A stretch of 64,000 nt of DNA from positions 32,668-96,667 of IMG/VR virus record IMGVR_UViG_3300050011_000393; one strand, 5' to 3'. Position numbers and translations under genes: made by a program. Positions 1-64,000 of this stretch are shown here, in pieces. Source of the DNA: a virus. A model generated the notes under the pieces. The model was not told the DNA's origin. It did no database searches and was given only the letters and a program-made list of their open reading frames with translations. Each line of letters opens with the position of its first letter. Position 1 is the first letter of the stretch.

Positions 1-1
1 G

Positions 2-133
2 AACGAAGCCAACCCCGATACGCTTTTGACGTCTTATAGAAATCATTTGCGGACGCATGCCTTGAATTTAGCAAACGCAAATCCGAATGATCGAGAGTTT
101 TTGACCGGATGGCTCTCGCGGATCAATTCATAA
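2..133 (+). CDS. 3' end of a hypothetical protein (partial)
   Basis: An open frame enters from the left edge and ends at TAA 131-133, giving 43 residues that finish with ...FLTGWLSRINS. No start is visible, so only the C-terminus is present. The stretch is polar and rich in Asn and Leu; I do not recognise the family. It is followed directly by a late-type promoter, so it is probably the last gene of an upstream unit. Confidence 0.55.
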   Translation, partial: NEANPDTLLTSYRNHLRTHALNLANANPNDREFLTGWLSRINS

Positions 134-136
134 GGA

Positions 137-156
137 GACTAAACCATCCATAAGTG
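137..156 (+). promoter_or_regulatory. Putative phage late promoter, copy 1
   Basis: GACT at 137-140, 8 bases, then CATAAGTG at 149-156. It matches the GACT-N8-CATAAGTR pattern repeated 14 times in the window. It precedes the small-gene run that starts at 262. Between it and 262 there is an open frame without ATG (a TTG near 167 could start it) that I could not support as a gene. Confidence 0.7.
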
Positions 157-261
157 TAAAAACAATTTGGGCGAGCGACGGCGCTACAAGGCTCTTCAGA
201 AATTGGGGCCAGTCAAAGAAATACCGTCGCCCTTTTTTCGCATAGGACAGGTGGTGGGGCC

Positions 262-447
262 ATGGGAGCAACACGAAGACTTCTGACGTATAAATGCGAA
301 AAAGGGCACGTAATGCAAAAAACATATCCTCTCGGGGTTCGGTTTGACGACGTAGACGAAACAACTTGTTCGGAGTGCTTGGCTGTGAGCGAAGTTAAAA
401 AAGCCTTCCTGATGTTCGCGGAGGCCGTCTCAGCAGTCCGCAAATAA
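262..447 (+). CDS. Small zinc-ribbon-like protein
   Basis: A 61-residue protein with two cysteine groups, a single Cys followed by GH near residue 12 and a C-x2-C near residue 36, spaced like a short metal-binding ribbon. There are no catalytic motifs. The ATG at 262 follows a purine-rich GGTGGTGGGG stretch. It is the first convincing ORF behind late promoter copy 1. Function unknown; zinc binding is inferred from cysteine spacing only. Confidence 0.55.
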   Translation: MGATRRLLTYKCEKGHVMQKTYPLGVRFDDVDETTCSECLAVSEVKKAFLMFAEAVSAVRK

Positions 448-450
448 AAA

Positions 451-750
451 ATGACATCTGACTCACATCGGTACTATTGCCAGAGATGCGACCGTTTCCT
501 CTACGGAGCATTGTTGGCGGACCTTATTTCAGCGGTGAATATCCACGCGAGTTGTTTTCATCCGTCGGATTTTTCGGCCTGGACCGAAAAAGGAATTATC
601 TTGTCCGCTCAATACACTTATTTGGAGGGGGCGGTGCCGCCTTATTTACTATCGCAGGGAATTGTCGCCCCTCCTGCCGTTATCACTCTTCCGGAAATCA
701 CCGAGAACGACAGAAAAATGCTGGCCAAGGGGCATGTGAAATGGGACTAA
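451..750 (+). CDS. Hypothetical protein with N-terminal CxxC
   Basis: 99 residues, beginning 3 bases after the previous stop. The N-terminus carries a C-x2-C pair near residues 10-13 (CQRC) and a later Cys-Phe-His, compatible with a small metal site; the rest is unremarkable. Its end overlaps the next small gene by 10 bases, as in a translationally coupled run. I do not recognise the family. Confidence 0.5.
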   Translation: MTSDSHRYYCQRCDRFLYGALLADLISAVNIHASCFHPSDFSAWTEKGIILSAQYTYLEGAVPPYLLSQGIVAPPAVITLPEITENDRKMLAKGHVKWD

Positions 751-833
751 AACTCTTTTTGGTTTTTGTTTTTGTGTCGCTTCTTGGCGGGCTCTGCGAC
801 CGCTGGTACGCTGTTTGGAGGCATCGCAAATGA
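741..833 (+). CDS. Tiny membrane protein
   Basis: A 30-residue ORF starting MGLKLFLVFVFVSLLGG, a single hydrophobic segment followed by a basic tail (WRHRK). It starts inside the end of the upstream gene and its TGA shares bases with the next ATG (ATGA). The overlaps on both sides and the clean membrane segment argue that it is a real gene. Role unknown. Confidence 0.5.
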   Translation: MGLKLFLVFVFVSLLGGLCDRWYAVWRHRK

Positions 834-1015
834 CGGCTACCGAAGAAAAACTTCTTGAACTCGGAAATGCCTTGGCGCGCGCAACAGGCCATCATATTGC
901 CCGAGGATGTCCGAAGATTTCTCCTGCGGTTCCGTGTACGTGTGGAGCAGGTCTAGAGCAAGCGAAGGCCCTAGACGCCTGGCAAAGATTTCTTGACCAA
1001 GTAAAGGAGCAGTGA
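830..1015 (+). CDS. Hypothetical protein, Cys-containing
   Basis: 61 residues from ATG 830, which overlaps the preceding TGA. The first 25 residues are predicted helical, followed by a GCP...CTCGAG region with three cysteines. I prefer this start over an upstream in-frame ATG because it creates the ATGA overlap typical of this operon. Function unknown. Confidence 0.5.
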   Translation: MTATEEKLLELGNALARATGHHIARGCPKISPAVPCTCGAGLEQAKALDAWQRFLDQVKEQ

Positions 1016-1605
1016 TGCCGCTCGACTTATGGAGCCAGGACTACTATAATCAAAAATCGTGGAAACGTGTGCATGACGCGCGTCCTGATGATTTTTTGCC
1101 ATATGACGAAGCAAAAGAAAAGTATATTGCAGAAAGTATTGAACCGACTCTCCAAAAGTATCGCCAGTCTGACCACGCCTGGTTCGCGGATTTTTCCCGC
1201 CGCAAAGGCGAAGTAATTCACTCCAGCGATTTAATTTATCGTCTTCAGCAACTGAATCCACACATCTTCGTGCAGCAACAGTATAACTTTCCGTCGGACT
1301 GGGGGCTGTACACCTCGGCTCTTGGCCGCATTCAGTTTTTGACCGGGTTGCCTAAGGGGTGGTTGACAGAATTTTCTTACGCGATCACAGATGACCGAGA
1401 TTTGCCGACAGAAGAGCGGCGGGGTTGGCGGACAGTTTTGGTCTACGCTTTGATGAAAGGTGCGATTACCTGGGAGCAGGTGATTGCTGAATTCGGCGAG
1501 CCGCAGGACGGGTTTAACGAGCAACGGTGGTGTGAGGCCACCGCCGCATTTCGCCATGGCGGAGACCAGATATCGCAGCGAAATATCGCGAACGTCCTCG
1601 ACTAA
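1015..1605 (+). CDS. Hypothetical phage protein (196 aa)
   Basis: Begins at ATG 1015, sharing a base with the previous TGA and preceded by AAGGAG; a GTG three bases earlier is an alternative. The protein is rich in Trp and Tyr and looks globular and soluble, with no motif I can name. It ends the run of coupled genes that starts at 262; a late promoter follows it. Confidence 0.6.
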   Translation: MPLDLWSQDYYNQKSWKRVHDARPDDFLPYDEAKEKYIAESIEPTLQKYRQSDHAWFADFSRRKGEVIHSSDLIYRLQQLNPHIFVQQQYNFPSDWGLYTSALGRIQFLTGLPKGWLTEFSYAITDDRDLPTEERRGWRTVLVYALMKGAITWEQVIAEFGEPQDGFNEQRWCEATAAFRHGGDQISQRNIANVLD

Positions 1606-1619
1606 CTTCTTACAACTTA

Positions 1620-1650
1620 TTACAGAAACTGACTAATCAAACCATAAGTG
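1620..1650 (+). promoter_or_regulatory. Putative late promoter, copy 2, with extended upstream box
   Basis: TTACAGAAACTGACT at 1620-1634 runs into the core: GACT 1631-1634, 8 bases, CATAAGTG 1643-1650. The same TTACAGAAACTGACT extension occurs at 43024 and 63026 but not at the other copies. Confidence 0.75.
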
Positions 1651-1688
1651 AAGAGCAATCCAGTTGAGCAATTTCAAAGGCTATTTCA

Positions 1689-1859
1689 ATGGGCACGGAC
1701 AATCAAAACAATCGGTCTACGGCCATCACTCCCGAAATCGCAGGAAAAATCAACACAGACCTGCTCGCCGCCGTCAAGGAAGCATTCGAGGCAGGCGTAA
1801 TCGCAGGACAGCAACAAATCTTGACCGCCATACAAGAACGCATCGCCCGAGGAGAATAG
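1689..1859 (+). CDS. Small hypothetical protein (56 aa)
   Basis: ATG at 1689, 39 bases after the late-promoter core, and stop at 1857-1859 directly before the next gene's ATG. The protein is largely helical with a GINTDLLAAVKEAF-type amphipathic stretch. A longer ORF in another frame here (from 1664) is Arg/His-rich and unlikely. Function unknown. Confidence 0.5.
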   Translation: MGTDNQNNRSTAITPEIAGKINTDLLAAVKEAFEAGVIAGQQQILTAIQERIARGE

Positions 1860-1860
1860 C

Positions 1861-2388
1861 ATGTCGAACGAACAGAACAAACCGAACCCCGCAGTACCGC
1901 CCGAATTGATGACTCCCGCCGCGCAGGCGTATATGAACTCGCAGTTGAAGGAAACCGTCGCCGCGATGTTTCGTGAATTTGCCCCTATGCTTCAGAGTAT
2001 CGCTCTGACGCCCGATAAAATTCAGGCCATGGAAGAGGCTCGTCGTGCGCCCTCCGAGGAAGTGGTGAAACGCAAAGCCCGCGAGCTCCGAGAAAGAAAG
2101 ATGCAGCAAGCGGACCTCGAAGAAGCCCGCCAGCGCCAGCAAGCACTGCAAGATTCTTGCCCGCATAAATATTCTAACGGCCAGTTGTCTCTGGCTGTGA
2201 TCTCGAACCGTCCAGACCGCCAGCGCCTGCTGATTTGTTTGAAAAATCATTGCATGATTGTGCCAGGCATGTGGGTTGTCGGACCCCCGACCGAAGACCA
2301 TCCGCGCGGCCGGGTTTATTTCGAAAAACCGCACCCCGACTATCGCCGTCTGATTCAGGAATACGATACGGTCCATCAAGAAGGATAA
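1861..2388 (+). CDS. Hypothetical protein with central coiled coil
   Basis: 175 residues. Residues 60-100 are dense in Arg, Glu, Lys and Gln and should form a long helix or coiled coil. The C-terminal half holds a CPHKYSNG...CLKNHC pattern with His/Cys pairs that could bind metal. It starts one base after the previous stop and ends just before a sigma70-like promoter. Family not recognised. Confidence 0.6.
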   Translation: MSNEQNKPNPAVPPELMTPAAQAYMNSQLKETVAAMFREFAPMLQSIALTPDKIQAMEEARRAPSEEVVKRKARELRERKMQQADLEEARQRQQALQDSCPHKYSNGQLSLAVISNRPDRQRLLICLKNHCMIVPGMWVVGPPTEDHPRGRVYFEKPHPDYRRLIQEYDTVHQEG

Positions 2389-2394
2389 AATCTC

Positions 2395-2429
2395 TTGACA
2401 TTTAGAGAAGTCAATAGTACTTTAGTACT
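2395..2429 (+). promoter_or_regulatory. sigma70-like promoter overlapped by AGTAC operator
   Basis: TTGACA at 2395-2400, 17 bases, TACTTT at 2418-2423. The -10 lies inside the palindrome AGTACTTTAGTACT (2416-2429), so a bound regulator would block polymerase. It drives the glycosyltransferase pair starting at 2447. It is one of seven AGTAC palindromes in the window. Confidence 0.65.
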
Positions 2430-2446
2430 GCGGAGGGTTTAGGTTC

Positions 2447-3223
2447 ATGAGCGCACCAAAACCGAACGGTATCGTGCTGTTGATTCCGTCCAATGGGCGG
2501 AATACTTGTATTGAATGGGCGGCGGCCTTAGCGTCGTTCAGCTATCCAGTGGGAATGAACCACTTTCTGTACATGAGCAAGGCCGACCCGGACGGCGGCC
2601 ACACGCGCGCAGAACAGCGTGAAATGCTGGCCGATATGGCGGTCAAGATCAATTCCGAATACATGATGTGGATTGATGACGACACAGTCTGCCCCGCCAC
2701 CACGATTCAAGAACTGTTCTACATCCTGGCACAAAACCCCAAGGCCGCTATCGCAGGCGGTATCTACTGCACGAAATCACACCCCTCCGAACCGATTGTG
2801 TTTTTGGAACTCGGCGGCGGTCCTCACTGGCTATGGACCATGGGTGACGTATTTCCATGCAAGGGCCTCGGCACTGGGTGCATGATGGTTCGCACCAGCG
2901 TTTTGAAGGACCTCCCCAAACCGTGGTTTCAAGACACGTCGAAATCGATTGCGGGGGAGACCGAAGTGCGCGGCGGAGAAACGATTAACGTCGCCGCCCG
3001 AACCGGAACCGATGACTTGTACTTCTGCAAGAAAGTTTCTGAAGCGGGATATGACATCATCGCGCACGGGGGCATTTTACCTGTTCACGTTGATTATTCA
3101 GTGAATCCCAACGTCCCCTATAAACTCCCGAAGAACAGCCATCCAGTGACCTCATATCAAGAGCGCCTAGACGCCTTGAACGCCACGCTGCCACCTGACC
3201 AGCAGAAAGTGTTGCTGCCATGA
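2447..3223 (+). CDS. Glycosyltransferase, GT-A type
   Basis: 258 residues. The N-terminus has a beta strand plus LIPSNGR turn typical of family-2-like nucleotide-sugar binding. WIDDDT at about residues 76-80 is the metal-binding DxD motif of GT-A enzymes, followed by a region like a GT acceptor domain (GGIYCTK, GTGCMMVR). It is expected to transfer a sugar from a nucleotide donor to phage DNA, protein or host surface polymer; the acceptor is unknown. It overlaps the next gene by 4 bases, so the two transferases are likely co-translated under the AGTAC-regulated promoter at 2395. The family assignment is from motifs; substrate cannot be read. Confidence 0.75.
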   Translation: MSAPKPNGIVLLIPSNGRNTCIEWAAALASFSYPVGMNHFLYMSKADPDGGHTRAEQREMLADMAVKINSEYMMWIDDDTVCPATTIQELFYILAQNPKAAIAGGIYCTKSHPSEPIVFLELGGGPHWLWTMGDVFPCKGLGTGCMMVRTSVLKDLPKPWFQDTSKSIAGETEVRGGETINVAARTGTDDLYFCKKVSEAGYDIIAHGGILPVHVDYSVNPNVPYKLPKNSHPVTSYQERLDALNATLPPDQQKVLLP

Positions 3224-4104
3224 CGGACCTGGTGATCGGCTTCGCCGCAAATTTCACCTGGAAAGACCTCGAACCCTTCGCTGTTTCTCTTGCCCGATCA
3301 GGGTATACAGGAAAAAAAGTTTTGTTCGCGCAACGGTTGACTCAAGAGGCATGCGACTTTTTGACGTCTTTCGGCTTTGAATTACTTCCTCTTCCCGTGC
3401 TTGAGTACTCCGACCCTGAAATTACGAAGGGCGGGTACTTCGCTTACGTGGCGCGCTTCCTCTTGATTCATCGCTACCTGTACGACAACCCCGATTATAG
3501 ATTTGTGGTGTGCGCCGATACGCGTGACGTCATATTCCAGCACGACCCGATGGCATGGATCGAGAAAAATATCGGCGACAAAGGTATCGTCGCGGCGTCC
3601 GAACATATTTATCACTGGGCCCAAAAAGGAAACACTGACTGGGTCATGAAGAATTTCAAGGAAGTCGACTCTTGGATGATGTCTCAGCCCGTGTATTGTT
3701 CTGGTCTGATCTCGGGGCGCGCAGACTACATCCGAGACTTGGCCATGAGCATTTATTTGATGGGCCGCGCACTAAGCGGAAATACCTGGGGAGCAGACCA
3801 GCCATCATATAACTCAATCATACACCAGAAAGCGTACGCGGACGCAACTCTGGTTCCATCCATGTCCGATGCGTACTGCCTACACTTGGTAGTGGTGGCT
3901 TTTGAAGAATATCGCAAAATGATGACCGATGCTCCCCCTCCAGTTCAGTTTGGGACCTGCTCGTCTGATGGCATCAACCCGCCTAATATGTGGGACTACG
4001 ACCTTCGGGACCTGTCTAATTTCTCGGTCATTCACCAATACGACAGAATGCCGAAGCTGGCCGAACAGATTCGCGCGAAATATAAGATGGGTTCGGAAAA
4101 GTGA
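3220..4104 (+). CDS. Putative glycosyltransferase (GT-A-like, DxRD motif)
   Basis: 294 residues, ATGA overlap with the preceding transferase. VVCADTRDVIFQ near residues 96-107 resembles the D-x-RDVxFQ metal/donor site of nucleotide-diphospho-sugar transferases, and a later ...TWGADQPSYN... region resembles the D-Q pair seen in such folds. It probably works with the upstream enzyme in one glycosylation pathway. A late promoter overlaps its last codon, so the next group is independently transcribed. Confidence 0.65.
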   Translation: MTDLVIGFAANFTWKDLEPFAVSLARSGYTGKKVLFAQRLTQEACDFLTSFGFELLPLPVLEYSDPEITKGGYFAYVARFLLIHRYLYDNPDYRFVVCADTRDVIFQHDPMAWIEKNIGDKGIVAASEHIYHWAQKGNTDWVMKNFKEVDSWMMSQPVYCSGLISGRADYIRDLAMSIYLMGRALSGNTWGADQPSYNSIIHQKAYADATLVPSMSDAYCLHLVVVAFEEYRKMMTDAPPPVQFGTCSSDGINPPNMWDYDLRDLSNFSVIHQYDRMPKLAEQIRAKYKMGSEK

Positions 4105-4122
4105 CTTGTTCCTCCATAAGTA
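4103..4122 (+). promoter_or_regulatory. Putative phage late promoter, copy 3
   Basis: GACT 4103-4106, 8 bases, CATAAGTA 4115-4122, followed by GAGAG. It stands before the structural gene at 4174. Confidence 0.75.
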
Positions 4123-4173
4123 GAGAGCCACTAAGGTCTCCTGCAGGTTCCCTGTAGACAAGAGGAAAAGACA

Positions 4174-5145
4174 ATGGCAAATATCGTTAGCTCGCGCGGG
4201 CATAATTCATCCTTTCGAGGCGCATCTGCCCCGAGCGCATTTTATCAAATTTTGACGTCCGATTTCGGTGAACCAGTCCCAGCCGCTCCTGCGCTGACTG
4301 TTCGCACTGCTTCGGGCACGATTACCTCCACCACTTCCAACATTCAGTTGACTTGGATCACAGCAGAAGGCGTTTCGCTTCCATCAACGAGCACAGGCGT
4401 CCTAGTGAACTCGGCCGACGGCGGTGTTTCTATCGTACAGCCGACGGTGCCAACAAACGGCCAGACCGTCATCGGGTGGCAGATTTATTCGCAGGGTTCG
4501 ACGGGCGCTCCGCTGTTGAATACGGCGGGCATTGTTCCTGCTCCTCAGAATTTTACGACTACGCAAGGCGTTGTGGTCGGGTTCCCTGTGAACACGACAA
4601 CGGTTTTCCAGAACAGCCTTGGTACAGGCGCAGTGGTTCCTGCAATCGACCGCTCAGGTATTCAGCCCGCTCTGCCTTCGGTTGTAGCTGCGACTGGCAG
4701 CACGCAAGGCAATGTCGCAACTGCTACTTTCATCGTGCCGAACAACGGCTCGCAATGGAAGACTTACAAATCTGTCGGTGTGATGCGCCCTGACTCGACT
4801 CCCGAAAACTTTGGGATCAGTTCCAATTATCCTTGGGATTGTCAAGCCCCTCTTTATCCTGGCGCAACACCCGGAGCCACCACTTACACGCAAGTGGCGG
4901 TGACCCCAGGAACTTATATGACGATGAACGGCACGCTGTTTGTCTCCACTCTGGCAACCAACAGCACAGCCGCAACATTCGTCGGTGCAGCCGCATTTAA
5001 CGTCGCCAAGGGGTCAACTGTAACAGATGGTTCCGTGACGTGGCTCTGCCTCGGAAAAGCGACGGTGATTAAGGCCGTCTTTGAGAACGCAGGCACAACC
5101 ACTACCCAACCCGTGGCGCAGGAGTACGATTTGTACCAGAACTAA
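4174..5145 (+). CDS. Virion structural protein (beta-rich)
   Basis: 323 residues, strongly enriched in Thr, Ser, Val, Ala and Gly with short alternating strands, as in phage fibre or decoration proteins. Starts at ATG 4174 behind AAGAGGAAAAG. It is the first gene after late promoter copy 3 and leads the main structural block. No enzymatic motif. The exact role (fibre, head decoration, tail) cannot be assigned from the sequence alone. Confidence 0.65.
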   Translation: MANIVSSRGHNSSFRGASAPSAFYQILTSDFGEPVPAAPALTVRTASGTITSTTSNIQLTWITAEGVSLPSTSTGVLVNSADGGVSIVQPTVPTNGQTVIGWQIYSQGSTGAPLLNTAGIVPAPQNFTTTQGVVVGFPVNTTTVFQNSLGTGAVVPAIDRSGIQPALPSVVAATGSTQGNVATATFIVPNNGSQWKTYKSVGVMRPDSTPENFGISSNYPWDCQAPLYPGATPGATTYTQVAVTPGTYMTMNGTLFVSTLATNSTAATFVGAAAFNVAKGSTVTDGSVTWLCLGKATVIKAVFENAGTTTTQPVAQEYDLYQN

Positions 5146-5240
5146 AATTTCGGCACGGGCTCGCAGACGTTATCTGAGACTCTGTGGGCCCCTCGCCTTA
5201 AAATGCAGTAGAACTAAAAATTAAAACGGAGGCACCATCA

Positions 5241-5591
5241 ATGAGCGAAACACAAGCCGTACCTGTTGCGGGGACACCCGCTCCAGTAGCAACACCGAAG
5301 CCGAACGCGATTCAACTTATCGAAGCCGAACTCGCAAATTTCATCAAGCAGGCAGAAGTAGCGGCCAAGAATACGGAACAGGCTGTCGCCAATGTTCACG
5401 CTATTCAGGGCGCGATTCAAGGCACCAAGCACCTGTTGGCCAAGCTGCAAGGTGCAGCCATTGCCGCCGAAGCTGAAGTGAAGAAGGTCCTCGGCGAAGC
5501 GAAGCCTGAAGCCGTGAAGATTGTGACGGAAGTCGAGACCGAAGAGAAAACGGTCGTCGCGGATATCGAAGCCGAAGCGAAGAAACTGTAG
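5241..5591 (+). CDS. Ala/Glu-rich coiled-coil protein
   Basis: 116 residues; after a Pro/Ala N-terminus it is almost continuously helical with heptad-like Ala, Val, Glu and Lys, ending EAEAKKL. The ATG follows ACGGAGG. It lies between two structural genes and is closed by a strong terminator, so it is probably abundant and may be a virion-associated or assembly protein. Confidence 0.55.
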   Translation: MSETQAVPVAGTPAPVATPKPNAIQLIEAELANFIKQAEVAAKNTEQAVANVHAIQGAIQGTKHLLAKLQGAAIAAEAEVKKVLGEAKPEAVKIVTEVETEEKTVVADIEAEAKKL

Positions 5592-5641
5592 TTATACCGA
5601 TCTTCCAGAGACCTGCTGCTCACAGGACTGGATTGCTCCGA

Positions 5642-5681
5642 ACGCCCTGCTTCGCTAAAAACGGAGCAGGGCGTCTTTATT
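5642..5681 (+). terminator. Rho-independent terminator
   Basis: ACGCCCTGCT (5642-5651) pairs with AGCAGGGCGT (5665-5674), 10 perfect base pairs, followed by CTTTATTT. It lies between the coiled-coil gene and the adaptor-like gene. Confidence 0.8.
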
Positions 5682-5695
5682 TCAGGAGAAAAAGA

Positions 5696-7093
5696 ATGAA
5701 TTCGAACGGTGTACCAAACGTCAATCAGACCACCACTCTCCAGGCGATGGCGGATCAATTACGCATCCATACAAAGCTCCAGAACTACTTTAATGTGGGC
5801 GGGGTCGACAGCCAACCGATGCTACGTTTGGCCGACAACGTGATGCAGATGTTGCTCACCAAGCGAATGCCGTGGAAATTTAACCGCGTTCAGATGGGGT
5901 CCAATAACCCTGCCGTCAATCCTGATTTTTTCGTCACGCAAATGGGTTTCCAAGATTTTAAACATGCGGGAGCTTCTTGTTTCGCTCTGATCAACAGCGT
6001 AACTCCTGGCGGCCAGCTTCCTGCAGGCGGCGCGGGCGTGGATTTAGCGCCAGGCGTGTACCAGAACGGCAACGCACGCATTACGTATGGGCCGTTCAAC
6101 GGGGGTAATTCCTATGGGCCGACGGGAAATTGGCAAACCGCCGGAATAATATTCAACCCTACAACTGGTAATTTTACAGTTCAGTTTCTTGATCCCCACC
6201 CGTTTCAAGCCGGAAATATAGGGACGTCTCAAATTCTTATATCGGGCGTCGTTAATCCGGCGTTCAACAGCACATTCACGTACAACCAATTAGCCCAGAC
6301 CAGCCAATGGATCGGCAGCTATACCCTGGTCTCGATTCCCGACAATTTTCATATCGTACTGCAGGGCAACTCCAATCACAGCGGCGCAATCTCGAATATA
6401 TCCGCTTCGGGCAGTATCACAACGGTCTCGGTCGCTCAGACCATGACGCCTGGCGACATCATGACGTTCACTGGCGTCACGACCAACAGCGCACTGAATG
6501 GGCTGACAGTCACGCTCCTGACCGCTACAGGCAACGCAGTGACGTTTCTGACCCCATCAGGCGTAACGATCACGAACGGAGTTGATACGGGCACCATGTA
6601 CGCGGCCCCGTCTGGCGCGCCCGGCATCTGGAATCTGGGATGGGTCGAGTCGGCTGCAGTAATCGATATCAACAATCCAAGTTTTCCTCTACCTATATCT
6701 CCGATTGATGCGGTGCATCGTCTTGCTCCCGAGTATTCCAGTCGCGGAGAAGACATGAACCTGTCGTGCGAAATCGATTTCGGTAATGGAGTCGTGAAAT
6801 TTAGATTGTCCGAGCCTGTCAGCACGTATCCATTCGCTTTCAGCGTCAACTACCAAGCGAAGGCTCCGAAATTTACATCTGGCCAATCAATTTTTCAATG
6901 GCCTGATGATTTATCCTACGTGTTGTTTGAGATGCTGCTTTGGCAGGGCATGCGCTTCGCGTACGGGATTACTTCGGCTGAGACCCAAGCACAGGCGCAG
7001 TCAGCGCAGATGGCGCTTATGGCGGCTCTGGCTTCCGAAGACCGCGAAGATAATGTTCAGGCGATTACGCCGAATCGTTCGCTGATGATGTAA
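5696..7093 (+). CDS. Structural protein, possible head-tail adaptor/tail protein with inserted beta domain
   Basis: 465 residues from ATG 5696 behind CAGGAG; an upstream in-frame ATG would read through the terminator and is rejected. The N-terminal part (LADNVMQMLLTKRMPWKFNR) and C-terminal part (ILFEMLLWQGMRF-like helical region, EDREDNVQ) look like one helical/beta fold, interrupted at about residues 110-320 by Gly/Thr/Asn-rich beta material. Part of the insert (nt 6408-6600) resembles a module also seen in the proteins at 12208 and 57004. Position between fibre genes supports a tail or neck role; the adaptor idea is inference. Confidence 0.6.
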   Translation: MNSNGVPNVNQTTTLQAMADQLRIHTKLQNYFNVGGVDSQPMLRLADNVMQMLLTKRMPWKFNRVQMGSNNPAVNPDFFVTQMGFQDFKHAGASCFALINSVTPGGQLPAGGAGVDLAPGVYQNGNARITYGPFNGGNSYGPTGNWQTAGIIFNPTTGNFTVQFLDPHPFQAGNIGTSQILISGVVNPAFNSTFTYNQLAQTSQWIGSYTLVSIPDNFHIVLQGNSNHSGAISNISASGSITTVSVAQTMTPGDIMTFTGVTTNSALNGLTVTLLTATGNAVTFLTPSGVTITNGVDTGTMYAAPSGAPGIWNLGWVESAAVIDINNPSFPLPISPIDAVHRLAPEYSSRGEDMNLSCEIDFGNGVVKFRLSEPVSTYPFAFSVNYQAKAPKFTSGQSIFQWPDDLSYVLFEMLLWQGMRFAYGITSAETQAQAQSAQMALMAALASEDREDNVQAITPNRSLMM

Positions 7094-7103
7094 TCGAGGA
7101 TTT

Positions 7104-7448
7104 GTGATCACACTTACGGGCGGAAATATTGGAGTGCCGAACGGGTCCATCCGATTTCAGTTGAACCAGGATGCGCGGGTTGTCGCTGCACCATACGGCC
7201 AGGTTCCCGCAACTCTTGTGGTCACGTACCAGTTCGACGCCACGGGCAATCTGATTCAACCTTGTCCGCTATGGTCGAACGCAGAACTGACGCCACAGCT
7301 TTCGAATGTCTTGCTAGGGACTTTTTATCTTGTTGCAGTTTATTCGCAAAGCGGGGCGCTAGTATCGGGTCCGATGCGCTGGATTTTTCCGAACCCGAGC
7401 GGTTCAACTGTTGACATCGGAACGATGGTTGCGCTGGAAGTTGAATAG
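7104..7448 (+). CDS. Small fibre-module protein paralogous to the start of the fibre at 9524
   Basis: 114 residues from GTG 7104. It shares VPNGSIRFQLN-DA, AAPYG, a WSN-EL core and a TVDI end with residues 15-120 of the protein at 9524, so one is a duplicate of the other. Here the module is a separate gene, whereas at 9524 it is fused to a long fibre. It probably forms a tail-fibre attachment or connector domain. Confidence 0.65.
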   Translation: MITLTGGNIGVPNGSIRFQLNQDARVVAAPYGQVPATLVVTYQFDATGNLIQPCPLWSNAELTPQLSNVLLGTFYLVAVYSQSGALVSGPMRWIFPNPSGSTVDIGTMVALEVE

Positions 7449-7457
7449 GAGTTTTAT

Positions 7458-9524
7458 ATGGGTCAAATTTATTATCCATCGCCGTTCACCTTCATACCTG
7501 AGCCGCCTAATGTTGTTCTGGCGGGTCCTGCTTCTGGGAGCTCGGCTTTGCCGACATTTCGCGCGCTCGTGGCGGCGGACTTACCCGCAGTCGCATCGGC
7601 GTCCGTTCAGTCGCTTGATGTGTCGACTTTCGCTGGCGCAGACTTGGGTGCGAAGTTACTTGCAGCCCAGGCAGTCGCTCCCGCTGCGGGATGTGTTCTC
7701 GACTGTCGCAACCTCACATCACCCCAGACTCTGTCCACTGCGGTCAACATTACTGGCCCTCACCGAATCTTGGCGACGGGCTTAGTTGTCACCCAGACGG
7801 CAACGATCACGTTGACAGGGAATAACTCGGGCGTCCTCGGCACGCCTGGCCGCGCGTTCATTTTCAACAAAGGCGCGAACCTTGCCCAGCAGATTATCAT
7901 CACTGGTAATGACGTGGTTGTGGATAACGTAACGCTGAACGGTGCAATAGGGTCTGGGTATACAGGCAACGGCATTCAGGTCACGCTAGGCGCGCTCCGT
8001 CCTATCATTTCTAACTCGACAATCACAGGTCAGTTCACCGACGCGATTCATGACTTGGGCTCAACGGACTTGGATCTTAGTTTTTGTGATCTCACCGCCT
8101 TCGGCGTGAATGGTTTCAACGCGACCTCGGCAAATACCTTGTATGCACGCATCGTCGGCACCACAATTGTGGACTCTGCCACCTCGACAGGGAACGCGGT
8201 CGTGGTGCGCGGCGGTATATTCCTCACCGATTGTCGCATCCTCACCAGCAGCAATAATGTCTGCGTGAACAATATTGGGTCTGTCACAATCGTAAGCTGC
8301 TTCATCAGTAACACAGGCGGCAACAGTTGTTATACTGCTTCGGCGCACGTAGGAAACATCTCATCTTCTACCCTTAGCGGCGGTGGAACTGTATCGGCAG
8401 TTGTTCAACCTTGCGTCTATGCAACACAAGGGACCCTGACCCTGACGGGGAACACGATCCAAGGTGCAGGTGTTGGCTACGCAGTCCATGCCGACAGTTT
8501 ACAAAATGGAAACCTGATCATCGCCCATAACCAGCTCGGTCAGTCTTTTACTTCGCAGGGGTATGCCATCATTTGGTTATCCGGCGACTCGATTGGTATG
8601 GTCGTTCACCACAACTCCATTATATTTGCTGATAACTCGCCTACGGGTGTTAACTACGGTATCTGGCTGCAAACACCTAACGGCGCTCACTGCATTCAAC
8701 ACCGTATTGAAGACAACATTTTCCGTGCTGGTGGCGGCGGTAGCCTCGACGATATCGGAATCTTGCTAGACAATACGACTAGCAACGGGGTAAGCAGCGG
8801 ACACATCATCAGCAGAAACTCTTTTGTGGATATGACGGTAGGCATTGCGCGGAACGATCCGCCGTCGTATATGACATGCCTTTTCGAGGAAAATACTACC
8901 AACACCGGACCTATTTTCCAGACTCCAGTCGCAGGTGGCACCCTAGACGTCATTATCTCGCACTATGTGCCTTTCACTGTCGCGACTCTTCCGGTTTGCG
9001 GTGCTGGCTCGGAAATCCTTGTATCTGACGGGTTGCCAACAAGTCCGGTTAGAGCAGGTGCGGGATACTATCCACAGACTACGATTGCGACCCCGACATC
9101 TGCCGGATGGGCTGCAATGACTTCGCCTGTTGTGGCTCAGGTCAACCTAACTGCGCAAACAGCTACGTTGGCTAACCAGTATATTCCGGCCTCCGCACCG
9201 TTTTATGCGTCCGGACAGTACTTACTGACGTGGAATGCCAAACTAACGACGGTCGGGTCGGTCTCATCCACGCTCGGTCAAATGTACATCATGTACACCG
9301 ATCCAGATGGCACCGCTATAACTTTGAGCGCCACGGCTATGATTCCCGCCGGGACCTTTGCTCTGACAAGCGCGGCCAACACGGTTGCAGGGGCGGTTCT
9401 AATCGGCATGCCGCTGCTGTTGAATGTTAAACAGGGCGCGCGAATTTTATACAGCTTTGTTTTCGCACAAAGCGGCTCTCCGGCCGCTCAGTATAATCTC
9501 AACATTTGTTTGGAGATTCGATAA
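7458..9524 (+). CDS. Tail fibre/tailspike with beta-helix
   Basis: 688 residues. Residues 20-45 carry the fibre linker AGPASGSSALPTFRAL-x-AADLP, which is typical of phage fibres. Residues 110-480 are made of short repeating turns rich in Asn, Gly, Ile and Ser (for example ISNSTITGQFTDAIHD), as in right-handed parallel beta-helix tailspikes that bind or cleave surface glycans. The C-terminal 150 residues form a different beta domain. The ATG follows AGGAG. Its TAA overlaps the next ATG. Receptor binding is the expected role; no catalytic residues can be assigned. Confidence 0.75.
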   Translation: MGQIYYPSPFTFIPEPPNVVLAGPASGSSALPTFRALVAADLPAVASASVQSLDVSTFAGADLGAKLLAAQAVAPAAGCVLDCRNLTSPQTLSTAVNITGPHRILATGLVVTQTATITLTGNNSGVLGTPGRAFIFNKGANLAQQIIITGNDVVVDNVTLNGAIGSGYTGNGIQVTLGALRPIISNSTITGQFTDAIHDLGSTDLDLSFCDLTAFGVNGFNATSANTLYARIVGTTIVDSATSTGNAVVVRGGIFLTDCRILTSSNNVCVNNIGSVTIVSCFISNTGGNSCYTASAHVGNISSSTLSGGGTVSAVVQPCVYATQGTLTLTGNTIQGAGVGYAVHADSLQNGNLIIAHNQLGQSFTSQGYAIIWLSGDSIGMVVHHNSIIFADNSPTGVNYGIWLQTPNGAHCIQHRIEDNIFRAGGGGSLDDIGILLDNTTSNGVSSGHIISRNSFVDMTVGIARNDPPSYMTCLFEENTTNTGPIFQTPVAGGTLDVIISHYVPFTVATLPVCGAGSEILVSDGLPTSPVRAGAGYYPQTTIATPTSAGWAAMTSPVVAQVNLTAQTATLANQYIPASAPFYASGQYLLTWNAKLTTVGSVSSTLGQMYIMYTDPDGTAITLSATAMIPAGTFALTSAANTVAGAVLIGMPLLLNVKQGARILYSFVFAQSGSPAAQYNLNICLEIR

Positions 9525-11500
9525 TGATAATCTTACAGAACGGATTTCCGCAATCACCAAACGGGCTGATTGTCCCGAACGGGTCGATCAGGTTCCAGCT
9601 CAATACCGACGCGACGATTATCGCCGCGCCGTACGGATTTGTGTTCGCAGCGAATCCAGTCACTTTTCAATTCAACTCTGCAGGGCAGATCCAGCCGAAC
9701 ACTGGCGCATTCGCACAGATATGGTCCAATCAGGAGTTGAATCCTCAAAACACCTTCGGCCTCGGCACATATTACTTGGTGACGTTCTATGACCAGAATG
9801 GCGCTTTGCTGAACACGACTCCGCTCTGGTGGCAGTTTCCTGAAACAATCGGAACCACTGTTGACATCAGCAACATGACGGCCATCGCCACAATCGGCGG
9901 GAACATTATTTTTTACCCTACGAATTTTCTCGGCGGGACAGGAACCGTAACCAGCGTCGCGTTTGTCGGGGACGGCACAATCTTGTCCGCGACCCCATCG
10001 ACGGCCGTGACTACTGCAGGAAATATTTCTGCGACGCTGTTGACGCAGAGCGCCAATTTAGTGCTTGCGGGGCCTACGACAGGTATCGCGGCCTTACCAA
10101 CATTCCGCGCGATTACTCTCGCGGATCTTCCCGCAGGCATAAATATTTGGAATGATCTGGGCGCACCAACCGGAAACCTAGTCCTAGCGACCACGACTTT
10201 TAACACGACATTCACGTCGACGACTCCGACGATTTGGGCGTGGGCGAATATTACGGCCGCAACCAGCGGCGCGAATCAAAATTCTCCGGTTATTTCTTTT
10301 GCCGGAACGTATTGGACAGGCGCTACTAGTGCAAGCGATGCTTATTCCTTTCAAAATATAATTCCGCCGGGAATTAATCCAGCTACAATTTTTATTCTTG
10401 CCCATACAGGTTCAGGTGTTGGAAATTTCACCTTTAATGGGCAAGTAAATTTTGGATCCATCAATTCCGCGGCTAATATCACAGCCTCTACGAACATACG
10501 TGTTTCACCTACTACAGGCATAGCTACTAATATAGCTAATGTTAATTCCAGTGTGCTTTCCATAAGCGGGGCCTATTGGACAGGTTCTGTATCTGCTGCA
10601 GATACATGGACGTTTAATGATATATTGGGGACCGGAACGAATCCAACTTCGACTCTCACAATAACCCAAACCGGGTCTTCAGGCGTTGCCTTGGTTCAAG
10701 TAAATAGCAGTATTAACATTCCTACAGGAAGCACCTATCAAATTAACGGCGTACCTCTGAGTACTTCTAGTGCATTCAGTAGTTTAACGGGGGGTACGAA
10801 TTCCGCAGCATCTATGATTGTGGGAACAGGGGCCAGTTTAGGGATATCTGGGTCAGGAACAATCACAGCTACAGGATTGACGGGAACTCCCGCTATTACC
10901 GTTGGCGCGATCACTAACACCGCGATTACAGCGAGCGGTCTCATCACTGGGAAAGCAAACATCCAATTAGGTGTTTCAGGAACTACTTCGGGAGTGATTA
11001 CTCTAGAAGGATCTACTTCGGGGGCTTCTACTATCACGGGACCTGCGGTTGCGGGAACGATAACAAATCCCATTGCTTTTAGTAATGCTATTTCTATAGC
11101 TGAAACCCTGATGTTTAATAACACCTCTGGTACGCTAGGTCAAATTGTATTTGTGCCGAGTGGCGGCACTTACTTCGACTATTTGAACACTCTAAGTTTT
11201 CGATCTATTACAGATGGCCTAGCTTCACTTCTTGTTCTTGGAACGACAGCCGCAGCCGCTGTGACTGTCGCCGGAACAACAACGTCTTCGACTGTTGTGT
11301 TAACGGCAGCGACTCCAACTTCAACTACAGGGCAAGTCGGGCTAGGCACCACCGCGGGATTTGGAAACGGCACGCCAGCAACGCCGATGACAACTACAAC
11401 AAAGAGTACGGGGACGGGCCCAACTACACCGCAGACCATTGTGAACTATCTTGAAATTGATATCGCGGGCACGAAATATTGGATTCCGCTTGTTCAATAA
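9524..11500 (+). CDS. Tail fibre protein
   Basis: 658 residues from ATG 9524, overlapping the previous TAA; a TTG start 18 bases upstream is less likely. Residues 1-120 repeat the module of the 7104 gene. Next comes a GDGTILS linker and AGPTTGIAALPTFRAI, the same fibre linker as in 7458. Two internal copies, GTYWTGATSASDAYSF and GAYWTGSVSAADTWTF, show a repeated fibre unit. The C-terminus ends in a short beta strand region (IDIAGTKYWIPLVQ) common at phage fibre tips. Likely a second receptor-binding fibre. Confidence 0.75.
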   Translation: MIILQNGFPQSPNGLIVPNGSIRFQLNTDATIIAAPYGFVFAANPVTFQFNSAGQIQPNTGAFAQIWSNQELNPQNTFGLGTYYLVTFYDQNGALLNTTPLWWQFPETIGTTVDISNMTAIATIGGNIIFYPTNFLGGTGTVTSVAFVGDGTILSATPSTAVTTAGNISATLLTQSANLVLAGPTTGIAALPTFRAITLADLPAGINIWNDLGAPTGNLVLATTTFNTTFTSTTPTIWAWANITAATSGANQNSPVISFAGTYWTGATSASDAYSFQNIIPPGINPATIFILAHTGSGVGNFTFNGQVNFGSINSAANITASTNIRVSPTTGIATNIANVNSSVLSISGAYWTGSVSAADTWTFNDILGTGTNPTSTLTITQTGSSGVALVQVNSSINIPTGSTYQINGVPLSTSSAFSSLTGGTNSAASMIVGTGASLGISGSGTITATGLTGTPAITVGAITNTAITASGLITGKANIQLGVSGTTSGVITLEGSTSGASTITGPAVAGTITNPIAFSNAISIAETLMFNNTSGTLGQIVFVPSGGTYFDYLNTLSFRSITDGLASLLVLGTTAAAAVTVAGTTTSSTVVLTAATPTSTTGQVGLGTTAGFGNGTPATPMTTTTKSTGTGPTTPQTIVNYLEIDIAGTKYWIPLVQ

Positions 11501-11504
11501 TTAA

Positions 11505-11524
11505 GACTTCTTTCCCCATAAGTA
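11505..11524 (+). promoter_or_regulatory. Putative phage late promoter, copy 4
   Basis: GACT 11505-11508, 8 bases, CATAAGTA 11517-11524, then GAGGGG. Located 4 bases after the fibre stop codon and before a homing endonuclease gene and the giant tail gene. Confidence 0.8.
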
Positions 11525-11551
11525 GAGGGGTCATTCCCTCATCCAAAATTT

Positions 11552-12223
11552 ATGGCAACTGCTCCCATTTTCGGAGAAATCTACGTTCATATGAATGTAT
11601 CGAATGGGAAGAGCTACGTCGGTCAGACAACTGTCGGCATGGCGAAGCGGTGGGCTGGCCACATAAAAGAGCGGCGAAATCGAGTTTTTTCACATGCTAT
11701 TAGAAAGTATGGGGTTGAGTTTTTTGCCCATCAAGTTTTGTCTGTGGCGTCTTCCCAAGAGCAATTAGATAATTTGGAAAAACTCTGGATTATTCTTCTT
11801 CAAACCAAAACTCCAAACGGATATAACCTAACAAACGGAGGAGAGGCAGGAACTTTAGGGTATCGACATACTCCGGAATCTTTGGCTCTTATTACGGCAG
11901 CGTCAGCGGGGAGAAAAGCGTCTCCGGTCACTCGGGAAAAACTTTCCAAAATTCATATAGGTAAGAAAATGCCTCGCAGCGGGGTTGAAAAAATGGCGGC
12001 CAGCAAGCGCGGAAAAAAGCAGTCTTCCGAGACTATTGCTAAACGTTCAGCCGCGATGTCTAAAGTGATGCTAGGAAAAAAGAAATCCGATTCTCATCGT
12101 CGAAATATCGGATTAGCCCAAAAAGGTAAAAAGCAAACCGCAGAGCGTAAAGCAAATACATCAAAGGTTATGCAGGCGTGGTGGGATGCGAGAAAGAAGG
12201 TATCGCCATGGCCCGCCGCATAA
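11552..12223 (+). CDS. GIY-YIG homing endonuclease
   Basis: 223 residues. The GIY-YIG signature is seen as GEIYVHMNVSNGKSYVGQT (residues 8-26), followed by the catalytic-domain Arg in KRWAGHIKERR. The C-terminal half holds repeated NUMOD3-like DNA-binding motifs (GYRHTPESLALI, GKKQSSETIAKRS, GKKKSDSHRRNIG, GKKQTAERKANTS). It is a free-standing mobile endonuclease between a late promoter and the giant tail gene, and its last 16 bases overlap that gene and carry its ribosome site. It should nick or cut an endonuclease-free relative and promote its own copying. Confidence 0.85.
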   Translation: MATAPIFGEIYVHMNVSNGKSYVGQTTVGMAKRWAGHIKERRNRVFSHAIRKYGVEFFAHQVLSVASSQEQLDNLEKLWIILLQTKTPNGYNLTNGGEAGTLGYRHTPESLALITAASAGRKASPVTREKLSKIHIGKKMPRSGVEKMAASKRGKKQSSETIAKRSAAMSKVMLGKKKSDSHRRNIGLAQKGKKQTAERKANTSKVMQAWWDARKKVSPWPAA

Positions 12224-15200
12224 GCCAATCTGATCCGGCGCTAGAAATTCCGTTCTTTTTATCGGGATTTTACACGTTTAGATCTCAATTGTTCGCCCCG
12301 TACAAAGCAATTGGGGTGTCAATTGTGTCATATCACGACCCCGTGCTAGACGGCGCAAATTTTGAGAATACGGATCTTTTTGAATGGCAGCGCCGCCCCG
12401 GGTTCTCTCGATACTGTCCGACATTGTTGCCCTCCAATGAAGTGATCAACCAGTTTATGTTCTTTCGAAATTTGAAAGGACAGGTCGTAGATTATTTCGA
12501 TTCGACTGCCCGCTTGGCCACGTTCACATCAACTGGCGTGAACACCATTGTTGCGAAAACCACCACCGCACAGGGGTATATTTCCACGCTGGGAAACATG
12601 ACGTACTTTGCGGATGGAGCGGCCGCCGATTATTCCAAATCGGACGGCACTAATACTTCTGCGTGGGGCATCGCCGCGCCAACAATTGTCCCTACATCCA
12701 CAGGCATGGGGTTCTGGCAGCCAGAGGCTAAGTTCGTTCTTGGCGAGCCGATTCAAGATCCGAACGGTAATATCGAAGCAGTCTCCGCGATTCTGATTCC
12801 AAACGGCAGCGTGGAATCTCCTACTGCGTATACTGAACTGGCACTTGCTGGCGGCATCGGGGCCTGGGGGTCGGGTTCGATTACGGCAGGCAGCAACATC
12901 TCCCAAACCATTGTGACGGTAGGTCACACCAAATATTTGTTTTTATACGACTTCAATCTTTCCATTCCGGCAGGCGCAACCATTATAGGGATTTCGGCTA
13001 GCGTGCCTAAACAGATAATCGGCGGGACAGCGGTGGACCAATCCGTGAAATTGGTGGTTGGCGGTTCGGTGGTCGGGGCGGATCTCGCATCGGGCGCGCC
13101 ATGGAGCACCTCGGCTTTCGTAACTTCGATATACGGCGGCCCTACCAACACCTGGTCTTCATCCTTGACCGCAACGCAAGCGAGTACACAAGGCCCGAGT
13201 GGATTTGGTTTGGCGATTGCGGCCAATGTGACCAGCACGACGAACTATAATTTGGTGCAGAGCGGCACAAGCAATTCCTTCGTGTCCGCCAGCACGGTCT
13301 ATACCTTCCCGAATCCTGTGACGGTCGGAAACACCATTGTGATTGGTCTTTTGATGTTTCATGAGGGATTCGTTTCAATTTCCGATAACCATGGAAACGT
13401 GTATACTCAAGCCGTTTCAACGGTCAACGGTGAAGAGTATGTGGCAGTTTTTGTGGCCCCGGTTCTTACGACAGGCGCAACGACAATCACGGTTGTGACT
13501 AGCGGGCTGAATTTTAATACCATTACTGGTATTAACGCTCATGAATTTCATGGGGTTCTATCTGCTTCCGCGATAGCGACGACTGGAGCTAACAACACTC
13601 CCGCGTCACCATTTAATTCTGGGACGGTTACGGTTTCAAACGCGGACGATCTAATTTTCTCGTTTCTGTGGCAAAGCCCAGGAGCCACCATCCCAGTCGG
13701 ATATACCCGTGCGACAGTTCAAGATATCTACGATTCCCCGGGGGGCGCTCCTTTTACCGCGCAAGCCGCCGCAGCCTTCTACGCGCCTGGATCCACAGGG
13801 TCTTTTTCGCCAACTTGGAGTCAAGGTAGTATTGGCGTGACGGCGGTCCTCAAATCTGCGGAGAGCGCGACGGTTTCAGTCGGCGGCGGCGCTCCGAATT
13901 CCCCCATTATTACTATATATTACCAACTCCCGACGGGTGTCGGCCCCGGGTTCTCTGGCCCTACTGAACCGATTTGGTCTACTACGACTGGCGGCACGGT
14001 TAATGACGCAGGATTGGCCTGGACGAACTATGGTCCAGTCGAAATCTGGTTTCCGCTGACGAACTATCCTGTGCCTGTAGTCGTGCTCGATTCGAACGGG
14101 AATTTGCAATTAGCGACGACAACCACTAATCCTGTCGCGCCATGGGATTCCGGCACAGGGTATGCCGTGAATGCCGTGGTGTCTTATGGTGGCGGGTATT
14201 GGATCAACGTTCTGGGGGCAACGAATACAGGAAATCCCCCGAATAGTTTGGCCAGCACTGCAACTACGAGCGGCAGCACAACGATCACCACGGCATACTG
14301 GGCCGTGGCGTCTAATCCTGTTGTGACAGGCTTGATAGCTCCTGTCTGGCAAACAACTCTGGGTGCGCTTACCGTCGACGGAAATTATACATGGAAAAAT
14401 CTGGGACCAGGCTCTCCGCTGGCCAGTTTCGGGCATGCCTACGTCTATGGATATCGAACAGTATACGGGCATCTCTCGACCTGCAGTCCGTTCAGCAATA
14501 ATACGGGAGCCATTCTCGGGCCACTGAATGGCAGCATTTCATCCTACGCGATTTCATCGAACGTGGTCACATTCCAAGGAAGCAACAACTTTCAGATCGG
14601 TGATATTTTTACGGTCACTGGGCTGACCGTCGGCACGTATTTAAACGAGCAAGTTTTCACCGTAACGTCCGCTGTGCCGTCCGCGATCTTTCCGCTCACC
14701 TCAGTCGCGGTCAGCGGCAGCAACGTTCTGACGATTTTAGCGATAAACAATCTGGTTGTCGGTCAAACGGTCACGTTCAGCAACGTCGCGAACGCCACAT
14801 TTTTAAACGGGGTTACGGTCACCGTTCTCGCGAGCGGATTGAGCGCCACCCAATTCGAAGCTAACTTCACTCACGCATCCTACGGCGCAACGGCAGATAC
14901 AGGCAGCGTTTTGATTAACGGAAGCTGGACGGCTAATTTTGTTTTCGCGGACACAAGTTCCACGTCGGACTCAGGGACGGCCGCCCCACTTCTCTCGACT
15001 ATAGCCGGAGTCGGAACAGGCTCACCCCTCTGCAATTCTATCGCGGCCATCACCGCGTTCTCGGTCACGGCGAATATCATTACCCTGACCGCGAGTAATA
15101 ATTTTCAGCCCGGTCTGTGGGTCACGCTTACTGGACTGTCGGTTGCAACCTTCTTAAACGGGCAACAAGTGCAGGTTATAGCCGTCGATCAGCCTGTAGG

Positions 15201-16572
15201 AATTCAGAATACGTGGTTCCAGGTTTATTTCCAGACGCCGAATTCAGTACAAACGCCGGATGCAGGCACTGCGACATTTAACGCGGTGGAGATCTACCGC
15301 ACGTCCGACGGCGGCGGCACTTATTTGTTCGACGGCGCGGTCACAAACCCGGGCTTGAATTTGCCGTGGGTATTCGATGATTTTGTGATTGATGCTAACT
15401 TGGATATTTTGTTGATTGCTCCGCTGTACCACCAGAATGACCCGCCGCCGGGCGCACCAGGATCCTCGATCAATACGGTCGGGGCTCTGTCGGTTTATTG
15501 GCAAGGTCGGATTTGGTTGGTCGTCGGCAACTATGTATACTACACTTCAGGACCTGATTGCACGAACGGCATTCCGGAAGAGGCGTGGGCACCTGGAAAT
15601 CGGTTCCAGTTTTCAGGTCCTGTGATGAATTTGCAGCCGACCGCAGACGGTGTCGCCCTGCTTGTTTTCTTGGCCGACAGTGTTAACGCGATTCTGGGCG
15701 GTCCTGAGACGATTAGCTTCTATGCTTCGGATTTCCTGAGTAACTTTGGGATCTCCAGCTCTAACGCAATTTTCCGTGATGGGTCCACCATCGGTTTGTT
15801 CACGACACAGAAGCAATATTTTGAACTTCTCGGCGCGCAAAAAGACGATGTTGGCAAAAACATTTCGAATTACTTGGCGGCGAATTTCGCGGCGGCAAAA
15901 TCTTATGTTACTATGCATCGCAACGGTACGGATGTAGGGCTGTTCATTAGCAATGGAGTAGACCGCATCCTGCGTTTTGGGCCAGATGTTCCGTCCTGGA
16001 GCGTTCCTGCATTTCCTTCCTTCGGCGCAGGTGCGATCCGCTCGGTCGAGACTTCGGTCGGAGAGTACAGCCTGCTGTTGGCGACACCGAACGGCGGCCC
16101 GAATAATTATATTTATGCGCGCGATTTGAATTCATGGGGCGACAATAATACGACCCTTGGCGCAAATGACGGCGCGTCTTACCCCTCCTGCTATATCACG
16201 GTCGGCAGCATCACGTTGTCGCCTCTGGGAGGACGCGGATTCCCTCTGCAGCATGTATCAGGGTATTTCGACGCGGTCGGAACTCTCGCGAATGGCGGCC
16301 CATCGCAGCCCAACATTTGGATTCTGCCGAACGAAGTCAGCGGCACTTCAGGCATCGGATTTATTCAACTGCCCGAGGTTGTTCAAGAACCGCCACAAGG
16401 GCAAAATTATCCGTCGACTACGCTCTTGGCTTTACGGTGGAACGTTAATATGATGAACAGTAGTCTGGCATCGCAGTTCATGCATCATATCCAGGTGAAG
16501 ATCCAATTTGAGAGCGAAAACGCCCCTAACACTATCAAGGCGATTTCGTTCGGAGAGGATCAGTCCACATAA
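12208..16572 (+). CDS. Giant tail protein (1454 aa)
   Basis: I choose ATG 12208 (behind AAGAAGG), which overlaps the homing endonuclease end, rather than the ORF start at 12178. The protein is beta-rich. The N-terminal 200 residues and C-terminal 400 residues (RFQFSGPVMNLQPTADGV, ISSSNAIFRDGSTIGLFT, DGVDRILRFG-like) look like a propeller or nozzle-type tail fold. The middle contains inserted Ig-like modules with a F-L-N-G-x-x-V core at about nt 14560-14920 and 15060-15290. A further domain (nt 13250-13860) resembles the separate protein at 55629. A tail tube/nozzle role is inferred from size, place and repeats. Confidence 0.65.
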   Translation: MARRISQSDPALEIPFFLSGFYTFRSQLFAPYKAIGVSIVSYHDPVLDGANFENTDLFEWQRRPGFSRYCPTLLPSNEVINQFMFFRNLKGQVVDYFDSTARLATFTSTGVNTIVAKTTTAQGYISTLGNMTYFADGAAADYSKSDGTNTSAWGIAAPTIVPTSTGMGFWQPEAKFVLGEPIQDPNGNIEAVSAILIPNGSVESPTAYTELALAGGIGAWGSGSITAGSNISQTIVTVGHTKYLFLYDFNLSIPAGATIIGISASVPKQIIGGTAVDQSVKLVVGGSVVGADLASGAPWSTSAFVTSIYGGPTNTWSSSLTATQASTQGPSGFGLAIAANVTSTTNYNLVQSGTSNSFVSASTVYTFPNPVTVGNTIVIGLLMFHEGFVSISDNHGNVYTQAVSTVNGEEYVAVFVAPVLTTGATTITVVTSGLNFNTITGINAHEFHGVLSASAIATTGANNTPASPFNSGTVTVSNADDLIFSFLWQSPGATIPVGYTRATVQDIYDSPGGAPFTAQAAAAFYAPGSTGSFSPTWSQGSIGVTAVLKSAESATVSVGGGAPNSPIITIYYQLPTGVGPGFSGPTEPIWSTTTGGTVNDAGLAWTNYGPVEIWFPLTNYPVPVVVLDSNGNLQLATTTTNPVAPWDSGTGYAVNAVVSYGGGYWINVLGATNTGNPPNSLASTATTSGSTTITTAYWAVASNPVVTGLIAPVWQTTLGALTVDGNYTWKNLGPGSPLASFGHAYVYGYRTVYGHLSTCSPFSNNTGAILGPLNGSISSYAISSNVVTFQGSNNFQIGDIFTVTGLTVGTYLNEQVFTVTSAVPSAIFPLTSVAVSGSNVLTILAINNLVVGQTVTFSNVANATFLNGVTVTVLASGLSATQFEANFTHASYGATADTGSVLINGSWTANFVFADTSSTSDSGTAAPLLSTIAGVGTGSPLCNSIAAITAFSVTANIITLTASNNFQPGLWVTLTGLSVATFLNGQQVQVIAVDQPVGIQNTWFQVYFQTPNSVQTPDAGTATFNAVEIYRTSDGGGTYLFDGAVTNPGLNLPWVFDDFVIDANLDILLIAPLYHQNDPPPGAPGSSINTVGALSVYWQGRIWLVVGNYVYYTSGPDCTNGIPEEAWAPGNRFQFSGPVMNLQPTADGVALLVFLADSVNAILGGPETISFYASDFLSNFGISSSNAIFRDGSTIGLFTTQKQYFELLGAQKDDVGKNISNYLAANFAAAKSYVTMHRNGTDVGLFISNGVDRILRFGPDVPSWSVPAFPSFGAGAIRSVETSVGEYSLLLATPNGGPNNYIYARDLNSWGDNNTTLGANDGASYPSCYITVGSITLSPLGGRGFPLQHVSGYFDAVGTLANGGPSQPNIWILPNEVSGTSGIGFIQLPEVVQEPPQGQNYPSTTLLALRWNVNMMNSSLASQFMHHIQVKIQFESENAPNTIKAISFGEDQST

Positions 16573-17051
16573 TGAAAACTACAGCAGATGACGCGCGGAC
16601 CTCTCAGCCAGGAGCAGTTCCTACAACTCCACTTGTATGGCCTGCGGACAGACAAAAATCTAATCAAATCCAACAAATTAAAGGGTCAGCCAAGCCGCAG
16701 GCCACTTTTGTGCTGCCGTCTACGCAACCGAATACGTCATATGTGCCCCCGCGCACCACGCCGCAGCATGTTTCGAATGTGCGGGTGATTTCCTCGAAGG
16801 CCGTTGCGGGAAATAAAACCGTAACGGTGCAATTCAACCACCCATCAAATGACCCTTATTTTTCAGGGGCGAACGTGTATCTCAGGCGCGCGGGACAGCA
16901 GCCGACTTTAGTTGCTTCGGGCGCGAAATCTCCCCTGACGTTCACCGTTCCGGTTCACTCCGCTGCGCACGTCATTCATGTCAGCTCGGTCGGGAATTGG
17001 GGAGAGACCAGTGTGGCGACCAGCCCTGCCCATCCAGTTCGTCTCGTTTAA
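16572..17051 (+). CDS. Small structural protein with Fn3-like domain
   Basis: 159 residues; ATG overlaps the TAA of the giant tail gene. The first 60 residues are Pro/Gln-rich and disordered. Residues 65-159 form a beta-sandwich of the Fn3 type (VSNVRVISSKAV...VTVQFNHPS...YLRRAG...VHVSSVGNWGE). Likely a tail-associated accessory protein made with the giant protein. Confidence 0.6.
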   Translation: MKTTADDARTSQPGAVPTTPLVWPADRQKSNQIQQIKGSAKPQATFVLPSTQPNTSYVPPRTTPQHVSNVRVISSKAVAGNKTVTVQFNHPSNDPYFSGANVYLRRAGQQPTLVASGAKSPLTFTVPVHSAAHVIHVSSVGNWGETSVATSPAHPVRLV

Positions 17052-17071
17052 GACTTATTCAACCATAAGTA
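17052..17071 (+). promoter_or_regulatory. Putative phage late promoter, copy 5
   Basis: GACT 17052-17055, 8 bases, CATAAGTA 17064-17071, immediately after the stop codon at 17051. The next gene starts 12 bases downstream. Confidence 0.8.
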
Positions 17072-17082
17072 AGGGGCATCTT

Positions 17083-17559
17083 ATGAGCGCAACAGATGGT
17101 TGGAAGTTTCGGTTGGCGGGCCCAGAGGACGCTGAAGCGTTCACTCAGTGGACTTTAGCCAATCCGCAGATCGACCCGAAAGATATTGAAGCGGCTAAAA
17201 AAGACAACAACCCGACGGTGTTGTTTTTTGCTATTGAAAACGCGGATGGAAAAGTTATATCTTTTGCGCCCGTATATATTCAATCAGTTCTCGCACATTT
17301 AGTTTTTAACCCTGAAGCCAGCGGGAAAGAGCGGCTGAACGCTTTGCAGATGACGCTGAATGGTGTCGCATCTTTTTCGGTCGGGCTCGGGATTCGGGAA
17401 ATCACGACCCTGAGCAAACCAGAATACGGTGTTGCAAAGTGGGCAATGAAACACGGCTTTGAATTAGAGCCCAGGCAAGTTTTCAAGTTTGATATCAATA
17501 AGGTGCTCGCCGTAGCAAAGGAAGAAAAAGATGGCGTCGGTTTATCTACATACGAATAA
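17083..17559 (+). CDS. GNAT-like protein
   Basis: 158 residues from ATG 17083. An N-terminal RLAGPEDAEAFTQW strand-helix start, a central beta hairpin (VLFFAIENADGKVISFAPVY) and a later helix plus GVAKWAMKHGFELEP end follow the order of an N-acetyltransferase fold. GNAT proteins with this layout occur among phage structural genes. The acetyl-CoA loop is not clearly conserved, so it may be structural rather than catalytic. It starts the putative internal-protein cluster. Confidence 0.6.
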   Translation: MSATDGWKFRLAGPEDAEAFTQWTLANPQIDPKDIEAAKKDNNPTVLFFAIENADGKVISFAPVYIQSVLAHLVFNPEASGKERLNALQMTLNGVASFSVGLGIREITTLSKPEYGVAKWAMKHGFELEPRQVFKFDINKVLAVAKEEKDGVGLSTYE

Positions 17560-17629
17560 AGATAACGGCGCAGTCTATATAACGCGGGACGCTTTCGAGC
17601 GGGGGTTCCGCCCTTGGTGCACTACTTGA
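17531..17629 (+). CDS. Small ORF overlapping the GNAT-like gene
   Basis: 32 residues (MASVYLHTNKDNGAVYITRDAF...). It starts 29 bases before the upstream stop behind GAAGAAAAAG and ends within the next ORF. Too short to classify. It may be one half of a frame-shifted gene with the ORF at 17617. Confidence 0.35.
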   Translation: MASVYLHTNKDNGAVYITRDAFERGFRPWCTT

Positions 17630-17775
17630 AGGGGCATAAACCCTGGAATGCGGGATTGTCGATGAGGCATGGCGGGTCTTTTGGGGTAGGTCACACTCCA
17701 TATTGTAATCATCTAGGCGGATTTAATACTGGGACGGTTTGCAGTCGATGCGGAAAAGAAAAACCATGCGAATAA
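17617..17775 (+). CDS. Small zinc-finger-like ORF with GHKPWN motif
   Basis: 52 residues from GTG 17617. GHKPWNAGLS is like a motif found in phage DNA-binding or NUMOD-type segments, and C-N-H...C-x2-C plus a final Cys provide possible zinc ligands. It overlaps both the ORF at 17531 and the gene at 17766. It could be an independent coupled gene or the second part of 17531 after a frameshift. Confidence 0.4.
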   Translation: MHYLKGHKPWNAGLSMRHGGSFGVGHTPYCNHLGGFNTGTVCSRCGKEKPCE

Positions 17776-18491
17776 CGATTAATCCTGTGCTGGACATGGA
17801 GACTCTCTGCTGGGTATCTAATGGGGGGGTCTACGATTACGACGGCCCTTTAATGTTGGCTTGTTCTTCCGGCGGAAAAGTAGCGGCGAATGACCAAGCC
17901 CTGCAAGACGCAAATCTTGCAGCGAATACGAATTTCTTGAATGACGCGAAGACCTCTTTCGCGGAGCAGCAACAGATTCAAGCGAAGCAGACGGCTTTTG
18001 CGAATAACCTAATCGCGAATCCATTGGGATATACCGCGCCACAATTGGCGAACGCGAATACCGCTATCAACGAGAATTTTGCGAACGCGGCCAAGGGCGC
18101 GCTCGGGTCTGCGGCAGCTTTCGCGGCTGCGCATGGCAGTTCCGATATCGGCGGCGGCGCAACTGGACAAATAGCAGGACAAATTGGCGGACAAGCGGCA
18201 ACGGGGGCGGCCGCAGCACGCGCCTCACTCTCGCAACAGAATGAAGCCTTGAAGCGAGAAAGCATGTTGACAGGTTTACAGGAATTGAACACCGCAGGTA
18301 CAGGCGCGCAAGGCGCAGTCGGCGGATCAGTTAGTGGTGCGGGAACGACAGGCGAGACGACCACGAACGCAGGCACAGGTGTCACCGCCGCGCAACAAGC
18401 AGGATGGGGAGATGTTACAGGAGTTTTGAGCGGGATTAGTGGACTTGCAACCGCCGGGCTTTCGCCATTCAAAGCCAGCAAAACGATATAA
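17766..18491 (+). CDS. Probable internal virion/ejection protein 1
   Basis: 241 residues from ATG 17766, which overlaps the upstream stop. After a 35-residue start it becomes Ala/Gln/Asn/Gly-rich with long helices (NDQALQDANLAAN, QQQIQAKQTAFANN) and a Gly/Ala spacer. Short, low-complexity helical proteins of this composition in series after tail genes are typical of podovirus ejection proteins. No hydrolase motif. The assignment rests on composition and order. Confidence 0.5.
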   Translation: MRITINPVLDMETLCWVSNGGVYDYDGPLMLACSSGGKVAANDQALQDANLAANTNFLNDAKTSFAEQQQIQAKQTAFANNLIANPLGYTAPQLANANTAINENFANAAKGALGSAAAFAAAHGSSDIGGGATGQIAGQIGGQAATGAAAARASLSQQNEALKRESMLTGLQELNTAGTGAQGAVGGSVSGAGTTGETTTNAGTGVTAAQQAGWGDVTGVLSGISGLATAGLSPFKASKTI

Positions 18492-18504
18492 AAGGATTTT
18501 TATC

Positions 18505-19182
18505 ATGGCCGAAACAGTAAATCTTAAAAAATCATATTCTGCTCTAAACGAGAGCCTTGCGAAATTGTTTGATGAAAGCGGCGTTCGCCGAAGTTTTACG
18601 GTGCCCTATGTTTTGGGGCAGGAAATGAAGGACCACATCAACGCAGTTGGCACTGCTGCTTCGCAAAGCGGAGGACTGGCTACGAATTTTATCACGTCCG
18701 CGCATCATGCCGCAGGCAAAGGACACGGATCTGGTGACGGTCATACTCTCGGGCACCCTTCCGAGAAATTGCGCCAGACCATTATTCCGAAGGACGACGA
18801 GCGCGCCAAAGCCACCATCGAGGCGGCGCAAAAGTGCGTTAGCAATTTCAAATTTTTGCTCGGGGATGACGACCCGACAGTGAAGGAAGCACAAAGTCAA
18901 TTGGACTTGGTTAAGCCAACGTTTGGGGCAGGTATGAGCCTTTTTGACTTTGGTGTTTTGGTAATTAATATTTTGCATAAACCCACTCAAGCGGCGGCTC
19001 GAGCGCATAACGGCACCAAAGAAGGCGGCCACCAGCCGAGCCTTCGCGCGCCAGCCCAGCAGGAATCGCAACCAGAGGCGCAAGGCGAGGAGCAAGGGGA
19101 CGGTGGGGCATCAACAGACCAATCAGAGGCTCCCGCGTCTCAGGGGGCTTCGGACGCCGCGCCACAACAGGCGCAAGGATAG
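18505..19182 (+). CDS. Probable virion-associated protein
   Basis: 225 residues from ATG 18505 behind AAAGGA; the longer in-frame ORF from 18439 is rejected. It is helical through residue 165 with a HHAAGKGHGSGDGH His/Gly-rich loop near residue 75. The last 55 residues are acidic, Gln/Glu/Ala-rich and probably disordered. It lies between two putative internal proteins. Family not recognised. Confidence 0.5.
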   Translation: MAETVNLKKSYSALNESLAKLFDESGVRRSFTVPYVLGQEMKDHINAVGTAASQSGGLATNFITSAHHAAGKGHGSGDGHTLGHPSEKLRQTIIPKDDERAKATIEAAQKCVSNFKFLLGDDDPTVKEAQSQLDLVKPTFGAGMSLFDFGVLVINILHKPTQAAARAHNGTKEGGHQPSLRAPAQQESQPEAQGEEQGDGGASTDQSEAPASQGASDAAPQQAQG

Positions 19183-19185
19183 ATC

Positions 19186-21003
19186 ATGGCTGAAAATACA
19201 CCGCAGACCGCACCTGTCATCGACGGAATGAATGCACCTGCCCCTTCTGTTATGGAATCGGTATCGCCTCCGAACCTGACGCAAGGCAACTTGCCCGCTT
19301 ATGGTGAGCCTGGAGCCGCGTCTGAACCTTCAACTGTTGTGTCTCCGAACACGCCAGCAGCCCAGCCAGCGGCCGCCCCTCCGAAGCACGCACATCTGCT
19401 CGCCATGGTTCAGGGTCTCGCTGATGGGCTTTCTGGTTTTTCTGCAGGTCTGGCCAGCAAAGGGAAAGTCTCGGGCGCTGAAGTTGTTCAAAACCTCGAA
19501 GCGCAGCGTCAGCAAGCAGCGCAGTCTAAGCAAGCCGCAGCAACGGCCCAGACAGCGGCGGACACAGAAAATCGACTGAAACAAGCTACGACGAACCAGA
19601 TCAATTCCAGCACGATTCATAGCAACCAGACTTTTAAAAACGAAATGGCTCTGAGCGACATGAGCGTGCAAGAAAAAGCTACAAAAATAGCGTCTGACCA
19701 GTTCAATTTATTTGCAGGTACTGGAATGAATCCCGATCAAATCAACCAGCTAGTGAAGGGCGGCGCGGTCGACGCTAAAACTTCGAACATGCTGCAAGTG
19801 AATGCTCAGCAACAATACCGCATCGCTTCTCAATTACTGCCCGAGGATAATCCGACGGTAGTGGCAATGAAGGGCGCACTAGCTGATCCAACCACGTCCC
19901 CTGCCACTCTGGTCCAACTGAACAATCGATTGCAAGCGGAACTGAAGGGTCAAGAAGGCGTAAACGACGCGAAGATCAAAGCCGCAACTGTTGCCGCGAC
20001 CGCTCCGTTTGGCGATAAGGCCGCTGACTTAAATAAAGCGCTGCTCGACCGCTACAAAATATCAAATCCAGGCGCAACTGAATTGCCGCAAGGATATGCG
20101 CTCGACGAGAAATCCACGCCGAAAGATTTTGACCGCGTTGATAAAATAATGCAGCAGACTGAGTCCGCATTGGCGACAAAAGCCAATCGCGATATCGTCA
20201 ATGGCATGCGCGAACAAATGCTGGACCTAGCCAAGGGAGTGAAGATTCCAGGCGACGAAACAAAAAGCGGAGCGGAATATCTTGCGTCTTTGCCTGTAGG
20301 ATTACAGGGACCAGTGAAAGAAATCGGAGAAGGGCGCGCCGCGCCACCGCCGTCCGGTTCGCGCAGTCCTGCCGCTCAGACTCTTAATGCCGCGTTGAAC
20401 CGCGCATACCCTGATTATGACGCGACAAAGTATCCTGCCTATCTCGACGCGCGAAAGAAATTTACTTCGGGTCCTGAATCGAAGGGCATCAACTCTCTCA
20501 ATACGGTTGAGACGCATTTGGGCCGCATGCTCGACCACTTAAATGCACCGAACACATCGGGCGGTATTACTGGCCGCGTGACGGGGTTCTTCGGTGATAA
20601 GGACGTTCAGGCTCTGGATATTGATCGCACTGCGGTCTCTACCGAACTTTCGAAGGCGTATGCTGCAGGCCAGATTTCCGAAGGCGAAGTTCGAGACTGG
20701 GAAGCGAAACTTGATATTAGGCAGCCGGGTATGACGACAGGCAAGATGGCGACTAACATCAAAGAAATTGATGGCCTGCTCGAAGGAAAACAGAAAGCAT
20801 ACCAGACGCAGTGGGCGACTGCAGCTCCCTCTGCCAGTATTGTGTCCCCTGTACCGATTATTAGTTCCGACGCCTCCGCCGCGCGCGCAAACATTCGTGG
20901 CGAAAAAGCCTCCGCGCACAACGTTGGTGATTCGGTCACATTAAAGAATGGCCAGACAGTCACTATCAAGACCATGAACCCAGACGGCACCTTCACTTAC
21001 TAA
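19186..21003 (+). CDS. Probable internal virion/ejection protein 2
   Basis: 605 residues starting 4 bases after the previous stop. A Pro/Ala-rich N-terminus (1-65) is followed by a hydrophobic helical patch (LLAMVQGLADGLSGFSAGLA), a Gln/Ala coiled coil (100-140) and a long mainly helical body, ending in a small beta unit (DSVTLKNGQTVTIKTM). The composition and gene order resemble phage internal or ejection proteins that pass through the tail with the DNA. No peptidoglycan hydrolase motif was found. Confidence 0.5.
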   Translation: MAENTPQTAPVIDGMNAPAPSVMESVSPPNLTQGNLPAYGEPGAASEPSTVVSPNTPAAQPAAAPPKHAHLLAMVQGLADGLSGFSAGLASKGKVSGAEVVQNLEAQRQQAAQSKQAAATAQTAADTENRLKQATTNQINSSTIHSNQTFKNEMALSDMSVQEKATKIASDQFNLFAGTGMNPDQINQLVKGGAVDAKTSNMLQVNAQQQYRIASQLLPEDNPTVVAMKGALADPTTSPATLVQLNNRLQAELKGQEGVNDAKIKAATVAATAPFGDKAADLNKALLDRYKISNPGATELPQGYALDEKSTPKDFDRVDKIMQQTESALATKANRDIVNGMREQMLDLAKGVKIPGDETKSGAEYLASLPVGLQGPVKEIGEGRAAPPPSGSRSPAAQTLNAALNRAYPDYDATKYPAYLDARKKFTSGPESKGINSLNTVETHLGRMLDHLNAPNTSGGITGRVTGFFGDKDVQALDIDRTAVSTELSKAYAAGQISEGEVRDWEAKLDIRQPGMTTGKMATNIKEIDGLLEGKQKAYQTQWATAAPSASIVSPVPIISSDASAARANIRGEKASAHNVGDSVTLKNGQTVTIKTMNPDGTFTY

Positions 21004-21013
21004 AGAAAAAATT

Positions 21014-22312
21014 ATGGGACAAGCCAGTATCGACGACATCGTTTCGAATCAGGGCCCGGCTGTTGCGCCTCCAACAGCGGCTGCTGCCGCCGCGCCCGTG
21101 AGCGGGACTGCGCATGTCGATGACATTGTTTCGAATCAAGGTCCTGCGCCCGGGTCTATTACCGAAGCGAATCAGAAATATAATCAACCCTTTCAGCCCG
21201 TGCCAAAAGATCCCGTCGCTCCTCCGCAGGACCACAAGGAAGAATTGGTTAAAAGCGTCGGCGGGGATCATGGGTTAGCTGCTTATCGTGCTGCCCGAAA
21301 AGCCGTAGATGGCGTGGAGTTAATGATTAAGGCTCCTGCTGCATCATATGACGCAGCTAAAGAATTAGTTCGAAATCTCGGTACGGACATGTTGTCTAAC
21401 GTCAAAGCGAATCTGACGGAAACAGACCCAAATCACGGACAGATGTACGCAGCGCCGATTTTTCCTGCGCCGGGAGTAGGCACGGCTACACAAGCCTTTG
21501 CCGATACAGCTCCTGCGGTAAGTACGACAGCTCCTATCGCCGCTGCTACCACCGCACCCGCAGGCGATAGTCTTATGACTCGACTGACAAATCCGTTTAA
21601 GAAATGGTTGGCAACGCCGAAAGACGCAGGTGCTGCAGCAACTCAGGAGCCTACTGCCGCAGCCGTGCGAGACGTGACTGGATCTCCCGCAAGCGCGCCG
21701 ATTGTTTCTCGCGAAGCAGGTACAACCGCCGCTGACGATATGTTGAACAACCTCGGAGTTCAAAAAGACGCCGCATATAAAAAGATTGATGATATTGCGG
21801 AATTTGATTTGAAGGCGGAGAAACAAAAACTCTCCGATACGAAGTACGCCATCAAGCAGCCAGGCGCAGACGTCAAGGGGCTACAGGAAGAAATGGATCT
21901 AAGCAATCAAAAAATCGCCGATGCCAATAAAAAATTGGTCAAGGCAGGAATCAATCCCAAAGACGCCGACGAACTCAACAAGGCGTGGGAAGCGACGAAA
22001 TTATTTAAGCAGGATCTCGTCAGGGCTACAAAGGCTGACGGGACTCTGGACGTGAATGTCTTGTTGAAGCGCGCAAATAGCCGCTTCAATCCTCGGTATG
22101 GCGACCGCCTCGCCCAGGCGTTTGGTAAAGGTGACGCGCAAGCGGGCAAAGCAATCGCCTCGAAATACATTCAAGGACTCGAAGCGGCCCAGGCCGCAGG
22201 TCAGCACGCGCTCAGCACCCAGCGATTCAAACTGTGGCTGACGGGGCTTGGCGCGACTGCTGGAATCGGGAGCGCAGGATATAAAACGCTCGAGACTTTA
22301 CTTGCTCCCTAA
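21014..22312 (+). CDS. Probable internal virion protein 3 with N-terminal repeat
   Basis: 432 residues. The N-terminus carries two copies of a (I/V)DDIVSNQGP motif at residues 6-15 and 36-45 separated by Ala-rich linker; similar short repeats act as docking motifs in other proteins. The rest is helical, with a long coiled coil at 260-330 and a small hydrophobic C-terminus (TGLGATAGIGSAGYKTLETLL). It ends the rightward structural block, facing leftward genes. Confidence 0.5.
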   Translation: MGQASIDDIVSNQGPAVAPPTAAAAAAPVSGTAHVDDIVSNQGPAPGSITEANQKYNQPFQPVPKDPVAPPQDHKEELVKSVGGDHGLAAYRAARKAVDGVELMIKAPAASYDAAKELVRNLGTDMLSNVKANLTETDPNHGQMYAAPIFPAPGVGTATQAFADTAPAVSTTAPIAAATTAPAGDSLMTRLTNPFKKWLATPKDAGAAATQEPTAAAVRDVTGSPASAPIVSREAGTTAADDMLNNLGVQKDAAYKKIDDIAEFDLKAEKQKLSDTKYAIKQPGADVKGLQEEMDLSNQKIADANKKLVKAGINPKDADELNKAWEATKLFKQDLVRATKADGTLDVNVLLKRANSRFNPRYGDRLAQAFGKGDAQAGKAIASKYIQGLEAAQAAGQHALSTQRFKLWLTGLGATAGIGSAGYKTLETLLAP

Positions 22313-22374
22313 TCGCCGAAGCAATATAAAGTCCAGAACCCGCCAAGAATCGCACAGATAAATAGTAAAATCAT
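22309..22374 (-). CDS. Tiny membrane peptide
   Basis: 21 residues, MILLFICAILGGFWTLYCFGD, a single membrane segment. Its ATG overlaps the TGA of the upstream leftward gene and AGAGAGG lies just upstream, which supports translation. It converges with the gene ending at 22312. Role unknown. Confidence 0.4.
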   Translation of the reverse strand: MILLFICAILGGFWTLYCFGD

Positions 22375-22529
22375 GATTGCCTCTCTGCGTTGAGAATGGC
22401 GACTTCGGGTCCGTCGTTTGCAGGGTCTTGTTGCTCGATTTGATCCACCAAATCATTATAGCCCCCGAACCGCAGCGTCCGCTTGATTAAGATGTAATCA
22501 TCTGAACTCACTTCTATTTTGAATTTCAC
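22371..22529 (-). CDS. Small hypothetical protein (52 aa)
   Basis: I use the GTG at 22529, 8 bases after GGAGG; the longer ORF starting at 22568 lacks a ribosome site. Beta start (KFKIEVSSDDY) then helix (NDLVDQIEQQ). Controlled by the promoter with AGTAC palindrome at 22581. Function unknown. Confidence 0.5.
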   Translation of the reverse strand: MKFKIEVSSDDYILIKRTLRFGGYNDLVDQIEQQDPANDGPEVAILNAERQS

Positions 22530-22580
22530 AGTGTTGCCTCCAATTCCTACAGTGTACAGATGTTTCAAATCCTTGGCAAT

Positions 22581-22594
22581 AGTACTTTAGTACC
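22581..22594 (-). promoter_or_regulatory. AGTAC operator for leftward gene
   Basis: AGTACTTTAGTACC, with TACTAT on the minus strand as a possible -10 just beyond it. Same arm sequence as the other six palindromes. Confidence 0.6.
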
Positions 22595-22612
22595 AAGAGT
22601 TTGGCGCTTTAA

Positions 22613-22632
22613 GACTTTTCATTACATAGTTA
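22613..22632 (+). promoter_or_regulatory. Putative late promoter, copy 6 (variant)
   Basis: GACT 22613-22616, 8 bases, CATAGTTA 22625-22632. The spacing is kept while CATAAGTA is altered at two positions. It precedes the gene at 22648. Confidence 0.55.
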
Positions 22633-22647
22633 GTATAGGAGCGTGAC

Positions 22648-22845
22648 ATGGAGCGGTCACCAATCTGCCCGAACTGTCTCTCGAAGTTTAATGATATTCG
22701 AGGGTGCATTTACGTCGACGGCAAAGTGACAGGCCGCCGATGCGAAGATGATTGGCATCGAGGAATAGGGTACGATCCCAACAAATGGGACCTAAGCGAG
22801 TTCGATACTGAATTTTTATCTGAGCAGAAAGTTTCTTCAAGGTGA
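22648..22845 (+). CDS. Small zinc-finger-like protein
   Basis: 65 residues with C-x2-C near residue 7 (CPNC) and later Cys at 20 and 32, an acidic C-terminal half (DLSEFDTEF). ATG follows TAGGAGCG. It is followed 3 bases later by a membrane-type gene. Function unknown. Confidence 0.5.
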   Translation: MERSPICPNCLSKFNDIRGCIYVDGKVTGRRCEDDWHRGIGYDPNKWDLSEFDTEFLSEQKVSSR

Positions 22846-22848
22846 CTT

Positions 22849-23121
22849 GTGACAGATTTCGAGACGCTGGTAATAAAAGAACTTGGCGACATTCGGGCAA
22901 TCGGCACGGCCACCGCGCAAAGAGTCGAGTCACTGGAGAATCGGCTATTCGATGGAAATTCCAGCGTAGTGAGCACTCTGCAGGCCGACATTCAAGAAAT
23001 TAAAGACGACCGCAAGTCCGATGCACGCTGGAGTCGAATACACAACGTGGCACATTACAGCTTGACGCCTATCGTAGTTGCTCTCCACGCCATTGCTCGT
23101 CATTTTGGAATCGAAATTTAA
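22849..23121 (+). CDS. Coiled-coil protein with C-terminal membrane segment (holin-accessory-like)
   Basis: 90 residues from GTG 22849. Residues 1-60 form an amphipathic coiled coil (VIKELGDIRAIGTATAQRVESLENRL), and residues 68-88 are hydrophobic. That layout is like XhlA-type proteins, which help holins in lysis, but no sequence signature proves it. It ends in a 4-base overlap with a convergent leftward gene. Confidence 0.45.
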   Translation: MTDFETLVIKELGDIRAIGTATAQRVESLENRLFDGNSSVVSTLQADIQEIKDDRKSDARWSRIHNVAHYSLTPIVVALHAIARHFGIEI

Positions 23122-24479
23122 TTCAAAATTCCCCAGAATTTGCGCTCGGCGGCAGGCGTTTTAGGCAAACGCTTAACGCTGGTTATATCCGCGCGCACCA
23201 AGAAATATCGGCCAGTAGGAAAATTCACCCGGACGATTACGCCTTGTCGATCAATCTTCGTCACTGTGCCACAATATTTCGCCGCGTCTCCCGCTAGGAT
23301 TTCGACAAAATCTCCGCCATGAACCCCCAATAAAGTTGGGGGATTGTGCCCACCCATCATTTGGAGCACGTCTGCATGTGGAACCTCGACGGCATGCATG
23401 AATGTGCCCTCGTCGTCGCAGACTGTAGCCATTTCTGCAATTCCTCGAATCCGAGTCAATTTGCGCGTCAGAGCGGCCGAGGAACTCCGCGCGAAGATAT
23501 ATCCAAATGCCAGTTCGCCATCGGCGTTCAGCGGCGCGAAAATTTGCGCGGGCTTCTTGCCGAAAATGCGTTTTCCTTGTTCGCGGAGCGTCGGCATAAT
23601 TTGCGCCATGCGGTGCTCCGACGAGATCTCCAACATGCACCACGGCGTGTCCTCGAGGCTATCGATGCGGCCGAACGACACGAGCGGAGAAGTCTCCAGC
23701 GGCGGCGCGGCAAAGCGCATAAATTTGACGCGCCGGTTTCGTGCCTGGCACCGTTTGCTGAGTCCTGCGCCAGTCAGAGAAGCCTGGTGAGTCAAACTGC
23801 GGAGATATGCGCCGACGGCAACGGCCTGTACATTCTTGTCCGCAAGAAGTTTCTCGATCACGGGTCGAAAGATTTTACGGACGGCAGGGGTCGGCATAAG
23901 GAAATATCGGGCCACGTCCGAATAGTTCTGGGTCTCGGCATAGGCGACGATCATGTCCGTCAAGGACCCATGTTCCGTGGATTCTACGCCAGCTTTGCGG
24001 AGAATAGGTCGCAGAATCTCCGCATCCGGTTTCACGCCCAACAAGATCAAGGACCCAATGGACTGTTCGATGATGCGCAAATTTTGCCATACCCTTGTTT
24101 GTATAAAGCCGTGAACCTGGCCGATGAAACTCTGCGATTTGCCCAAGAGCCAATATTCGGCGAACAGCTCCTGAAACTCAGGCCGCAGGCGTTCGAGCAA
24201 CGGAATTAATTTGTCAGGATAATCACGCGCGAACGATTTGAAGTCGATGATGCTGCTACTCTCAGGGAGAGTCTCGGCGGACAGCAGAGGATTCTCTTCA
24301 TTGCGATTAAAGGCTTCGTAACTCGCAGCGTCAGAGACGTGGTCCATGTAGGATTGCACGCCCTGGGTACCATCCCCCTTCATGCGCGCTTTGCCGCGTA
24401 ACCACTTGCCGCCCCAAGCGCCGTAACTTCTCCGGCCTAACCCCCGAGGTGCCCGCCACCCGCACGAATATGTCTTCAT
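23118..24479 (-). CDS. Sigma-region-4-like HTH plus KOW domain protein
   Basis: 453 residues. Residues 97-140 (LRPEFQELFAEYWLLGKS...) follow the layout of a sigma70 region 4 helix-turn-helix: a first helix, a GKSQSFIGQ turn and a recognition helix with TRVWQN. A second HTH-like stretch lies near 170-215. Residues 385-438 (GDFVEILAG...GTVTKIDRQGVIVRVNF) look like a KOW/SH3-type barrel as in NusG-like or ribosomal proteins. The combination suggests a transcription factor, possibly for the GACT/CATAAGT promoters. The gene overlaps the SprT-like gene by 4 bases and shares its AGTAC-controlled promoter. The family is not known to me. Confidence 0.55.
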   Translation of the reverse strand: MKTYSCGWRAPRGLGRRSYGAWGGKWLRGKARMKGDGTQGVQSYMDHVSDAASYEAFNRNEENPLLSAETLPESSSIIDFKSFARDYPDKLIPLLERLRPEFQELFAEYWLLGKSQSFIGQVHGFIQTRVWQNLRIIEQSIGSLILLGVKPDAEILRPILRKAGVESTEHGSLTDMIVAYAETQNYSDVARYFLMPTPAVRKIFRPVIEKLLADKNVQAVAVGAYLRSLTHQASLTGAGLSKRCQARNRRVKFMRFAAPPLETSPLVSFGRIDSLEDTPWCMLEISSEHRMAQIMPTLREQGKRIFGKKPAQIFAPLNADGELAFGYIFARSSSAALTRKLTRIRGIAEMATVCDDEGTFMHAVEVPHADVLQMMGGHNPPTLLGVHGGDFVEILAGDAAKYCGTVTKIDRQGVIVRVNFPTGRYFLVRADITSVKRLPKTPAAERKFWGILN

Positions 24480-24784
24480 AGATTTCTCAGCCCCTTGATT
24501 TTCTTCTGTGCGATTTTCCAGTATCGATTTACCATTGTTTCAAAAACCGCGCCGTGTTCCAGCAGAGGCTCGGCCACATGTAACATCTCGTGGACCATGG
24601 TCTTTCCCCAGCGTTTGTGGCCCGCGTTTATAAAAATCACGGGGAGCATGAAGTCGTTGTCGAACAAGGTGACACCATTGCAGCGGGGAATCCAGGGGTC
24701 GTCAATGACGATGACGACCGCTGACGGGAGATTATTCTTCCAAATGATTTTATTGAGTTGCTTGTATGCGGTTTCTGGCCTCAT
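24476..24784 (-). CDS. SprT-like zinc metalloprotein
   Basis: 102 residues. HEMLH at 65-69 is the HExxH zinc site, with a further His at 77 (EPLLEHGAVF), matching short SprT-like domains that bind or process DNA-linked proteins. It stops short of the C-terminal zinc ribbon found in longer family members. The ATG is only 7 bases from the -10 box, so the message is probably leaderless. It is translated together with the HTH-KOW gene. Confidence 0.7.
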   Translation of the reverse strand: MRPETAYKQLNKIIWKNNLPSAVVIVIDDPWIPRCNGVTLFDNDFMLPVIFINAGHKRWGKTMVHEMLHVAEPLLEHGAVFETMVNRYWKIAQKKIKGLRNL

Positions 24785-24791
24785 GAAAACA

Positions 24792-24820
24792 AGGGTACTA
24801 AAGCACTAGTACCCTGTCAA
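24792..24820 (-). promoter_or_regulatory. Leaderless-type promoter with AGTAC operator
   Basis: On the minus strand TTGACA (24820-24815), 17 bases, TACCCT (24797-24792), then 7 bases to ATG 24784. The palindrome GGTACT-N8-AGTACC (24794-24813) covers the spacer and -10. Confidence 0.65.
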
Positions 24821-24988
24821 GTCTTTTTCTTCTTCGGTAAAATACCGCTCGATGCCGTCGCGATAGCGGCGTTTTACATTGCCCGCCCAGCCTTGTTCTG
24901 GGTGCTCGACCACAGCACGCTCTTCCCAGTCGCGCACTTTACCAGGAAGAGCGGGCGGGAATAGCCAAGATAGGATACGTGCAATCAT
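24806..24988 (-). CDS. Small hypothetical protein (60 aa)
   Basis: Hydrophobic N-terminus (MIARILSWLFPPAL) followed by a charged helical tail. Its ATG shares bases with the TAA of the upstream gene, and its 3' end covers the promoter of the next gene. It may be membrane attached. Family not recognised. Confidence 0.5.
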   Translation of the reverse strand: MIARILSWLFPPALPGKVRDWEERAVVEHPEQGWAGNVKRRYRDGIERYFTEEEKDLTGY

Positions 24989-25386
24989 TATCGCTTCACA
25001 ATCGGCTCACGCAGAGAGCCATCTTGCGCGTTATCGAAGCGGCCATAACGGAAGCGGTCGCGGACCAGAACTGCGCCGTCGAAGCTCGGGTCGTAAATGT
25101 TGCCGCTGACTTTTTTCTTGTCGACCTTGCCGTAACCCATGATGCCATAGATGATACCAGTGGCGATGTCGACCATGAACGCGCCCGAGCTGCCGATGTC
25201 TAGGCGCGCATATTTCTTGCCGAAAAACCCATGGACCTGGTCGTTGGCGTGGGTGAACCCATGACGGTTGTAGTGATCACAGTTCGCGGCTATCTGCCAC
25301 GCGGCTAGAATTTCGTTAAACCTATCGCGCTTCGCTGCAGGAATCCCTGTTGTGATGTTGCTGCTCATTGTGCCCGCTTCGGTCAT
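24988..25386 (-). CDS. Conserved-type hypothetical phage protein (132 aa)
   Basis: I choose ATG 25386, 7 bases after GGAGG; the long upstream extension crosses an operator. Globular, with a strand-rich C-terminal half (LDIGSSGAFMVDIATGIIYGIMGYGKVDKK...NIYDPSFDGAVLVRDRFRYGR). I do not know its function. It is the first gene of the leftward group 25386-23118. Confidence 0.6.
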   Translation of the reverse strand: MTEAGTMSSNITTGIPAAKRDRFNEILAAWQIAANCDHYNRHGFTHANDQVHGFFGKKYARLDIGSSGAFMVDIATGIIYGIMGYGKVDKKKVSGNIYDPSFDGAVLVRDRFRYGRFDNAQDGSLREPIVKR

Positions 25387-25403
25387 TGTGATTGCCTCCG
25401 TGC

Positions 25404-25452
25404 GTACAACAATACGAAATTGTACAAAAACATGCAATAGTACGAAAGTACT
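25404..25452. promoter_or_regulatory. Divergent control region with two palindromes
   Basis: GTACAA-N10-TTGTAC at 25404-25425 and AGTACGAAAGTACT at 25439-25452, directly followed by TTGACA (25455-25460). It lies between a leftward gene group (25386) and the rightward exported-protein cassette (25502), so it can serve both. Confidence 0.6.
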
Positions 25453-25501
25453 AGTTGACAGATGGTACTCGATGTGGCACCCTGATTGCAGGGGATACCT
25501 C

Positions 25502-25846
25502 ATGCGTCTGTTTTGGATTTTATTGTTGGCTCTTTGTTTGATTGGCTGTGCCCAGTCCAGTCCATCACCGATACCGACTACCCTGACGGTCACCCCGGCT
25601 AGTTTGCCCGTGGCGCGCGCTGGGGAGGTCTATGCCGTGCAATTAACCGCCATAGGGGGTTCCGCACCATATTCTTGGTCCGTCGCCTCTGGCGGGCTCC
25701 CAGTAGGGGTTACGTTAAGTCCTGCAGGGGTCTTGGCAGGGGTTCCCCAGCAGTCAGGCTCGTTCAATTTCGTCATTCAAGTAACAGATTCGGCTACATC
25801 CGTGGCTAAAATTCAAATCAGGGGGAAGAAAGATGCAAATTCGTAG
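25502..25846 (+). CDS. Putative lipoprotein with He_PIG-like Ig domain
   Basis: 114 residues. MRLFWILLLALCLIGC is a lipoprotein signal with lipobox LIGC (Cys 16). Residues 30-105 form a He_PIG-type Ig fold: LPVARAGEVYAVQLTAIGG, PYSW, LPVGVTLSPAGVLAGVP. The mature protein would be lipid-anchored at the envelope. It leads a three-gene overlapping cassette of exported proteins. Possible roles are superinfection exclusion or host surface change, but this is inference. Confidence 0.7.
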   Translation: MRLFWILLLALCLIGCAQSSPSPIPTTLTVTPASLPVARAGEVYAVQLTAIGGSAPYSWSVASGGLPVGVTLSPAGVLAGVPQQSGSFNFVIQVTDSATSVAKIQIRGKKDANS

Positions 25847-26507
25847 ATGGTTATTCGCGTTTTTTATGCTGGTGTCGTTCGCACTGCCATGGCAGGCGAA
25901 GGCCCAGGACAAAGCAACTAAATCGCTGACGCTGACCGTCAATTCCGGCACAGTGGCAATTTCGACGGCCACGATTCCCGGGGGCATGGTCGGGTTGGCG
26001 TATTCCACAACGATTGCCGCGACTGGTGGCCTTTCGCCATATAATTTCACAGTGACTGCGGGAGCTCTTCCGGCAGGATTGACTCTCGCATCCACCACGG
26101 GAATTTTATCCGGAACGCCGACAACCGCAGGGTCCAGTACATTCACGGTTCAGGTGGTCGACGCCGAAACACCGACCGTCACTGCTACCCAGGCATACAC
26201 TCTCGTCATTGTGCCTACACTCACGATCACGACTTCAACCTTGCCCGCGGCTAACATCGGCGTCAATTACTCGACGACCATCGTGGCCACAGGCGGAGTG
26301 AGTCCGTACACATTCGCAGTCACGACAGGCGCGCTGCCTTCTGGCTTGACACTCTCATCGACGGGTGTAATTTCAGGGACGCCTACTTCTGCGGGATCCT
26401 TCTCGTTTACCATCACGGTCACCGACAGCGGGTCTAACATTGTCCGCTTGGAGATCAAAACAAACATCGAAATCGCGGCGGTCATTACGAAGGGCGACCG
26501 CTCGTGA
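25833..26507 (+). CDS. Exported protein with two He_PIG-like Ig domains
   Basis: 224 residues. Signal peptide 1-24 (LFAFFMLVSFALPWQAKAQ). Two Ig modules at about 35-125 and 130-210, each with (L/V)PAGLTL-(S/T)-TGILSGTP-type loops followed by a FTVQV strand. Overlaps its neighbours by 14 and 4 bases. No enzyme motif; likely a periplasmic or surface protein. Confidence 0.7.
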   Translation: MQIRRWLFAFFMLVSFALPWQAKAQDKATKSLTLTVNSGTVAISTATIPGGMVGLAYSTTIAATGGLSPYNFTVTAGALPAGLTLASTTGILSGTPTTAGSSTFTVQVVDAETPTVTATQAYTLVIVPTLTITTSTLPAANIGVNYSTTIVATGGVSPYTFAVTTGALPSGLTLSSTGVISGTPTSAGSFSFTITVTDSGSNIVRLEIKTNIEIAAVITKGDRS

Positions 26508-26845
26508 AATTGATTCGCACAGGGGTTTTGGCTCTCGCGTTGCTGGCTTCGGCCAGCGGCGCGGGGGCGCAGGACAAAACAACGCACTCGTATGCAGTCA
26601 CTGTCGGGCATGTGGTGACCTTATCCTGGACTGCGTCAACGACCACGGACGTGACCGCCTATAATATTTATGTCAGCGGGACTTCAGGTGGGCCATACAC
26701 TCGTATTGGGACCACGCCATTGCCGCAGTTTATGGATTTAGGTGGAATCGCAGGCACAAAATACTTTTATGTTGTGACGGCGGTTGACGGCAACGGGGAG
26801 AGCGCATTTTCGAGCGAAGTCTCGGTCACACTTCCCACGCCATAA
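26504..26845 (+). CDS. Exported Fn3-like protein
   Basis: 113 residues from GTG 26504, which overlaps the previous TGA. Signal peptide 1-22, then a Fn3 domain: HVVTLSWTASTTTDVTAYNIY, GGPYTRIG, YFYVVTAVDGNGESAFSSEV. It closes the exported-protein cassette, and the tmRNA locus begins a few bases later. Confidence 0.7.
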   Translation: MKLIRTGVLALALLASASGAGAQDKTTHSYAVTVGHVVTLSWTASTTTDVTAYNIYVSGTSGGPYTRIGTTPLPQFMDLGGIAGTKYFYVVTAVDGNGESAFSSEVSVTLPTP

Positions 26846-26851
26846 TAGTTC

Positions 26852-26879
26852 TTGACATTGTCCGAGAGTTTGATACCAT
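26852..26879 (+). promoter_or_regulatory. sigma70-like promoter of the structured RNA locus
   Basis: TTGACA 26852-26857, 16 bases, TACCAT 26874-26879 with TGA just upstream (extended -10 like). Start expected near 26886. No AGTAC palindrome here, so the RNA may be made from the start of infection. Confidence 0.6.
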
Positions 26880-26885
26880 CAGATT

Positions 26886-27030
26886 TGCCGTTTAAGCGGC
26901 TGGTGGAAGGAAATGGTTCCACAAAGAGACTCGGATTGATGGGACGGTCCTAAAACCATAGGGACGAACAAAGGGATTGATGGTAGGCATCACTCCTAAA
27001 TCCAACATCACCAGAGTCTCTTTGTGGGGC
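26886..27030 (+). ncRNA. Structured leader RNA upstream of the tmRNA
   Basis: A perfect 14-bp helix, CCACAAAGAGACTC (26919-26932) with GAGTCTCTTTGTGG (27014-27027), closes about 80 bases that contain two copies of GGATTGATGG and nested complementary pairs (GATG/CATC, GGATT/AATCC). Upstream is GTGGAA...TTCCAC; downstream is a GGGGC...GCCCC hairpin. I do not recognise a known RNA family; it may be a precursor part of the tmRNA or a separate RNA. Confidence 0.6.
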
Positions 27031-27044
27031 CGTTTCGCCCCAAA

Positions 27045-27357
27045 AGTATAATCGTAGAAAGGCTATTGCTTATCATTCGGACGGGGCTTCGATGCCCCCG
27101 GGTCCACCCGAACGCTAGGAAACCGCAAGGAAGGTCGCCGCAGTGCGGTGGACTCTGAGCACCGTGCCTAGCGTTTCGGTGGGCCCGAATCGGTTTCGAC
27201 GGATGCATGAGAGGTAGTGCTTATTCGGTTCGTCACGGACACGACGTTAAACTGTACCAAACAAACAACAGTCAAGCCCACAAAGCTGGCTAAGGTCCTG
27301 ATGTTTGCGCGTCCTGCGGCATTCGTGCCACAGGCACTCGCAGCCTAAAGGGCTGGG
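27045..27357 (+). ncRNA. ssrA: Circularly permuted (two-piece) tmRNA
   Basis: Rescues stalled ribosomes and tags nascent peptides. The acceptor piece comes first: ATTCGGACGGGGCTTCGATG, the T arm, then CGGGTCC (27099-27105), A and CC at 27106-27108. The coding piece starts at 27181 with GGGCCCG, which pairs with CGGGTCC, followed by the tmRNA-specific TTTCGACGG (27194-27202). P2 forms between 27207-27219 and 27064-27076 with 12 of 13 pairs. The tag frame ends PQALAA-stop, TAA at 27346-27348; the resume codon is not certain (GCG at 27316 would give AAFVPQALAA). The 3' CCA is not encoded in full. 27109-27180 is a removable spacer with its own helix. The 5' end is approximate. Confidence 0.88.
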
Positions 27358-27388
27358 CGGGAGAGCCCGAAAGGTTCTCCCGTTTTTT
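27358..27388 (+). terminator. Rho-independent terminator of the tmRNA
   Basis: CGGGAGAGCC (27358-27367) pairs with GGTTCTCCCG (27373-27382) with one G-U pair, loop CGAAA, then six T. Confidence 0.85.
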
Positions 27389-27405
27389 AATTTACGGAGG
27401 GCTAA

Positions 27406-27636
27406 ATGAGTTCACACAGATTCGACGGATTCACCAAAATTAATTCCGGCCATATCGATGGGGCGCAGTACAACGCTATCGACCATAAGATGCGCGTTCG
27501 CTATCAAAACGGGTATGTCTACGAGGTTCACGGAATTTCTTCGGAAGCCTATCAGGATTTTATGGGCGCGCCATCGCAAGGGGAACACTGGCATGCCCAC
27601 ATCAAGGACAATTACCATGTCGTGCGCGTGAGGTAG
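27406..27636 (+). CDS. KTSC-domain protein
   Basis: 76 residues. FTKINSGHIDGAQYNAIDHKMRVRYQNGYVYEVHGISSEAYQDFMGAPSQG has the order of the KTSC domain: a Ser start, Y-x5-L/M-V-x-F/Y-x-N-G-x-x-Y-x-Y/V, then Val/Ile-x3-Y and A-x-S-x-G. KTSC proteins are small and of unknown function, seen in phages and bacteria. The ATG follows GGAGGG. It lies directly after the tmRNA terminator. Confidence 0.7.
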   Translation: MSSHRFDGFTKINSGHIDGAQYNAIDHKMRVRYQNGYVYEVHGISSEAYQDFMGAPSQGEHWHAHIKDNYHVVRVR

Positions 27637-27790
27637 CGGATTTTTTAGTTATCATCGAGCATTGCGAGTCGCAGAAATGTGCTTCGTTGTCGCAGTTGCA
27701 GTGCCACGCCCAGCCGTAGATGCCATCCCACCAAAAAGGCTGACAACCATCCGCAATCGCCAGTTGGAAAATTTCGTCGTGTATCGTCAT
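27602..27790 (-). CDS. Small Cys-rich protein
   Basis: 62 residues from ATG 27790. Trp- and Cys-rich core, QPFWWDGIYGWAWHCNCDNEAHFCDSQC, with four to six cysteines and His that could bind zinc. Its ATG overlaps the preceding TGA. It converges with the KTSC gene, overlapping 35 bases. Confidence 0.5.
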   Translation of the reverse strand: MTIHDEIFQLAIADGCQPFWWDGIYGWAWHCNCDNEAHFCDSQCSMITKKSATSRARHGNCP

Positions 27791-28062
27791 CAATCGTTCT
27801 CCGGCCGCGCAAGTTCCCCATAAACCGCAGCGGGCTGTTCTTCCCGCAAATCTGAAATCACCGCCCGCGCGTGCCGGGTCGTCGGGGAGTCCGGAATTTT
27901 GAAGACTCTCGCGGGACGATACTCCGCTATCTCTACCCGAAAATCGAAAGAGACTTCGGCTCCGCCATCAAGATGCGATATTGCTTTTGCCAATCGAATC
28001 CGCATTTCGCTGACGGTGGTCGGGACGCCTCGACTGCCTATATTTATGTGCAATTTACTCAT
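27790..28062 (-). CDS. Hypothetical protein (90 aa)
   Basis: Mixed alpha/beta with a central FDFRVEIAEYRPARVFKI strand pair. Coupled by ATGA overlap to both neighbours. No family recognised. It belongs to the leftward recombinase-proximal operon. Confidence 0.55.
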   Translation of the reverse strand: MSKLHINIGSRGVPTTVSEMRIRLAKAISHLDGGAEVSFDFRVEIAEYRPARVFKIPDSPTTRHARAVISDLREEQPAAVYGELARPEND

Positions 28063-28616
28063 ACGGCCTCCTCGGCGTCACGTTGCGCAGATTCTTTTCG
28101 GTTCTTCGGGGCCACGGCTAGGCGAGCTTCGCACCGCGCGATGGCCTCTTTTGCGCGGCGAATCTCTCCGCGCCAGTATGAGACGTTCCACGCCCAAGTT
28201 CTGTGCTGCTTTTCTTTATACCCAAGGCGTCGCTTCTCTTCTGCTTCGTGTTCGGCCACGAGGGCTTCCGCCCGGCTAGCTGCCTCATCCGGAAACTGGA
28301 ACAACTCCGCTTCTTTGGTGTAGCAACTCCCGCTGCCGATGGCGTAGGTTACTTCGGGGATATATTCAGGCCCTCGCACTTGCACCCCCGTAATGAGGTA
28401 TGGAACAGCCTCCCCGACGTATTGATACGTCTGGATACGCCCTGGAGAGCCTTCGTAGCCTCTCTCGCAGCATACGCAGGCGATTGAGACTTCGGAGTCA
28501 TCCCCGAGGATAACGCGCAGCCTGCCGCTTCCTAGGCACTCTGGACAGGTAATCCAGACCTGCTTCGAACCTACTCGGGCACAGTAAACCACATCACCGA
28601 TCTGAAATTTAGTCAT
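28059..28616 (-). CDS. Zinc-finger protein, DnaJ-CxxCxGxG-like
   Basis: 185 residues. CPECLGSGRL near 24-33 and CVCCERGYEG near 47-56 form a pair of CxxC-x-G-x-G-like knuckles. Residues 105-175 form a long charged helix (EHEAEEKRRL...). Could bind zinc and assist folding or nucleic-acid binding; no J domain is present. Confidence 0.6.
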   Translation of the reverse strand: MTKFQIGDVVYCARVGSKQVWITCPECLGSGRLRVILGDDSEVSIACVCCERGYEGSPGRIQTYQYVGEAVPYLITGVQVRGPEYIPEVTYAIGSGSCYTKEAELFQFPDEAASRAEALVAEHEAEEKRRLGYKEKQHRTWAWNVSYWRGEIRRAKEAIARCEARLAVAPKNRKESAQRDAEEAV

Positions 28617-28624
28617 TTTCGCTC

Positions 28625-29182
28625 CTATGCGAGTACGAGATTGTCCATGGCATCTTGGGCCATAACACCATCATTTTCTTGTAGATAGACGAAAGCCGAA
28701 CTCGGAGACTTGTGTCCCAAGAATTCACTGACCGCGCCGATGCGCTTCGTCACGGCATATACTGCCATGGCGGCACTGTGGCGGAAGACGTGCGAGTGAG
28801 CATAGCTGCTGTGAACGCCAGCAACGGCAAAATACCGAACCAGCGTTTCGTTGTAGTACTGGCGGCTGAGTCCGCCGAAGATCTTGGACAGACCCTTGGT
28901 CGCCGCCAGGGCGATCAGGGGAGTCATGTCGACCGTCGGGTCCTCCGAGATGTGAAGGTTGCGCACGACAACTTTACCGCGCTTGGCTGCGCCGACCCGA
29001 ACGACCCACTTGCCGTCGCGCTGGAAGATATCTTCCCCGCGCAGGTCCAGCATCTGGGAGACGCGCGTGCCAGTGTAGAACATCACCAGCATGGCCATGT
29101 GGTGCAGGTGGCTCTTCTCGGTCTTGGCTTCTTGCGCCGCTCGGAAGACTTTTGCCAGGTCGCTCTCGGGTAAGTAATTCAT
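28625..29182 (-). CDS. Minimal tyrosine recombinase
   Basis: 185 residues from ATG 29182 (AGGAGG 7 bases upstream). Catalytic set: Arg40 in TGTRVSQML, a Lys at 67 or 70 (AAKRGK), H131-V-F-R134, His157 in GHKSPSSAF and nucleophile Tyr166 in VYL. The N-terminal arm-binding and core-binding domains of phage integrases are absent, so only the catalytic domain is present. It could resolve genome multimers or catalyse an unusual integration. No att-like core was recognised. Controlled from the AGTAC operator at 29231. Confidence 0.8.
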   Translation of the reverse strand: MNYLPESDLAKVFRAAQEAKTEKSHLHHMAMLVMFYTGTRVSQMLDLRGEDIFQRDGKWVVRVGAAKRGKVVVRNLHISEDPTVDMTPLIALAATKGLSKIFGGLSRQYYNETLVRYFAVAGVHSSYAHSHVFRHSAAMAVYAVTKRIGAVSEFLGHKSPSSAFVYLQENDGVMAQDAMDNLVLA

Positions 29183-29230
29183 GTCAGTTGCCTCCTGAAC
29201 TGAACCCATTATGGGGGAATGACCTGGCCT

Positions 29231-29271
29231 AGCGCAATAGTACGAAAGTACTGTTTTTCGACTAGTACTAG
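29231..29271 (-). promoter_or_regulatory. AGTAC operator pair upstream of the recombinase
   Basis: AGTACGAAAGTACT (29239-29252), 9 bases, CTAGTACTAG (29262-29271). Forty bases here (29231-29270) are identical to 35730-35769. On the minus strand TACTAT follows the first palindrome and could be the -10. Confidence 0.7.
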
Positions 29272-29277
29272 GGGTGG

Positions 29278-29694
29278 TTACTCTGCCCCTTTTGTCTTGA
29301 TGAAGTGCTCGATTCTGTTTACGCCTGCGCGCGCCCTGCCTGCTTGGGATCTGGCTCGAACATACGCCGTTGCGTATTTGGCGGGCCACTCCGAACGAAA
29401 GAATAACCGAAGTCTTTGGTTTGCGGTTAGCCCAAGCGCGCGTGTTGCGAAGATCTCCACGGAATGGCCTGAAGGGAGATCGTCAAAGCTGCTGGGTTTC
29501 TTCAAATCGAGTTTGTGCTCGAGGACGTAAGCCGCTCCAGCCAGACAGCAGGCGGTTCCGCAGAGGGCTTTTTCATCCCCGAGAACAGAAGAGGACTTGG
29601 TTGGCTGCAGCCAGTCGGACATGTCAAATCGACCTTTTTCTTGCAGGATGAATTTCTGAATCTTTCTCAGCAGCTTTGTATTAATTCCGCTCAT
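29278..29694 (-). CDS. Hypothetical phage protein (138 aa)
   Basis: I use ATG 29694 behind AAGGAG. Contains ALCGTACCLAGAAYVLE near residue 43, a Cys-containing turn common in a phage family of unknown function, and an Arg-rich C-terminal helix. It ends beside the AGTAC operators. Confidence 0.6.
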   Translation of the reverse strand: MSGINTKLLRKIQKFILQEKGRFDMSDWLQPTKSSSVLGDEKALCGTACCLAGAAYVLEHKLDLKKPSSFDDLPSGHSVEIFATRALGLTANQRLRLFFRSEWPAKYATAYVRARSQAGRARAGVNRIEHFIKTKGAE

Positions 29695-29776
29695 CGTCGT
29701 TTCTCCTTTGGTGTGCAAATGACAGCAGTCAACAATAACACATGAAAAAAGCAAAGACCATACATTATCAGCATGA

Positions 29777-30190
29777 TTACCGTCTCCCGGCCAACGCTAG
29801 AATGCGTGTCGCGTTTTCTCGCTCGATGTAATCAATAACGATTTTAAGTTCAGCGAGCGTGGCATCACCCTTCACTTCATTGCAGCGGTAACAGATGACG
29901 CGGGTGTTTTCCAATGTATATCCTTCTGTGTTTTCCAGACGGTCGAGCGAGGGAGAACTTCTGCGTCCCTCGATACCTCGCCTCGTTGTGTACACCAGAG
30001 GGCGGTGACAACAGGCGCAGTCGAGCAGAGGAGACTCTTTAAGGCGATATATTCTATCGTCGAATGGTATATTTTTTGCCCGCGCCCGCATTCTGGCCTG
30101 CCCAATCATATTTTGAAGGCGACCTGCGGGCGTAGCGTGATACCTGTCGCATCGGATGGCGGCTTTCGCCTTGTCTCTCGGGGACCTCAT
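29777..30190 (-). CDS. HNH endonuclease
   Basis: 137 residues. C-A-C-C-H near 60, then SPSLDRLENTEGYTLENTRVICYRCNEVKGD: Asp-Arg, the N-x6-Y-x3-N motif and C-x2-C-N-x2-K, the classic HNH zinc-bound layout. N-terminal basic helix. It overlaps the end of the lytic transglycosylase (ATGA), so it may be either part of the lysis operon or an inserted mobile nuclease. Confidence 0.8.
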   Translation of the reverse strand: MRSPRDKAKAAIRCDRYHATPAGRLQNMIGQARMRARAKNIPFDDRIYRLKESPLLDCACCHRPLVYTTRRGIEGRRSSPSLDRLENTEGYTLENTRVICYRCNEVKGDATLAELKIVIDYIERENATRILALAGRR

Positions 30191-30780
30191 GGTTTGTGCG
30201 CCAAAGAGAGAATTCGTGAAGCATAACCACCATCACATGAATCGCAGCCCACCCCAACGCCGTTGTACCTCTGAATGCCTGCCTGGGTGCCATAACGGTT
30301 GATAGAATCAGCCAAAATAGTTGCCCCCGTGCGCAGGCTGTCATATTTATTGAACAAGTTTACATCATGTCCGAAATCGAACTTCGAGGACCAAATTCGA
30401 AGCATGATCTGGGTGAGCCCGACTGCGCCACGACTCGACACTGCGTATGGATTGCAGGCGGATTCTGTCGCTACAGTGGCAGCCAGGATTGACGGGTCCA
30501 GATTTGTGTCAATTGCGGCTTTCGCAGTCGCCTCGATCAAATCACTGTCCGCATCTGCGCAGCCCGGGGAACGGCCGAACACTTTTGCGACATCCAGCGG
30601 CGCGCTGCGCCAAATGGAATAGGTCAGCAAGGATTCCTTCGGGTGCGGCATGTTTCGTAGCAAGATTGGCCGAATGTCTGCAGGCGATGGAAGCAGGTAG
30701 TGCCCAGCCACCGCTGGAATGGTGAAAGCCAGCAAGGGGGCCAACAGAACCAAGATGAGCATCATTTGTTTTGTGCGCAT
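30187..30780 (-). CDS. Exported lytic transglycosylase (SLT domain)
   Basis: 197 residues. Signal peptide or anchor 1-26 (LILVLLAPLLAFTIPAVAG). SLT fold: catalytic Glu106 in ATESACNPYAVS, then SRGAVGLTQIM, and a C-terminal YNGVGVGC motif. It should cleave peptidoglycan for lysis or entry. Two downstream Cys pairs may form disulfides in the periplasm. It is cotranscribed with the HNH gene. Confidence 0.82.
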   Translation of the reverse strand: MRTKQMMLILVLLAPLLAFTIPAVAGHYLLPSPADIRPILLRNMPHPKESLLTYSIWRSAPLDVAKVFGRSPGCADADSDLIEATAKAAIDTNLDPSILAATVATESACNPYAVSSRGAVGLTQIMLRIWSSKFDFGHDVNLFNKYDSLRTGATILADSINRYGTQAGIQRYNGVGVGCDSCDGGYASRILSLAHKP

Positions 30781-30818
30781 AGAATTATTCTCCTATGAGG
30801 TGAGTGTCCCTCTTTGAA

Positions 30819-30836
30819 GGCCCGATTGCTCGGGCC
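30819..30836. terminator. Hairpin, probable terminator of the leftward outer-membrane gene
   Basis: GGCCCGA (30819-30825) pairs with TCGGGCC (30830-30836), loop TTGC. On the minus strand it is followed by TTCAAAG and lies 19 bases after the stop of the gene at 30855. Confidence 0.5.
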
Positions 30837-30854
30837 CTCTTAGAGAAGCACTAA

Positions 30855-31553
30855 CTAAAATACGTCATTCTCCTTTCCGCGATGGCGCGGGAATTCGAGT
30901 AAGACGGATACGTTGACGCCACCGCCAAGCGCAGGCCCGCGCTGGCACGTTACGGGTCCGCCGTTCGCGCCGTCGCAGAGAGGGTTGCCCTGGGTTAGCA
31001 CTCGCCCGAAGACGAAGTCTTCCGAGTTGCGAATACAGACCGCGCCAATACAGCCGAAGCGCACGGTGAATCCGAAGTCACCTCCCTGAAGTTGTGGAGT
31101 CTCCAGCCCTGTCGGGGACACGCCGTTGTTGAATTCGCGGATATACGAAAGCGCAAATCGAGCAGGGAGCCCGCCCACAATGCCTCGATAGATGATGCCA
31201 CCGAAAGCGTAGTCACCATCTTTTGAAATTTTGGTCACGTTGTATGACGAATCCTCGACGCGGCCAGTAAGACCCAAGGACGGAGTAAACCAGATATTTC
31301 CGCCCACGGATGCCAGGTTCGCGCGCCCGCCACCTAATGCAACGTGCGATTCGAAAGGCGAGAACGTATCTTTTAAATCCAGTTCATAATGCTTGGCGAA
31401 CGGAATCTCGACGCCAACAAGAACCCCGACGCTGGAGTTATCAAACTCCTGCGCGCCAGCGACACCGACCAGGACACGCGTCTGTGCATGCGAGAAGGTC
31501 GGAATAAACAAAGCTAGAATCAATGCCAGGACAAGTACAATTCGATTTTTCAT
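30855..31553 (-). CDS. Exported beta-barrel-like outer-membrane protein
   Basis: 232 residues from ATG 31553, 5 bases after GGAGG. Signal peptide 1-25 (MKNRIVLVLALILALFIPTFSHA). The mature part alternates short strands with Gly/Asn turns as in outer-membrane barrels (GVEIPFAKHYELDLKDTFSPFESHVAL..., GDYAFGGIIYRGIVGG) and has paired Cys in the C-terminal third. A phage-made surface protein could mask a receptor; this is inference. Confidence 0.6.
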   Translation of the reverse strand: MKNRIVLVLALILALFIPTFSHAQTRVLVGVAGAQEFDNSSVGVLVGVEIPFAKHYELDLKDTFSPFESHVALGGGRANLASVGGNIWFTPSLGLTGRVEDSSYNVTKISKDGDYAFGGIIYRGIVGGLPARFALSYIREFNNGVSPTGLETPQLQGGDFGFTVRFGCIGAVCIRNSEDFVFGRVLTQGNPLCDGANGGPVTCQRGPALGGGVNVSVLLEFPRHRGKENDVF

Positions 31554-31625
31554 CAATGCCTCCAAAGCCCGCTTCGCGGCGCGGGGTGCCGAACGGTCAA
31601 GAGTATATCACGCTTCCTTGTAATT

Positions 31626-31700
31626 TGGTAGTCGGGCGTGGGATTGAACCACGGACCTGGCACTTATAAGGTGCCTGCTCTACCACTGAGCTACCCGACT
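31626..31700 (-). tRNA. tRNA-Ile (anticodon UAU)
   Basis: 75 bases with CCA encoded. Acceptor AGTCGGG/CCCGACT, D arm GCTC/GAGC, anticodon stem GGCAC/GTGCC with loop CTTATAA (anticodon TAT, reads ATA), T arm CGTGG-TTCAATC-CCACG. All stems are fully paired. It reads a codon often rare in GC-moderate genomes. Confidence 0.93.
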
Positions 31701-31705
31701 GAAAT

Positions 31706-31915
31706 CTATGACCGCAATACGACAATCTTGAAAAGTTTTTCTTCGGATGATTCGGGAAAATATTCAATGTGGTAGTGGTCAGTATAGACCGCGCCGTCGG
31801 CGATTTCCGACTGGTTAATTTTGCGCGGAAAATCATCCGCGACGAAAGTTACAGGCGCGTCCTGTAACTCGATTCCTAGTGATTGCAGGTGTCGAACCAA
31901 CTGGGCGACGGTCAT
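31706..31915 (-). CDS. Small hypothetical protein (69 aa)
   Basis: Helical start (VAQLVRHLQSLGIEL), then beta strands ending KLFKIVVLRS. Coupled by a 4-base overlap to the gene upstream and ending 5 bases before the tRNA. Resembles small phage proteins with a short alpha/beta fold; function unknown. Confidence 0.55.
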   Translation of the reverse strand: MTVAQLVRHLQSLGIELQDAPVTFVADDFPRKINQSEIADGAVYTDHYHIEYFPESSEEKLFKIVVLRS

Positions 31916-32178
31916 CGTTTTTGCTCCTGAATGGACTGGATGATGGTTTCGAGCTCTTCGCGGATTTGTCGAACGCTCATGTAGCGCGCTTCCGATTCTT
32001 TTCGGGCCTGCTCGAAGGCGTCTGGTTCAGGGCGGACATAATAGTCGCGGGCGTTCAGATCAATGGCGCAGAGTTTGGCGAGCAACTCGCCAGCCGCCAC
32101 ATATGCGTCGAGATATTCCTCTTTCAAGGACTCGGCGTTCGACCCATTTCGGTGAATTTTTGGTGTCATGATGTTCAT
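31912..32178 (-). CDS. Helical hypothetical protein (88 aa)
   Basis: Two long helices (LKEEYLDAYVAAGELLAKLC and FEQARKESEARY...ELETIIQSIQEQ). Overlaps the next gene by 4 bases. The TGA of the upstream gene shares bases with its ATG. Family unknown. Confidence 0.55.
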   Translation of the reverse strand: MNIMTPKIHRNGSNAESLKEEYLDAYVAAGELLAKLCAIDLNARDYYVRPEPDAFEQARKESEARYMSVRQIREELETIIQSIQEQKR

Positions 32179-32327
32179 GATTTTTTCTCCTGGTCGACGA
32201 ACAGATTGAGAGTGGTCAGGGCTGTCTGGAGCCCGCTAATTTCGCCGTCGAGTATCAACTGCTCTTCCCGCTTGGCGGCTAGAGTAGATTCCAGGTACGC
32301 CTTGAGACGTTCGGTTGTTGCGATCAT
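32175..32327 (-). CDS. Small coiled-coil protein (50 aa)
   Basis: ATG 32327 follows GGAGGCACA. Helical and charged (RLKAYLESTLAAKREEQLILDGE). Start and stop overlap both neighbours. Function unknown. Confidence 0.55.
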   Translation of the reverse strand: MIATTERLKAYLESTLAAKREEQLILDGEISGLQTALTTLNLFVDQEKKS

Positions 32328-32554
32328 TGTGCCTCCACATTTCGTTCGAATGTTTTGAAACTGAATTCTGCTTTCACGGCCGCCGGAAGACGGTCGTAGG
32401 TCGCTTCGATGACACCCGAAACTGCCGCCTGGGATACCGCCTCGCGAAATTGTTCATGAGCCGCGCGCACGCGCTCGGGGAAATCCGGCGCAGTACAGAT
32501 GGCGTGGTGTTGACGCTGAATAGCCCCTGTGTTGCGTTTGATCTTGATTTTCAC
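32324..32554 (-). CDS. Small hypothetical protein (76 aa)
   Basis: Starts at GTG 32554, 8 bases after GGAGGT. Basic N-terminus (KIKIKRN), then helices. ATGA-type overlaps on both sides. Function unknown. Confidence 0.55.
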   Translation of the reverse strand: MKIKIKRNTGAIQRQHHAICTAPDFPERVRAAHEQFREAVSQAAVSGVIEATYDRLPAAVKAEFSFKTFERNVEAQ

Positions 32555-32868
32555 AGCGACACCTCCAGCCCAGTCTCAGACGTAAACAGCGAGCGCAGTT
32601 GGTCGGCATAAATGCCGTGGTGCTGGGCGACATCGTGAACCTTGGTTCCCCGCACGCACAGGAAGGTGACCGTGTAGGTATCGGAAGGGTCCAGCGTGAC
32701 GGTCACGCGATTAATGCCATTCTTGCAGAAGCCGCCCGCGCCAGGCAGCGTAAAGGCCAGGCTGCCCGTACCGAAAGCGGTGAGGTTCTTCGCGCCAGTC
32801 ATGGCGGTGAACTTGTGGCCGCCCAGTTGCTGCAAGATTGTTTCGGCGATTTGTTGGGTCTCGGTCAT
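32551..32868 (-). CDS. Hypothetical protein (105 aa)
   Basis: I use ATG 32868 behind GGAGATT; earlier ATGs lie in the leader. Residues 18-50 carry an FTAMTGAKNL...FTLPGAG Gly-rich turn region and the rest is alpha/beta. First gene of the leftward operon running to the tRNA. No known family. Confidence 0.55.
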   Translation of the reverse strand: MTETQQIAETILQQLGGHKFTAMTGAKNLTAFGTGSLAFTLPGAGGFCKNGINRVTVTLDPSDTYTVTFLCVRGTKVHDVAQHHGIYADQLRSLFTSETGLEVSL

Positions 32869-32920
32869 TTGTGTAATCTCCATGTCCATCATTCTACGGG
32901 ATGCCCTTCGGGAGCGCAAT

Positions 32921-32989
32921 GGTACGAAAGTACTAATTTCCCTTAGTACTTCTTTTCGCTTGACACTGGTACGCTAGGTCAGGTAACAT
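32921..32989. promoter_or_regulatory. Divergent AGTAC operators and rightward promoter
   Basis: GGTACGAAAGTACT (32921-32934) and AGTACT (32945-32950). Then TTGACA (32960-32965), 17-18 bases, TAACAT (32984-32989) drives the small genes from 33014. The minus strand side serves the operon at 32868. Confidence 0.65.
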
Positions 32990-33013
32990 CTTTTTGCAGT
33001 TAGGGGGTGCGAG

Positions 33014-33160
33014 ATGACTTACGCACACAAGATTCAGGCAGTGTTGCTCGGCTTGTCGGTCTGGTGTTTGCTTTCAGTTTATTTGGGGCTGCGCTTGGGA
33101 GTTTTCATGCGACCCGTCCACTATCTATTTGGATTTCCTGTCTCGAAGAGGTATCGATGA
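33014..33160 (+). CDS. Small membrane protein (48 aa)
   Basis: Single membrane span (IQAVLLGLSVWCLLSVYLGL), basic tail. ATG behind TAGGGGG. Its TGA overlaps the next ATG. Function unknown. Confidence 0.55.
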   Translation: MTYAHKIQAVLLGLSVWCLLSVYLGLRLGVFMRPVHYLFGFPVSKRYR

Positions 33161-33381
33161 CGTGCCAGTTCAGTGAGCTGATGGAAACAATCCAAAACGC
33201 CACTGTTCCGAAGTGGTTGCGCGAGTACGTGCAGGTGCATAGGCTCGAAATGATTGACAGTCTTACTCGCTTCGATGAGTACACCATTATCATCCCAGAC
33301 GGCGGGCAGATAATCATTAAGCGGAATGCCAGAGCGACGGGGCATGAACCACGCCCATCACGACGACCGAATTGCTTTTAA
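33157..33381 (+). CDS. Hypothetical protein (74 aa)
   Basis: ATGA overlap with the preceding gene. Helix, then strand pair (YTIIIPDGGQIIIKRN), basic C-terminal tail. The longer ORF from 33007 is in this frame but its extra start covers the membrane gene. Function unknown. Confidence 0.5.
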   Translation: MTCQFSELMETIQNATVPKWLREYVQVHRLEMIDSLTRFDEYTIIIPDGGQIIIKRNARATGHEPRPSRRPNCF

Positions 33382-33394
33382 CGAGGAGAATATC

Positions 33395-33847
33395 ATGTCA
33401 GCTCAATGCAACAATTGCGGGTCATTTGAATACGTGCGCCTGTGTCCGCATTGTACGCAGGCGGCTATTTGCACTCGATGTGAGGGAAACCACGCCCCGT
33501 TCTGCGAGGAACTGCAAAAGCGCAAGAAGCGCGGCCAGGGCCCGACAGTCGGTAATGTTCCCATGCCCGCTCATCGCGCAGGCCATGAAACGCCTCCTAC
33601 CACAGAGCCTGACCGACTGTATTCCATGCCTGGTGTCCTAGGCGCACCGTATTTGCCGGAAAACGCAATCACTATGGAGCAGGCGTTCGAACATCTCGCC
33701 AATGCTGGATTACATCCGTTCGAACATCTCGCCAATGCTGGATTACATCCGATTCTTCGATCTGCCATAGCAGGCGGCAGTGCCGCCGAAGAGCAGGCCA
33801 AGATTGATGAAGGCCTCGAAGGCGTTAAGGACCTGCTGGCAGAGTAA
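33395..33847 (+). CDS. Zinc-finger protein with internal tandem duplication
   Basis: 150 residues. N-terminus CNNCGSFEYVRLCPHCTQAAICTRCEGNHAPFC carries nine ligand candidates, like a B-box/zf-type treble. The last 60 residues contain FEHLANAGLHP twice in tandem from an exact 33-bp duplication. The ATG follows GAGGAG. A late promoter variant follows its stop. Confidence 0.6.
   Translation: MSAQCNNCGSFEYVRLCPHCTQAAICTRCEGNHAPFCEELQKRKKRGQGPTVGNVPMPAHRAGHETPPTTEPDRLYSMPGVLGAPYLPENAITMEQAFEHLANAGLHPFEHLANAGLHPILRSAIAGGSAAEEQAKIDEGLEGVKDLLAE
33685..33750 (+). repeat. Exact 33-bp tandem duplication
   Basis: Units 33685-33717 and 33718-33750 are identical base for base and keep the frame, adding 11 residues. 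The identity implies a recent event or selection for a repeated helix. Confidence 0.95.
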
Positions 33848-33866
33848 GACTATTTGTTCACAGGTA
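33848..33866 (+). promoter_or_regulatory. Putative late promoter, copy 7 (variant)
   Basis: GACT 33848-33851, 7 bases, CACAGGTA 33859-33866, then GAGGG. One base shorter and two mismatches from consensus. Confidence 0.45.
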
Positions 33867-33879
33867 GAGGGTAATCGAC

Positions 33880-34245
33880 ATGGGAACACCGACGCCATTT
33901 TCACTTCGATTGACTACTTCTATTTGTGTGTTCAATTGTTTGTTTATAGCCTCACCCCAAGGCGCGCAGACATTCGTGTTTGGCAATGCGGCCATCATCA
34001 GCGCGCTTCAATTGGAGTATGCGCAGTTGGTGACTCTCTACATGGAACTGCGGCAGCAAGATATCCCTAGCCAGGAAGTAGTACTGGATGGGTTGATCGC
34101 CTCGGCGCTCACGACAGTCACGGCATTATTGGCTACGCTCAACACCATTGTCGAGACGGGTGATGCGGGAATTTTATTGCGTGCCATGCAATCAGTAGTG
34201 ACCAGTGCGGTCGCAAACTTAAAGAATGTGCAGAGCGATGAATAG
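33880..34245 (+). CDS. Helical protein with N-terminal signal-like segment (121 aa)
   Basis: N-terminus with SICVFNCLFIASPQGAQ may be a weak signal peptide, followed by three helices (IISALQLEYAQLVTLYMEL; LDGLIASALTTVTALLATLNTI). Behind late promoter copy 7. No family recognised. Confidence 0.5.
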   Translation: MGTPTPFSLRLTTSICVFNCLFIASPQGAQTFVFGNAAIISALQLEYAQLVTLYMELRQQDIPSQEVVLDGLIASALTTVTALLATLNTIVETGDAGILLRAMQSVVTSAVANLKNVQSDE

Positions 34246-34501
34246 CGAGCTGGAGAAGCGGTACGCAATTCTACGCGGACAGTATCCGATTCAACAAGGA
34301 GACCCTGATATGGTTATCGAATTGACAGATGCACAAATAGTAAGAGTGTTGGAGCTGTGCGAAGCCATCGCGCGGACAAAGCAAGAGCTGCCTACTCCGC
34401 CGAAGGGATTTGATGTTCGGCTGGAACTGGCGCGGCATCTGCGTTCGAGCCTAGAAGATAAGAACGATTTACTGCTCGAGCTTGGCGCTTTGCTTAGATG
34501 A
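34238..34501 (+). CDS. Small helical protein (87 aa)
   Basis: From ATG 34238, overlapping the upstream stop by 8 bases. Helical, acidic ELTDAQIVRVLELCEAIA. Its 3' end overlaps the convergent gene ending at 34494 by 8 bases. Function unknown. Confidence 0.5.
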   Translation: MNSELEKRYAILRGQYPIQQGDPDMVIELTDAQIVRVLELCEAIARTKQELPTPPKGFDVRLELARHLRSSLEDKNDLLLELGALLR

Positions 34502-34646
34502 TTCGAATGGCAATCATGATGCCTGTCGCGGATACCCAGTAGAGTACACGCTTCCAGTCGCCCTGCAGGCCGTATCCAACCACGGCCATAACATCCACGC
34601 CAATACCGAGGTTAACTGCGATGTTGCCCCAGTTCCAATGCGTCAT
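34494..34646 (-). CDS. Small membrane protein (50 aa)
   Basis: MTHWNWGNIAVNLGIGVDVMAVVG then YWVSATGIMIAIRII, two short hydrophobic stretches. ATG overlaps the upstream stop. Function unknown. Confidence 0.5.
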   Translation of the reverse strand: MTHWNWGNIAVNLGIGVDVMAVVGYGLQGDWKRVLYWVSATGIMIAIRII

Positions 34647-34867
34647 CGCGCCACCTCGGAGGCCGTGATTATCCTCACGGCTTCGTTAAACAGCGCAGTC
34701 TTGTGTCGCGCGAGAGCTAGCTCACGAACCTCATCGAATTCGTCGCGCGCTGCATCGGCGTCTTGGGCCAGACTCTGGGACACCCACGCCGAAACGGGCG
34801 CGCCATCGTTCGAGTGTCTTACCGCTGACCGCGTCCAGAATTCTCCTTCTCGTATTGGAGCCTTCAT
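34643..34867 (-). CDS. Hypothetical protein (74 aa)
   Basis: ATG 34867 behind GGAGGCAAAACA. Helical and acidic (DADAARDEFDEVRELALARHK). Overlaps both neighbours by 4 bases. Unknown family. Confidence 0.5.
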   Translation of the reverse strand: MKAPIREGEFWTRSAVRHSNDGAPVSAWVSQSLAQDADAARDEFDEVRELALARHKTALFNEAVRIITASEVAR

Positions 34868-35007
34868 TGTTTTGCCTCCTGTTCTAAAATCCATGCGATA
34901 GCCTCGCGCTTCAGGCTAAAAAATTTAATGATTCTGGGGCCTTTGTACACATACCAGACCGTGTCTCCTATACATCGGGTGCGCCTGATTTGATATGGAT
35001 AATTCAT
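34864..35007 (-). CDS. Small basic protein (47 aa)
   Basis: YPYQIRRTRCIGDTVWYVYKGPRIIKFF, beta then helix. The stop overlaps the next ATG, and the start lies in the overlap with the upstream gene (35004). Unknown function. Confidence 0.5.
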   Translation of the reverse strand: MNYPYQIRRTRCIGDTVWYVYKGPRIIKFFSLKREAIAWILEQEAKQ

Positions 35008-35204
35008 TGTCGCCACCCGCCGCTGTTCGGCTGACCGATATCATTGCAGTCACAGAAAACTTCTGGTCGGTCGACTTGGGCTTGCCACCGAGCAAGCCTA
35101 TCCCACGCATCGCGGTACTCATAGTAGGTCGCGTATTTGGCGATAACGCGGCCCTTGTTTAGAATGAGGAAGCAAGAATCGTTGTACTCACCTGTGACTT
35201 TCAT
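35004..35204 (-). CDS. Hypothetical protein (66 aa)
   Basis: Strand pair CFLILNKGRVIAKYATYYEYRDAW with a helix, and a CDC turn at the end. ATGA overlaps at both ends. Unknown. Confidence 0.5.
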   Translation of the reverse strand: MKVTGEYNDSCFLILNKGRVIAKYATYYEYRDAWDRLARWQAQVDRPEVFCDCNDIGQPNSGGWRQ

Positions 35205-35440
35205 CCGCGCACCGTGTACCCTTCTGCGATTAAGCCGTTGATGATGTCCTGCACATACCGATGCTCAATCACGACACCAGACACCCACCGCTGGGCGTCG
35301 TCGGGGATGTTCTCGTCAATCCAAAGTTGCGCCGCCTTCGTCATCGGCACCAAGATGCAGATGCTGCCCTCGTTTTGGAGGACGAAATCGACGTTCGGCC
35401 CTTCCATATCCTTTGCAGTTCCTGCCAGACTAGGTGACAT
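35201..35440 (-). CDS. Hypothetical protein (79 aa)
   Basis: Alpha/beta with VDFVLQNEGSICILVPMTKAAQLWIDENIP, typical of a small phage protein family seen often in tandem arrays. Coupled to both neighbours. Unknown. Confidence 0.5.
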   Translation of the reverse strand: MSPSLAGTAKDMEGPNVDFVLQNEGSICILVPMTKAAQLWIDENIPDDAQRWVSGVVIEHRYVQDIINGLIAEGYTVRG

Positions 35441-35685
35441 TATTGCACCACCTTGATCTGCAGAGTCAGCGCGCGCATGCGATTCTCGCGCTGCAGGGCA
35501 ATGCGGGTCCGCAGTTTCATGAATGCCAGCGCAGACTCATTATAGGCCACGGCGTACAGGTTCTGTACCGAGAATACCACGAACGGAGAACCAGGAGAGA
35601 TACCCTCATACTTGCAGGCTAGGTCCCAGAAATGTTTGCTCTGGGCTTTCGCGGCATTCAGTTTGCTGGCTTCTTTGTTCGTCAT
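35440..35685 (-). CDS. Hypothetical protein (81 aa)
   Basis: I use ATG 35685 with GGAGG 8-12 bases upstream. Helical, with SPFVVFSVQNLYAVAYNESAL in the centre. First gene of the leftward small operon that ends at 34494; regulated from the operator at 35730. Confidence 0.55.
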   Translation of the reverse strand: MTNKEASKLNAAKAQSKHFWDLACKYEGISPGSPFVVFSVQNLYAVAYNESALAFMKLRTRIALQRENRMRALTLQIKVVQ

Positions 35686-35729
35686 GTGTGTTGCCTCCAT
35701 GTCCGTCATAATAGGCTCTGGGCTTTGGG

Positions 35730-35769
35730 AGCGCAATAGTACGAAAGTACTGTTTTTCGACTAGTACTA
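35730..35769. promoter_or_regulatory. AGTAC operator pair, identical to the one at 29231
   Basis: Forty bases match 29231-29270 exactly, including AGTACGAAAGTACT (35738-35751) and TAGTACTA (35762-35769). Drives the leftward operon and lies upstream of the rightward promoter at 35787. Confidence 0.75.
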
Positions 35770-35786
35770 AAAAGATGAAAAAACGC

Positions 35787-35814
35787 TTGACAGCGGCATG
35801 CCAAATGCTATAAT
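35787..35814 (+). promoter_or_regulatory. sigma70-consensus promoter, leaderless type
   Basis: TTGACA 35787-35792, 16 bases, TATAAT 35809-35814, then 7 bases to ATG 35822. The best match to the host consensus in the window. Confidence 0.75.
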
Positions 35815-35821
35815 CGAGGCC

Positions 35822-35986
35822 ATGAAACAGCCTAAAGACTTGATGCGAGGGAGCGCTTGGGACTTCGAAGGGTGCGCCATTGAATTCGGGACAGAACCTG
35901 AGCACTTTTTCAGAACCATATTATATGAGCACCTGCCGCCTGCGAAACAGTGCGGCGCGGCTACATCAAGGGAGAAAAAAGCATGA
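35822..35986 (+). CDS. Small hypothetical protein (54 aa)
   Basis: Starts at ATG 35822, at the expected transcription start, so the message would be leaderless. FEGCAIEFGTEPEHFFRTILYEH, polar C-terminus. An ATG at 35798 would lie inside the promoter. Unknown function; first gene of the 35.8-40.4 kb array. Confidence 0.5.
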   Translation: MKQPKDLMRGSAWDFEGCAIEFGTEPEHFFRTILYEHLPPAKQCGAATSREKKA

Positions 35987-36273
35987 CATTTTCTGACTGG
36001 GTAAACAAATGGATTAATCAGCTTGCACACGTCGGCTGGGGCGCGTTCCTGGCCCTTCTCTTGTCCGAAGCATTGCCAGCAGGACATCACCATATCCCTG
36101 TGTACGCGCTGCTATTGGTCACCGCGTTTGCGACTATCAAGGAGGCCGTATTCGACCCGCTCACCGAGACGTTGGTCGAGCAGGGGTCTGGCCTAGAAGA
36201 CTGGGTCTTCTGGATGCTGGGAAATCTAAGCGGCGTCGTCAGCTTTCTGTTGCTGGCGCATTGGAGGCGATGA
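35983..36273 (+). CDS. Small membrane protein, holin-like
   Basis: 96 residues from ATG 35983. Two to three membrane spans: LAHVGWGAFLALLLSEAL, VYALLLVTAFATIK, WVFWMLGNLSGVVSFLLLAHW. Short protein, several spans and basic tail fit holins, but small membrane proteins are abundant here, so the role is not proven. Confidence 0.5.
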   Translation: MTFSDWVNKWINQLAHVGWGAFLALLLSEALPAGHHHIPVYALLLVTAFATIKEAVFDPLTETLVEQGSGLEDWVFWMLGNLSGVVSFLLLAHWRR

Positions 36274-36482
36274 TGTTGAAACTCGACCAAGACACTTTCA
36301 TCACAAACTATGTGACCACGTTTCTGGCCACCCATGCTGCGGAGTATCACGCACAGAAGGTAAAGCGGCCTCCGCTCGGGCAGTACACGCCGCCTATTTC
36401 AGAAGCAATACTGTATGCGCGAACGGCTTGGTATGAACTGATACGACATTTCGACGCTCAGCATTGGAGGGATATCAGATGA
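36270..36482 (+). CDS. Hypothetical protein (70 aa)
   Basis: Starts at ATG 36270 overlapping the upstream TGA, with GGAGGC upstream. Helical (TNYVTTFLATHAAEYHAQKV). Ends overlapping the next gene by 4 bases. Confidence 0.5.
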   Translation: MMLKLDQDTFITNYVTTFLATHAAEYHAQKVKRPPLGQYTPPISEAILYARTAWYELIRHFDAQHWRDIR

Positions 36483-36667
36483 ATCAGGACATTCGCACAG
36501 ACGATATGGGAAAGTGGAGTGCCACATCACGTAACTGTTCGAGTTTTGACCTTGCTGCGGCCGCCGCGCTTAGCATCTTGCACCGCACGCCGCACGTTCG
36601 TCTTTGGCTGCAGCCCAATAATCGTTGGCTGGTGATTGCTTTTACGCCTGGATTTGGCACCAACTAA
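36479..36667 (+). CDS. Hypothetical protein (62 aa)
   Basis: From ATG 36479 behind GGAGGGATATC. FDLAAAAALSILHRTPHVRLWLQPNNRWLVIAF suggests an alpha helix followed by two strands. Unknown. Confidence 0.5.
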   Translation: MNQDIRTDDMGKWSATSRNCSSFDLAAAAALSILHRTPHVRLWLQPNNRWLVIAFTPGFGTN

Positions 36668-36676
36668 GGAGGAAAC

Positions 36677-36826
36677 ATGTTGAAACCTGAAGAAGTGAAA
36701 GATATTAATACATTGCACGTCGCTATACGGGAACAGGATTCGCGCGTCCGGGCCGCCCAAGCAGGTTTAGCGCGGGACGAGAAAGCTTTGGCCGATTATT
36801 TGTGGAAACTGACGGAGAAGAAATGA
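36677..36826 (+). CDS. Small helical protein (49 aa)
   Basis: ATG 36677 behind AGGAGG. One long charged helix (EEVKDINTLHVAIREQDSRVRAAQAGLARDE split by small residues). Its TGA overlaps the next gene. Confidence 0.5.
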   Translation: MLKPEEVKDINTLHVAIREQDSRVRAAQAGLARDEKALADYLWKLTEKK

Positions 36827-37194
36827 CCCCTTACCAAAAATATACGGATACCTGCACGCGCCTGGCTAAACAAGAAGGCGTGATCCAGCGGGCTAGACGG
36901 GAAGCATTGGAAAACCTTTGCCGCGCGCAAGACCTCTGCCCACATACCGAACTGGACGATGTCGTGACCGATTTTGGTATGCATACGCGCTGCCGGGCCT
37001 GCGGTGCATGTTCACCGCCAAGACCTCCTGTGCTGACGGTCGAGACCATTCGCGAATGCCATAAGCAATTGATCGCGCAGGAGATAAAAGAGAAACGCGC
37101 ACGCTGTCCGCATGCCGAGGTGACGCAGATTTTTGGATGTTTCGGGAATAAGCGCACCTGCAACGCATGTGGGCATGATGTTTTAGGCGCATAG
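36823..37194 (+). CDS. Double zinc-finger protein
   Basis: 123 residues from ATG 36823. Two C-P-H...C-x2-C units: CPHTE...CRACGAC near 39-66 and CPHAEVT...CNACGH near 94-117, separated by a charged helix. A duplicated ribbon that may bind nucleic acid. Unknown family. Confidence 0.55.
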   Translation: MTPYQKYTDTCTRLAKQEGVIQRARREALENLCRAQDLCPHTELDDVVTDFGMHTRCRACGACSPPRPPVLTVETIRECHKQLIAQEIKEKRARCPHAEVTQIFGCFGNKRTCNACGHDVLGA

Positions 37195-37253
37195 CGGTCG
37201 TTTAGATCGTAGATCGCCGCCATATGGGTACGGAAGACTAGCCAGGAGGAGAA

Positions 37254-37577
37254 ATGGGCACCTTGGTCTTGGGAATCGCAACAATCGGATATGTGGTGGG
37301 TTTGCTGATGGGTACTTGGCTGGGGTTCCGGCTCTTGTGCTGGGTGCTGAAGACTCGGGTCGAGCAGAATGGCATGCAATTGGAACTGGCGCGCTTGCTC
37401 ATGAAGCCCGTCAAACGAGTTAATGGCATGACGCGCGACGGCCATGTGACGTGGATCAATTCAGGTCTGGAGAACGCAGCGGTCTGCGGACAAACGAAAG
37501 AACAGAACAGGCGGAGCAATTATTTTTGCACGCGAGACGGAGGCCATACAGGTCCCTGCGCGGTCCACATCCTATGA
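37254..37577 (+). CDS. Membrane-anchored protein with Cys/His tail
   Basis: 107 residues. Membrane span LGIATIGYVVGLLMGTWLGF at the N-terminus; the cytosolic tail has CGQTKEQNRR...FCTRDGGHTGPCAVH, resembling a small zinc site. The ATG follows GGAGGAG. Overlaps the next gene by 4. Confidence 0.5.
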   Translation: MGTLVLGIATIGYVVGLLMGTWLGFRLLCWVLKTRVEQNGMQLELARLLMKPVKRVNGMTRDGHVTWINSGLENAAVCGQTKEQNRRSNYFCTRDGGHTGPCAVHIL

Positions 37578-37681
37578 ACTGGTTCCTGCAATTATCGGAC
37601 GGGCAGAGATTGGTCATTGTGATGGTGCTCCTGGTTGGTTTAATCATGACCGCTATATCTATGGTCGATTCTGAATTATAA
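37574..37681 (+). CDS. Tiny membrane protein (35 aa)
   Basis: One hydrophobic span (LVIVMVLLVGLIMTAISM). The ATG overlaps the upstream TGA. Unknown. Confidence 0.5.
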   Translation: MNWFLQLSDGQRLVIVMVLLVGLIMTAISMVDSEL

Positions 37682-37690
37682 GGAGGAAAA

Positions 37691-37816
37691 ATGGACAACC
37701 GCGCCGAAGTGAGCCACTTAGCTTGGACACTGCTGGGTATAGGTATATTCAGTTTATTACTCTCAATTATTATAGTGTGGTACATCGAACTAAACGCGAA
37801 AGGCGGGAGGGGATGA
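37691..37816 (+). CDS. Tiny membrane protein (41 aa)
   Basis: ATG behind AGGAGG; span WTLLGIGIFSLLLSIIIVWY; the TGA overlaps the next ATG. Second of two consecutive small membrane proteins. Confidence 0.5.
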   Translation: MDNRAEVSHLAWTLLGIGIFSLLLSIIIVWYIELNAKGGRG

Positions 37817-37923
37817 TTAGCTGCGATAAGTGTGGTTTTGGTCACCGTACATTTGAGGAACACGATGCCTGTAAAAGTTGGAAAGAAATAGTCGCATTAT
37901 CTCGGCAACGGCGGATTTTTTAA
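37813..37923 (+). CDS. Zinc-finger micro-protein (36 aa)
   Basis: MISCDKCGFGHRTFEEHDACKSWKE: C-x2-C...H...C, a C2HC-like site similar to the C2H2 order. Coupled to the membrane protein upstream. May bind nucleic acid. Confidence 0.5.
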   Translation: MISCDKCGFGHRTFEEHDACKSWKEIVALSRQRRIF

Positions 37924-37930
37924 TCCCGAA

Positions 37931-38392
37931 ATGATGGAGCACGACAAGGTGAGGCAACTGTTGATTGATTGCCGGGCTGACATTGACGAGGTAGACACCC
38001 TCCTCCAAGCTGCGAATGAGGCGGCGTTAGAGAATGCAGCCGACATAGTGAGAAACAACTGGGCAGATACACGAAATCTTCAAAGAGAGTTTATACCTGC
38101 GCTTATTCGCGCCCTTATCCCCCAACCCTCCGCACTCGACAGGCGGCTGGCTGAGGCGCGGTTGGAGGAAGCGGAATGGTGGAGTCCGCGAGACAAGAGA
38201 AAGTGGTCAGAGAATCAGACCTATCGAATTGCCGAACTCCGCCGCGCTCTACCCTTCGACTCCCCGACGCCGGAAAAGGTGTGCCCGAGATGTGAGGGAA
38301 AGACTTTTGAGGACTTAGGGGGAGATTGGCGTATGTGCCCCGACTGCCGGGGAACCGGACTCCGGGCGCAGGGGAAGGGAGAACAGAAATGA
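37931..38392 (+). CDS. Protein with C-terminal CxxCxGxx zinc pair
   Basis: 153 residues. Helical through residue 115 (charged, Ala/Arg/Glu), then CPRCEGKTF...CPDCRGTG, the DnaJ-type zinc knuckle pair. Starts 7 bases after the previous stop. Unknown role. Confidence 0.55.
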   Translation: MMEHDKVRQLLIDCRADIDEVDTLLQAANEAALENAADIVRNNWADTRNLQREFIPALIRALIPQPSALDRRLAEARLEEAEWWSPRDKRKWSENQTYRIAELRRALPFDSPTPEKVCPRCEGKTFEDLGGDWRMCPDCRGTGLRAQGKGEQK

Positions 38393-38604
38393 TTTACGGA
38401 CATAAGAAAACAATTCATGCGGCACAGAAGTTGAACGTAGAGATCGATAAGAAAGGCAATGTGGTCGCTGTATGGTTTCGCTGCTGTGCCCTTCCATTTG
38501 ACGTGACGGTTGTGGATAAAGAGCGGGCCGATGAAATGACAAAGACGAGCAATGAAGCTAATAGGTATACCAGGCTGAATGCGGTCGACGTCGAGCAAGG
38601 CTAA
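38389..38604 (+). CDS. Hypothetical protein (71 aa)
   Basis: From ATG 38389, overlapping the upstream stop by 4. Strand-rich (KGNVVAVWFRCCALPFDVTVVD). Unknown family. Confidence 0.5.
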   Translation: MIYGHKKTIHAAQKLNVEIDKKGNVVAVWFRCCALPFDVTVVDKERADEMTKTSNEANRYTRLNAVDVEQG

Positions 38605-38617
38605 GCGGAGGATTGCG

Positions 38618-38824
38618 ATGAAGTTTTTTGTGGGTAAGCTCGATAAGAATATGCATGGCACTGAGGGACCAGGCGAGCCGTGGAATAAAGAGCCTGTGCT
38701 CGGACCTAAGTTTGTCATTGTTCGCTTGGGCTATGCGCCTGTTTTCACAGGCTGGCGTTTGATCTATTATTTCCCGAGTGGTGCGTGGTGGCATTTTGAT
38801 GTGAGTACTTATCGAGAGAAATAG
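38618..38824 (+). CDS. Hypothetical protein (68 aa)
   Basis: ATG 38618 behind GGAGG. Aromatic beta-rich C-terminus (FVIVRLGYAPVFTGWRLIYYFPSGAWWHFDV). Repeat element copy 1 begins at its stop. Confidence 0.5.
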   Translation: MKFFVGKLDKNMHGTEGPGEPWNKEPVLGPKFVIVRLGYAPVFTGWRLIYYFPSGAWWHFDVSTYREK

Positions 38825-38962
38825 CGCAAAGTGCGGTCGGCTTTCCAGATGGGCAGCGGGGTCATATTCGTTGCGTCATCATTCCAAAATGCCGCGCGCG
38901 CTAAGCCGAGTCCTTTCAACTGTCTGAGTGGTCAAGACAGATAGAGCTGAGTAGAGGAGAAA
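38823..38962 (+). repeat. Repeated leader element, copy 1
   Basis: Shares with 39802-39940 the order GTGCGG-TCGGC, CAGA, GGTCATATTCGTTGCGTC, TCATTCCAAA, CGC-CGCTA, then a hairpin (here CTGTCT...AGACAG) and a GTAGAGG run just before a tiny membrane-protein gene. Probably a regulatory leader or a duplicated cassette end. Confidence 0.7.
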
Positions 38963-38965
38963 GAG

Positions 38966-39079
38966 ATGCTGAACGCGGCTAGGTTTATAGAGGCAGTAGG
39001 CGTCCTGATTCTGGGCGCAGGTGTTCTGGCATATGCGGCCTGTTGGTTGCTTGAACAGTATGCGAACTGGAGGCAGTGA
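38966..39079 (+). CDS. Tiny membrane protein (37 aa), copy-1 cassette
   Basis: AARFIEAVGVLILGAGVLAYAACWLL is one membrane span. It follows the repeated leader element, and its stop overlaps the next gene, the same arrangement as at 39943. Confidence 0.5.
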   Translation: MLNAARFIEAVGVLILGAGVLAYAACWLLEQYANWRQ

Positions 39080-39273
39080 TGCTCGATTGTTGCACAGTTG
39101 GCCGAGAGGTATGGGAGAAAGAACTGGCCGAGGCAGGCTGGACACACGCAGGATGTTTTATATATCGGTCACCCTCAGGTTTGCTCTATCGTGGCCCGCA
39201 CAAGGCATGGCATGTGATGAAAGATGGAATCGAAGCATGGGAACGAATCGAGGAGCAGAGGGAGATGCGGTGA
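39079..39273 (+). CDS. Hypothetical protein (64 aa)
   Basis: ATG 39079 (GTG 39076 is an alternative start). Residues 15-45 include EKELAEAGWTHAGCFIYRSPSGLLYRGPHKAW, alternating helix and strands. Ends in a GTGA overlap. Confidence 0.5.
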   Translation: MLDCCTVGREVWEKELAEAGWTHAGCFIYRSPSGLLYRGPHKAWHVMKDGIEAWERIEEQREMR

Positions 39274-39446
39274 CCGTAGCCGAATTGTACGAAAAGCTGC
39301 AGGCTTTACCAGAGAACGAGCGGGGCCAGGCGTTAATGGAGGCGATGTTAACCGCACCATTGGACCTGACTGTCACGCCTGCACCCGCGCGGTCCCCATA
39401 CAAGCGGTATGTGGATATTCCCGAGCGGGAACAATCGCGACAATAA
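39270..39446 (+). CDS. Small helical protein (58 aa)
   Basis: GTG 39270, overlapping the upstream TGA. VAELYEKLQALPENERGQALMEAML is a helix-turn-helix-like run; Pro-rich tail. Unknown. Confidence 0.5.
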   Translation: MTVAELYEKLQALPENERGQALMEAMLTAPLDLTVTPAPARSPYKRYVDIPEREQSRQ

Positions 39447-39456
39447 TCGCGACAAA

Positions 39457-39478
39457 CTGTCGGGATATTCCCGTACAG
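39457..39478 (+). promoter_or_regulatory. Stable hairpin between coupled genes
   Basis: CTGTCGGGA pairs with TCCCGTACAG (one bulged T) around TAT. Upstream are direct repeats AATCGCGACA x2 and GATATTCCCG x2. No run of T, so it is not an obvious terminator. Confidence 0.45.
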
Positions 39479-39507
39479 GAACATTATATTCTCACCAGGC
39501 GACATAT

Positions 39508-39582
39508 ATGTACGTTTTGGTAGATAAGACGGGCCGCGCCGCATGCGGCTCGTTTACACCTCAGAAGTGCAGACATATTTAG
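39508..39582 (+). CDS. Tiny ORF (24 aa)
   Basis: MYVLVDKTGRAACGSFTPQK..., ending 6 bases before the next ATG. Supported only by its fit in the array; low confidence. Confidence 0.3.
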   Translation: MYVLVDKTGRAACGSFTPQKCRHI

Positions 39583-39588
39583 GAGGCT

Positions 39589-39801
39589 ATGATGACCGAC
39601 AAAAGTCAGCAACTGCAGGGCTATCTTGACGCGATGACGACATTCTTGAACAGTCCTGCGGCGGTTCACGCATTGCAACATGCGCCCGTCACCGTGGATA
39701 TCGGCCGCTTACTGGACGAATTATATGAGCTGTGCTGCGTGCCTGGGCTCACAGTGAAAGACGAGGAATGGTTGCGCAGCATCGGGATCTCAGTGGAGTA
39801 A
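39589..39801 (+). CDS. Helical protein (70 aa)
   Basis: ATG behind AGGAGG (a second ATG follows three bases later). Helical (GYLDAMTTFLNSPAAVHALQ, IGRLLDELYELCC). Unknown. Confidence 0.5.
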   Translation: MMTDKSQQLQGYLDAMTTFLNSPAAVHALQHAPVTVDIGRLLDELYELCCVPGLTVKDEEWLRSIGISVE

Positions 39802-39940
39802 TGCGACGTGCGGTTCGGCGTTCACAGACTGGCCTCGGGTCATATTCGTTGCGTCTCATTCCAAACAAACGGCGCACGCTATAATGGGCTCGTTCAAGCT
39901 TACTACTGACCGTCAGACTGGTAGAGAGTAGAGGTAGAGC
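39802..39940 (+). repeat. Repeated leader element, copy 2
   Basis: Second copy of the element at 38823; carries GGGTCATATTCGTTGCGTC, TCATTCCAAA and a CTGAC...GTCAG hairpin, ending GTAGAGG just before the ATG of a tiny membrane gene. It also contains TATAAT (in GCTATAATGG) without a good -35. Confidence 0.7.
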
Positions 39941-39942
39941 AG

Positions 39943-40029
39943 ATGGATATATGGGTTGAGACAGGACTGGCGATGTGCTGCGCAGTCTGGTTGCTCTGGA
40001 TGGCATACGATATTGATAGGAGGCTGTGA
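39943..40029 (+). CDS. Tiny membrane protein (28 aa), copy-2 cassette
   Basis: VETGLAMCCAVWLLWMAYDI, one short span. Same placement relative to the repeated leader as the gene at 38966. Its stop overlaps the endonuclease VII-like ATG. Confidence 0.5.
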   Translation: MDIWVETGLAMCCAVWLLWMAYDIDRRL

Positions 40030-40382
40030 TGAGCCAGGCTAAGTGTTTGCATGAACCGCGTGTGATGGTGCCTAATGGCGGTAAACGGAAAGATGGAACG
40101 CCTATCTTGCAGTGTCGCCAGTGCGTTCGGGCGTCACACAATAGGTCTAGTCGCAGGAAGCAAGGGTATGATGAGAAGTTTGCACAGCAGGAAGGTCAAT
40201 GCGCGTTTTGTGATGAACCTTTGGCGGACGATAACACGACGCATCGGGAGCACAACCATGCGACAGGGAAAGAGCGTGGCCTGGTTCATGCGCGATGCAA
40301 CCAAATGATTAGCGGCATCGAGGATGCTATGGACCTAATCGGCCTGGAGCGCGTGGTGCGGTGGATGACCGAAGACAGGTAA
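40029..40382 (+). CDS. Endonuclease VII-like HNH nuclease
   Basis: 117 residues. C-x2-C near residue 29; CAFCDEPL near 59 and REHNHATGKERGLVHARCNQMISG, the conserved ββα-metal segment of recombination endonuclease VII. T4 endonuclease VII resolves branched DNA before packaging; shorter relatives are also homing nucleases. Placed in a tiny-gene array, so either use is possible. Confidence 0.8.
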   Translation: MSQAKCLHEPRVMVPNGGKRKDGTPILQCRQCVRASHNRSSRRKQGYDEKFAQQEGQCAFCDEPLADDNTTHREHNHATGKERGLVHARCNQMISGIEDAMDLIGLERVVRWMTEDR

Positions 40383-41050
40383 ATATTACATAGCGTGTGA
40401 TGGAGTGTAGTGCCGCATTTTGTGCGCCGTTTGCGATTCCATTTATCATATTCGTATCCGTAAAACCATATTGTGTATGGATTTCCATATTTGTGGTCAA
40501 AATGCCACACTCCGAGTCGGCGAATGGCGACATTTGGGAATGTCAGGGAGCGGCGACAACAGGCATCCAGCAGCGTCTGATAATATATGAATGCTAAATA
40601 CCTTTGTTATGTAGATGTTTGTTCGGAATCACTATTTTGTCATACCCTGCGTGTGTGGGCTAAGTGCCGTGTTATCATGAGCGACGCCCTGGTCAGCCCA
40701 TGCTTCTGAAGTTCGCTCTATAGGAAACCCCATAAGCCTAATCGAATCAACGATTGGCCATGCACGTGTTGTGGACCTGAGCGTGCAAGGGTAGCACGTT
40801 GATGGCCAAAGAGTGGCCAGGAAATTGCAGGGGACCCTTTGGATTCTCATTTTGAGATTCAAAAACCCCAGCCCGCCCGCCCGCCCAGCTGAGCTTGACT
40901 ACACACCACACAAGTGTTCGCTTAATGTTTGTTACAACCTCCTCATTATTTCCTTGACAAGTTCCGCACGCATCTGGTAATCTGCTGTTGCGTTTCAAAA
41001 CCCCAGACGGGGACCTTATAAGGCCGTAAAGGCCTCAGGAGCGTAACAAC
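40383..41050 (+). other. 668-base region without a supported gene
   Basis: The first part (40400-40515) has imperfect inverted repeats, GGAGTG...CATTTT with AAAATGCCACACTCC, and AT-rich runs. A sigma70-like promoter TTGACA (40954-40959), 18 bases, TAATCT (40978-40983) drives the gene at 41051. A (CCCG)3-type run lies near 40872-40886. An ORF at 40397 lacks a ribosome site. It may hold an origin or a structured RNA; neither is shown. Confidence 0.45.
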
Positions 41051-41716
41051 ATGGCCAGACTCAAAGTTGGACAGGTCTGGCAAGATGGATATCGGCCTGG
41101 TCTGCGGCCGCGCCTGTTTCAGATTACGGCTATGCCCGCCGTCTTGCTTGCGCGCCAAGTAACGTGCCGTATCCTGAAGGAAGGAGAATCTCGGAGTGCC
41201 GAGGTTCATAAGGCAGGCCGCACGGTGTTCTTATCGCAAGAGTATTTCAATGGCCCGAAACAGCGGTATGAACTCGTGGCAGAGTCGGATTATTATGTGA
41301 CTGACTGGACGTCCTGGCGTTACATGACATATACGTCGAAGCCGCCCTCCGCCACCGTCAACCTTTCGATCTACGATGAATTCTTTCTGTGGATCGACCG
41401 CGCGGATTTGAACTGGCGCGGATACTCTACCGCAAGGATTTCCAAGATGCTGAAAGCCTTTGAGGCTGGACGGAACTCTACGCCCTCCGTGAAGACCGCC
41501 GCACCCGCACCTGTAGAGACGCCGCTGCCGCGAGTCGGGGACCATTATCGCGGCAAATACTCCCACCGACAGGTACAAGTTGCGGCGGTCTCGAACTTCG
41601 ACGTAGGCACCGTACAGGTTCGGTCGCTGGCCGACTGGGATCGTCTAACCTCTTACTCTCTCGCGGAATTCAGGACGTTGTATGAGCCCCTAGCCTCCGG
41701 ACAGGAGAAGGCCTAA
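41051..41716 (+). CDS. Hypothetical protein (221 aa)
   Basis: Basic N-terminus with KVGQVWQDG, beta-rich, Pro/Ala linker at residues 135-160, and a C-terminal domain starting LPRVGDHYRG. Two SH3-like pieces (VGQVW...; VGDHY...) are possible. First gene after the 668-base gap. Unknown family. Confidence 0.55.
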   Translation: MARLKVGQVWQDGYRPGLRPRLFQITAMPAVLLARQVTCRILKEGESRSAEVHKAGRTVFLSQEYFNGPKQRYELVAESDYYVTDWTSWRYMTYTSKPPSATVNLSIYDEFFLWIDRADLNWRGYSTARISKMLKAFEAGRNSTPSVKTAAPAPVETPLPRVGDHYRGKYSHRQVQVAAVSNFDVGTVQVRSLADWDRLTSYSLAEFRTLYEPLASGQEKA

Positions 41717-41883
41717 TGTATATTTTTCCTGGTCGGATTATCCAACTGGCGCGATGGACTGTAACTCCACACGGGCATTTGCTGCGTGACGGCAAGCCTG
41801 TTGCGGACATCAGGTACAAGGCGGCCAAGGAGCAGATTCAATTCGTGCTGGAGGCCCTGAACGCCGCCGAGGAGAAGCGATGA
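41716..41883 (+). CDS. Small hypothetical protein (55 aa)
   Basis: ATG overlaps the TAA at 41714-41716. MYIFPGRIIQLARWTVTPHGHLLRDG, strand-rich, then helix. Overlaps the next gene by 4. Unknown. Confidence 0.5.
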   Translation: MYIFPGRIIQLARWTVTPHGHLLRDGKPVADIRYKAAKEQIQFVLEALNAAEEKR

Positions 41884-42077
41884 GCACACAGACATGCACG
41901 GAGCACCCGACAGAGGATTCACTACGTCGCCGCCACGCGCGCTGCATCCGGAGAATCATTCTCAAGCATCTCGGCGGCTTTACTTTCACCGAACCGGACG
42001 GGTTGCCGTTTGATACCGACCACGCCCAGACCAGCACCCGCTCCGAACGTCGCCGGAAGAAACTAGGGCGTGCGTAA
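41880..42077 (+). CDS. Small basic protein (65 aa)
   Basis: Arg/His-rich (EDSLRRRHARCIRRIILKHL), very basic C-terminus (RSERRRKKLGR). May bind nucleic acid. ATGA-type coupling. Confidence 0.5.
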   Translation: MSTQTCTEHPTEDSLRRRHARCIRRIILKHLGGFTFTEPDGLPFDTDHAQTSTRSERRRKKLGRA

Positions 42078-42229
42078 TGTACGAGCGCATTCTTCTTTCG
42101 GTCGACCTAGTAGGCGCTATTGCTGTGATGGTCGAGGCGGCTTATTACCGTAATCAATTTGTCTCCGGTTGCGGATGCATTTTGGCCTTGACAGCCTTGT
42201 GGTTGTTTAGTAGGATTCTCAAAGATTAA
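42077..42229 (+). CDS. Small membrane protein (50 aa)
   Basis: Two spans: ILLSVDLVGAIAVMVEAAYY and GCGCILALTALWLFSRIL. Shares a base with the upstream stop. Unknown. Confidence 0.5.
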   Translation: MYERILLSVDLVGAIAVMVEAAYYRNQFVSGCGCILALTALWLFSRILKD

Positions 42230-42238
42230 GGAGGCACC

Positions 42239-42436
42239 ATGAGCAAGGAAAGTAATCTCAGCGCATCAGTGGCGGAACTCGAAACGGCGTTCAATCGCAC
42301 TGCCGAAGCGCGCGGCAAACTGCAGATCTCGATTGTCGCGGCCATGGATCAAGCGGCCGTTCTCGACAAGGCCATGGCAGGCTATCGCCGCGCCGTAGAT
42401 ATCCTGACCGCAGAAGTTCACGCGGAGGCCGTATGA
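42239..42436 (+). CDS. Small coiled-coil protein (65 aa)
   Basis: Starts behind AAGGAGG; helical over nearly its whole length (SVAELETAFNRTAEARGKLQ...). Unknown. Confidence 0.5.
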   Translation: MSKESNLSASVAELETAFNRTAEARGKLQISIVAAMDQAAVLDKAMAGYRRAVDILTAEVHAEAV

Positions 42437-42615
42437 TCTTAGAGCGCGCGGTCTACCGGGATGAAACCGCACGATGGTACAAGAACGGGGAAGAATTCAA
42501 AACCCCGGGCGTCACCGCCACCAGTTATCCGGAAGCCTTCGAATTGTTGTACGGACATTCCCCCTTCATGCCGCCGTCCGTACGCGCCCCGCACAGAGAT
42601 ACGGTGCTGGCGTGA
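42433..42615 (+). CDS. Hypothetical protein (60 aa)
   Basis: ATGA overlap. AVYRDETARWYKNGEEFKTPG, strand-turn-strand, Pro-rich end. Coupled to the next gene by GTGA. Confidence 0.5.
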   Translation: MILERAVYRDETARWYKNGEEFKTPGVTATSYPEAFELLYGHSPFMPPSVRAPHRDTVLA

Positions 42616-42926
42616 GCGAGACCTTCTGGACCTTACTGCGCGACCAGGCGCACTGGGAGTTTGAAATTTTTCTGATGCTGCTGTTCGACGGCATCATCGC
42701 GGGAGTGTGCTGGCCTTTTCTTCGCAAGCACTGGGGTCATCATATTGCCCGAGATCACGCCGCCGCCGCGGTGTATGATTGGTCGATGTCTCCTGCAGCC
42801 ATAGCGGCAAGTCATTTGAAGAATCCTCCCGACCCATGCTTTAGTTGCGCTGGTTCGACCGTGCTGCTAGACAATTCGGTAGTAATCTGCAAGGAGTGTG
42901 GGCACGTTACAGTGCCGTCGAAATAG
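42612..42926 (+). CDS. Membrane protein with zinc ribbon
   Basis: 104 residues from GTG 42612. Span EIFLMLLFDGIIAGVCWPFL near 18-38; C-terminal CFSCAGSTVLLDNSVVICKECG is a two-knuckle zinc ribbon. Last gene before late promoter copy 8. A perfect 7-bp inverted repeat TTCAACA/TGTTGAA follows at 42948-42963. Confidence 0.55.
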   Translation: MSETFWTLLRDQAHWEFEIFLMLLFDGIIAGVCWPFLRKHWGHHIARDHAAAAVYDWSMSPAAIAASHLKNPPDPCFSCAGSTVLLDNSVVICKECGHVTVPSK

Positions 42927-43023
42927 ACTTTCAGTAAATGGCGTGTTTTCAACATTTGTTGAAATAGGGTGAAAACCCGCAAAAAACATGTGACAACCCC
43001 AGAGACTTTGAACTGACATCTCA

Positions 43024-43054
43024 TTACAGAAACTGACTTATCAAATCATAAGTA
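43024..43054 (+). promoter_or_regulatory. Putative late promoter, copy 8, extended type
   Basis: TTACAGAAACTGACT 43024-43038 then CATAAGTA 43047-43054, GACT 43035-43038. Starts the 43.1-45.9 kb group containing the protease. Confidence 0.8.
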
Positions 43055-43090
43055 GAGCGGACTTCTGACGAGGTCTTCTGGAGCAAGCAA

Positions 43091-43570
43091 GTGAGCGCAT
43101 TTACTTTTGAAATCCGAGATATGCTGTCGTCATTAGGCGCGTATTTGTTTGGCTCCGAACAGCCGACGAGAGCCGAGGCTCGACTCCAAGAGCTCTCGAA
43201 AGAGTATGATGTTAAACTGCGCGGATGTGGAGACCATGCTTTTAGTTCTCTCTCTCCTGTTTCGGACGCCCTAGCTGCCGCGCACGCCGAAATCAAGCAA
43301 CTCAAATTTCTCCTGGCTTCCGCGCCGATGATTGACGCCCCGACCCTACTGGATGCGCGGGACCGATTCAAAACCTTGCAATCGAGGTTTGCTTATATCC
43401 ACCCTAAAACGATGGCTCGATACGATTTCCTTTGGAACAAGCCCGTGAACGGCGTGGTGATGTGCCCAGGCTCGCCAACCAAATGGGTTGTGCTTTCCGC
43501 CATGCCGCAAGGCCGCGTGATTTATTCTCCGCTGCCGATTCCGGGGATTGAAAAGATTTTAGCGTCATGA
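43091..43570 (+). CDS. Hypothetical protein (159 aa)
   Basis: GTG start at 43091 with GGAGCAAG upstream. Helix-rich N-terminus, coiled coil at 70-90 (AAHAEIKQLKFLLAS), C-terminal beta domain with VVMCPGSPTKWVVLSAMP. Unknown family. Confidence 0.55.
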   Translation: MSAFTFEIRDMLSSLGAYLFGSEQPTRAEARLQELSKEYDVKLRGCGDHAFSSLSPVSDALAAAHAEIKQLKFLLASAPMIDAPTLLDARDRFKTLQSRFAYIHPKTMARYDFLWNKPVNGVVMCPGSPTKWVVLSAMPQGRVIYSPLPIPGIEKILAS

Positions 43571-43749
43571 GATGGTTCGGAAATCTGAGTGTCACGTCTT
43601 GCGGCGTTGAAGTGCCGACACTCGAAACATTTGAATTGGACGGGCGGTATCTGTATCCCGAGAAACAGCTTTTTATTGAATCAATGGATTTGTGGTTGCG
43701 ATATTTGGAGGCAGACCCGTGCGGAAACAAAAAATGCTCGTGCCAGTGA
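43567..43749 (+). CDS. Hypothetical protein (60 aa)
   Basis: ATGA overlap with the gene upstream. Strand-rich, with a Cys-x-Cys-like end (CGNKKCSCQ). Unknown. Confidence 0.5.
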   Translation: MRWFGNLSVTSCGVEVPTLETFELDGRYLYPEKQLFIESMDLWLRYLEADPCGNKKCSCQ

Positions 43750-43892
43750 ACGGTAAGTTGTATGAAATCACAGAGCATGCAGGATATTTGAAGGCGCAAT
43801 TGAACGGATACTTCGGTTGGACGTCGGTCTGGGCGGATACCTTGAAGATTTTGACGCGGCGCATTCAGCAAGTACGGAGTGGCGGACAATGA
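43719..43892 (+). CDS. Small hypothetical protein (57 aa)
   Basis: I use GTG 43719, 7 bases after GGAGG, inside the end of the previous gene; the longer ORF from 43692 lacks a site. KMLVPVNGKLYEITEHAGYLKAQLNG, then helix. Unknown. Confidence 0.5.
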   Translation: MRKQKMLVPVNGKLYEITEHAGYLKAQLNGYFGWTSVWADTLKILTRRIQQVRSGGQ

Positions 43893-44122
43893 AAATTAAT
43901 CAGTACGGAGCCGTAATCCTGACGCAGCGCGACATTAAAGTTGAAGGTTGGCTCGTCGAGCGTGAACTCACGGACCCGCCCGAGTCTGAGGCAACCCACG
44001 AACAGCTCTTGCTTGAAGTGGTGATCCCTTGGGCGCAGAAGAAATTGAACGCGGCCATTCTGCAGAACCTGCAACGTATCTCGAAAGAAATTAAAGAAGC
44101 AAAAAACCCGACGGCGAATTAA
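43889..44122 (+). CDS. Hypothetical protein (77 aa)
   Basis: From ATG 43889, 4-base overlap. Strand start, acidic loop (TDPPESEATHEQ), helix (VIPWAQKKLNAAILQNLQRI). The longer frame from 43817 is not needed. Unknown. Confidence 0.5.
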   Translation: MKINQYGAVILTQRDIKVEGWLVERELTDPPESEATHEQLLLEVVIPWAQKKLNAAILQNLQRISKEIKEAKNPTAN

Positions 44123-44406
44123 TGCGATATCAAATTCGACTAAACCCTAAAGCGTTTAACCCACTCACGCTGCAAGTGATTGCTAAGCGGCTTTGGGAAG
44201 TTGAGCAGGTCGGGAACCGCGACAGTGAGCCTGTGATCTGGCATTGCGCGGATGTGCGCATCGACGACCAGCACGTCCGAGAATTATTTCAGATGCCGAA
44301 ACCAGGCGAGCCGCCTTGGCAGATAGAACGCTACGGGACTTGCGCTCGCGGGCAAGATGACGCAATAGTGATTGTGACAGGGCCAGCAGATGCTTCAGGA
44401 AATTGA
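44122..44406 (+). CDS. Hypothetical protein (94 aa)
   Basis: Shares one base with the upstream stop. Alpha/beta with IWHCADVRIDDQHVRELFQMP. Unknown. Confidence 0.5.
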   Translation: MRYQIRLNPKAFNPLTLQVIAKRLWEVEQVGNRDSEPVIWHCADVRIDDQHVRELFQMPKPGEPPWQIERYGTCARGQDDAIVIVTGPADASGN

Positions 44407-44418
44407 GGACTAAGATTA

Positions 44419-44634
44419 ATGAGTGTGAAATCAGTTCTTGACAAATTCATGAACGACATGCATGTGCCGATTGCGCTGGTGGTGTTCACAGCCACGAGCG
44501 TTTTTCATTTTTATTCTGGTAAGGATTTGGGCTCGCAATACGTCTCTAGCTTGTACGCGTTCTACGGATTCCTGGCAGGTCACTTTGGCCTGTCGCAGAA
44601 GTGGCCTGATAAACCCCAAGGAGATCAGTCATGA
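44419..44634 (+). CDS. Small membrane protein, holin-like
   Basis: 71 residues. Two spans (VPIALVVFTATSVFHFYSG; SSLYAFYGFLAGHFG), polar ends. Directly precedes, with a 4-base overlap, the secreted protease. Could be a holin; not provable. Confidence 0.5.
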   Translation: MSVKSVLDKFMNDMHVPIALVVFTATSVFHFYSGKDLGSQYVSSLYAFYGFLAGHFGLSQKWPDKPQGDQS

Positions 44635-45338
44635 AAAAGTTTCTCGCCCTGCTAGTGATGTTCGTTTTGATTACCCTCCCGCTTGCCGCGATGCAGCCCC
44701 CGCGCGGATTTGCTGGAAAGCTATGGGCGAGCACTTTGGCGTTGTACGGCAGCAGCAAAACCCAAACTCATTTTCTTTGCACGGCGGAACCCATCGCCAA
44801 AATCGACGGCGGGTACATACTACTCACTGCAGGCCATTGCGTCCAGCTTACCCCTGCAGGATTGCAGTTCTCGGTCGCTGAAGAAATTGGCGGAGCGCGC
44901 AGCCCTGTCACGCTAGTGAAAGCTGTGCTGAGCGACAAACTGGATTTTGCGATTTTCGATTTGAAGACTACGAAGACATATTCGGTTTTTGAAATCGGAG
45001 ACGCGAAAGACCTATACGTCGGAGAGGAAACCATCAATCCGAATTTTGCGCTTGGGCTCGGGAAGCAGTTAAGCCTCGGCACTGTGTCGTCTCTGCCGCT
45101 GACTTCTTCCGAAGACTGCACGGACGATTGTATCGGAAACTTCTTGGTCCAACAATATGCTGGACCTGGCGCGTCAGGGTCTGCTATCTTGTCCGCGAAG
45201 ACTCATAAGGTGCTCGGTATTCTGGTTTATGAGTTCGGCCAAGGCCAGGTAGGCTTTGCAGTAGAGCCCATCTCTTTGCTGGCTGTCTTTGGCGTCACTC
45301 CGAACCAGCCGCATCCTGTCGACGAAGAGGAAAAGTAA
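44631..45338 (+). CDS. Exported trypsin-like serine protease
   Basis: 235 residues. Signal peptide 1-20 (FLALLVMFVLITLPLAA). Catalytic triad in order: His69 in LTAGHC, Asp105 in KLDFAIFDL, Ser182 in GPGASGSAI. Cysteines at 50 and 70 flank the His and could form a disulfide, as could 163 and 167. The fold fits a chymotrypsin-like endopeptidase working in the periplasm or outside the cell. Substrates are unknown. It lies behind late promoter copy 8 and a small membrane gene, so it may serve lysis or alter the host envelope. Confidence 0.8.
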   Translation: MKKFLALLVMFVLITLPLAAMQPPRGFAGKLWASTLALYGSSKTQTHFLCTAEPIAKIDGGYILLTAGHCVQLTPAGLQFSVAEEIGGARSPVTLVKAVLSDKLDFAIFDLKTTKTYSVFEIGDAKDLYVGEETINPNFALGLGKQLSLGTVSSLPLTSSEDCTDDCIGNFLVQQYAGPGASGSAILSAKTHKVLGILVYEFGQGQVGFAVEPISLLAVFGVTPNQPHPVDEEEK

Positions 45339-45638
45339 ATGACCTTCTTGGATAAGAACCAAACCATGGATGCTCCGAAAGGTTTCACCTTTAAGGACGT
45401 CCGCGCAGAAGGTTCATACCTGCGAGTAGAGTACTGGCGCAGGTTTGTCGATGGCGATGATATCGCAGTCATCTACCTGAACGACATGGGTAGAGAAGTC
45501 GGCCGAGTGATCAATACGATTTATTTAGAGCCAGCACCACCTGAGCCTCCCGAACCAGTCAGTCGCAGATTTCGGTTTTACAACGGATTTTTAATTGCCC
45601 TTCAGGGCTTACAGGAGATGTTAAAATGTCTGAGATAA
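45339..45638 (+). CDS. Hypothetical protein (99 aa)
   Basis: Starts right after the protease stop. Beta-rich first 60 residues (FTFKDVRAEGSYLRVEYWRRF), Pro-rich linker, amphipathic C-terminus with FYNGFLIALQGLQEML. Overlaps the next gene by 13 bases. Confidence 0.5.
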   Translation: MTFLDKNQTMDAPKGFTFKDVRAEGSYLRVEYWRRFVDGDDIAVIYLNDMGREVGRVINTIYLEPAPPEPPEPVSRRFRFYNGFLIALQGLQEMLKCLR

Positions 45639-45922
45639 TCTTGAGCCAGAAAATGTTGCGGACCTGCGAAGCCTGCGGGGCCTCGAAGGAATGGGAATTG
45701 GTTGCTGCGAAAGAGGCCGACATTCTCGAAATGCAAGAATGGTATTTGGTCACACGCGCTGTGGTGATCGACCGTCAGTTTACGAAGATCTCTGCGAATG
45801 CATGCTCGCTGGCCTGCGTCCCTGCAGCGGCCGTGAAACTTGCTCTTCCGATGGCAGCAGAAGAACCTGCAGACGACATCGATATGGAGTCGCTGCGCGC
45901 TGCTAATATTCAACCGAATTAA
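45626..45922 (+). CDS. Zinc-ribbon-like protein (98 aa)
   Basis: CEACGA near residue 14 and CSLAC near 60 give two C-x2/3-C knuckles; acidic C-terminal tail. Unknown function. Confidence 0.55.
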   Translation: MSEIILSQKMLRTCEACGASKEWELVAAKEADILEMQEWYLVTRAVVIDRQFTKISANACSLACVPAAAVKLALPMAAEEPADDIDMESLRAANIQPN

Positions 45923-45924
45923 AA

Positions 45925-45954
45925 TTAGCATTTTATGTTTATGGGTGATATAAT
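45925..45954 (+). promoter_or_regulatory. sigma70-like promoter of a GIY-YIG gene, leaderless type
   Basis: TTAGCA 45925-45930, 18 bases, TATAAT 45949-45954, only 5 bases to ATG 45960. Confidence 0.55.
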
Positions 45955-45959
45955 TTCTT

Positions 45960-46535
45960 ATGCGTTTTTACTCTTATTTGTGGCTTCGAGAAGACGGGTC
46001 CCCATACTATGCGGGAAAAGGCTCAGGTAATAGGGCGTACAAAAGTCATAGACATCGCGGGCTTTGTCCACCAAAAAATCGAGATTTGATTCTTGTGTTT
46101 TTTCATGAATCGGAAGATGAGGCTTTTGGCTCTGAGAGAGCGTTCATTCGCTGGTTCGGCCGCAAAGACTTGGGTATGGGGTGTCTTATAAATCACACGG
46201 ACGGCGGAGATCAACCGCCGAGCGCGAAAGGCCGAAAACGGTCTGCAGCGTTTATTCAAAAAATGAGAGATCGAACTCCAACCATCCCCACGCCCGCAAG
46301 TAGAGAGAAGAATCGGATTGCGCATTTAGGACGAAAGCACACCCAAGAATCAAAAAAGAAACAGTCAGAGAAAATGATGGGGCGGTTGAAATCGGAGGAG
46401 ACCAAAGCAAAAATGTCTTTGGCCCAGATAGGAAATTCTAAATTTAAGGGGCGACATCATACCGCCGAGACCAAGGCTAAAATGTCAGCCATTCGATTTG
46501 AGCGTTACGGAAAAGGAGCGATATGTCGAAATTAG
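45960..46535 (+). CDS. GIY-YIG homing endonuclease (sister of 62081)
   Basis: 191 residues. GIY-YIG variant YSYLWLREDGSPYYAGKGSG (residues 4-23), then AFIRWFGRKDLGMGCL with the catalytic-domain Arg and acidic residues. C-terminal NUMOD3-like motifs (GRLKSEETKAKMSLAQIG; GRHHTAETKAKMSA). The last 13 bases overlap the chaperonin start. Very similar in its first 85 residues to the gene at 62081, so the two are sister mobile elements inserted at different places. Confidence 0.85.
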   Translation: MRFYSYLWLREDGSPYYAGKGSGNRAYKSHRHRGLCPPKNRDLILVFFHESEDEAFGSERAFIRWFGRKDLGMGCLINHTDGGDQPPSAKGRKRSAAFIQKMRDRTPTIPTPASREKNRIAHLGRKHTQESKKKQSEKMMGRLKSEETKAKMSLAQIGNSKFKGRHHTAETKAKMSAIRFERYGKGAICRN

Positions 46536-48130
46536 TAAAACATGGAGCAGAGGCCCGCGAGGCTATTTTAAAGGGGGTCGATTTTATAGCCGACGTAGTT
46601 GCTCTGACTGAAGGACCTCGCGGAAGAAATATTATTATGGGACAACGCGCTTTAGGCCAATCACCTCGCATAACTAAAGATGGAGTAAGCGTTGCGAATT
46701 ATGTTGACCCCTCAGATTCCACGGAGCAGATGGGCGCGGATTTAATTCGAGAAGCGTGTCAGAAAACGGATAACTCTGTTGGGGATGGGACTACCTGCAC
46801 CGCCGTTCTTGCTCGCGCTATGGTACACGCAGGGTTTGATCTGATTGATAAGGGCGCTAACCCTATGGCGATAGAGCGCGGGATTCATAAGGCGACCGAT
46901 GTCGTCATTTCTCGTATTCAAAAAATGGCTGTTGAAATCACACCAGAGAAAGTTTTTCATGTCGCAACAGTCTCGGCTCATGGCGACACCGAAATTGGTC
47001 GCTTAGTCGCAGACGCAGTTCAGAAGGCAGGGAAAGACGGAGTAGTGACGGCGGAACCCTCCTCAACCTCCGCAACTTATGTGGAGACCGTTGCAGGACT
47101 GGAGCTCGAAAAATCTAATTTGGTCTCCCCCGCCTTTATCACACACCCTGAAACTATGTCTGCGGAGCTTTCGAATTGCCATATTCTTCTCTGGGAAGGC
47201 GTGATTGCCACTGCGAAGTCCGTCGTGCCGATATTGAAACAACTCAAGGATTTGCAAGACTCTGGCGCTGGCGGCGCGCTGCTAATTATTGCGGGCGGGT
47301 ATGAGGCCGAAGCCTTGTCTTGTATCATCAACAACAAGATCAGCCTCAAGCTGCCTTTGATAGCGGTCAGGATGGAAGCCTACGGAGACCGCCGCAAGGA
47401 GGTCATGCGGGACATCGCGGCATTGACTGGCGGCAAGGCGTTTACAGAAGACCTAGGGCTGAAAATCGATAACGTGAAGTTCGCGGAACTCGGCCAGGCG
47501 CGCAAGGTCGTCACCACCATGGCGAAGACCCAGATCCTCGGCGGCAAGGGCAAGCAGGATGAGGTTGCGGGGCGCGTGGCGCACATTCAAACCCTGATTG
47601 AGTCTGTCTCACCAGCCGAACGCAGTCCGTTGCGTCAGAGGCTCGCTGCGCTGCTGGGTGGCATCACTGTGATCAAGGTCGGGGGCGTAACCGTCACCGA
47701 AATGGAAGAGAAGAAAGACCGCGTCGTGGACGCGCTCTCGGCCGCCAAGGCTGCAGTGGAGTCTGGCATCGTTCCTGGCGGCGGCACTGCGCTCCTGCAT
47801 GCAGCGAAAGTTCTTGATGAGCTGGCGGTTCCTGAAGCCGAAGTTGCGGGTGTGCAGGTAGTGCATACCGCGTGCCATGCAGTTACCAAACAAATTGCAG
47901 CCAATGCAGGTCTCGACGGCGAACTGATTATTGCTCAATTATTTTTATCGCCCGGGGAGCAAGGCTATAACGCCTTCACGGACAAGTTTGAAGACCTCGT
48001 CGAGTCAGGCATCATCGACCCCCTGAAGGTCGTGGTCGAGTCCTTGAAAAACGCTTCGGCGGTCTCATGCTCGATTCTTACCATGGGTGCGACGATCAGC
48101 GAAATCAGACAGGAGAAATCGAATGGCTAA
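46523..48130 (+). CDS. groEL: Phage chaperonin GroEL (60 kDa-type)
   Basis: 535 residues, against about 548 for the E. coli protein. ATP-site motifs are intact: TEGPRGRN near 29-36, TKDGVSV with Asp53, GDGTT near 87-91, the DALSAAKAA stretch with a candidate catalytic Asp near residue 400, and GIVPGGGTALL near 415. The apical segment is present but divergent. The GGM tail is missing; it ends ...REQEKSNG-like. Should form a folding ring, probably with the GroES-like protein at 48531. ATG follows AAAGGAGCG inside the homing endonuclease end. Between host acquisition and capsid use, the second is more likely since terminase follows. Confidence 0.93.
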   Translation: MSKLVKHGAEAREAILKGVDFIADVVALTEGPRGRNIIMGQRALGQSPRITKDGVSVANYVDPSDSTEQMGADLIREACQKTDNSVGDGTTCTAVLARAMVHAGFDLIDKGANPMAIERGIHKATDVVISRIQKMAVEITPEKVFHVATVSAHGDTEIGRLVADAVQKAGKDGVVTAEPSSTSATYVETVAGLELEKSNLVSPAFITHPETMSAELSNCHILLWEGVIATAKSVVPILKQLKDLQDSGAGGALLIIAGGYEAEALSCIINNKISLKLPLIAVRMEAYGDRRKEVMRDIAALTGGKAFTEDLGLKIDNVKFAELGQARKVVTTMAKTQILGGKGKQDEVAGRVAHIQTLIESVSPAERSPLRQRLAALLGGITVIKVGGVTVTEMEEKKDRVVDALSAAKAAVESGIVPGGGTALLHAAKVLDELAVPEAEVAGVQVVHTACHAVTKQIAANAGLDGELIIAQLFLSPGEQGYNAFTDKFEDLVESGIIDPLKVVVESLKNASAVSCSILTMGATISEIRQEKSNG

Positions 48131-48335
48131 GCTGCCAAAATTCCCAAAAATCAAATATGCGGATCAGGGGACCTCAAAGAAGTTCTCTTCAAAAGAGAAC
48201 GTCATGGCTCTGGTCGGAAACATGATTGACCGCCCGATCGCCCACGTCGAGGAGATGACCGAGGTGGTAAACGGCGTGCAGTGGTGTAGGTCAATTCGAA
48301 TATATTTCGAAATTCCGACAGGAGAAAAATCATGA
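48123..48335 (+). CDS. Small hypothetical protein (70 aa)
   Basis: From ATG 48123, 8-base overlap with the chaperonin. Basic N-terminus (KLPKFPKIKYADQG), amphipathic middle (ENVMALVGNMIDRPIAHVEEM), strand end. Unknown; maybe an accessory of the chaperonin unit by position. Confidence 0.5.
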   Translation: MAKLPKFPKIKYADQGTSKKFSSKENVMALVGNMIDRPIAHVEEMTEVVNGVQWCRSIRIYFEIPTGEKS

Positions 48336-48538
48336 ATAGGCTGGGCACCCTGAGCAATCCGATTGCGGGCGTATCTGACGGCACGCCCGTCTATTTTTGG
48401 TCCGTCGCCTTACCAAACGGGGAGGAATTACAAATCATGACACGGAAACCCATCCCGATGGCGGTGCTGGACGATGTCTGGTCGCGCGGAATTCTAGCAG
48501 CACAAATTTACCCACGGAGACTTGACGCCAATGTCTAA
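48332..48538 (+). CDS. Small hypothetical protein (68 aa)
   Basis: ATGA overlap with the preceding gene. Beta-rich start (SDGTPVYFWSVALPNGEELQIM), helix. Overlaps the cochaperonin by 8 bases. Unknown. Confidence 0.5.
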   Translation: MNRLGTLSNPIAGVSDGTPVYFWSVALPNGEELQIMTRKPIPMAVLDDVWSRGILAAQIYPRRLDANV

Positions 48539-48809
48539 CACTTATTTCGACCCCGCGACAGACCATGTGCTTGTCGCAGAACTCCCGCGCGAAACGGTTA
48601 TCGACGGCATTATCATGCCCGACAACGAGAAGCAGCAGGAGATGGTTTACGGGACTGTTGTCTTCTCGGGGCCGAAAGCCTTGGATACGCACCCAGAGGA
48701 TCTTATTGCCTATGGGCCGTATGCAGGCAAGAACATCGTGGTGAATGGGATGCAGTTCCGCCTTCTTCGTGAAGGCCAGATCGAAGGGTATCTCAGAAAG
48801 AGCAACTGA
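48531..48809 (+). CDS. groES: GroES-like cochaperonin
   Basis: 92 residues from ATG 48531. Layout of the Cpn10 barrel: DHVLVAELPRET (first strand and start of the mobile loop), IIMPD, then YGTVVFSGP, IAYGPYAGKNIVVNG, FRLLREGQIEGYL. The mobile loop is short and lacks the GGIVLTG-like motif, so its fit to GroEL may be altered, as for T4 gp31. Same operon as the phage GroEL; the two presumably work together. Confidence 0.85.
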   Translation: MSNTYFDPATDHVLVAELPRETVIDGIIMPDNEKQQEMVYGTVVFSGPKALDTHPEDLIAYGPYAGKNIVVNGMQFRLLREGQIEGYLRKSN

Positions 48810-49327
48810 TGAGCGACACCAAACGTCTATCGCTGGAGGAAGTCCAGGCCACGCAGGAGTACAGTATCCTGACAGGTAAACAGCAGTTCTTTGTGCAGGC
48901 ATATTGCAGTAGCGGGATCGACACTGGGACCTATGATCCCGTTGAGGCCACGTTCATCGCGTATAAATGCAAGTCTCGGGAAGTGGCACGCATCATGTCC
49001 TACTCGCTGATGCAGAATATTCGTATCGTCGAGGTGCTAAATCGGCATTTTAATCGCGAGCCCCTTGCTGAGTTTTTGGTGCAGCTTAATCGCGCAATCC
49101 AGAATAAAAAACTAACCGTCGCTCAGCTTCAAGCCTTAAAGTTGAAAGCTGATATTCAAGGGTTTACTGCACGTCTGCCTGGGGTTGACCGCCAAGCCAC
49201 TGACCGGATTCCGACGGACATAGAGGCGGCTACTGAAGCTGCGCGGAAGGCCAAGCGCAAGAAACCCGAGCGCGAGCTGAAGCCAGAACCCAAATCCGAG
49301 TACGATGACCACTACCATATCGGATGA
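48809..49327 (+). CDS. Probable terminase small subunit
   Basis: 172 residues. LTGKQQFFVQAYCSSG near 20-35, YDPVEATFIAYKC and a series of helices (SREVARIMSYSLMQN) match the DNA-binding N-terminal layout of small terminase proteins. The C-terminal 40 residues are basic/acidic and may hold the large-subunit contact. Shares one base with the GroES stop. Unusually far (8.5 kb) from the large subunit. Confidence 0.65.
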   Translation: MSDTKRLSLEEVQATQEYSILTGKQQFFVQAYCSSGIDTGTYDPVEATFIAYKCKSREVARIMSYSLMQNIRIVEVLNRHFNREPLAEFLVQLNRAIQNKKLTVAQLQALKLKADIQGFTARLPGVDRQATDRIPTDIEAATEAARKAKRKKPERELKPEPKSEYDDHYHIG

Positions 49328-49633
49328 TAAAAAACTGTGCAATATCGCATACTTCGTAAATATATTTTTGGGCCTATAAGGTAAAAACCGTAGGTAAACA
49401 TCCTGAATTCATCAATCTTTGTCACGATTCATGTCAGGGCAGTTGTGAGACCTTGACAATAATGGAGATAGGTGATAGAGGTCACAAAAAGAGACTAACG
49501 CTTTCATAAGTAGAGAGTGGTTTTTAGACCCGAACGTCAAACCTTCCATCCTCTGCCGTCACTCGGCAAATCGCAGACTGCGCTTCGATTTAAAGGTCAT
49601 CATTAGTTCTAGGTGTCTTTAAGGAGAATCGAC
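49328..49633 (+). promoter_or_regulatory. 306-base intergenic region with late promoter copy 9
   Basis: Late core GACT 49493-49496, 8 bases, CATAAGTA 49505-49512. A TTGACA at 49453-49458 with TAGAGG 17 bases on could be a weak sigma70 promoter. AAGGAG lies before the ATG at 49634. No gene is visible. Confidence 0.7.
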
Positions 49634-50653
49634 ATGTCTCACCAGATTACAATTAACTGGGGCTCTGTCCCTGGCGCAACAAGCTACAACATCTATCGCG
49701 GCACCGCACTCGGCAATGAATCCAATGTCCCATACGCTTCTGTTATAGCTCCGACCACGACCTTTACGGACACTAACGTGTTCCAAGGCAAAGTCTACAG
49801 CTATGAAATTACGGCGGTAGTTTCGGGAGTGGAGTCGGCCGACTCGAACCAAGTGCTCAGCCCCGCAGTTCCATTTCCTCCGACTCCTGCAACGCTGAAC
49901 ATCGACGGCGCGGCTTCGTTTGAAGTGCTCGCGGCAAGCACGGTCACCAACACAGGAGCCACGACCGTGGCTGGAGATGTTGGCGTATTCCCTGGAACTT
50001 CAATCACAGGTTTCCCTCCAGGCGTGATTTCAGGCGTGTTTCATTCGGCGGATTTCGTCGCGCAAGCGGCACAAGCTGCGTTGGCGTCCGCATTCACCCA
50101 GGCTGCGGCTTTGCCTGCGGGAGTTGCAATTCCTGCGGAACTCGGCGGCATGACACTGAAGACAGGTGTCTATGACGCAGCCAGTTCTGTGGCAGTCACC
50201 GGGACGTTGAACCTTGATGCCGAAGGAAATCCAAACGCGGTTTTCATTATCCGCATCCCTACGACGCTCACCACTGCTTCGGGTAACTCCACCATCGCCT
50301 TGCTGAACGGCGCGCAGTCTTCTAACGTCTTCTGGGTAGTGGGAACTTCCGCCACACTCGGCACAAACACTTCCTTCTCCGGTATTGTGATGGCACAAGC
50401 CTCGGTTACGGTAGTGAGCGGTGCCAGCGTGGTTGGTAAGCTCTTCGCAAAAACAGGAGCTGTTACACTCGACACCAACATCATCGACGCATTCGTAATC
50501 CTCGGGTTCGTTACCCCAGGTGCGGCATGCATCCACCCAGTTCAGTTAGTGGGTGACCTGATTGTGTTGGGGCCGTTGCCTCCTTCTCCTCCGAACGTAC
50601 CACCGCCACCTCCTGCTGCACCTACAGGGTTGGTGATCACGTCCGAGAACTAA
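49634..50653 (+). CDS. Fn3 plus DUF3494 (ice-binding-type) domain protein
   Basis: 339 residues from ATG 49634. Residues 1-80 form a Fn3 domain (ITINWGSVPGATSYNIYRG...YSYEITAVVSG). Residues 95-295 match the DUF3494/IBP-1-type beta-helix in order: FEVLAASTVTNTGATTVAGD, VGVFPGTSITG, QAALASAFTQAA, LGGMTLKTGVYDA, NAVFIIRIPTTLTTASG, NGAQSSNVFWVVG, GTNTSFSGIVMAQASV, GRLFAKTGAVTLDTNII-like. The C-terminus is a Pro-rich tail. In bacteria such domains bind ice or act as adhesins. Here it sits in a virion gene block behind a late promoter, so a decoration or adhesion role is more likely. No signal peptide is seen. Confidence 0.85.
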   Translation: MSHQITINWGSVPGATSYNIYRGTALGNESNVPYASVIAPTTTFTDTNVFQGKVYSYEITAVVSGVESADSNQVLSPAVPFPPTPATLNIDGAASFEVLAASTVTNTGATTVAGDVGVFPGTSITGFPPGVISGVFHSADFVAQAAQAALASAFTQAAALPAGVAIPAELGGMTLKTGVYDAASSVAVTGTLNLDAEGNPNAVFIIRIPTTLTTASGNSTIALLNGAQSSNVFWVVGTSATLGTNTSFSGIVMAQASVTVVSGASVVGKLFAKTGAVTLDTNIIDAFVILGFVTPGAACIHPVQLVGDLIVLGPLPPSPPNVPPPPPAAPTGLVITSEN

Positions 50654-50668
50654 GTTGTATTCTGTAGG

Positions 50669-50694
50669 GGGCGAGACCGCAGACTCGCCCTTTA
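50669..50694 (+). terminator. Terminator after the DUF3494 gene
   Basis: GGGCGAG (50669-50675) pairs with CTCGCCC (50684-50690), then TTTA. 7-bp stem, 8-base loop. Confidence 0.65.
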
Positions 50695-50718
50695 TAGAAA
50701 TCTGAAAGGCGGTGTGTC

Positions 50719-50964
50719 ATGGCTTTTTATATAACTCCGCCGCTCACAGAGAAGTCAGGCACGACCCAGATCGCTGCAACTGCAGAGGGAAATTTATACT
50801 ACGCTCCTTCTGGTCATGTGCTTATAGCGGATGGTTTTGGGAATGTGTCAGATTCTGGAACTTCGATTTCATCTCTTGGTGGTGGACCTATTTCGTTTGC
50901 GCAAATCGTTGGCAAACTCAATGCAGGGCAACTTCCTGACGCAGTAGATCTTGGGGTTTTTTAA
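50719..50964 (+). CDS. Small structural-type protein (81 aa)
   Basis: Gly/Ser/Ile-rich, beta (TTQIAATAEGNLYYAPSGHVLIADGFGNVSDSG), ending LPDAVDLGVF, a C-terminus like that of the protein at 51393. Probably a fibre piece or decoration protein. ATG follows AAAGGCGG. Confidence 0.55.
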   Translation: MAFYITPPLTEKSGTTQIAATAEGNLYYAPSGHVLIADGFGNVSDSGTSISSLGGGPISFAQIVGKLNAGQLPDAVDLGVF

Positions 50965-50979
50965 TTTGTGTGATATACT
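50951..50979 (+). promoter_or_regulatory. sigma70-like promoter of an HNH gene, leaderless type
   Basis: TTGGGG 50951-50956, 17 bases, TATACT 50974-50979, 7 bases to ATG 50987. The -35 is weak and lies in the end of the previous gene. Confidence 0.5.
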
Positions 50980-50986
50980 GGTTGCT

Positions 50987-51424
50987 ATGTTCACACAAGA
51001 AGAACGAAAAATCAGGAACGCAGCAGCGTCTAAGCGATGGCGGGACAGAAACCCCGGCAAAGTGAAGACACGATCTGATAGATGTAACGCACGATATCGC
51101 GTGTCTGGGCAAGCGAAGTGGAATCATCGATTGAAATTTTTCGGGGTTACCGAGGACCGATTCCTAGATTTGGTAAAAAAACAAAACGGAATATGCCCAG
51201 TCTGCGGCCATCCGTTAGTTGATGATTCTTCTCTGGCAGTAGATCACGATCTTGAGTGCTGTGCAGGTCGCCGATCTTGCGGAAAATGTGTAAGAGGGAT
51301 TGTCCATCGTACATGCAATGCTGCTATAGGCATGCTGAACGATGACCCTAATATTTTGAGACAAGCAGCGAACTATTTAGAGGGATATAGGCATGGCACT
51401 CAACGTCAAGATACAGACTTTTAG
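50987..51424 (+). CDS. Endonuclease VII-like HNH homing nuclease
   Basis: 145 residues from ATG 50987. Basic N-terminal helix; CPVCGHPL near 68 and VDHDLECCAGRRSCGKCVRGIVHRTCNAAIGML, the endonuclease VII-type core with His-Asp-His-Asp and a CN pair. Extra Cys pairs lie in the insert. It overlaps the start of the next structural gene by 32 bases and has its own promoter, which marks it as an inserted mobile gene. Confidence 0.82.
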   Translation: MFTQEERKIRNAAASKRWRDRNPGKVKTRSDRCNARYRVSGQAKWNHRLKFFGVTEDRFLDLVKKQNGICPVCGHPLVDDSSLAVDHDLECCAGRRSCGKCVRGIVHRTCNAAIGMLNDDPNILRQAANYLEGYRHGTQRQDTDF

Positions 51425-51929
51425 GGGAACACTCGCCAGTCTTTCGGCGCTCGCGACAACAGGATTTCCTGGGGTTCTGGCATGGACTACGGACAGCAAT
51501 GAGTTGTTCGTGGATCTTGGCAGCGGCAATCCAGGTATCGGTCCAGGGAACGCCTGGCAGCCTGTCAACAGCCGCCACAATGTATTCAGCGTGGCTAATC
51601 CTGCGGCGCTCACTGCACTCGCGGCATATCTCGGCGATTTTGCTGTGTCCGCGTCGGATGGAAAAACATATGTGCTCACATCTTATCCTGCGACTAACGC
51701 GGCGAATTGGACAGCTATTGCCAGTATGGAGACGGGAACTGGGGTCGATGTAACTCCTCTTGGCGCGGCAGTCGCTCATGAATTTGTCACTTTTATTGAC
51801 GCGAGCGGTGTGCAGCATTTGGCGCAACCCGCGTTTACCGATATCTCAGGCTTGCTCGCCCAAACGCAATTGCCTGCGACTATTGGAGCAGGTAGCTCTT
51901 TGACGGATATCGACTGTGGTACGTTTTAA
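51393..51929 (+). CDS. Tail-fibre-like structural protein (178 aa)
   Basis: Starts inside the HNH gene end. N-terminal beta domain (VKIQTFRGTLASLSALATTGFPGVLAWTTDSNELFVDLG) of the type found at the base of phage fibres. Ends SLTDIDCGTF, like the 50719 protein. Probably part of a fibre or connector complex. Confidence 0.55.
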   Translation: MALNVKIQTFRGTLASLSALATTGFPGVLAWTTDSNELFVDLGSGNPGIGPGNAWQPVNSRHNVFSVANPAALTALAAYLGDFAVSASDGKTYVLTSYPATNAANWTAIASMETGTGVDVTPLGAAVAHEFVTFIDASGVQHLAQPAFTDISGLLAQTQLPATIGAGSSLTDIDCGTF

Positions 51930-51938
51930 AAAGGTCGT

Positions 51939-52331
51939 ATGGCTCGGAATTTTATTTTTCAACTGCTGCGCGGCGTACTTGCAAATCGCCCCACGCTTAG
52001 TTTGGGTGAACTATATGTGGCGACAGATACGGCCGATTTATACGGCGGTGTTACAGCGGGCAATGTTAGACTCACCACGCCGCTCTACAGCGTCGCAGGA
52101 GTGCAGTCCAAAGGGTATCACGTTGTCGCAGGACAGGTGACACTCGCAGGCGGTACGGCCACTGTGACTTTAAGTGGCTCGGCGGTCTTCACAAATGCGA
52201 CGAGTTATTTTGTGACGGGCTCTGAAGGAACTGCAAACCACTCGATGCTGATTACGCGAGTCAGTGGGACGAGTTTTACAATTACCGGAACGGGCACGGA
52301 TGTGATTAGTTTTATCGCCATAGGCACCTAG
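51939..52331 (+). CDS. Fibre-like protein with short N-terminal anchor (130 aa)
   Basis: MARNFIFQLLRGVLANRPTLSLGELYVATDTADLYGG matches the head-binding start of several phage fibres (LGELYVATDT, as in distal tail fibre starts). The rest is a beta fold with VTLAGGTATVTLSG, ending ISFIAIGT. Follows closely on the 51393 gene. Confidence 0.6.
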   Translation: MARNFIFQLLRGVLANRPTLSLGELYVATDTADLYGGVTAGNVRLTTPLYSVAGVQSKGYHVVAGQVTLAGGTATVTLSGSAVFTNATSYFVTGSEGTANHSMLITRVSGTSFTITGTGTDVISFIAIGT

Positions 52332-52339
52332 AGGTATGT

Positions 52340-52609
52340 ATGCAATGGATCCCGAATGATACGCGTGTTCCAATTACAGGGCAATTTATGCTGAAGCCTG
52401 ACGCGCTTGTGAAAATCGAGTCCGGCCCAGTTGTCGACCCCGAACCGAAAACATCCGACTTATCTTTTGCGGCCCGCAAGCGCATGCCTATTCTACCTCC
52501 GACTCCTGCAGTTGTTCCTGTGGCGGTTATCGTCCCTGCAGCCGTGACTAAAACTCCCCCGCCGTCCTTTGCAGTGCGGCATGACCTCACCTCGACCAGG
52601 CGTCAGTAA
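52340..52609 (+). CDS. Small Pro-rich protein (89 aa)
   Basis: QWIPNDTRVPITGQFMLKPDALVKIE strand start, then a Pro/Val/Ala-rich tail, probably extended. Last gene before late promoter copy 10. Unknown. Confidence 0.5.
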   Translation: MQWIPNDTRVPITGQFMLKPDALVKIESGPVVDPEPKTSDLSFAARKRMPILPPTPAVVPVAVIVPAAVTKTPPPSFAVRHDLTSTRRQ

Positions 52610-52613
52610 TTAA

Positions 52614-52633
52614 GACTTCTTAAACCATAAGTG
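52614..52633 (+). promoter_or_regulatory. Putative phage late promoter, copy 10
   Basis: GACT 52614-52617, 8 bases, CATAAGTG 52626-52633. The next ATG (52635) follows after 1 base. Confidence 0.7.
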
Positions 52634-52634
52634 T

Positions 52635-52943
52635 ATGGACCCATCTTTCCTTCTCGGCATTGCATCGCTCGGGCAACCGCGCCCAGGCTCCGTGTATGAG
52701 GAGTCAGGCACGGCTGATTCTGGCTACGAGGAAAAAGGGCCGTACCATTGTGAGGACTGTATTCACAAGACCGCACAGGACGAGCCATTCTGCGTTCATC
52801 CTGCAGTACTCGCAGATCCTGAGCTGCAAAGTCGAGTCGTACTGCTGGATAATCGCCCTGTGTCCAAAATCAATTTGAAGCATGGCTGCTGCAAATTTGT
52901 AAAACAAATGCAGGTTCCTAAAGAGGAGTCCGACCATGAGTGA
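52635..52943 (+). CDS. Cys-rich hypothetical protein (102 aa)
   Basis: CEDCIHKTAQDEPFCVHP near 39-57 and CCKF near 86, with surrounding Cys and His, suggest a metal site. The ATG lies at the late promoter. Overlaps the next gene by 8 bases. Unknown. Confidence 0.5.
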   Translation: MDPSFLLGIASLGQPRPGSVYEESGTADSGYEEKGPYHCEDCIHKTAQDEPFCVHPAVLADPELQSRVVLLDNRPVSKINLKHGCCKFVKQMQVPKEESDHE

Positions 52944-53253
52944 GACGCCTGAAGTTATCGAAGCGGAAATCGCCGCGCTGCAAGAGAAACTGGCCGAAGT
53001 CCAGCACGCAACCGCGCCTGCTGGTATTACTGCAGTGGTCGAATCTGCGGGAAGTCCTGCGGAGGCCGTTATTCATATCCCGACAGCGGCCCCAATTGAG
53101 CCCGTTATTGCAGAGATCATCCCTGAGCCTGTACTGGAAGTGGTCAAACATACTGTCTCGTCCGTCCATGTAGCGCCCGCGCCAGTTCATGTCGCCCCAC
53201 ATGCTGCGCAGACGATTCCCGCGCGCTGGGCATTACAGCCGCTGGAGAGGTAA
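52936..53253 (+). CDS. Small helical/Pro-rich protein (105 aa)
   Basis: N-terminal helix EVIEAEIAALQEKLAEVQ, then Ala/Pro/Val-rich tail with repeated PV-H-VAP (SVHVAPAPVHVAPHAA). Low-complexity linker-like. Unknown. Confidence 0.5.
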   Translation: MSETPEVIEAEIAALQEKLAEVQHATAPAGITAVVESAGSPAEAVIHIPTAAPIEPVIAEIIPEPVLEVVKHTVSSVHVAPAPVHVAPHAAQTIPARWALQPLER

Positions 53254-53258
53254 TCGCC

Positions 53259-53420
53259 ATGGCGATGAGCAAAGACCAGGCGTTCAAAGAGGTTTACGCT
53301 AAGACCCCAAAGACTGTTACTGCCACGGGTAAGACAGGTGCCGCCAAGCGGGCAATGATGGTGGCCATCGCACTCTCTAAGTCAGGGCTATCCAAGCCAG
53401 GAAAAAACGCCAAGAAATAA
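53259..53420 (+). CDS. Small basic protein (53 aa)
   Basis: Starts AMSKDQAFKEVYAKTPKTV; Lys-rich with a helix and a basic tail (SKPGKNAKK). Possibly DNA-associated virion protein. Starts 5 bases after the previous stop. Confidence 0.5.
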   Translation: MAMSKDQAFKEVYAKTPKTVTATGKTGAAKRAMMVAIALSKSGLSKPGKNAKK

Positions 53421-53439
53421 CGCGCGTGGGAGATCGCTA

Positions 53440-53883
53440 ATGTTAGCCGCGCTCATCGCGACACGCCATGCTCCTGCTCCGCCAGTGCCCCCAGTTCTTT
53501 TTTATTCTAACCAATTGGTGGCGGCGACGAACACCTTTGTGTGCATATCCATTTGCCGAACCGCTGCGAAGATATGCACGAATCTCCCCATTCAATACCA
53601 GTTAAACCTTTCCCTGCCAGGCCGAGAGTCCATTCTCGATCAGTTGAATCGGTTCTACTATCGTATAATTAATTATTTGTCGTCCGACGCCGATATGACG
53701 CCTCTGCCGCAGAACCTATACTTGAACAACCAGATTGTGGGTGCTATCGCCACTGCAACGGAGCTGACGAACATTCTCTCAACTCTGCCCGTCGCTTCCC
53801 AGGACCTACCGCTCTTGATGAGGCTTCAGATTCAATTAGCCCTAGCGTTGGCTAACCTGCGCGCGCTCGGGAAGCCTCTGTAA
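53440..53883 (+). CDS. Hypothetical protein (147 aa)
   Basis: Helical second half (ILDQLNRFYYRIINYL, LTNILSTLPVASQ, LRLQIQLALALANLRAL). Pro/Val N-terminus. Ends before late promoter copy 11. Family unknown. Confidence 0.5.
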   Translation: MLAALIATRHAPAPPVPPVLFYSNQLVAATNTFVCISICRTAAKICTNLPIQYQLNLSLPGRESILDQLNRFYYRIINYLSSDADMTPLPQNLYLNNQIVGAIATATELTNILSTLPVASQDLPLLMRLQIQLALALANLRALGKPL

Positions 53884-53888
53884 AGTAA

Positions 53889-53908
53889 GACTTTCTTCTC
53901 CATGAGTA
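53889..53908 (+). promoter_or_regulatory. Putative phage late promoter, copy 11
   Basis: GACT 53889-53892, 8 bases, CATGAGTA 53901-53908 (one mismatch). An HNH gene starts 10 bases downstream, apparently inserted between this promoter and the gene at 54398. Confidence 0.65.
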
Positions 53909-53917
53909 GAGACTCAA

Positions 53918-54394
53918 ATGCCGCACCCTAAACATTTCACGGAAGAGCAGAAACGAAAGCGCAACACCGCCGTGTATCAAAAAGATCCATATAACGGCTG
54001 GTCCGAAGAACGGAAAGCACAGAGCCGAGCCAACGCTCAGAGATGGGCGGTTAAAAATCCAGAGAAAGCGAAAGAAATCGAGCGAAAGTGGCGCGAGCGG
54101 AATCCGCATAAAAGGCCTTGGGCTATGCTCAAGAGTCGCGCAAAACGCCACGGGTTGGCTGTAGACATCACCTATGATTTCTTTTGTGGTCTGCGAGACG
54201 CTAACAGGTGTCACTACTGCGATGGTTCGCTCCCGCTTCAGGGGAGCGGCATAGACCGCAAAAACCCCACATTAGGGTATGTGGCGGGTAATTGTATCCC
54301 TTGTTGCGGCCTTCATAACCGAATGAAATGGATAATGGGCTACGACACTTTTATTGAAGAATGTCGCATGATTGCAGAACGCTTTAGGAGCTAG
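53918..54394 (+). CDS. HNH homing endonuclease
   Basis: 158 residues. Basic helical N-terminus rich in Arg/Lys; CHYCDGSLPLQGSGIDRKNP-like core near 100-120, then YVAGNCIPCCGLHNRMKWIMG, an HNH motif with C-x2-C pairs and N-x-x-K. It separates a late promoter from the next structural gene and is likely a mobile element. Confidence 0.8.
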   Translation: MPHPKHFTEEQKRKRNTAVYQKDPYNGWSEERKAQSRANAQRWAVKNPEKAKEIERKWRERNPHKRPWAMLKSRAKRHGLAVDITYDFFCGLRDANRCHYCDGSLPLQGSGIDRKNPTLGYVAGNCIPCCGLHNRMKWIMGYDTFIEECRMIAERFRS

Positions 54395-54397
54395 TAA

Positions 54398-55609
54398 GTG
54401 CCAACGCAAGCCATAATTCCCGTCACCCCTGGAAGCGGTCTCGACCTCGATGCGGTTAGTCTAATCATCGGGGCAAATACGGTTTACCGCGAAGTTTTGT
54501 GTATCGCGGATCCGACAAACGCCACCAATTTGGCGACTGTCAACGGCTCAGGCGCGCTGAATGTTGCGGATGCGGTTATTGGGGCCTGCATTACGGCAAA
54601 TGTGTTGGCCGTCGCGTTACCAACGGCGCAAATTACGGCTTTGACCCCACCTTCGGCTGGATCTATCGGCACGGCCGTCGCTGCTGACTTGCTGATCGGC
54701 ACGCAAGTCGCGGGGTCATCCGTTCCTGTGGCTTTGCCGACTGCTACGATTACGACGCTTACGCCCCCCACCGCAGGAGCTATCGCGGCCGCGATTGTTG
54801 CAAACCCTCCCACAACCTTCGGCGGCGCAGTAACAAACGTAGGGACATTCGCCGTTCAAGCAACTCTCGCTGCTGAGACCACAAAGGTCATTGGAACAGT
54901 CAACCAAGGGACATCACCATGGGTTGTCTCGAATGGCGGAACGTTCGCCGTTCAAGCAACTCTGTCCGCAGAAACAACCAAAGTCATCGGCACTATTCGT
55001 GTCACCGGAAATGTCGGTGGCGTAATGGACACCACACTCGGCGCGACGAAGCCTGCCAACGTTCTGCAGGTCGGCGGAAATGATGGAACGAACGCATATG
55101 CATTGCCGTTAGCTTCAGGCGGCGGAAAACTTCTTGTGACCGCAGATGCGATTACCATCGCCGCCGCGCAAACAATTGCGGTGACGCAAGCGACTGCAGC
55201 CAGTTTAAATGCAACTGTTGTGGGGACAGTCACAGCCAATCAAGGTACGGCGGCAGCGACTCCATGGACTGACCGACCGGGGGCTCCGACTACTGGATTA
55301 TGGACTAGCGCGGTTATAACTTTCAGCAGCAGCGGGGATAATACAATCATCGCGGGTTCTGGAAGCACGACCATTCGTATCATGAGGATATTTTTTGTCA
55401 ACTCGAACGGCACAACCGCCACAAATGTGACGTTTAAAGATAGTACGCCCACCAGCCTGTCGGGGGCTTTTCTGCTTAATTCGGGAGGAAGTTTCAATGG
55501 TAGCCCCTCTGGAGAGCCTTTATTTGTGACAGCATCAGGGAAGGGGTTTGTGATTAATAGCAGCGCAGCGGTTCAAATCTCAGGCACAGTTTGGTATACC
55601 CAGACATAA
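54398..55609 (+). CDS. Repetitive structural protein (403 aa)
   Basis: GTG start with AGGAG 8-12 bases upstream. Repeats (A/G)TFAVQATLxAETTKVIGT occur twice at residues 148-190, and VALPTAxITxLTPPxAG repeats occur at residues 70-130. Beta-helix or fibre-like composition. C-terminal domain (SSGDNTIIAGSG...FFVNSNGTTATNVTFKDS) recurs in phage head or fibre decoration proteins. Likely a virion surface component. Confidence 0.6.
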   Translation: MPTQAIIPVTPGSGLDLDAVSLIIGANTVYREVLCIADPTNATNLATVNGSGALNVADAVIGACITANVLAVALPTAQITALTPPSAGSIGTAVAADLLIGTQVAGSSVPVALPTATITTLTPPTAGAIAAAIVANPPTTFGGAVTNVGTFAVQATLAAETTKVIGTVNQGTSPWVVSNGGTFAVQATLSAETTKVIGTIRVTGNVGGVMDTTLGATKPANVLQVGGNDGTNAYALPLASGGGKLLVTADAITIAAAQTIAVTQATAASLNATVVGTVTANQGTAAATPWTDRPGAPTTGLWTSAVITFSSSGDNTIIAGSGSTTIRIMRIFFVNSNGTTATNVTFKDSTPTSLSGAFLLNSGGSFNGSPSGEPLFVTASGKGFVINSSAAVQISGTVWYTQT

Positions 55610-55628
55610 AGCGAGAGAGCGAACGATT

Positions 55629-56276
55629 ATGGCACTGCCTAAAATAATTCAGGTGAGTACGGTTAACGGTGGCAGTTCAGTCGCCAGCTTTGCTGTGACT
55701 ATGGCTGGTGGAAATACGGTCGGTAATGTCTTAGTAATGGCATGGAGGCCCACTGGGGGGACGGTTAGCGTAACGGATAGTGCTGGAAATGTGTGGACGA
55801 CGGTTGTTTCTGGAAACATTGGTTTTGCATGGGCTCCTGTAACTGTACCCTCCGGTCCTCCTGGTGCAACTGGACTCGCACAAAATATAGTCACATGGCA
55901 CTCAACACCGAACAGTTTTCCACGGTTTATTTTGGCTGAGATAAGTGCCGGAGTGGCTGGAGTAACTGGCTGGACTCAGCCTTCGAGTAATTCATCATTA
56001 GCCACGACTACGACGCCGAACTCAGGTTCTATCTCTGATTTAACGACGGATATATTAATTGGTGTTTGTGCTAATAACACGGATACCACGGCTTTAACAA
56101 CTTCATGGACTAGTTTTGGTTACTCTGTTTCGCTTAACGACCCCGGAATGTTCTTTCTTGCACCGACGGGTACAGATAGTTTTTCAGGCACTTCAGCTTC
56201 TGCCACCTGGGGCATGGGAATATTTAATCTTAGGCCAGCGTTTGCATCTGGCGGGCAACAGCAGATTTCTTGTTGA
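55629..56276 (+). CDS. Structural beta-sandwich protein (215 aa)
   Basis: NTVGNVLVMAWRPTGGTVSVTDSAGNVW..., ISAGVAGVTGW and a later ILIGVCANN-type strand match the domain at nt 13250-13860 of the giant tail protein (NTIVIGLLMF, SDNHGNVYTQ, DDLIFSFLW). A shared adhesion or carbohydrate-binding sandwich. Probably a virion decoration protein. Confidence 0.6.
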   Translation: MALPKIIQVSTVNGGSSVASFAVTMAGGNTVGNVLVMAWRPTGGTVSVTDSAGNVWTTVVSGNIGFAWAPVTVPSGPPGATGLAQNIVTWHSTPNSFPRFILAEISAGVAGVTGWTQPSSNSSLATTTTPNSGSISDLTTDILIGVCANNTDTTALTTSWTSFGYSVSLNDPGMFFLAPTGTDSFSGTSASATWGMGIFNLRPAFASGGQQQISC

Positions 56277-56314
56277 GCCGATTTGCGGTATCGCGGGACC
56301 TAAAATCAAAACAA

Positions 56315-56334
56315 GACTATTCTTGCCATAAGTG
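56315..56334 (+). promoter_or_regulatory. Putative phage late promoter, copy 12
   Basis: GACT 56315-56318, 8 bases, CATAAGTG 56327-56334, 8 bases before the ATG at 56343. Confidence 0.75.
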
Positions 56335-56342
56335 AGGGCGCG

Positions 56343-56624
56343 ATGGCGAACAATTTAGGCGATGCTTTGTCTGGATTAAAGAAGCCCGGAAGCGGCGTGG
56401 CCAAAAAGCCCGTGGCTACCAAGCGGGGTACTGCGACCATCACTGTCGAGCCGATGCCTGCAAAACCTAGGACGTTTACGGACAAGAATTTGGAACCGGG
56501 ATTCGGCGCAGGCGGCGCGAATGGCGTTGCAACCCAAGGTGCGAAACCGGGCGGCACGATTCGGCCGGAAATTAACGCAACACCAAAAATGAAACCAACG
56601 CCCTCGGCAATGACAAAGGCGTAG
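56343..56624 (+). CDS. Small Pro/Gly/Lys-rich protein (93 aa)
   Basis: Low complexity with basic blocks (AKKPVATKRGTATITVEP), probably disordered. Precedes another Ala/Pro/Lys-rich protein. Likely virion-associated; unknown. Confidence 0.5.
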   Translation: MANNLGDALSGLKKPGSGVAKKPVATKRGTATITVEPMPAKPRTFTDKNLEPGFGAGGANGVATQGAKPGGTIRPEINATPKMKPTPSAMTKA

Positions 56625-56634
56625 AGGATAATCA

Positions 56635-56991
56635 ATGCCGCAGAGCCCAAGTTCAGTCGACACCGCGTTAGCAAATGCCAAAGCCGCATTGGCGCACGCC
56701 GACGCAAAATTTCCCCGCGCCGCCGCTGCAGCTCCAGCCGCGAAACCTGCTGCCCCCGCCGCACCGAGTATTGGCGCTGAATTAAAAGCCAAAAGCGGTA
56801 TGGTCGGTAAAGCCAGACAGGCACTCGATGCCCCCAAAATGCATAAGGGTGGTCCTGTTCCTGCAGATGGTATTTATACCCTGAAAAAGGGCGAACATGT
56901 GCTGACAGAAAAAGAAGTCGGGACCGTGAAGAAACATGCGCTGATGGCGACCGGACTTAAATCGCTGGCCGCTACAGCCAAGAAAAAGTAA
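56635..56991 (+). CDS. Ala-rich protein with HKGGPVPxDGIYxLKKGEHVL motif
   Basis: 118 residues. Helical Ala/Lys first half; MHKGGPVPADGIYTLKKGE in the second half is a motif seen in several phage head-region proteins with repeated beta hairpin. Basic end (KSLAATAKKK). May bind DNA or capsid. Confidence 0.55.
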   Translation: MPQSPSSVDTALANAKAALAHADAKFPRAAAAAPAAKPAAPAAPSIGAELKAKSGMVGKARQALDAPKMHKGGPVPADGIYTLKKGEHVLTEKEVGTVKKHALMATGLKSLAATAKKK

Positions 56992-57003
56992 GGGAGAAAT
57001 AAA

Positions 57004-57678
57004 ATGGGAGTACCACGAACACTGCCGATTCTAGCTGCACCGAGTACCACTGCTTGGCGGACGCCCGTCTATGTCGGGCCCGCCGCAAACACTGTTGCGG
57101 CCGTATCTTTCTCCATCACAAATAACATCGCCACTATCATATTAGGTGCAGGCAACCTGCCCACAAAGGGGTATAATGGCCCAAACGGATACATTGCTCC
57201 GCCGACCGCTGTCCCCGCCAGCGCCACTCAGCAGTTCAATATAGCTCCTGTTCCTCCTGTCAATATCCAAGGGAATTTTCCTGCCCCGAACGGACAGAAA
57301 GTTATTCTGTGGGGCTTCACGACCGCGACATATTTCAACGGCAAGACCGTCACAGTTTTAGATAACAATCCTGCAACTGGCGCATTCCGATTTTATTTTA
57401 CAAACGCGAACGTCGCCAGCACGTCCGACGCGGGAAACACTGCGCCGAGCCCGACCGAACGATTCCGCGCTGTCCGGATTGAATGCGACGGAGCGAACAG
57501 CACGAACATTGTGTATGTCGGGGACTTGAACGTGACGGCCACACAATACACGGCAGCGTTGACGTTAGCTGCACAAATGGCGTTCGAAGTCGCCGGGGAG
57601 AATATCGACGCTTCGCAGATCCAAATTTTCGGGAGCTCCGCGTCCAACTGTCAGGTACACGTATCTTTGATTTACTAA
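57004..57678 (+). CDS. Structural protein with shared beta module (224 aa)
   Basis: N-terminal half: Asn/Pro-rich beta segment. Residues 96-155 (KVILWGFTTATYFNGKTVTVL...FRFYFTNANVASTSDAG) match the F-x-N-G-x-x-V module of the giant tail protein and of the 5696 protein. The C-terminus is alpha/beta (FEVAGENIDASQIQIFGSSA). A head or tail decoration role is inferred. Confidence 0.6.
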   Translation: MGVPRTLPILAAPSTTAWRTPVYVGPAANTVAAVSFSITNNIATIILGAGNLPTKGYNGPNGYIAPPTAVPASATQQFNIAPVPPVNIQGNFPAPNGQKVILWGFTTATYFNGKTVTVLDNNPATGAFRFYFTNANVASTSDAGNTAPSPTERFRAVRIECDGANSTNIVYVGDLNVTATQYTAALTLAAQMAFEVAGENIDASQIQIFGSSASNCQVHVSLIY

Positions 57679-57682
57679 CGCC

Positions 57683-57844
57683 ATGACAACAAACGCCACA
57701 CATACCGCTATTCGAACCACGATCACGGCTTCGCCGACAATCAGCGGAGTCGCAAAACCCATTACCGTCAGCCTTAGCGGCCAGGCCACAGTATCTGGCG
57801 CGGTTATGGTCTCGAACCGAACACCAAATAACGGCGCAAAATAA
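57683..57844 (+). CDS. Small structural-type protein (53 aa)
   Basis: Thr/Ser/Val-rich single beta domain (IRTTITASPTISGVAKPITVSLSG). Between two virion genes. Unknown. Confidence 0.45.
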   Translation: MTTNATHTAIRTTITASPTISGVAKPITVSLSGQATVSGAVMVSNRTPNNGAK

Positions 57845-57874
57845 AATCGCCGTATCGCAGGGAGCAGCCTGGTC

Positions 57875-59782
57875 ATGTCTGAACAATTTCCAGTCGACGA
57901 AATTTTATTGGCAAACTATCGCAAGTCGGTGGACCTGACAAACTTCCCCCGTGGATTTTTGAAATGGTTCGAAGGCGCAACTGCGAATGAACGTACTGAC
58001 TGGTTCAAGGGCCGTTTTCGTTGCCTGAAATACCACCTCTATCTCAGCGGATTCGCTGAAGCTACGAAGCCCGGTGATCCTGACCTGCCCAAAGAATATG
58101 TTCCGATCCTCGGAATGGATTTCCAGCCTGACCCGCACTCCAGACTATTTTCTTGTTTCTTGCAGAAGAAGCCAGGCGAGAATCTTGTTCTGACCGACCT
58201 CGACACCCAGACGAAGAAACGCATGATTCTTTGGCCTCGAGGGCTTTTCAAAACCTCTGCGGTCAGGGTTGATATCGTTCAGCTCATTCTGAACTATCCC
58301 GACGTCCGTATATGCTTTTTGACTGGTTCGGATAAACTCGCGAAGAAACAACTGGGAGCGATCAAACGGTTTTTTGAGAGCCCGACGAAATTGTTTAAAT
58401 GGCTCTTCCCTGAATTTTGTACGCGCAGTGTGCGGAATAAAAAAGTCAAAGACGAGACCGCGCCAGGTGCATGGACGGACGAGATATGCAAGTTGGGCAA
58501 CGCATACCAGTTCACTGTTCCGTGTCGTACAACAGAAATTTTCGCCGAACCCACCTTCGTTATTTCGACTGCACGATCAGTCAAGGCTGGGTCCCACTTC
58601 GATGTCATCTACATTGACGACCTCGTGAACGAAACGAACTACCGCAAGGCAGAAGCCCTAGAAAAATGTTACGACGACTATATCGATATCTGCCCGATTC
58701 TTGAGCCGTTTGGATTCATCGTCGTGACCGGGACGCGGTACTCTTTCGGCGATACTTACGAGCGCATTCAAGACGACGCCAAAAAAGAAATGAAGGAAAT
58801 GGGCAGATCGATCTGGAAGTTTTTCATTCGAGATTGCTGGAGTCATGGGTGCCAGAACTGCGCGCACACGAATGTCTACCACGACTTTGATGTGAATATC
58901 CTCCAACCTCCATGTATTGAGCCCGGGTGTAAATGCATAGGTTACCAGGATCGCGGAAACAAGGACGTACTGTTCCCTGAGACGCGCACGCACTCGGGCC
59001 GCCAGATTGGCCATACCCTGGCTTTGTTGAACCAGAAACTGATTGAGTCCAGTCCTGAGTTTTTTGCCAACCAATACGAGAACAAGCCTATCGCCACGGG
59101 CACGCAAACTTTCGACGACGTGTTGATCGGACGACAGACTCTCCATAGCCTTTCGCTGATTCCTGCTGAGGGCTCGGGAACCACATTTGTTGTGGGAGAC
59201 CTAGCATATGTCGGTCAACCAGGCAGAGACTATTCTGTGATTTTTGTGTGCAGGGTATTTCGCGGGCAGATTTTTATTATTGACTGCCGATTCGGTAACT
59301 GGGACTCAGCTCAAATTGCGGAGCAGACCGTCAAGGTGCTTCTCGACCATCGGCCCAACATAATTTATTATGAAAAATTTAATGGTTGGGAGGCGTATAA
59401 CAACGTCATCGCCGCCCTTGCTGCTGCTCGCGGCCTTTTGAAGGTCCCGATTCAATGGGAGAAGGGGTCTCAGGCGAACAACGCGAAACTGACTCGCATC
59501 GGGTCTGTTAAAGGGCCCCTCTCCGCACGCCGTTTATGGATTTATGGAGGCATTCCGGGGTATGACATTCTCGTTCAACAGTTGGTCAAGTGGCCGAAGC
59601 TGGGCCGCCACGACGATTTTGCTGATTGCGCGGGCATGGTTGTCTCCGTGCCGTCGGGATACCAGTTAGAAAACCCACCTGCGCCGCCTTCGGTGACCAG
59701 TTGGTTGCAGAAATTGCACCAAACGACCCCTACCGAGGACCAGTATTACGATACGGGCTGCGGAACGGGCTTTTGTGGTTGA
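57875..59782 (+). CDS. Terminase large subunit
   Basis: 635 residues. ATPase: Walker-A-like WPRGLFKTSA at 120-129, Walker B FDVIYIDDL at 242-250. Nuclease: VVGDLAYVGQ with Asp442, then VIFVCRVFRGQIFIID; a later DDFADCAGM supplies another acidic pair. It packages DNA into the procapsid through the portal. Odd feature: between the ATPase and nuclease domains (321-356) six cysteines occur as C-x4-C-x2-C and C-x4-C-x-C, like a zinc-binding insert. ATG 57875 follows GGGAGCAG. Late promoter copy 13 follows. Confidence 0.92.
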   Translation: MSEQFPVDEILLANYRKSVDLTNFPRGFLKWFEGATANERTDWFKGRFRCLKYHLYLSGFAEATKPGDPDLPKEYVPILGMDFQPDPHSRLFSCFLQKKPGENLVLTDLDTQTKKRMILWPRGLFKTSAVRVDIVQLILNYPDVRICFLTGSDKLAKKQLGAIKRFFESPTKLFKWLFPEFCTRSVRNKKVKDETAPGAWTDEICKLGNAYQFTVPCRTTEIFAEPTFVISTARSVKAGSHFDVIYIDDLVNETNYRKAEALEKCYDDYIDICPILEPFGFIVVTGTRYSFGDTYERIQDDAKKEMKEMGRSIWKFFIRDCWSHGCQNCAHTNVYHDFDVNILQPPCIEPGCKCIGYQDRGNKDVLFPETRTHSGRQIGHTLALLNQKLIESSPEFFANQYENKPIATGTQTFDDVLIGRQTLHSLSLIPAEGSGTTFVVGDLAYVGQPGRDYSVIFVCRVFRGQIFIIDCRFGNWDSAQIAEQTVKVLLDHRPNIIYYEKFNGWEAYNNVIAALAAARGLLKVPIQWEKGSQANNAKLTRIGSVKGPLSARRLWIYGGIPGYDILVQQLVKWPKLGRHDDFADCAGMVVSVPSGYQLENPPAPPSVTSWLQKLHQTTPTEDQYYDTGCGTGFCG

Positions 59783-59787
59783 AATAA

Positions 59788-59807
59788 GACTTCTCTTTTC
59801 ATAAGTA
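59788..59807 (+). promoter_or_regulatory. Putative phage late promoter, copy 13
   Basis: GACT 59788-59791, 8 bases, CATAAGTA 59800-59807, then GAGACC. Drives the portal. Confidence 0.8.
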
Positions 59808-59816
59808 GAGACCATT

Positions 59817-62042
59817 ATGGCTGATGAGCAAACAAAAGGTATTACTGCGACTAGTCATTTCGAGGATTTAGGGCAGATTCGCGTCCTCGACTTGCCTGGA
59901 GCCGTGCCTTACGGCGAACTCGCGCTTCCAATAGGCCCGACCGAAGTCGCTTTTGACGATCAACTGCGCTCTGATTTATCGATGATGAAGGAGGCTAACC
60001 TCAACAGGGAAGAATCCGAAACATTTATCGCGACCCGGGGGTTAATCGGCCGATGGAATGTCGCAGAATTGATGCTGCGTGCTTGGGTTGAGCCCGTCAA
60101 GTGGAAGGGTAGTGATCAATTTCGCTCCCACCTCGGCGTGCCGCTCGTCGCGGAGCAATTTTACAGCATTCACAGCGTCGTGAACCAGACACTCTTCGGC
60201 GGATACCGGGTTTTTAAAATCGATCCCACATCCGGCACAGAATTGAACTGCGCACTGGCTCAAGAATCGATTCTGACCGCGCAATTAAAGACCTGCGGCT
60301 ACAAAGGCGTCTCGGCCAAGACTGAGATGCGGGAAATTACCTACGACGGACTCTTTTATGGGTTCGGTGTGGCGCATTATGGATGGGAAACCAAGAAAGA
60401 AAACATTCTTAAGAAGGTTCAGAAGTCCCATCCGACAACAACTGTGGTCAACGGCCTGACTGTCACGATTCCTGTCGAAGACGAAGACAATATCGAGGAA
60501 AAAGTCATCGGAGTTCGTGAAGTCAACATGCCAAAGCTGGAGCATGTTCCAATTCGTCGGTTCCGATACGCCCCTGACCTCCGCCGCGGCGATCCGCGTG
60601 TCGCTGAATGGTGCGGTCGCATTATTTATTTGACAGGCTATCAAATCGACTCCATGCGGAACACCGCAGGATGGAATATTCCAACTCGCGCGCAGATTGT
60701 CGCGCTCACGACCCCGCAAATGCAGACGAATGCGGCGACGAATCCCCTAGAGACTCTAGGATCGAATACTGGCAATCCTATTTTCCAGCAAACGACCACG
60801 CCGCAGAAGGCATATCCTGAAAATTACACTGAGCGCACCGCGCATGACCCCTTGATGCGCAAATTTGAATGTTTCGATTACTGGACCGGGTCACGCCATG
60901 CAATTATTCTGGGCAAAGAGTACTGCTTGCTGAACGAACCGCATAATTTCAAGCGGCCTCCGTTCCTAGGCTTCTGTTTCCGCAATGCACCTGACTCAGC
61001 GCATGGATATGGCATCGCGTATTGGTTGACGGACTTCCAACGCGTCTGCCAAGGCGTAATTAACGCATTTTTGGATGACATGAACTTGAATTTGATGGGG
61101 ACGTACACTTCGCCCGCAGGCACAAATAATTCCGCGCAGGCTCAGTGGATTTTTCCTGGGAAAGTCTTCAAATCCGACGCGCAGGGAAAAATCGAGCCTC
61201 TGACGCGCAATGCAGTCAACGCGCAAGAGCCATTGGCCGTCATTCAGCAAATGAAAGCATGGGCTTCCTCGATTTCAGGCGCGGGCATGAGTACTTTGGG
61301 CGGTAACCCGGGCGCAGCAGGGGATGTGCGCACGCCGGGCGGGGTTGCAGCGGCCACAGGCGGGGAATCTGTCAAGCTGCAGGACCTCGTCGACGTAATT
61401 TCCGAGCAGGTGTTCGTTCCCTTCTTGGAATTCTGCATCGAGCAAAATCAGAAGCTCAAGCCGTCGCAATTGCGCATGCTTCTGTCCGACACTCTCGGCA
61501 CCGCATTCGAAGCTACGCCTTTGAACGTCTTGAACGGAACCTACAAGGTTGATATCTCGGCCGGAACAAAACTCGCGGCGCGCGAAGCCTTGAATAAATA
61601 CATGAGCGTCATCGAGACCTTCCTGCAATCGCCAGGCACCGTGGAGATGCTCGCGCAACAAGCTATGAAGGTCGACTTCAATGCGATGTTTACGGCAATG
61701 TTTGATACCTACGGTGTACCGTTCAAGGAGAACGTGATCGTTGATCAGACTGATGAAGATAAGGCCCGCGTGGCCGCAAATACGCAGGCCGCCGCCGCGC
61801 AGGGCAAACTCGGCATCGTCAAGGCGCAAGGGGAGGTGAAGAAAGATGTAGATAATAACGCCGCAGAAAACAGGATGCTCGTGGAAACGGGAAAACATAC
61901 TCTTCGGCAACAAGGAGAGGCGGCAGGACACCAAAATGACCTAGAACTACAGCAAAAACAATTTGCTCAGACCCCCCAAGCACAGGGGTTAGACCGCGCG
62001 GCTAAGGGCGCGTTTGCCGCAGCGGATAAAAATAATTTTTAG
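59817..62042 (+). CDS. Portal protein
   Basis: 741 residues, ATG at 59817. Clip/stem/wing features: long helical stretches, HSVVNQTLFGGYRVFKIDPTSG, DGLFYGFGVAHYGWETKK near 175-195 and GGVAAATGGESVKLQDLVDV before the C-terminal crown. Size, position after the large terminase and late promoter fit a podovirus-like portal that forms the packaging channel. The last 80 residues are Gln/Ala-rich (QAAAAQGKLGIVKAQGE, DLELQQKQFAQ) as in C-terminal barrel helices. Confidence 0.85.
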   Translation: MADEQTKGITATSHFEDLGQIRVLDLPGAVPYGELALPIGPTEVAFDDQLRSDLSMMKEANLNREESETFIATRGLIGRWNVAELMLRAWVEPVKWKGSDQFRSHLGVPLVAEQFYSIHSVVNQTLFGGYRVFKIDPTSGTELNCALAQESILTAQLKTCGYKGVSAKTEMREITYDGLFYGFGVAHYGWETKKENILKKVQKSHPTTTVVNGLTVTIPVEDEDNIEEKVIGVREVNMPKLEHVPIRRFRYAPDLRRGDPRVAEWCGRIIYLTGYQIDSMRNTAGWNIPTRAQIVALTTPQMQTNAATNPLETLGSNTGNPIFQQTTTPQKAYPENYTERTAHDPLMRKFECFDYWTGSRHAIILGKEYCLLNEPHNFKRPPFLGFCFRNAPDSAHGYGIAYWLTDFQRVCQGVINAFLDDMNLNLMGTYTSPAGTNNSAQAQWIFPGKVFKSDAQGKIEPLTRNAVNAQEPLAVIQQMKAWASSISGAGMSTLGGNPGAAGDVRTPGGVAAATGGESVKLQDLVDVISEQVFVPFLEFCIEQNQKLKPSQLRMLLSDTLGTAFEATPLNVLNGTYKVDISAGTKLAAREALNKYMSVIETFLQSPGTVEMLAQQAMKVDFNAMFTAMFDTYGVPFKENVIVDQTDEDKARVAANTQAAAAQGKLGIVKAQGEVKKDVDNNAAENRMLVETGKHTLRQQGEAAGHQNDLELQQKQFAQTPQAQGLDRAAKGAFAAADKNNF

Positions 62043-62045
62043 TTA

Positions 62046-62074
62046 TTGACCTAAACACTTTGTTCTGGTATAGT
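62046..62074 (+). promoter_or_regulatory. sigma70-like promoter of a GIY-YIG gene, leaderless type
   Basis: TTGACC 62046-62051, 17 bases, TATAGT 62069-62074, 6 bases to ATG 62081. Confidence 0.65.
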
Positions 62075-62080
62075 TAAAGC

Positions 62081-62620
62081 ATGAAATTTTACTCTTATTT
62101 ATGGTTGAGAGATGATGGGTCCCCGTACTACGCCGGGAAAGGTTCGGGCAGGCGAGCGTTTCAAAGTCAAGGTCATTTAACTAAACGCCCAAAAAAGATA
62201 TCGAATATTTTAATATTTTATCATGTGACTGAAGTCGAATCATTTGCTTCAGAGGTAGCCTTTATTAAATGGTTTGGTCGCAAAGACCTAGGCACGGGGA
62301 TTCTGCGAAATTTTACCGATGGTGGAAATGATGGATATCATCGAGGGCCTTGGTCTGCAACACGAAAAGACGCCCAAGCGTCCCGCATCAAAAAGCAAGG
62401 GCTTGGTGGATGGAATAAAGGCATGCGGATGCCGACGACAGCCGAAAAAATGAAAGGGAACACGCATACTAAAGGAAAGCACACTCATTCCGCCGAAGGA
62501 AATCTTCGCATAAGCGAAGCCAAGAAAAATATCCCTTTATCCGCCGCACACAAAAAGGCATTGAAATTATCACATCGAACTTGTTCATGTCCACATCATG
62601 TTGCCGCAAGGAGCAAGTAA
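62081..62620 (+). CDS. GIY-YIG homing endonuclease (sister of 45960)
   Basis: 179 residues. YSYLWLRDDGSPYYAGKGSG with AFIKWFGRKDLGTGIL; DNA-binding tail with GWNKGMRMPTTAEKMKGN, SAEGNLRISEAKKNIPLS and HRTCSCPHH. Strong homology to the 45960 protein in the first 85 residues, less in the tail, so DNA targeting has diverged. It overlaps the next gene by one base. A mobile element inserted after the portal. Confidence 0.85.
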   Translation: MKFYSYLWLRDDGSPYYAGKGSGRRAFQSQGHLTKRPKKISNILIFYHVTEVESFASEVAFIKWFGRKDLGTGILRNFTDGGNDGYHRGPWSATRKDAQASRIKKQGLGGWNKGMRMPTTAEKMKGNTHTKGKHTHSAEGNLRISEAKKNIPLSAAHKKALKLSHRTCSCPHHVAARSK

Positions 62621-63015
62621 TGAGCGAACCAAACGTACTACCTTCTTCGGCGGTCATCGACCGAGCAAATCGTCTTATGGGCCTACGGGCCAATCCGGGC
62701 TTTCCTGACGCGTGGCAGATTTCAAAAGCCCTCGCAGACGAAGCAGGACACATCTCCATCACATATCCCGGTTGGGACCCCCAACAAATTATGGTGTTAA
62801 AGGCGCGCGCCCAGGCTGCGCTCGAGCATCATGAATTATTCTTCGCTAAAATCCAAGAAGTGATTCGCGCAGGTATCCAAGAACAAGCGGCCAGTCCTAC
62901 TCTGTCCGACAAAACTCCCGCCGAAGTGTTGGAGACTGGAGACTATGTCCGCCAAGAAGTTTTGGCTCATTTTGCCGAGATGGATAGCGAAGGTCGACTT
63001 CCTGGCACGTACTGA
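62620..63015 (+). CDS. Hypothetical virion-cluster protein (131 aa)
   Basis: ATG overlaps the TAA of the homing gene; AAGGAG lies upstream within that gene. Helical (VIDRANRLMGLRANPG, LKARAQAALEHHELFFAKIQEVI), acidic C-terminus. Between portal and scaffold-like gene, so possibly a head assembly or maturation factor. Confidence 0.5.
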   Translation: MSEPNVLPSSAVIDRANRLMGLRANPGFPDAWQISKALADEAGHISITYPGWDPQQIMVLKARAQAALEHHELFFAKIQEVIRAGIQEQAASPTLSDKTPAEVLETGDYVRQEVLAHFAEMDSEGRLPGTY

Positions 63016-63025
63016 TGACAACTTA

Positions 63026-63056
63026 TTACAGAAACTGACTTACCATTCCATAAGTG
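63026..63056 (+). promoter_or_regulatory. Putative late promoter, copy 14, extended type
   Basis: TTACAGAAACTGACT 63026-63040 then CATAAGTG 63049-63056, GACT 63037-63040. Precedes the scaffold-like gene. Confidence 0.8.
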
Positions 63057-63081
63057 TAAACTACTTTCTAGGAGAATTTAA

Positions 63082-64000
63082 ATGAGCACCGAAACCGAAG
63101 CCCGCGTATTGCCTGAAGTTGCGATGAATGAGGCGTTGGCCAAAGCCATTCAAGAAGCCGTCAGTACTGCGGACGTGAAGAGTTTGTTGATCGCGGAAGC
63201 CGAGCGCCAGTTAGCAACCAAGACTGCGCTAGACGAAAGCCAGGCCGCCGCTGAGAAGGTTGCTGCGGACAAGATTATTGCCGACAAAGCTGCGGCCGAC
63301 GCTGCTGCAGTTGCCGCGCAAGTATTCACGCGCACCGAGGTTATCGGCGGGAAAAATCTCACTTTTACGGCGGGCTCGGACGCCGAACTGGACCGCGAAG
63401 TTCTCAACGCGTATAAGGTGGCCTATGCCTTGCGCGATCCTGAAGTTGCGGCTCCTGTCGTAGACACGCAAGCCGCCGCGCGCGCCGCTGAAGCTGAAGT
63501 GCTGGCGAAGACTGAACTCGAACGCAAATTTAAAGCGGGCGAAATTTCCGCCGCCGATTATATTCAAGAGTCGGGCGCAATGAATGCCTATCTCGAAAAG
63601 CAAGGAATCTCGGTTGCCGCCTTGAAAGAGACAGTCGACGCAACACAAAGCGCGAAGGTTACCAACTCATGGGCGCGCGCCGCAGAAACATTCAAGCAGA
63701 CTCCTGCTGGCGCAGACTGGCCAGGAGGAGAAAAGAATCAAGAATTGATTGGTTTGAAAATCGCAGCACTTGGATTAGCGGACGCGGAAGATAAAGTTGC
63801 GGCGTTGCACACGGCCTACGCCGAAATGAAGCGCACGGGTTTGTATTTCCCGCAAGGAGATACAGCGCCAGTAGCGGCTGCGACCGTCGCGGCTCCTGCC
63901 GCAGAGGTAACTGAAGCTGCGGTATTGGCCGCGCGTGTTGCTGCGGCAGCAAAAGTACAGTCCATGTCCTCTTCTGTGTTCGGAGCGAGCTCGGGTACAA
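63082..64000 (+). CDS. Scaffold-like Ala/Glu-rich protein (partial, runs off the window)
   Basis: 306 residues visible from ATG 63082 behind AGGAGA. Ala/Glu/Lys-rich coiled coils at 1-75 and 125-200, then a middle (LEKQGISVAALKETVDATQ...WARAAETFKQTPAGADWPGGEKNQELIGLKIAAL) resembling scaffold or head-assembly proteins, then Ala/Val-rich C-terminus. No stop before the edge. Position before the expected capsid gene supports scaffold. Confidence 0.55.
   Translation, partial: MSTETEARVLPEVAMNEALAKAIQEAVSTADVKSLLIAEAERQLATKTALDESQAAAEKVAADKIIADKAAADAAAVAAQVFTRTEVIGGKNLTFTAGSDAELDREVLNAYKVAYALRDPEVAAPVVDTQAAARAAEAEVLAKTELERKFKAGEISAADYIQESGAMNAYLEKQGISVAALKETVDATQSAKVTNSWARAAETFKQTPAGADWPGGEKNQELIGLKIAALGLADAEDKVAALHTAYAEMKRTGLYFPQGDTAPVAAATVAAPAAEVTEAAVLAARVAAAAKVQSMSSSVFGASSGT

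Follow-up and report, generated by a model that had tools for sequence, protein, structure and literature searches.

Organisation of the locus

The analysed DNA, a stretch of 64,000 nucleotides (hereafter the window), belongs to a virus record of 96,667 bases that carries terminase, portal and GroEL-like genes. It contains a locus that we read as a phage-encoded, circularly permuted gene for transfer-messenger RNA (tmRNA), the RNA that frees stuck ribosomes. The features of the locus are given below, with the basis of each assignment in brackets.

26852-26879, + strand: sigma70-like promoter TTGACA-16-TACCAT, with TG ahead of the second hexamer (10/12 match)
26899-27041, + strand: structured 5' leader, GGTGGA(A/G)G and then an approximately 25-bp helix with smaller hairpins inside (fold)
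27050-27079, + strand: P2 3' strand, in the acceptor piece (RF04321 match, pairing analysis)
27083-27098, + strand: T-arm GGGGC-TTCGAT-GCCCC with a 6-nt loop (descriptor)
27099-27108, + strand: acceptor 3' strand CGGGTCC (27099-27105), then ACC (27106-27108) (RF04321, descriptor, pairing)
27109-27180, + strand: intervening sequence, a long hairpin extending the acceptor stem, with removal predicted (pairing analysis, fold)
27181-27187, + strand: acceptor 5' strand GGGCCCG, with which the coding piece begins (RF04321, descriptor)
27188-27200, + strand: D-loop-like segment AATCGGTTTCGAC (RF04321, descriptor)
27200-27230, + strand: P2 5' strand (duplex -29.5 kcal/mol)
27231-27262, + strand: PK1-like region with hairpin CGTC/GACG ahead of the resume codon (RF04321 alignment; second pseudoknot stem by eye only)
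27271-27348, + strand: tag reading frame VKPTKLAKVLMFARPAAFVPQALAA, then TAA; resume codon GTC (alignment with relatives)
27341-27355, + strand: H5-like hairpin CAGCC-TAAAG-GGCTG, the loop containing the stop codon (read from the sequence)
27355-27391, + strand: intrinsic-terminator-like hairpin (27355-27385) and T run (terminator scan)
27406-27636, + strand: KTSC-domain gene, a neighbour outside the tmRNA (PF13619, 51.5 bits)

Directly upstream of the transcription unit are two genes (25833-26845) whose products have Ig-like (He_PIG) domains and weak fn3 domains. A reading frame similar to the downstream neighbour follows the tmRNA in the related loci L050-L053 (by eye, unscored). Apart from the tmRNA, the window yielded a single RNA gene, a tRNA-Ile with anticodon TAT (31626-31700, - strand), and the phage-encoded GroEL-like chaperonin was located at 46523-48130 (phrog_5725, 402.6 bits).

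Identification of the permuted tmRNA gene

The initial annotation had proposed a permuted, two-piece tmRNA in a phage, and a covariance model built for permuted forms agreed with it. The Rfam family tmRNA_permuted (RF04321) matched window positions 27050-27348 with 70.3 bits against a cut-off of 47 (E = 1.7e-11 for the window). A strict descriptor, which required TCGA together with a T-stem free of mismatches and a permuted-order acceptor stem paired over all 7 bp, gave a single match in the window, at 27105 on the + strand, with none on the - strand and none in 20 shuffles of 64 kb. In the other loci (420 kb, both strands counted) the same descriptor returned two matches only, both of them real tmRNAs. 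ARAGORN made no tmRNA call for the window copy, also when the region was run with other settings, and reported the tRNA-Ile alone; all six nearest relatives were called as permuted tmRNAs by the same program. Acceptor and P2 pairing, the tag frame, and the terminase and portal genes of the record complete the case. The locus is thus, in our reading, very probably a functional two-piece tmRNA gene of the phage that operates with host SmpB.

The acceptor half precedes the coding half, as first described, and the coding half was kept at 27181-27348. The acceptor half had been placed at 27064-27108; on that side the RNA extends further, with the P2 strand beginning at about 27050 and the leader at about 26899. 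The predicted acceptor stem GGGCCCG/CGGGTCC formed with 7/7 pairs, G3-U70 included, while P2 proved to be an interrupted helix in the pairing analysis. The 6-nt T-loop was also present in L050 and L126. GGTTTCGACGG was located at 27192-27202. The stop codon stands inside a small hairpin, which is usual for H5. Position 27109 is C, so CCA is incompletely encoded and its final A must be added. The intervening sequence formed 14 inward pairs from 27106 with three interruptions (best shuffle, 11), and since it pairs inward from the acceptor stem, the precursor is expected to be a long hairpin joining both pieces.

Covariation was evaluated in 17 distinct phage copies, a set that includes close relatives, so that the counts are not independent events. 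The acceptor stem was 7/7 paired in 17/17 copies, and pair 3 was G3-U70 in all of them. Pairs 1, 2 and 7 were G-C throughout, and positions 4, 5 and 6 showed four, four and three Watson-Crick types, respectively, with compensatory changes.

Promoter, leader and terminator

The claim that the gene has its own promoter and terminator is supported by a sigma70-like site starting at 26852 and, at 27355-27385, a hairpin of terminator-like form. Two promoter-like sites were detected in the region against 0.5 expected by chance, and 0.9 terminator-like sites would be expected by chance (both from shuffles of the region). TTGACA-type sites also occur directly upstream of the tmRNA gene in L050, L051, L052, L117, L119 and L124, and the loop motif of the terminator hairpin, CCCGAAAGG, recurs in several relatives.

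The long helix of the leader is formed by strands 26910-26934 and 27011-27036 (z = -7.1). Across the window, L050, L053 and L054 the helix scored z = -5.3 to -8.0 (relatives, -5.3 to -6.6) with differing pairing sequences, and no helix of this type (about 25 bp) was found in L049, L051 and L052. An initial reading of the leader, a helix containing two pseudoknots, gave way to a long helix with hairpins inside it, which the fold favours. The idea of a conserved peptide gene was also rejected, the ATG after GGTGGAGG being missing from L049, L051 and L052, as was that of a known riboswitch, since nothing in Rfam matched with an E-value of 1 or less. The leader might stabilise the 5' end or serve as a site for RNase III processing. 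GGTGGAGG with its hairpin recurs (window 26900-26909, L128:3705 and the upstream regions of L118 and L123), several times just after a promoter and ahead of a tmRNA or a small reading frame. Because the same combination lies between promoter and reading frame in G016, a genome with no detected tmRNA, the leader may represent a 5' element of wider use in phages.

The tag reading frame

The window tag comprises 25 residues with a degron-like C-terminus ending in ALAA. The reading frame had been predicted to end in PQALAA-TAA, and the tag at 27271-27345 indeed ends ...VPQALAA, with TAA at 27346-27348. The resume codon of tmRNAs is usually Ala and sometimes Gly, a feature that is not strictly defining (PMC3968760). 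It is GCN in 12/17 phage copies; in the window the alignment places GTC (Val) there, which is neither Ala nor Gly. Within the seven-member window clade, the variable tag columns over ten alignable codons were distributed 5/1/9 by codon position, and V, F and the last two A of the tag were fixed in 7/7 members with changed third bases. This variation is the pattern expected from translation of the tag, which, judged from these comparisons, is under selection. Tags in the phage set were 24-37 residues long, and most ended in LAA or similar. Elsewhere in the set, L115 (G039) and L116 (G040) carry the tag ANENSTLMEALLAGITVSNDNETSNEMLPELVNVS without an LAA-type end, with a tRNA cluster nearby.

Distribution among relatives and cultured phages

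A terminase search yielded 47 loci, and RF04321 scored above its cut-off in 6/30 of the corresponding records, whereas the one-piece family RF00023 gave no above-cut-off match in the 30 terminase-related records. Permuted tmRNA was present in seven records of the window phage clade (the window and six relatives); in G016, a large clade member, no tmRNA was found by the tools used. The nearest isolate by portal and terminase was Tunturiibacter phage Tunturi_3, with an identity of only 22-25%, and it is only from this distant likeness that we infer an Acidobacteriota host for the window phage.

Tunturi_3, a cultured podophage of Acidobacteriota, has an unannotated RF04321 match at PP885686.1 88172-88396 (L070:39172-39396, - strand), and the word tmRNA is absent from the paper describing this phage. 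Among Tunturi_3-like records the family matched 12/25, including 7/7 of at least 85 kb. Tunturi_4 carries an unannotated permuted tmRNA at PP885687.1 43532-43941 (L138:1329-1738, - strand; RF04321, 79.2 bits), as does the 309-kb jumbo phage Tunturi_5 (PP885688.1, L137:1344-1640, - strand; 86.4 bits). The beta model RF01850, the one applied to Tunturi_1, found no match there. A further pattern scan recovered 18 viral contigs, some above 200 kb, and RF04321 matched 14/14 of those tested with Rfam. No prophage copies were found in genome contigs by terminase alignment, nor was the tmRNA DNA pattern found there; viral contigs contained no exact copy of the tmRNA core, and a blastn search of isolate phages with the window tmRNA as query found nothing.

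Several neighbouring elements were recorded in the isolates. A tRNA-like element (L070:38994-39051) lies just downstream of the Tunturi_3 tmRNA. The Tunturi_4 tmRNA is directly downstream of an annotated RF-1 domain peptide chain release factor gene (43946-44293), so that two functions in ribosome rescue may be neighbours there. An RF-1 domain gene is present in Tunturi_3 as well (82469-82807), and no RF-1-domain protein was found in the window clade.

Relationship to known tmRNAs

The window gene shares its permutation order, tRNA-like domain and intervening sequence with the alphaproteobacterial, betaproteobacterial and cyanobacterial lineages. It scored below cut-off with each of their models: 22 bits against 50 for alpha (RF01849), 48.8 against 84 for beta (RF01850; best relative, L049, 70.7) and 29.1 against 70 for cyano (RF01851), the last being weak evidence, as a cyanobacterial control genome also fell below. 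Five phage contigs from the pattern scan scored 140.9 with the beta model, which thus recognises phage copies of its own lineage; this phage positive control applies to the beta model only and not to alpha or cyano. Because the window copy stays below all three cut-offs while the beta model scores phage contigs at 140.9, the tmRNA of the window clade is, on these model scores, divergent. Standard one-piece tmRNA (RF00023) shares the predicted function and differs in the order of the halves.

Permuted phage tmRNAs are already known from Melnitz, pelagiphages and cyanophages. One study described a two-piece tmRNA in phage Melnitz and, by ARAGORN, assigned this form to 53/133 unique phage tmRNA structures, 50/53 of them marine or aquatic (PMC9004378). 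Hence, the suggestion that a phage copy would be unusual has to be moderated; what is unusual here is the divergent lineage in Acidobacteriota-linked phages, the long tags and the structured leader. Like the window gene, the tmRNAs of methylophage Melnitz, pelagiphage Mosig and other marine phages are phage-borne and permuted, with a complete tag frame and no need of a phage SmpB (PMC9004378). The marine-phage tmRNAs group with alphaproteobacterial or cyanobacterial tmRNA (PMC9004378), whereas the window copy reaches the cut-off of no lineage model and has a longer tag. Melnitz has a glutamine riboswitch (PMC9004378), while the window gene matched no riboswitch family. As far as the cited sources go, the large, for the most part unannotated phage set linked to Acidobacteriota, its spread over podo-, sipho- and jumbo myophages, the tags of 24-37 residues and the structured leader look new. 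It is conceivable, if doubtful, that phages of Acidobacteriota hold one or more permuted tmRNA lines of their own, apart from alpha, beta and cyano, long kept by phages and with longer tags that alter the fate of rescued proteins.

Proposed function and alternative explanations

Sequence and covariation establish the form of the gene, its paired elements and the selection on its tag; transcription, cleavage, charging, SmpB use, degradation and a benefit to the phage are steps that we infer. A single transcript would run from about 26886 to about 27390, beginning with the acceptor half and continuing into the coding half, and acceptor stem and intervening sequence would fold into one long hairpin. 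Cleavage by RNase P ahead of 27181, 3' processing up to 27108 and completion of the CCA end by the host CCA enzyme would leave two pieces held together by the acceptor stem and P2. This RNA would be charged with alanine via G3-U70 and bound by host SmpB; no SmpB gene was found in the phage record, which fits the use of the host protein. It would then enter ribosomes stalled on broken messages and make them translate its 25-residue tag with the ALAA end, directing the tagged products to host proteases. The phage would benefit from ribosome recycling during the destruction of host messages. The proposed processing and joint action with SmpB follow the two-piece tmRNA of bacteria, which works in Caulobacter (reviewed in PMC3985003). 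Counted against a functional reading were the ARAGORN miss, the 6-nt T-loop, the GTC resume codon and the lack of a detected tmRNA in G016.

The locus might instead be a relic or attachment-site copy of host ssrA, left by integration or imprecise excision at a tmRNA gene and devoid of its own function. tmRNA genes are common integration sites (PMC11915505), and an integrase gene (28625-29389) lies about 1.2 kb from the window tmRNA. However, the gene is whole and has promoter and terminator sites, compensatory changes in the stem and a bias by codon position are seen across many phages, and the annotated integrase of Tunturi_3 is about 25 kb from its tmRNA. We regard such an origin as very improbable. 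Hardly more credible is a decoy role, in which the RNA would bind SmpB, EF-Tu or AlaRS of the host and so block the host's own trans-translation. Inhibition has a precedent in mycobacteriophage DS6A, whose tagless tmRNA inhibits the endogenous one (PMC11915505), and the 6-nt T-loop and Val resume codon are unusual enough to suit it. A decoy needs no tag, though, and the window gene differs from the DS6A tmRNA-like RNA in just this respect: its tag frame is complete, evolves in a coding-like manner within the clade and preserves a degron-like C-terminus.

A variant that accepts a working tmRNA gives the long tag an extra purpose, for example to shift which protease is used or to resist recognition of the tag by the host. 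The tags of 24-37 residues exceed the most frequent tmRNA tag length of 10 (PMC11915505), and an inner motif resembling AKVLxFAR..FVP is shared by the window-clade tags and that of the unrelated phage Tunturi_5. Nevertheless, most tags end in LAA or similar, and the recorded tags of tmRNAs in general have 8-35 residues (PMC3968760), which leaves an added purpose unlikely, albeit less so than a relic or a decoy. The preferred reading remains the functional two-piece tmRNA that uses host SmpB.

Surveys based on ARAGORN undercount permuted phage tmRNAs, since the program misses the window copy, Tunturi_3, Tunturi_5 and several relatives, and the earlier, mainly marine picture of two-piece phage tmRNA may partly reflect this undercount. 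The retention of tmRNA in many diverse soil phages, three of them cultured, suggests that trans-translation matters in infection, and the cultured Tunturi phages provide isolates in which its role can be tested.
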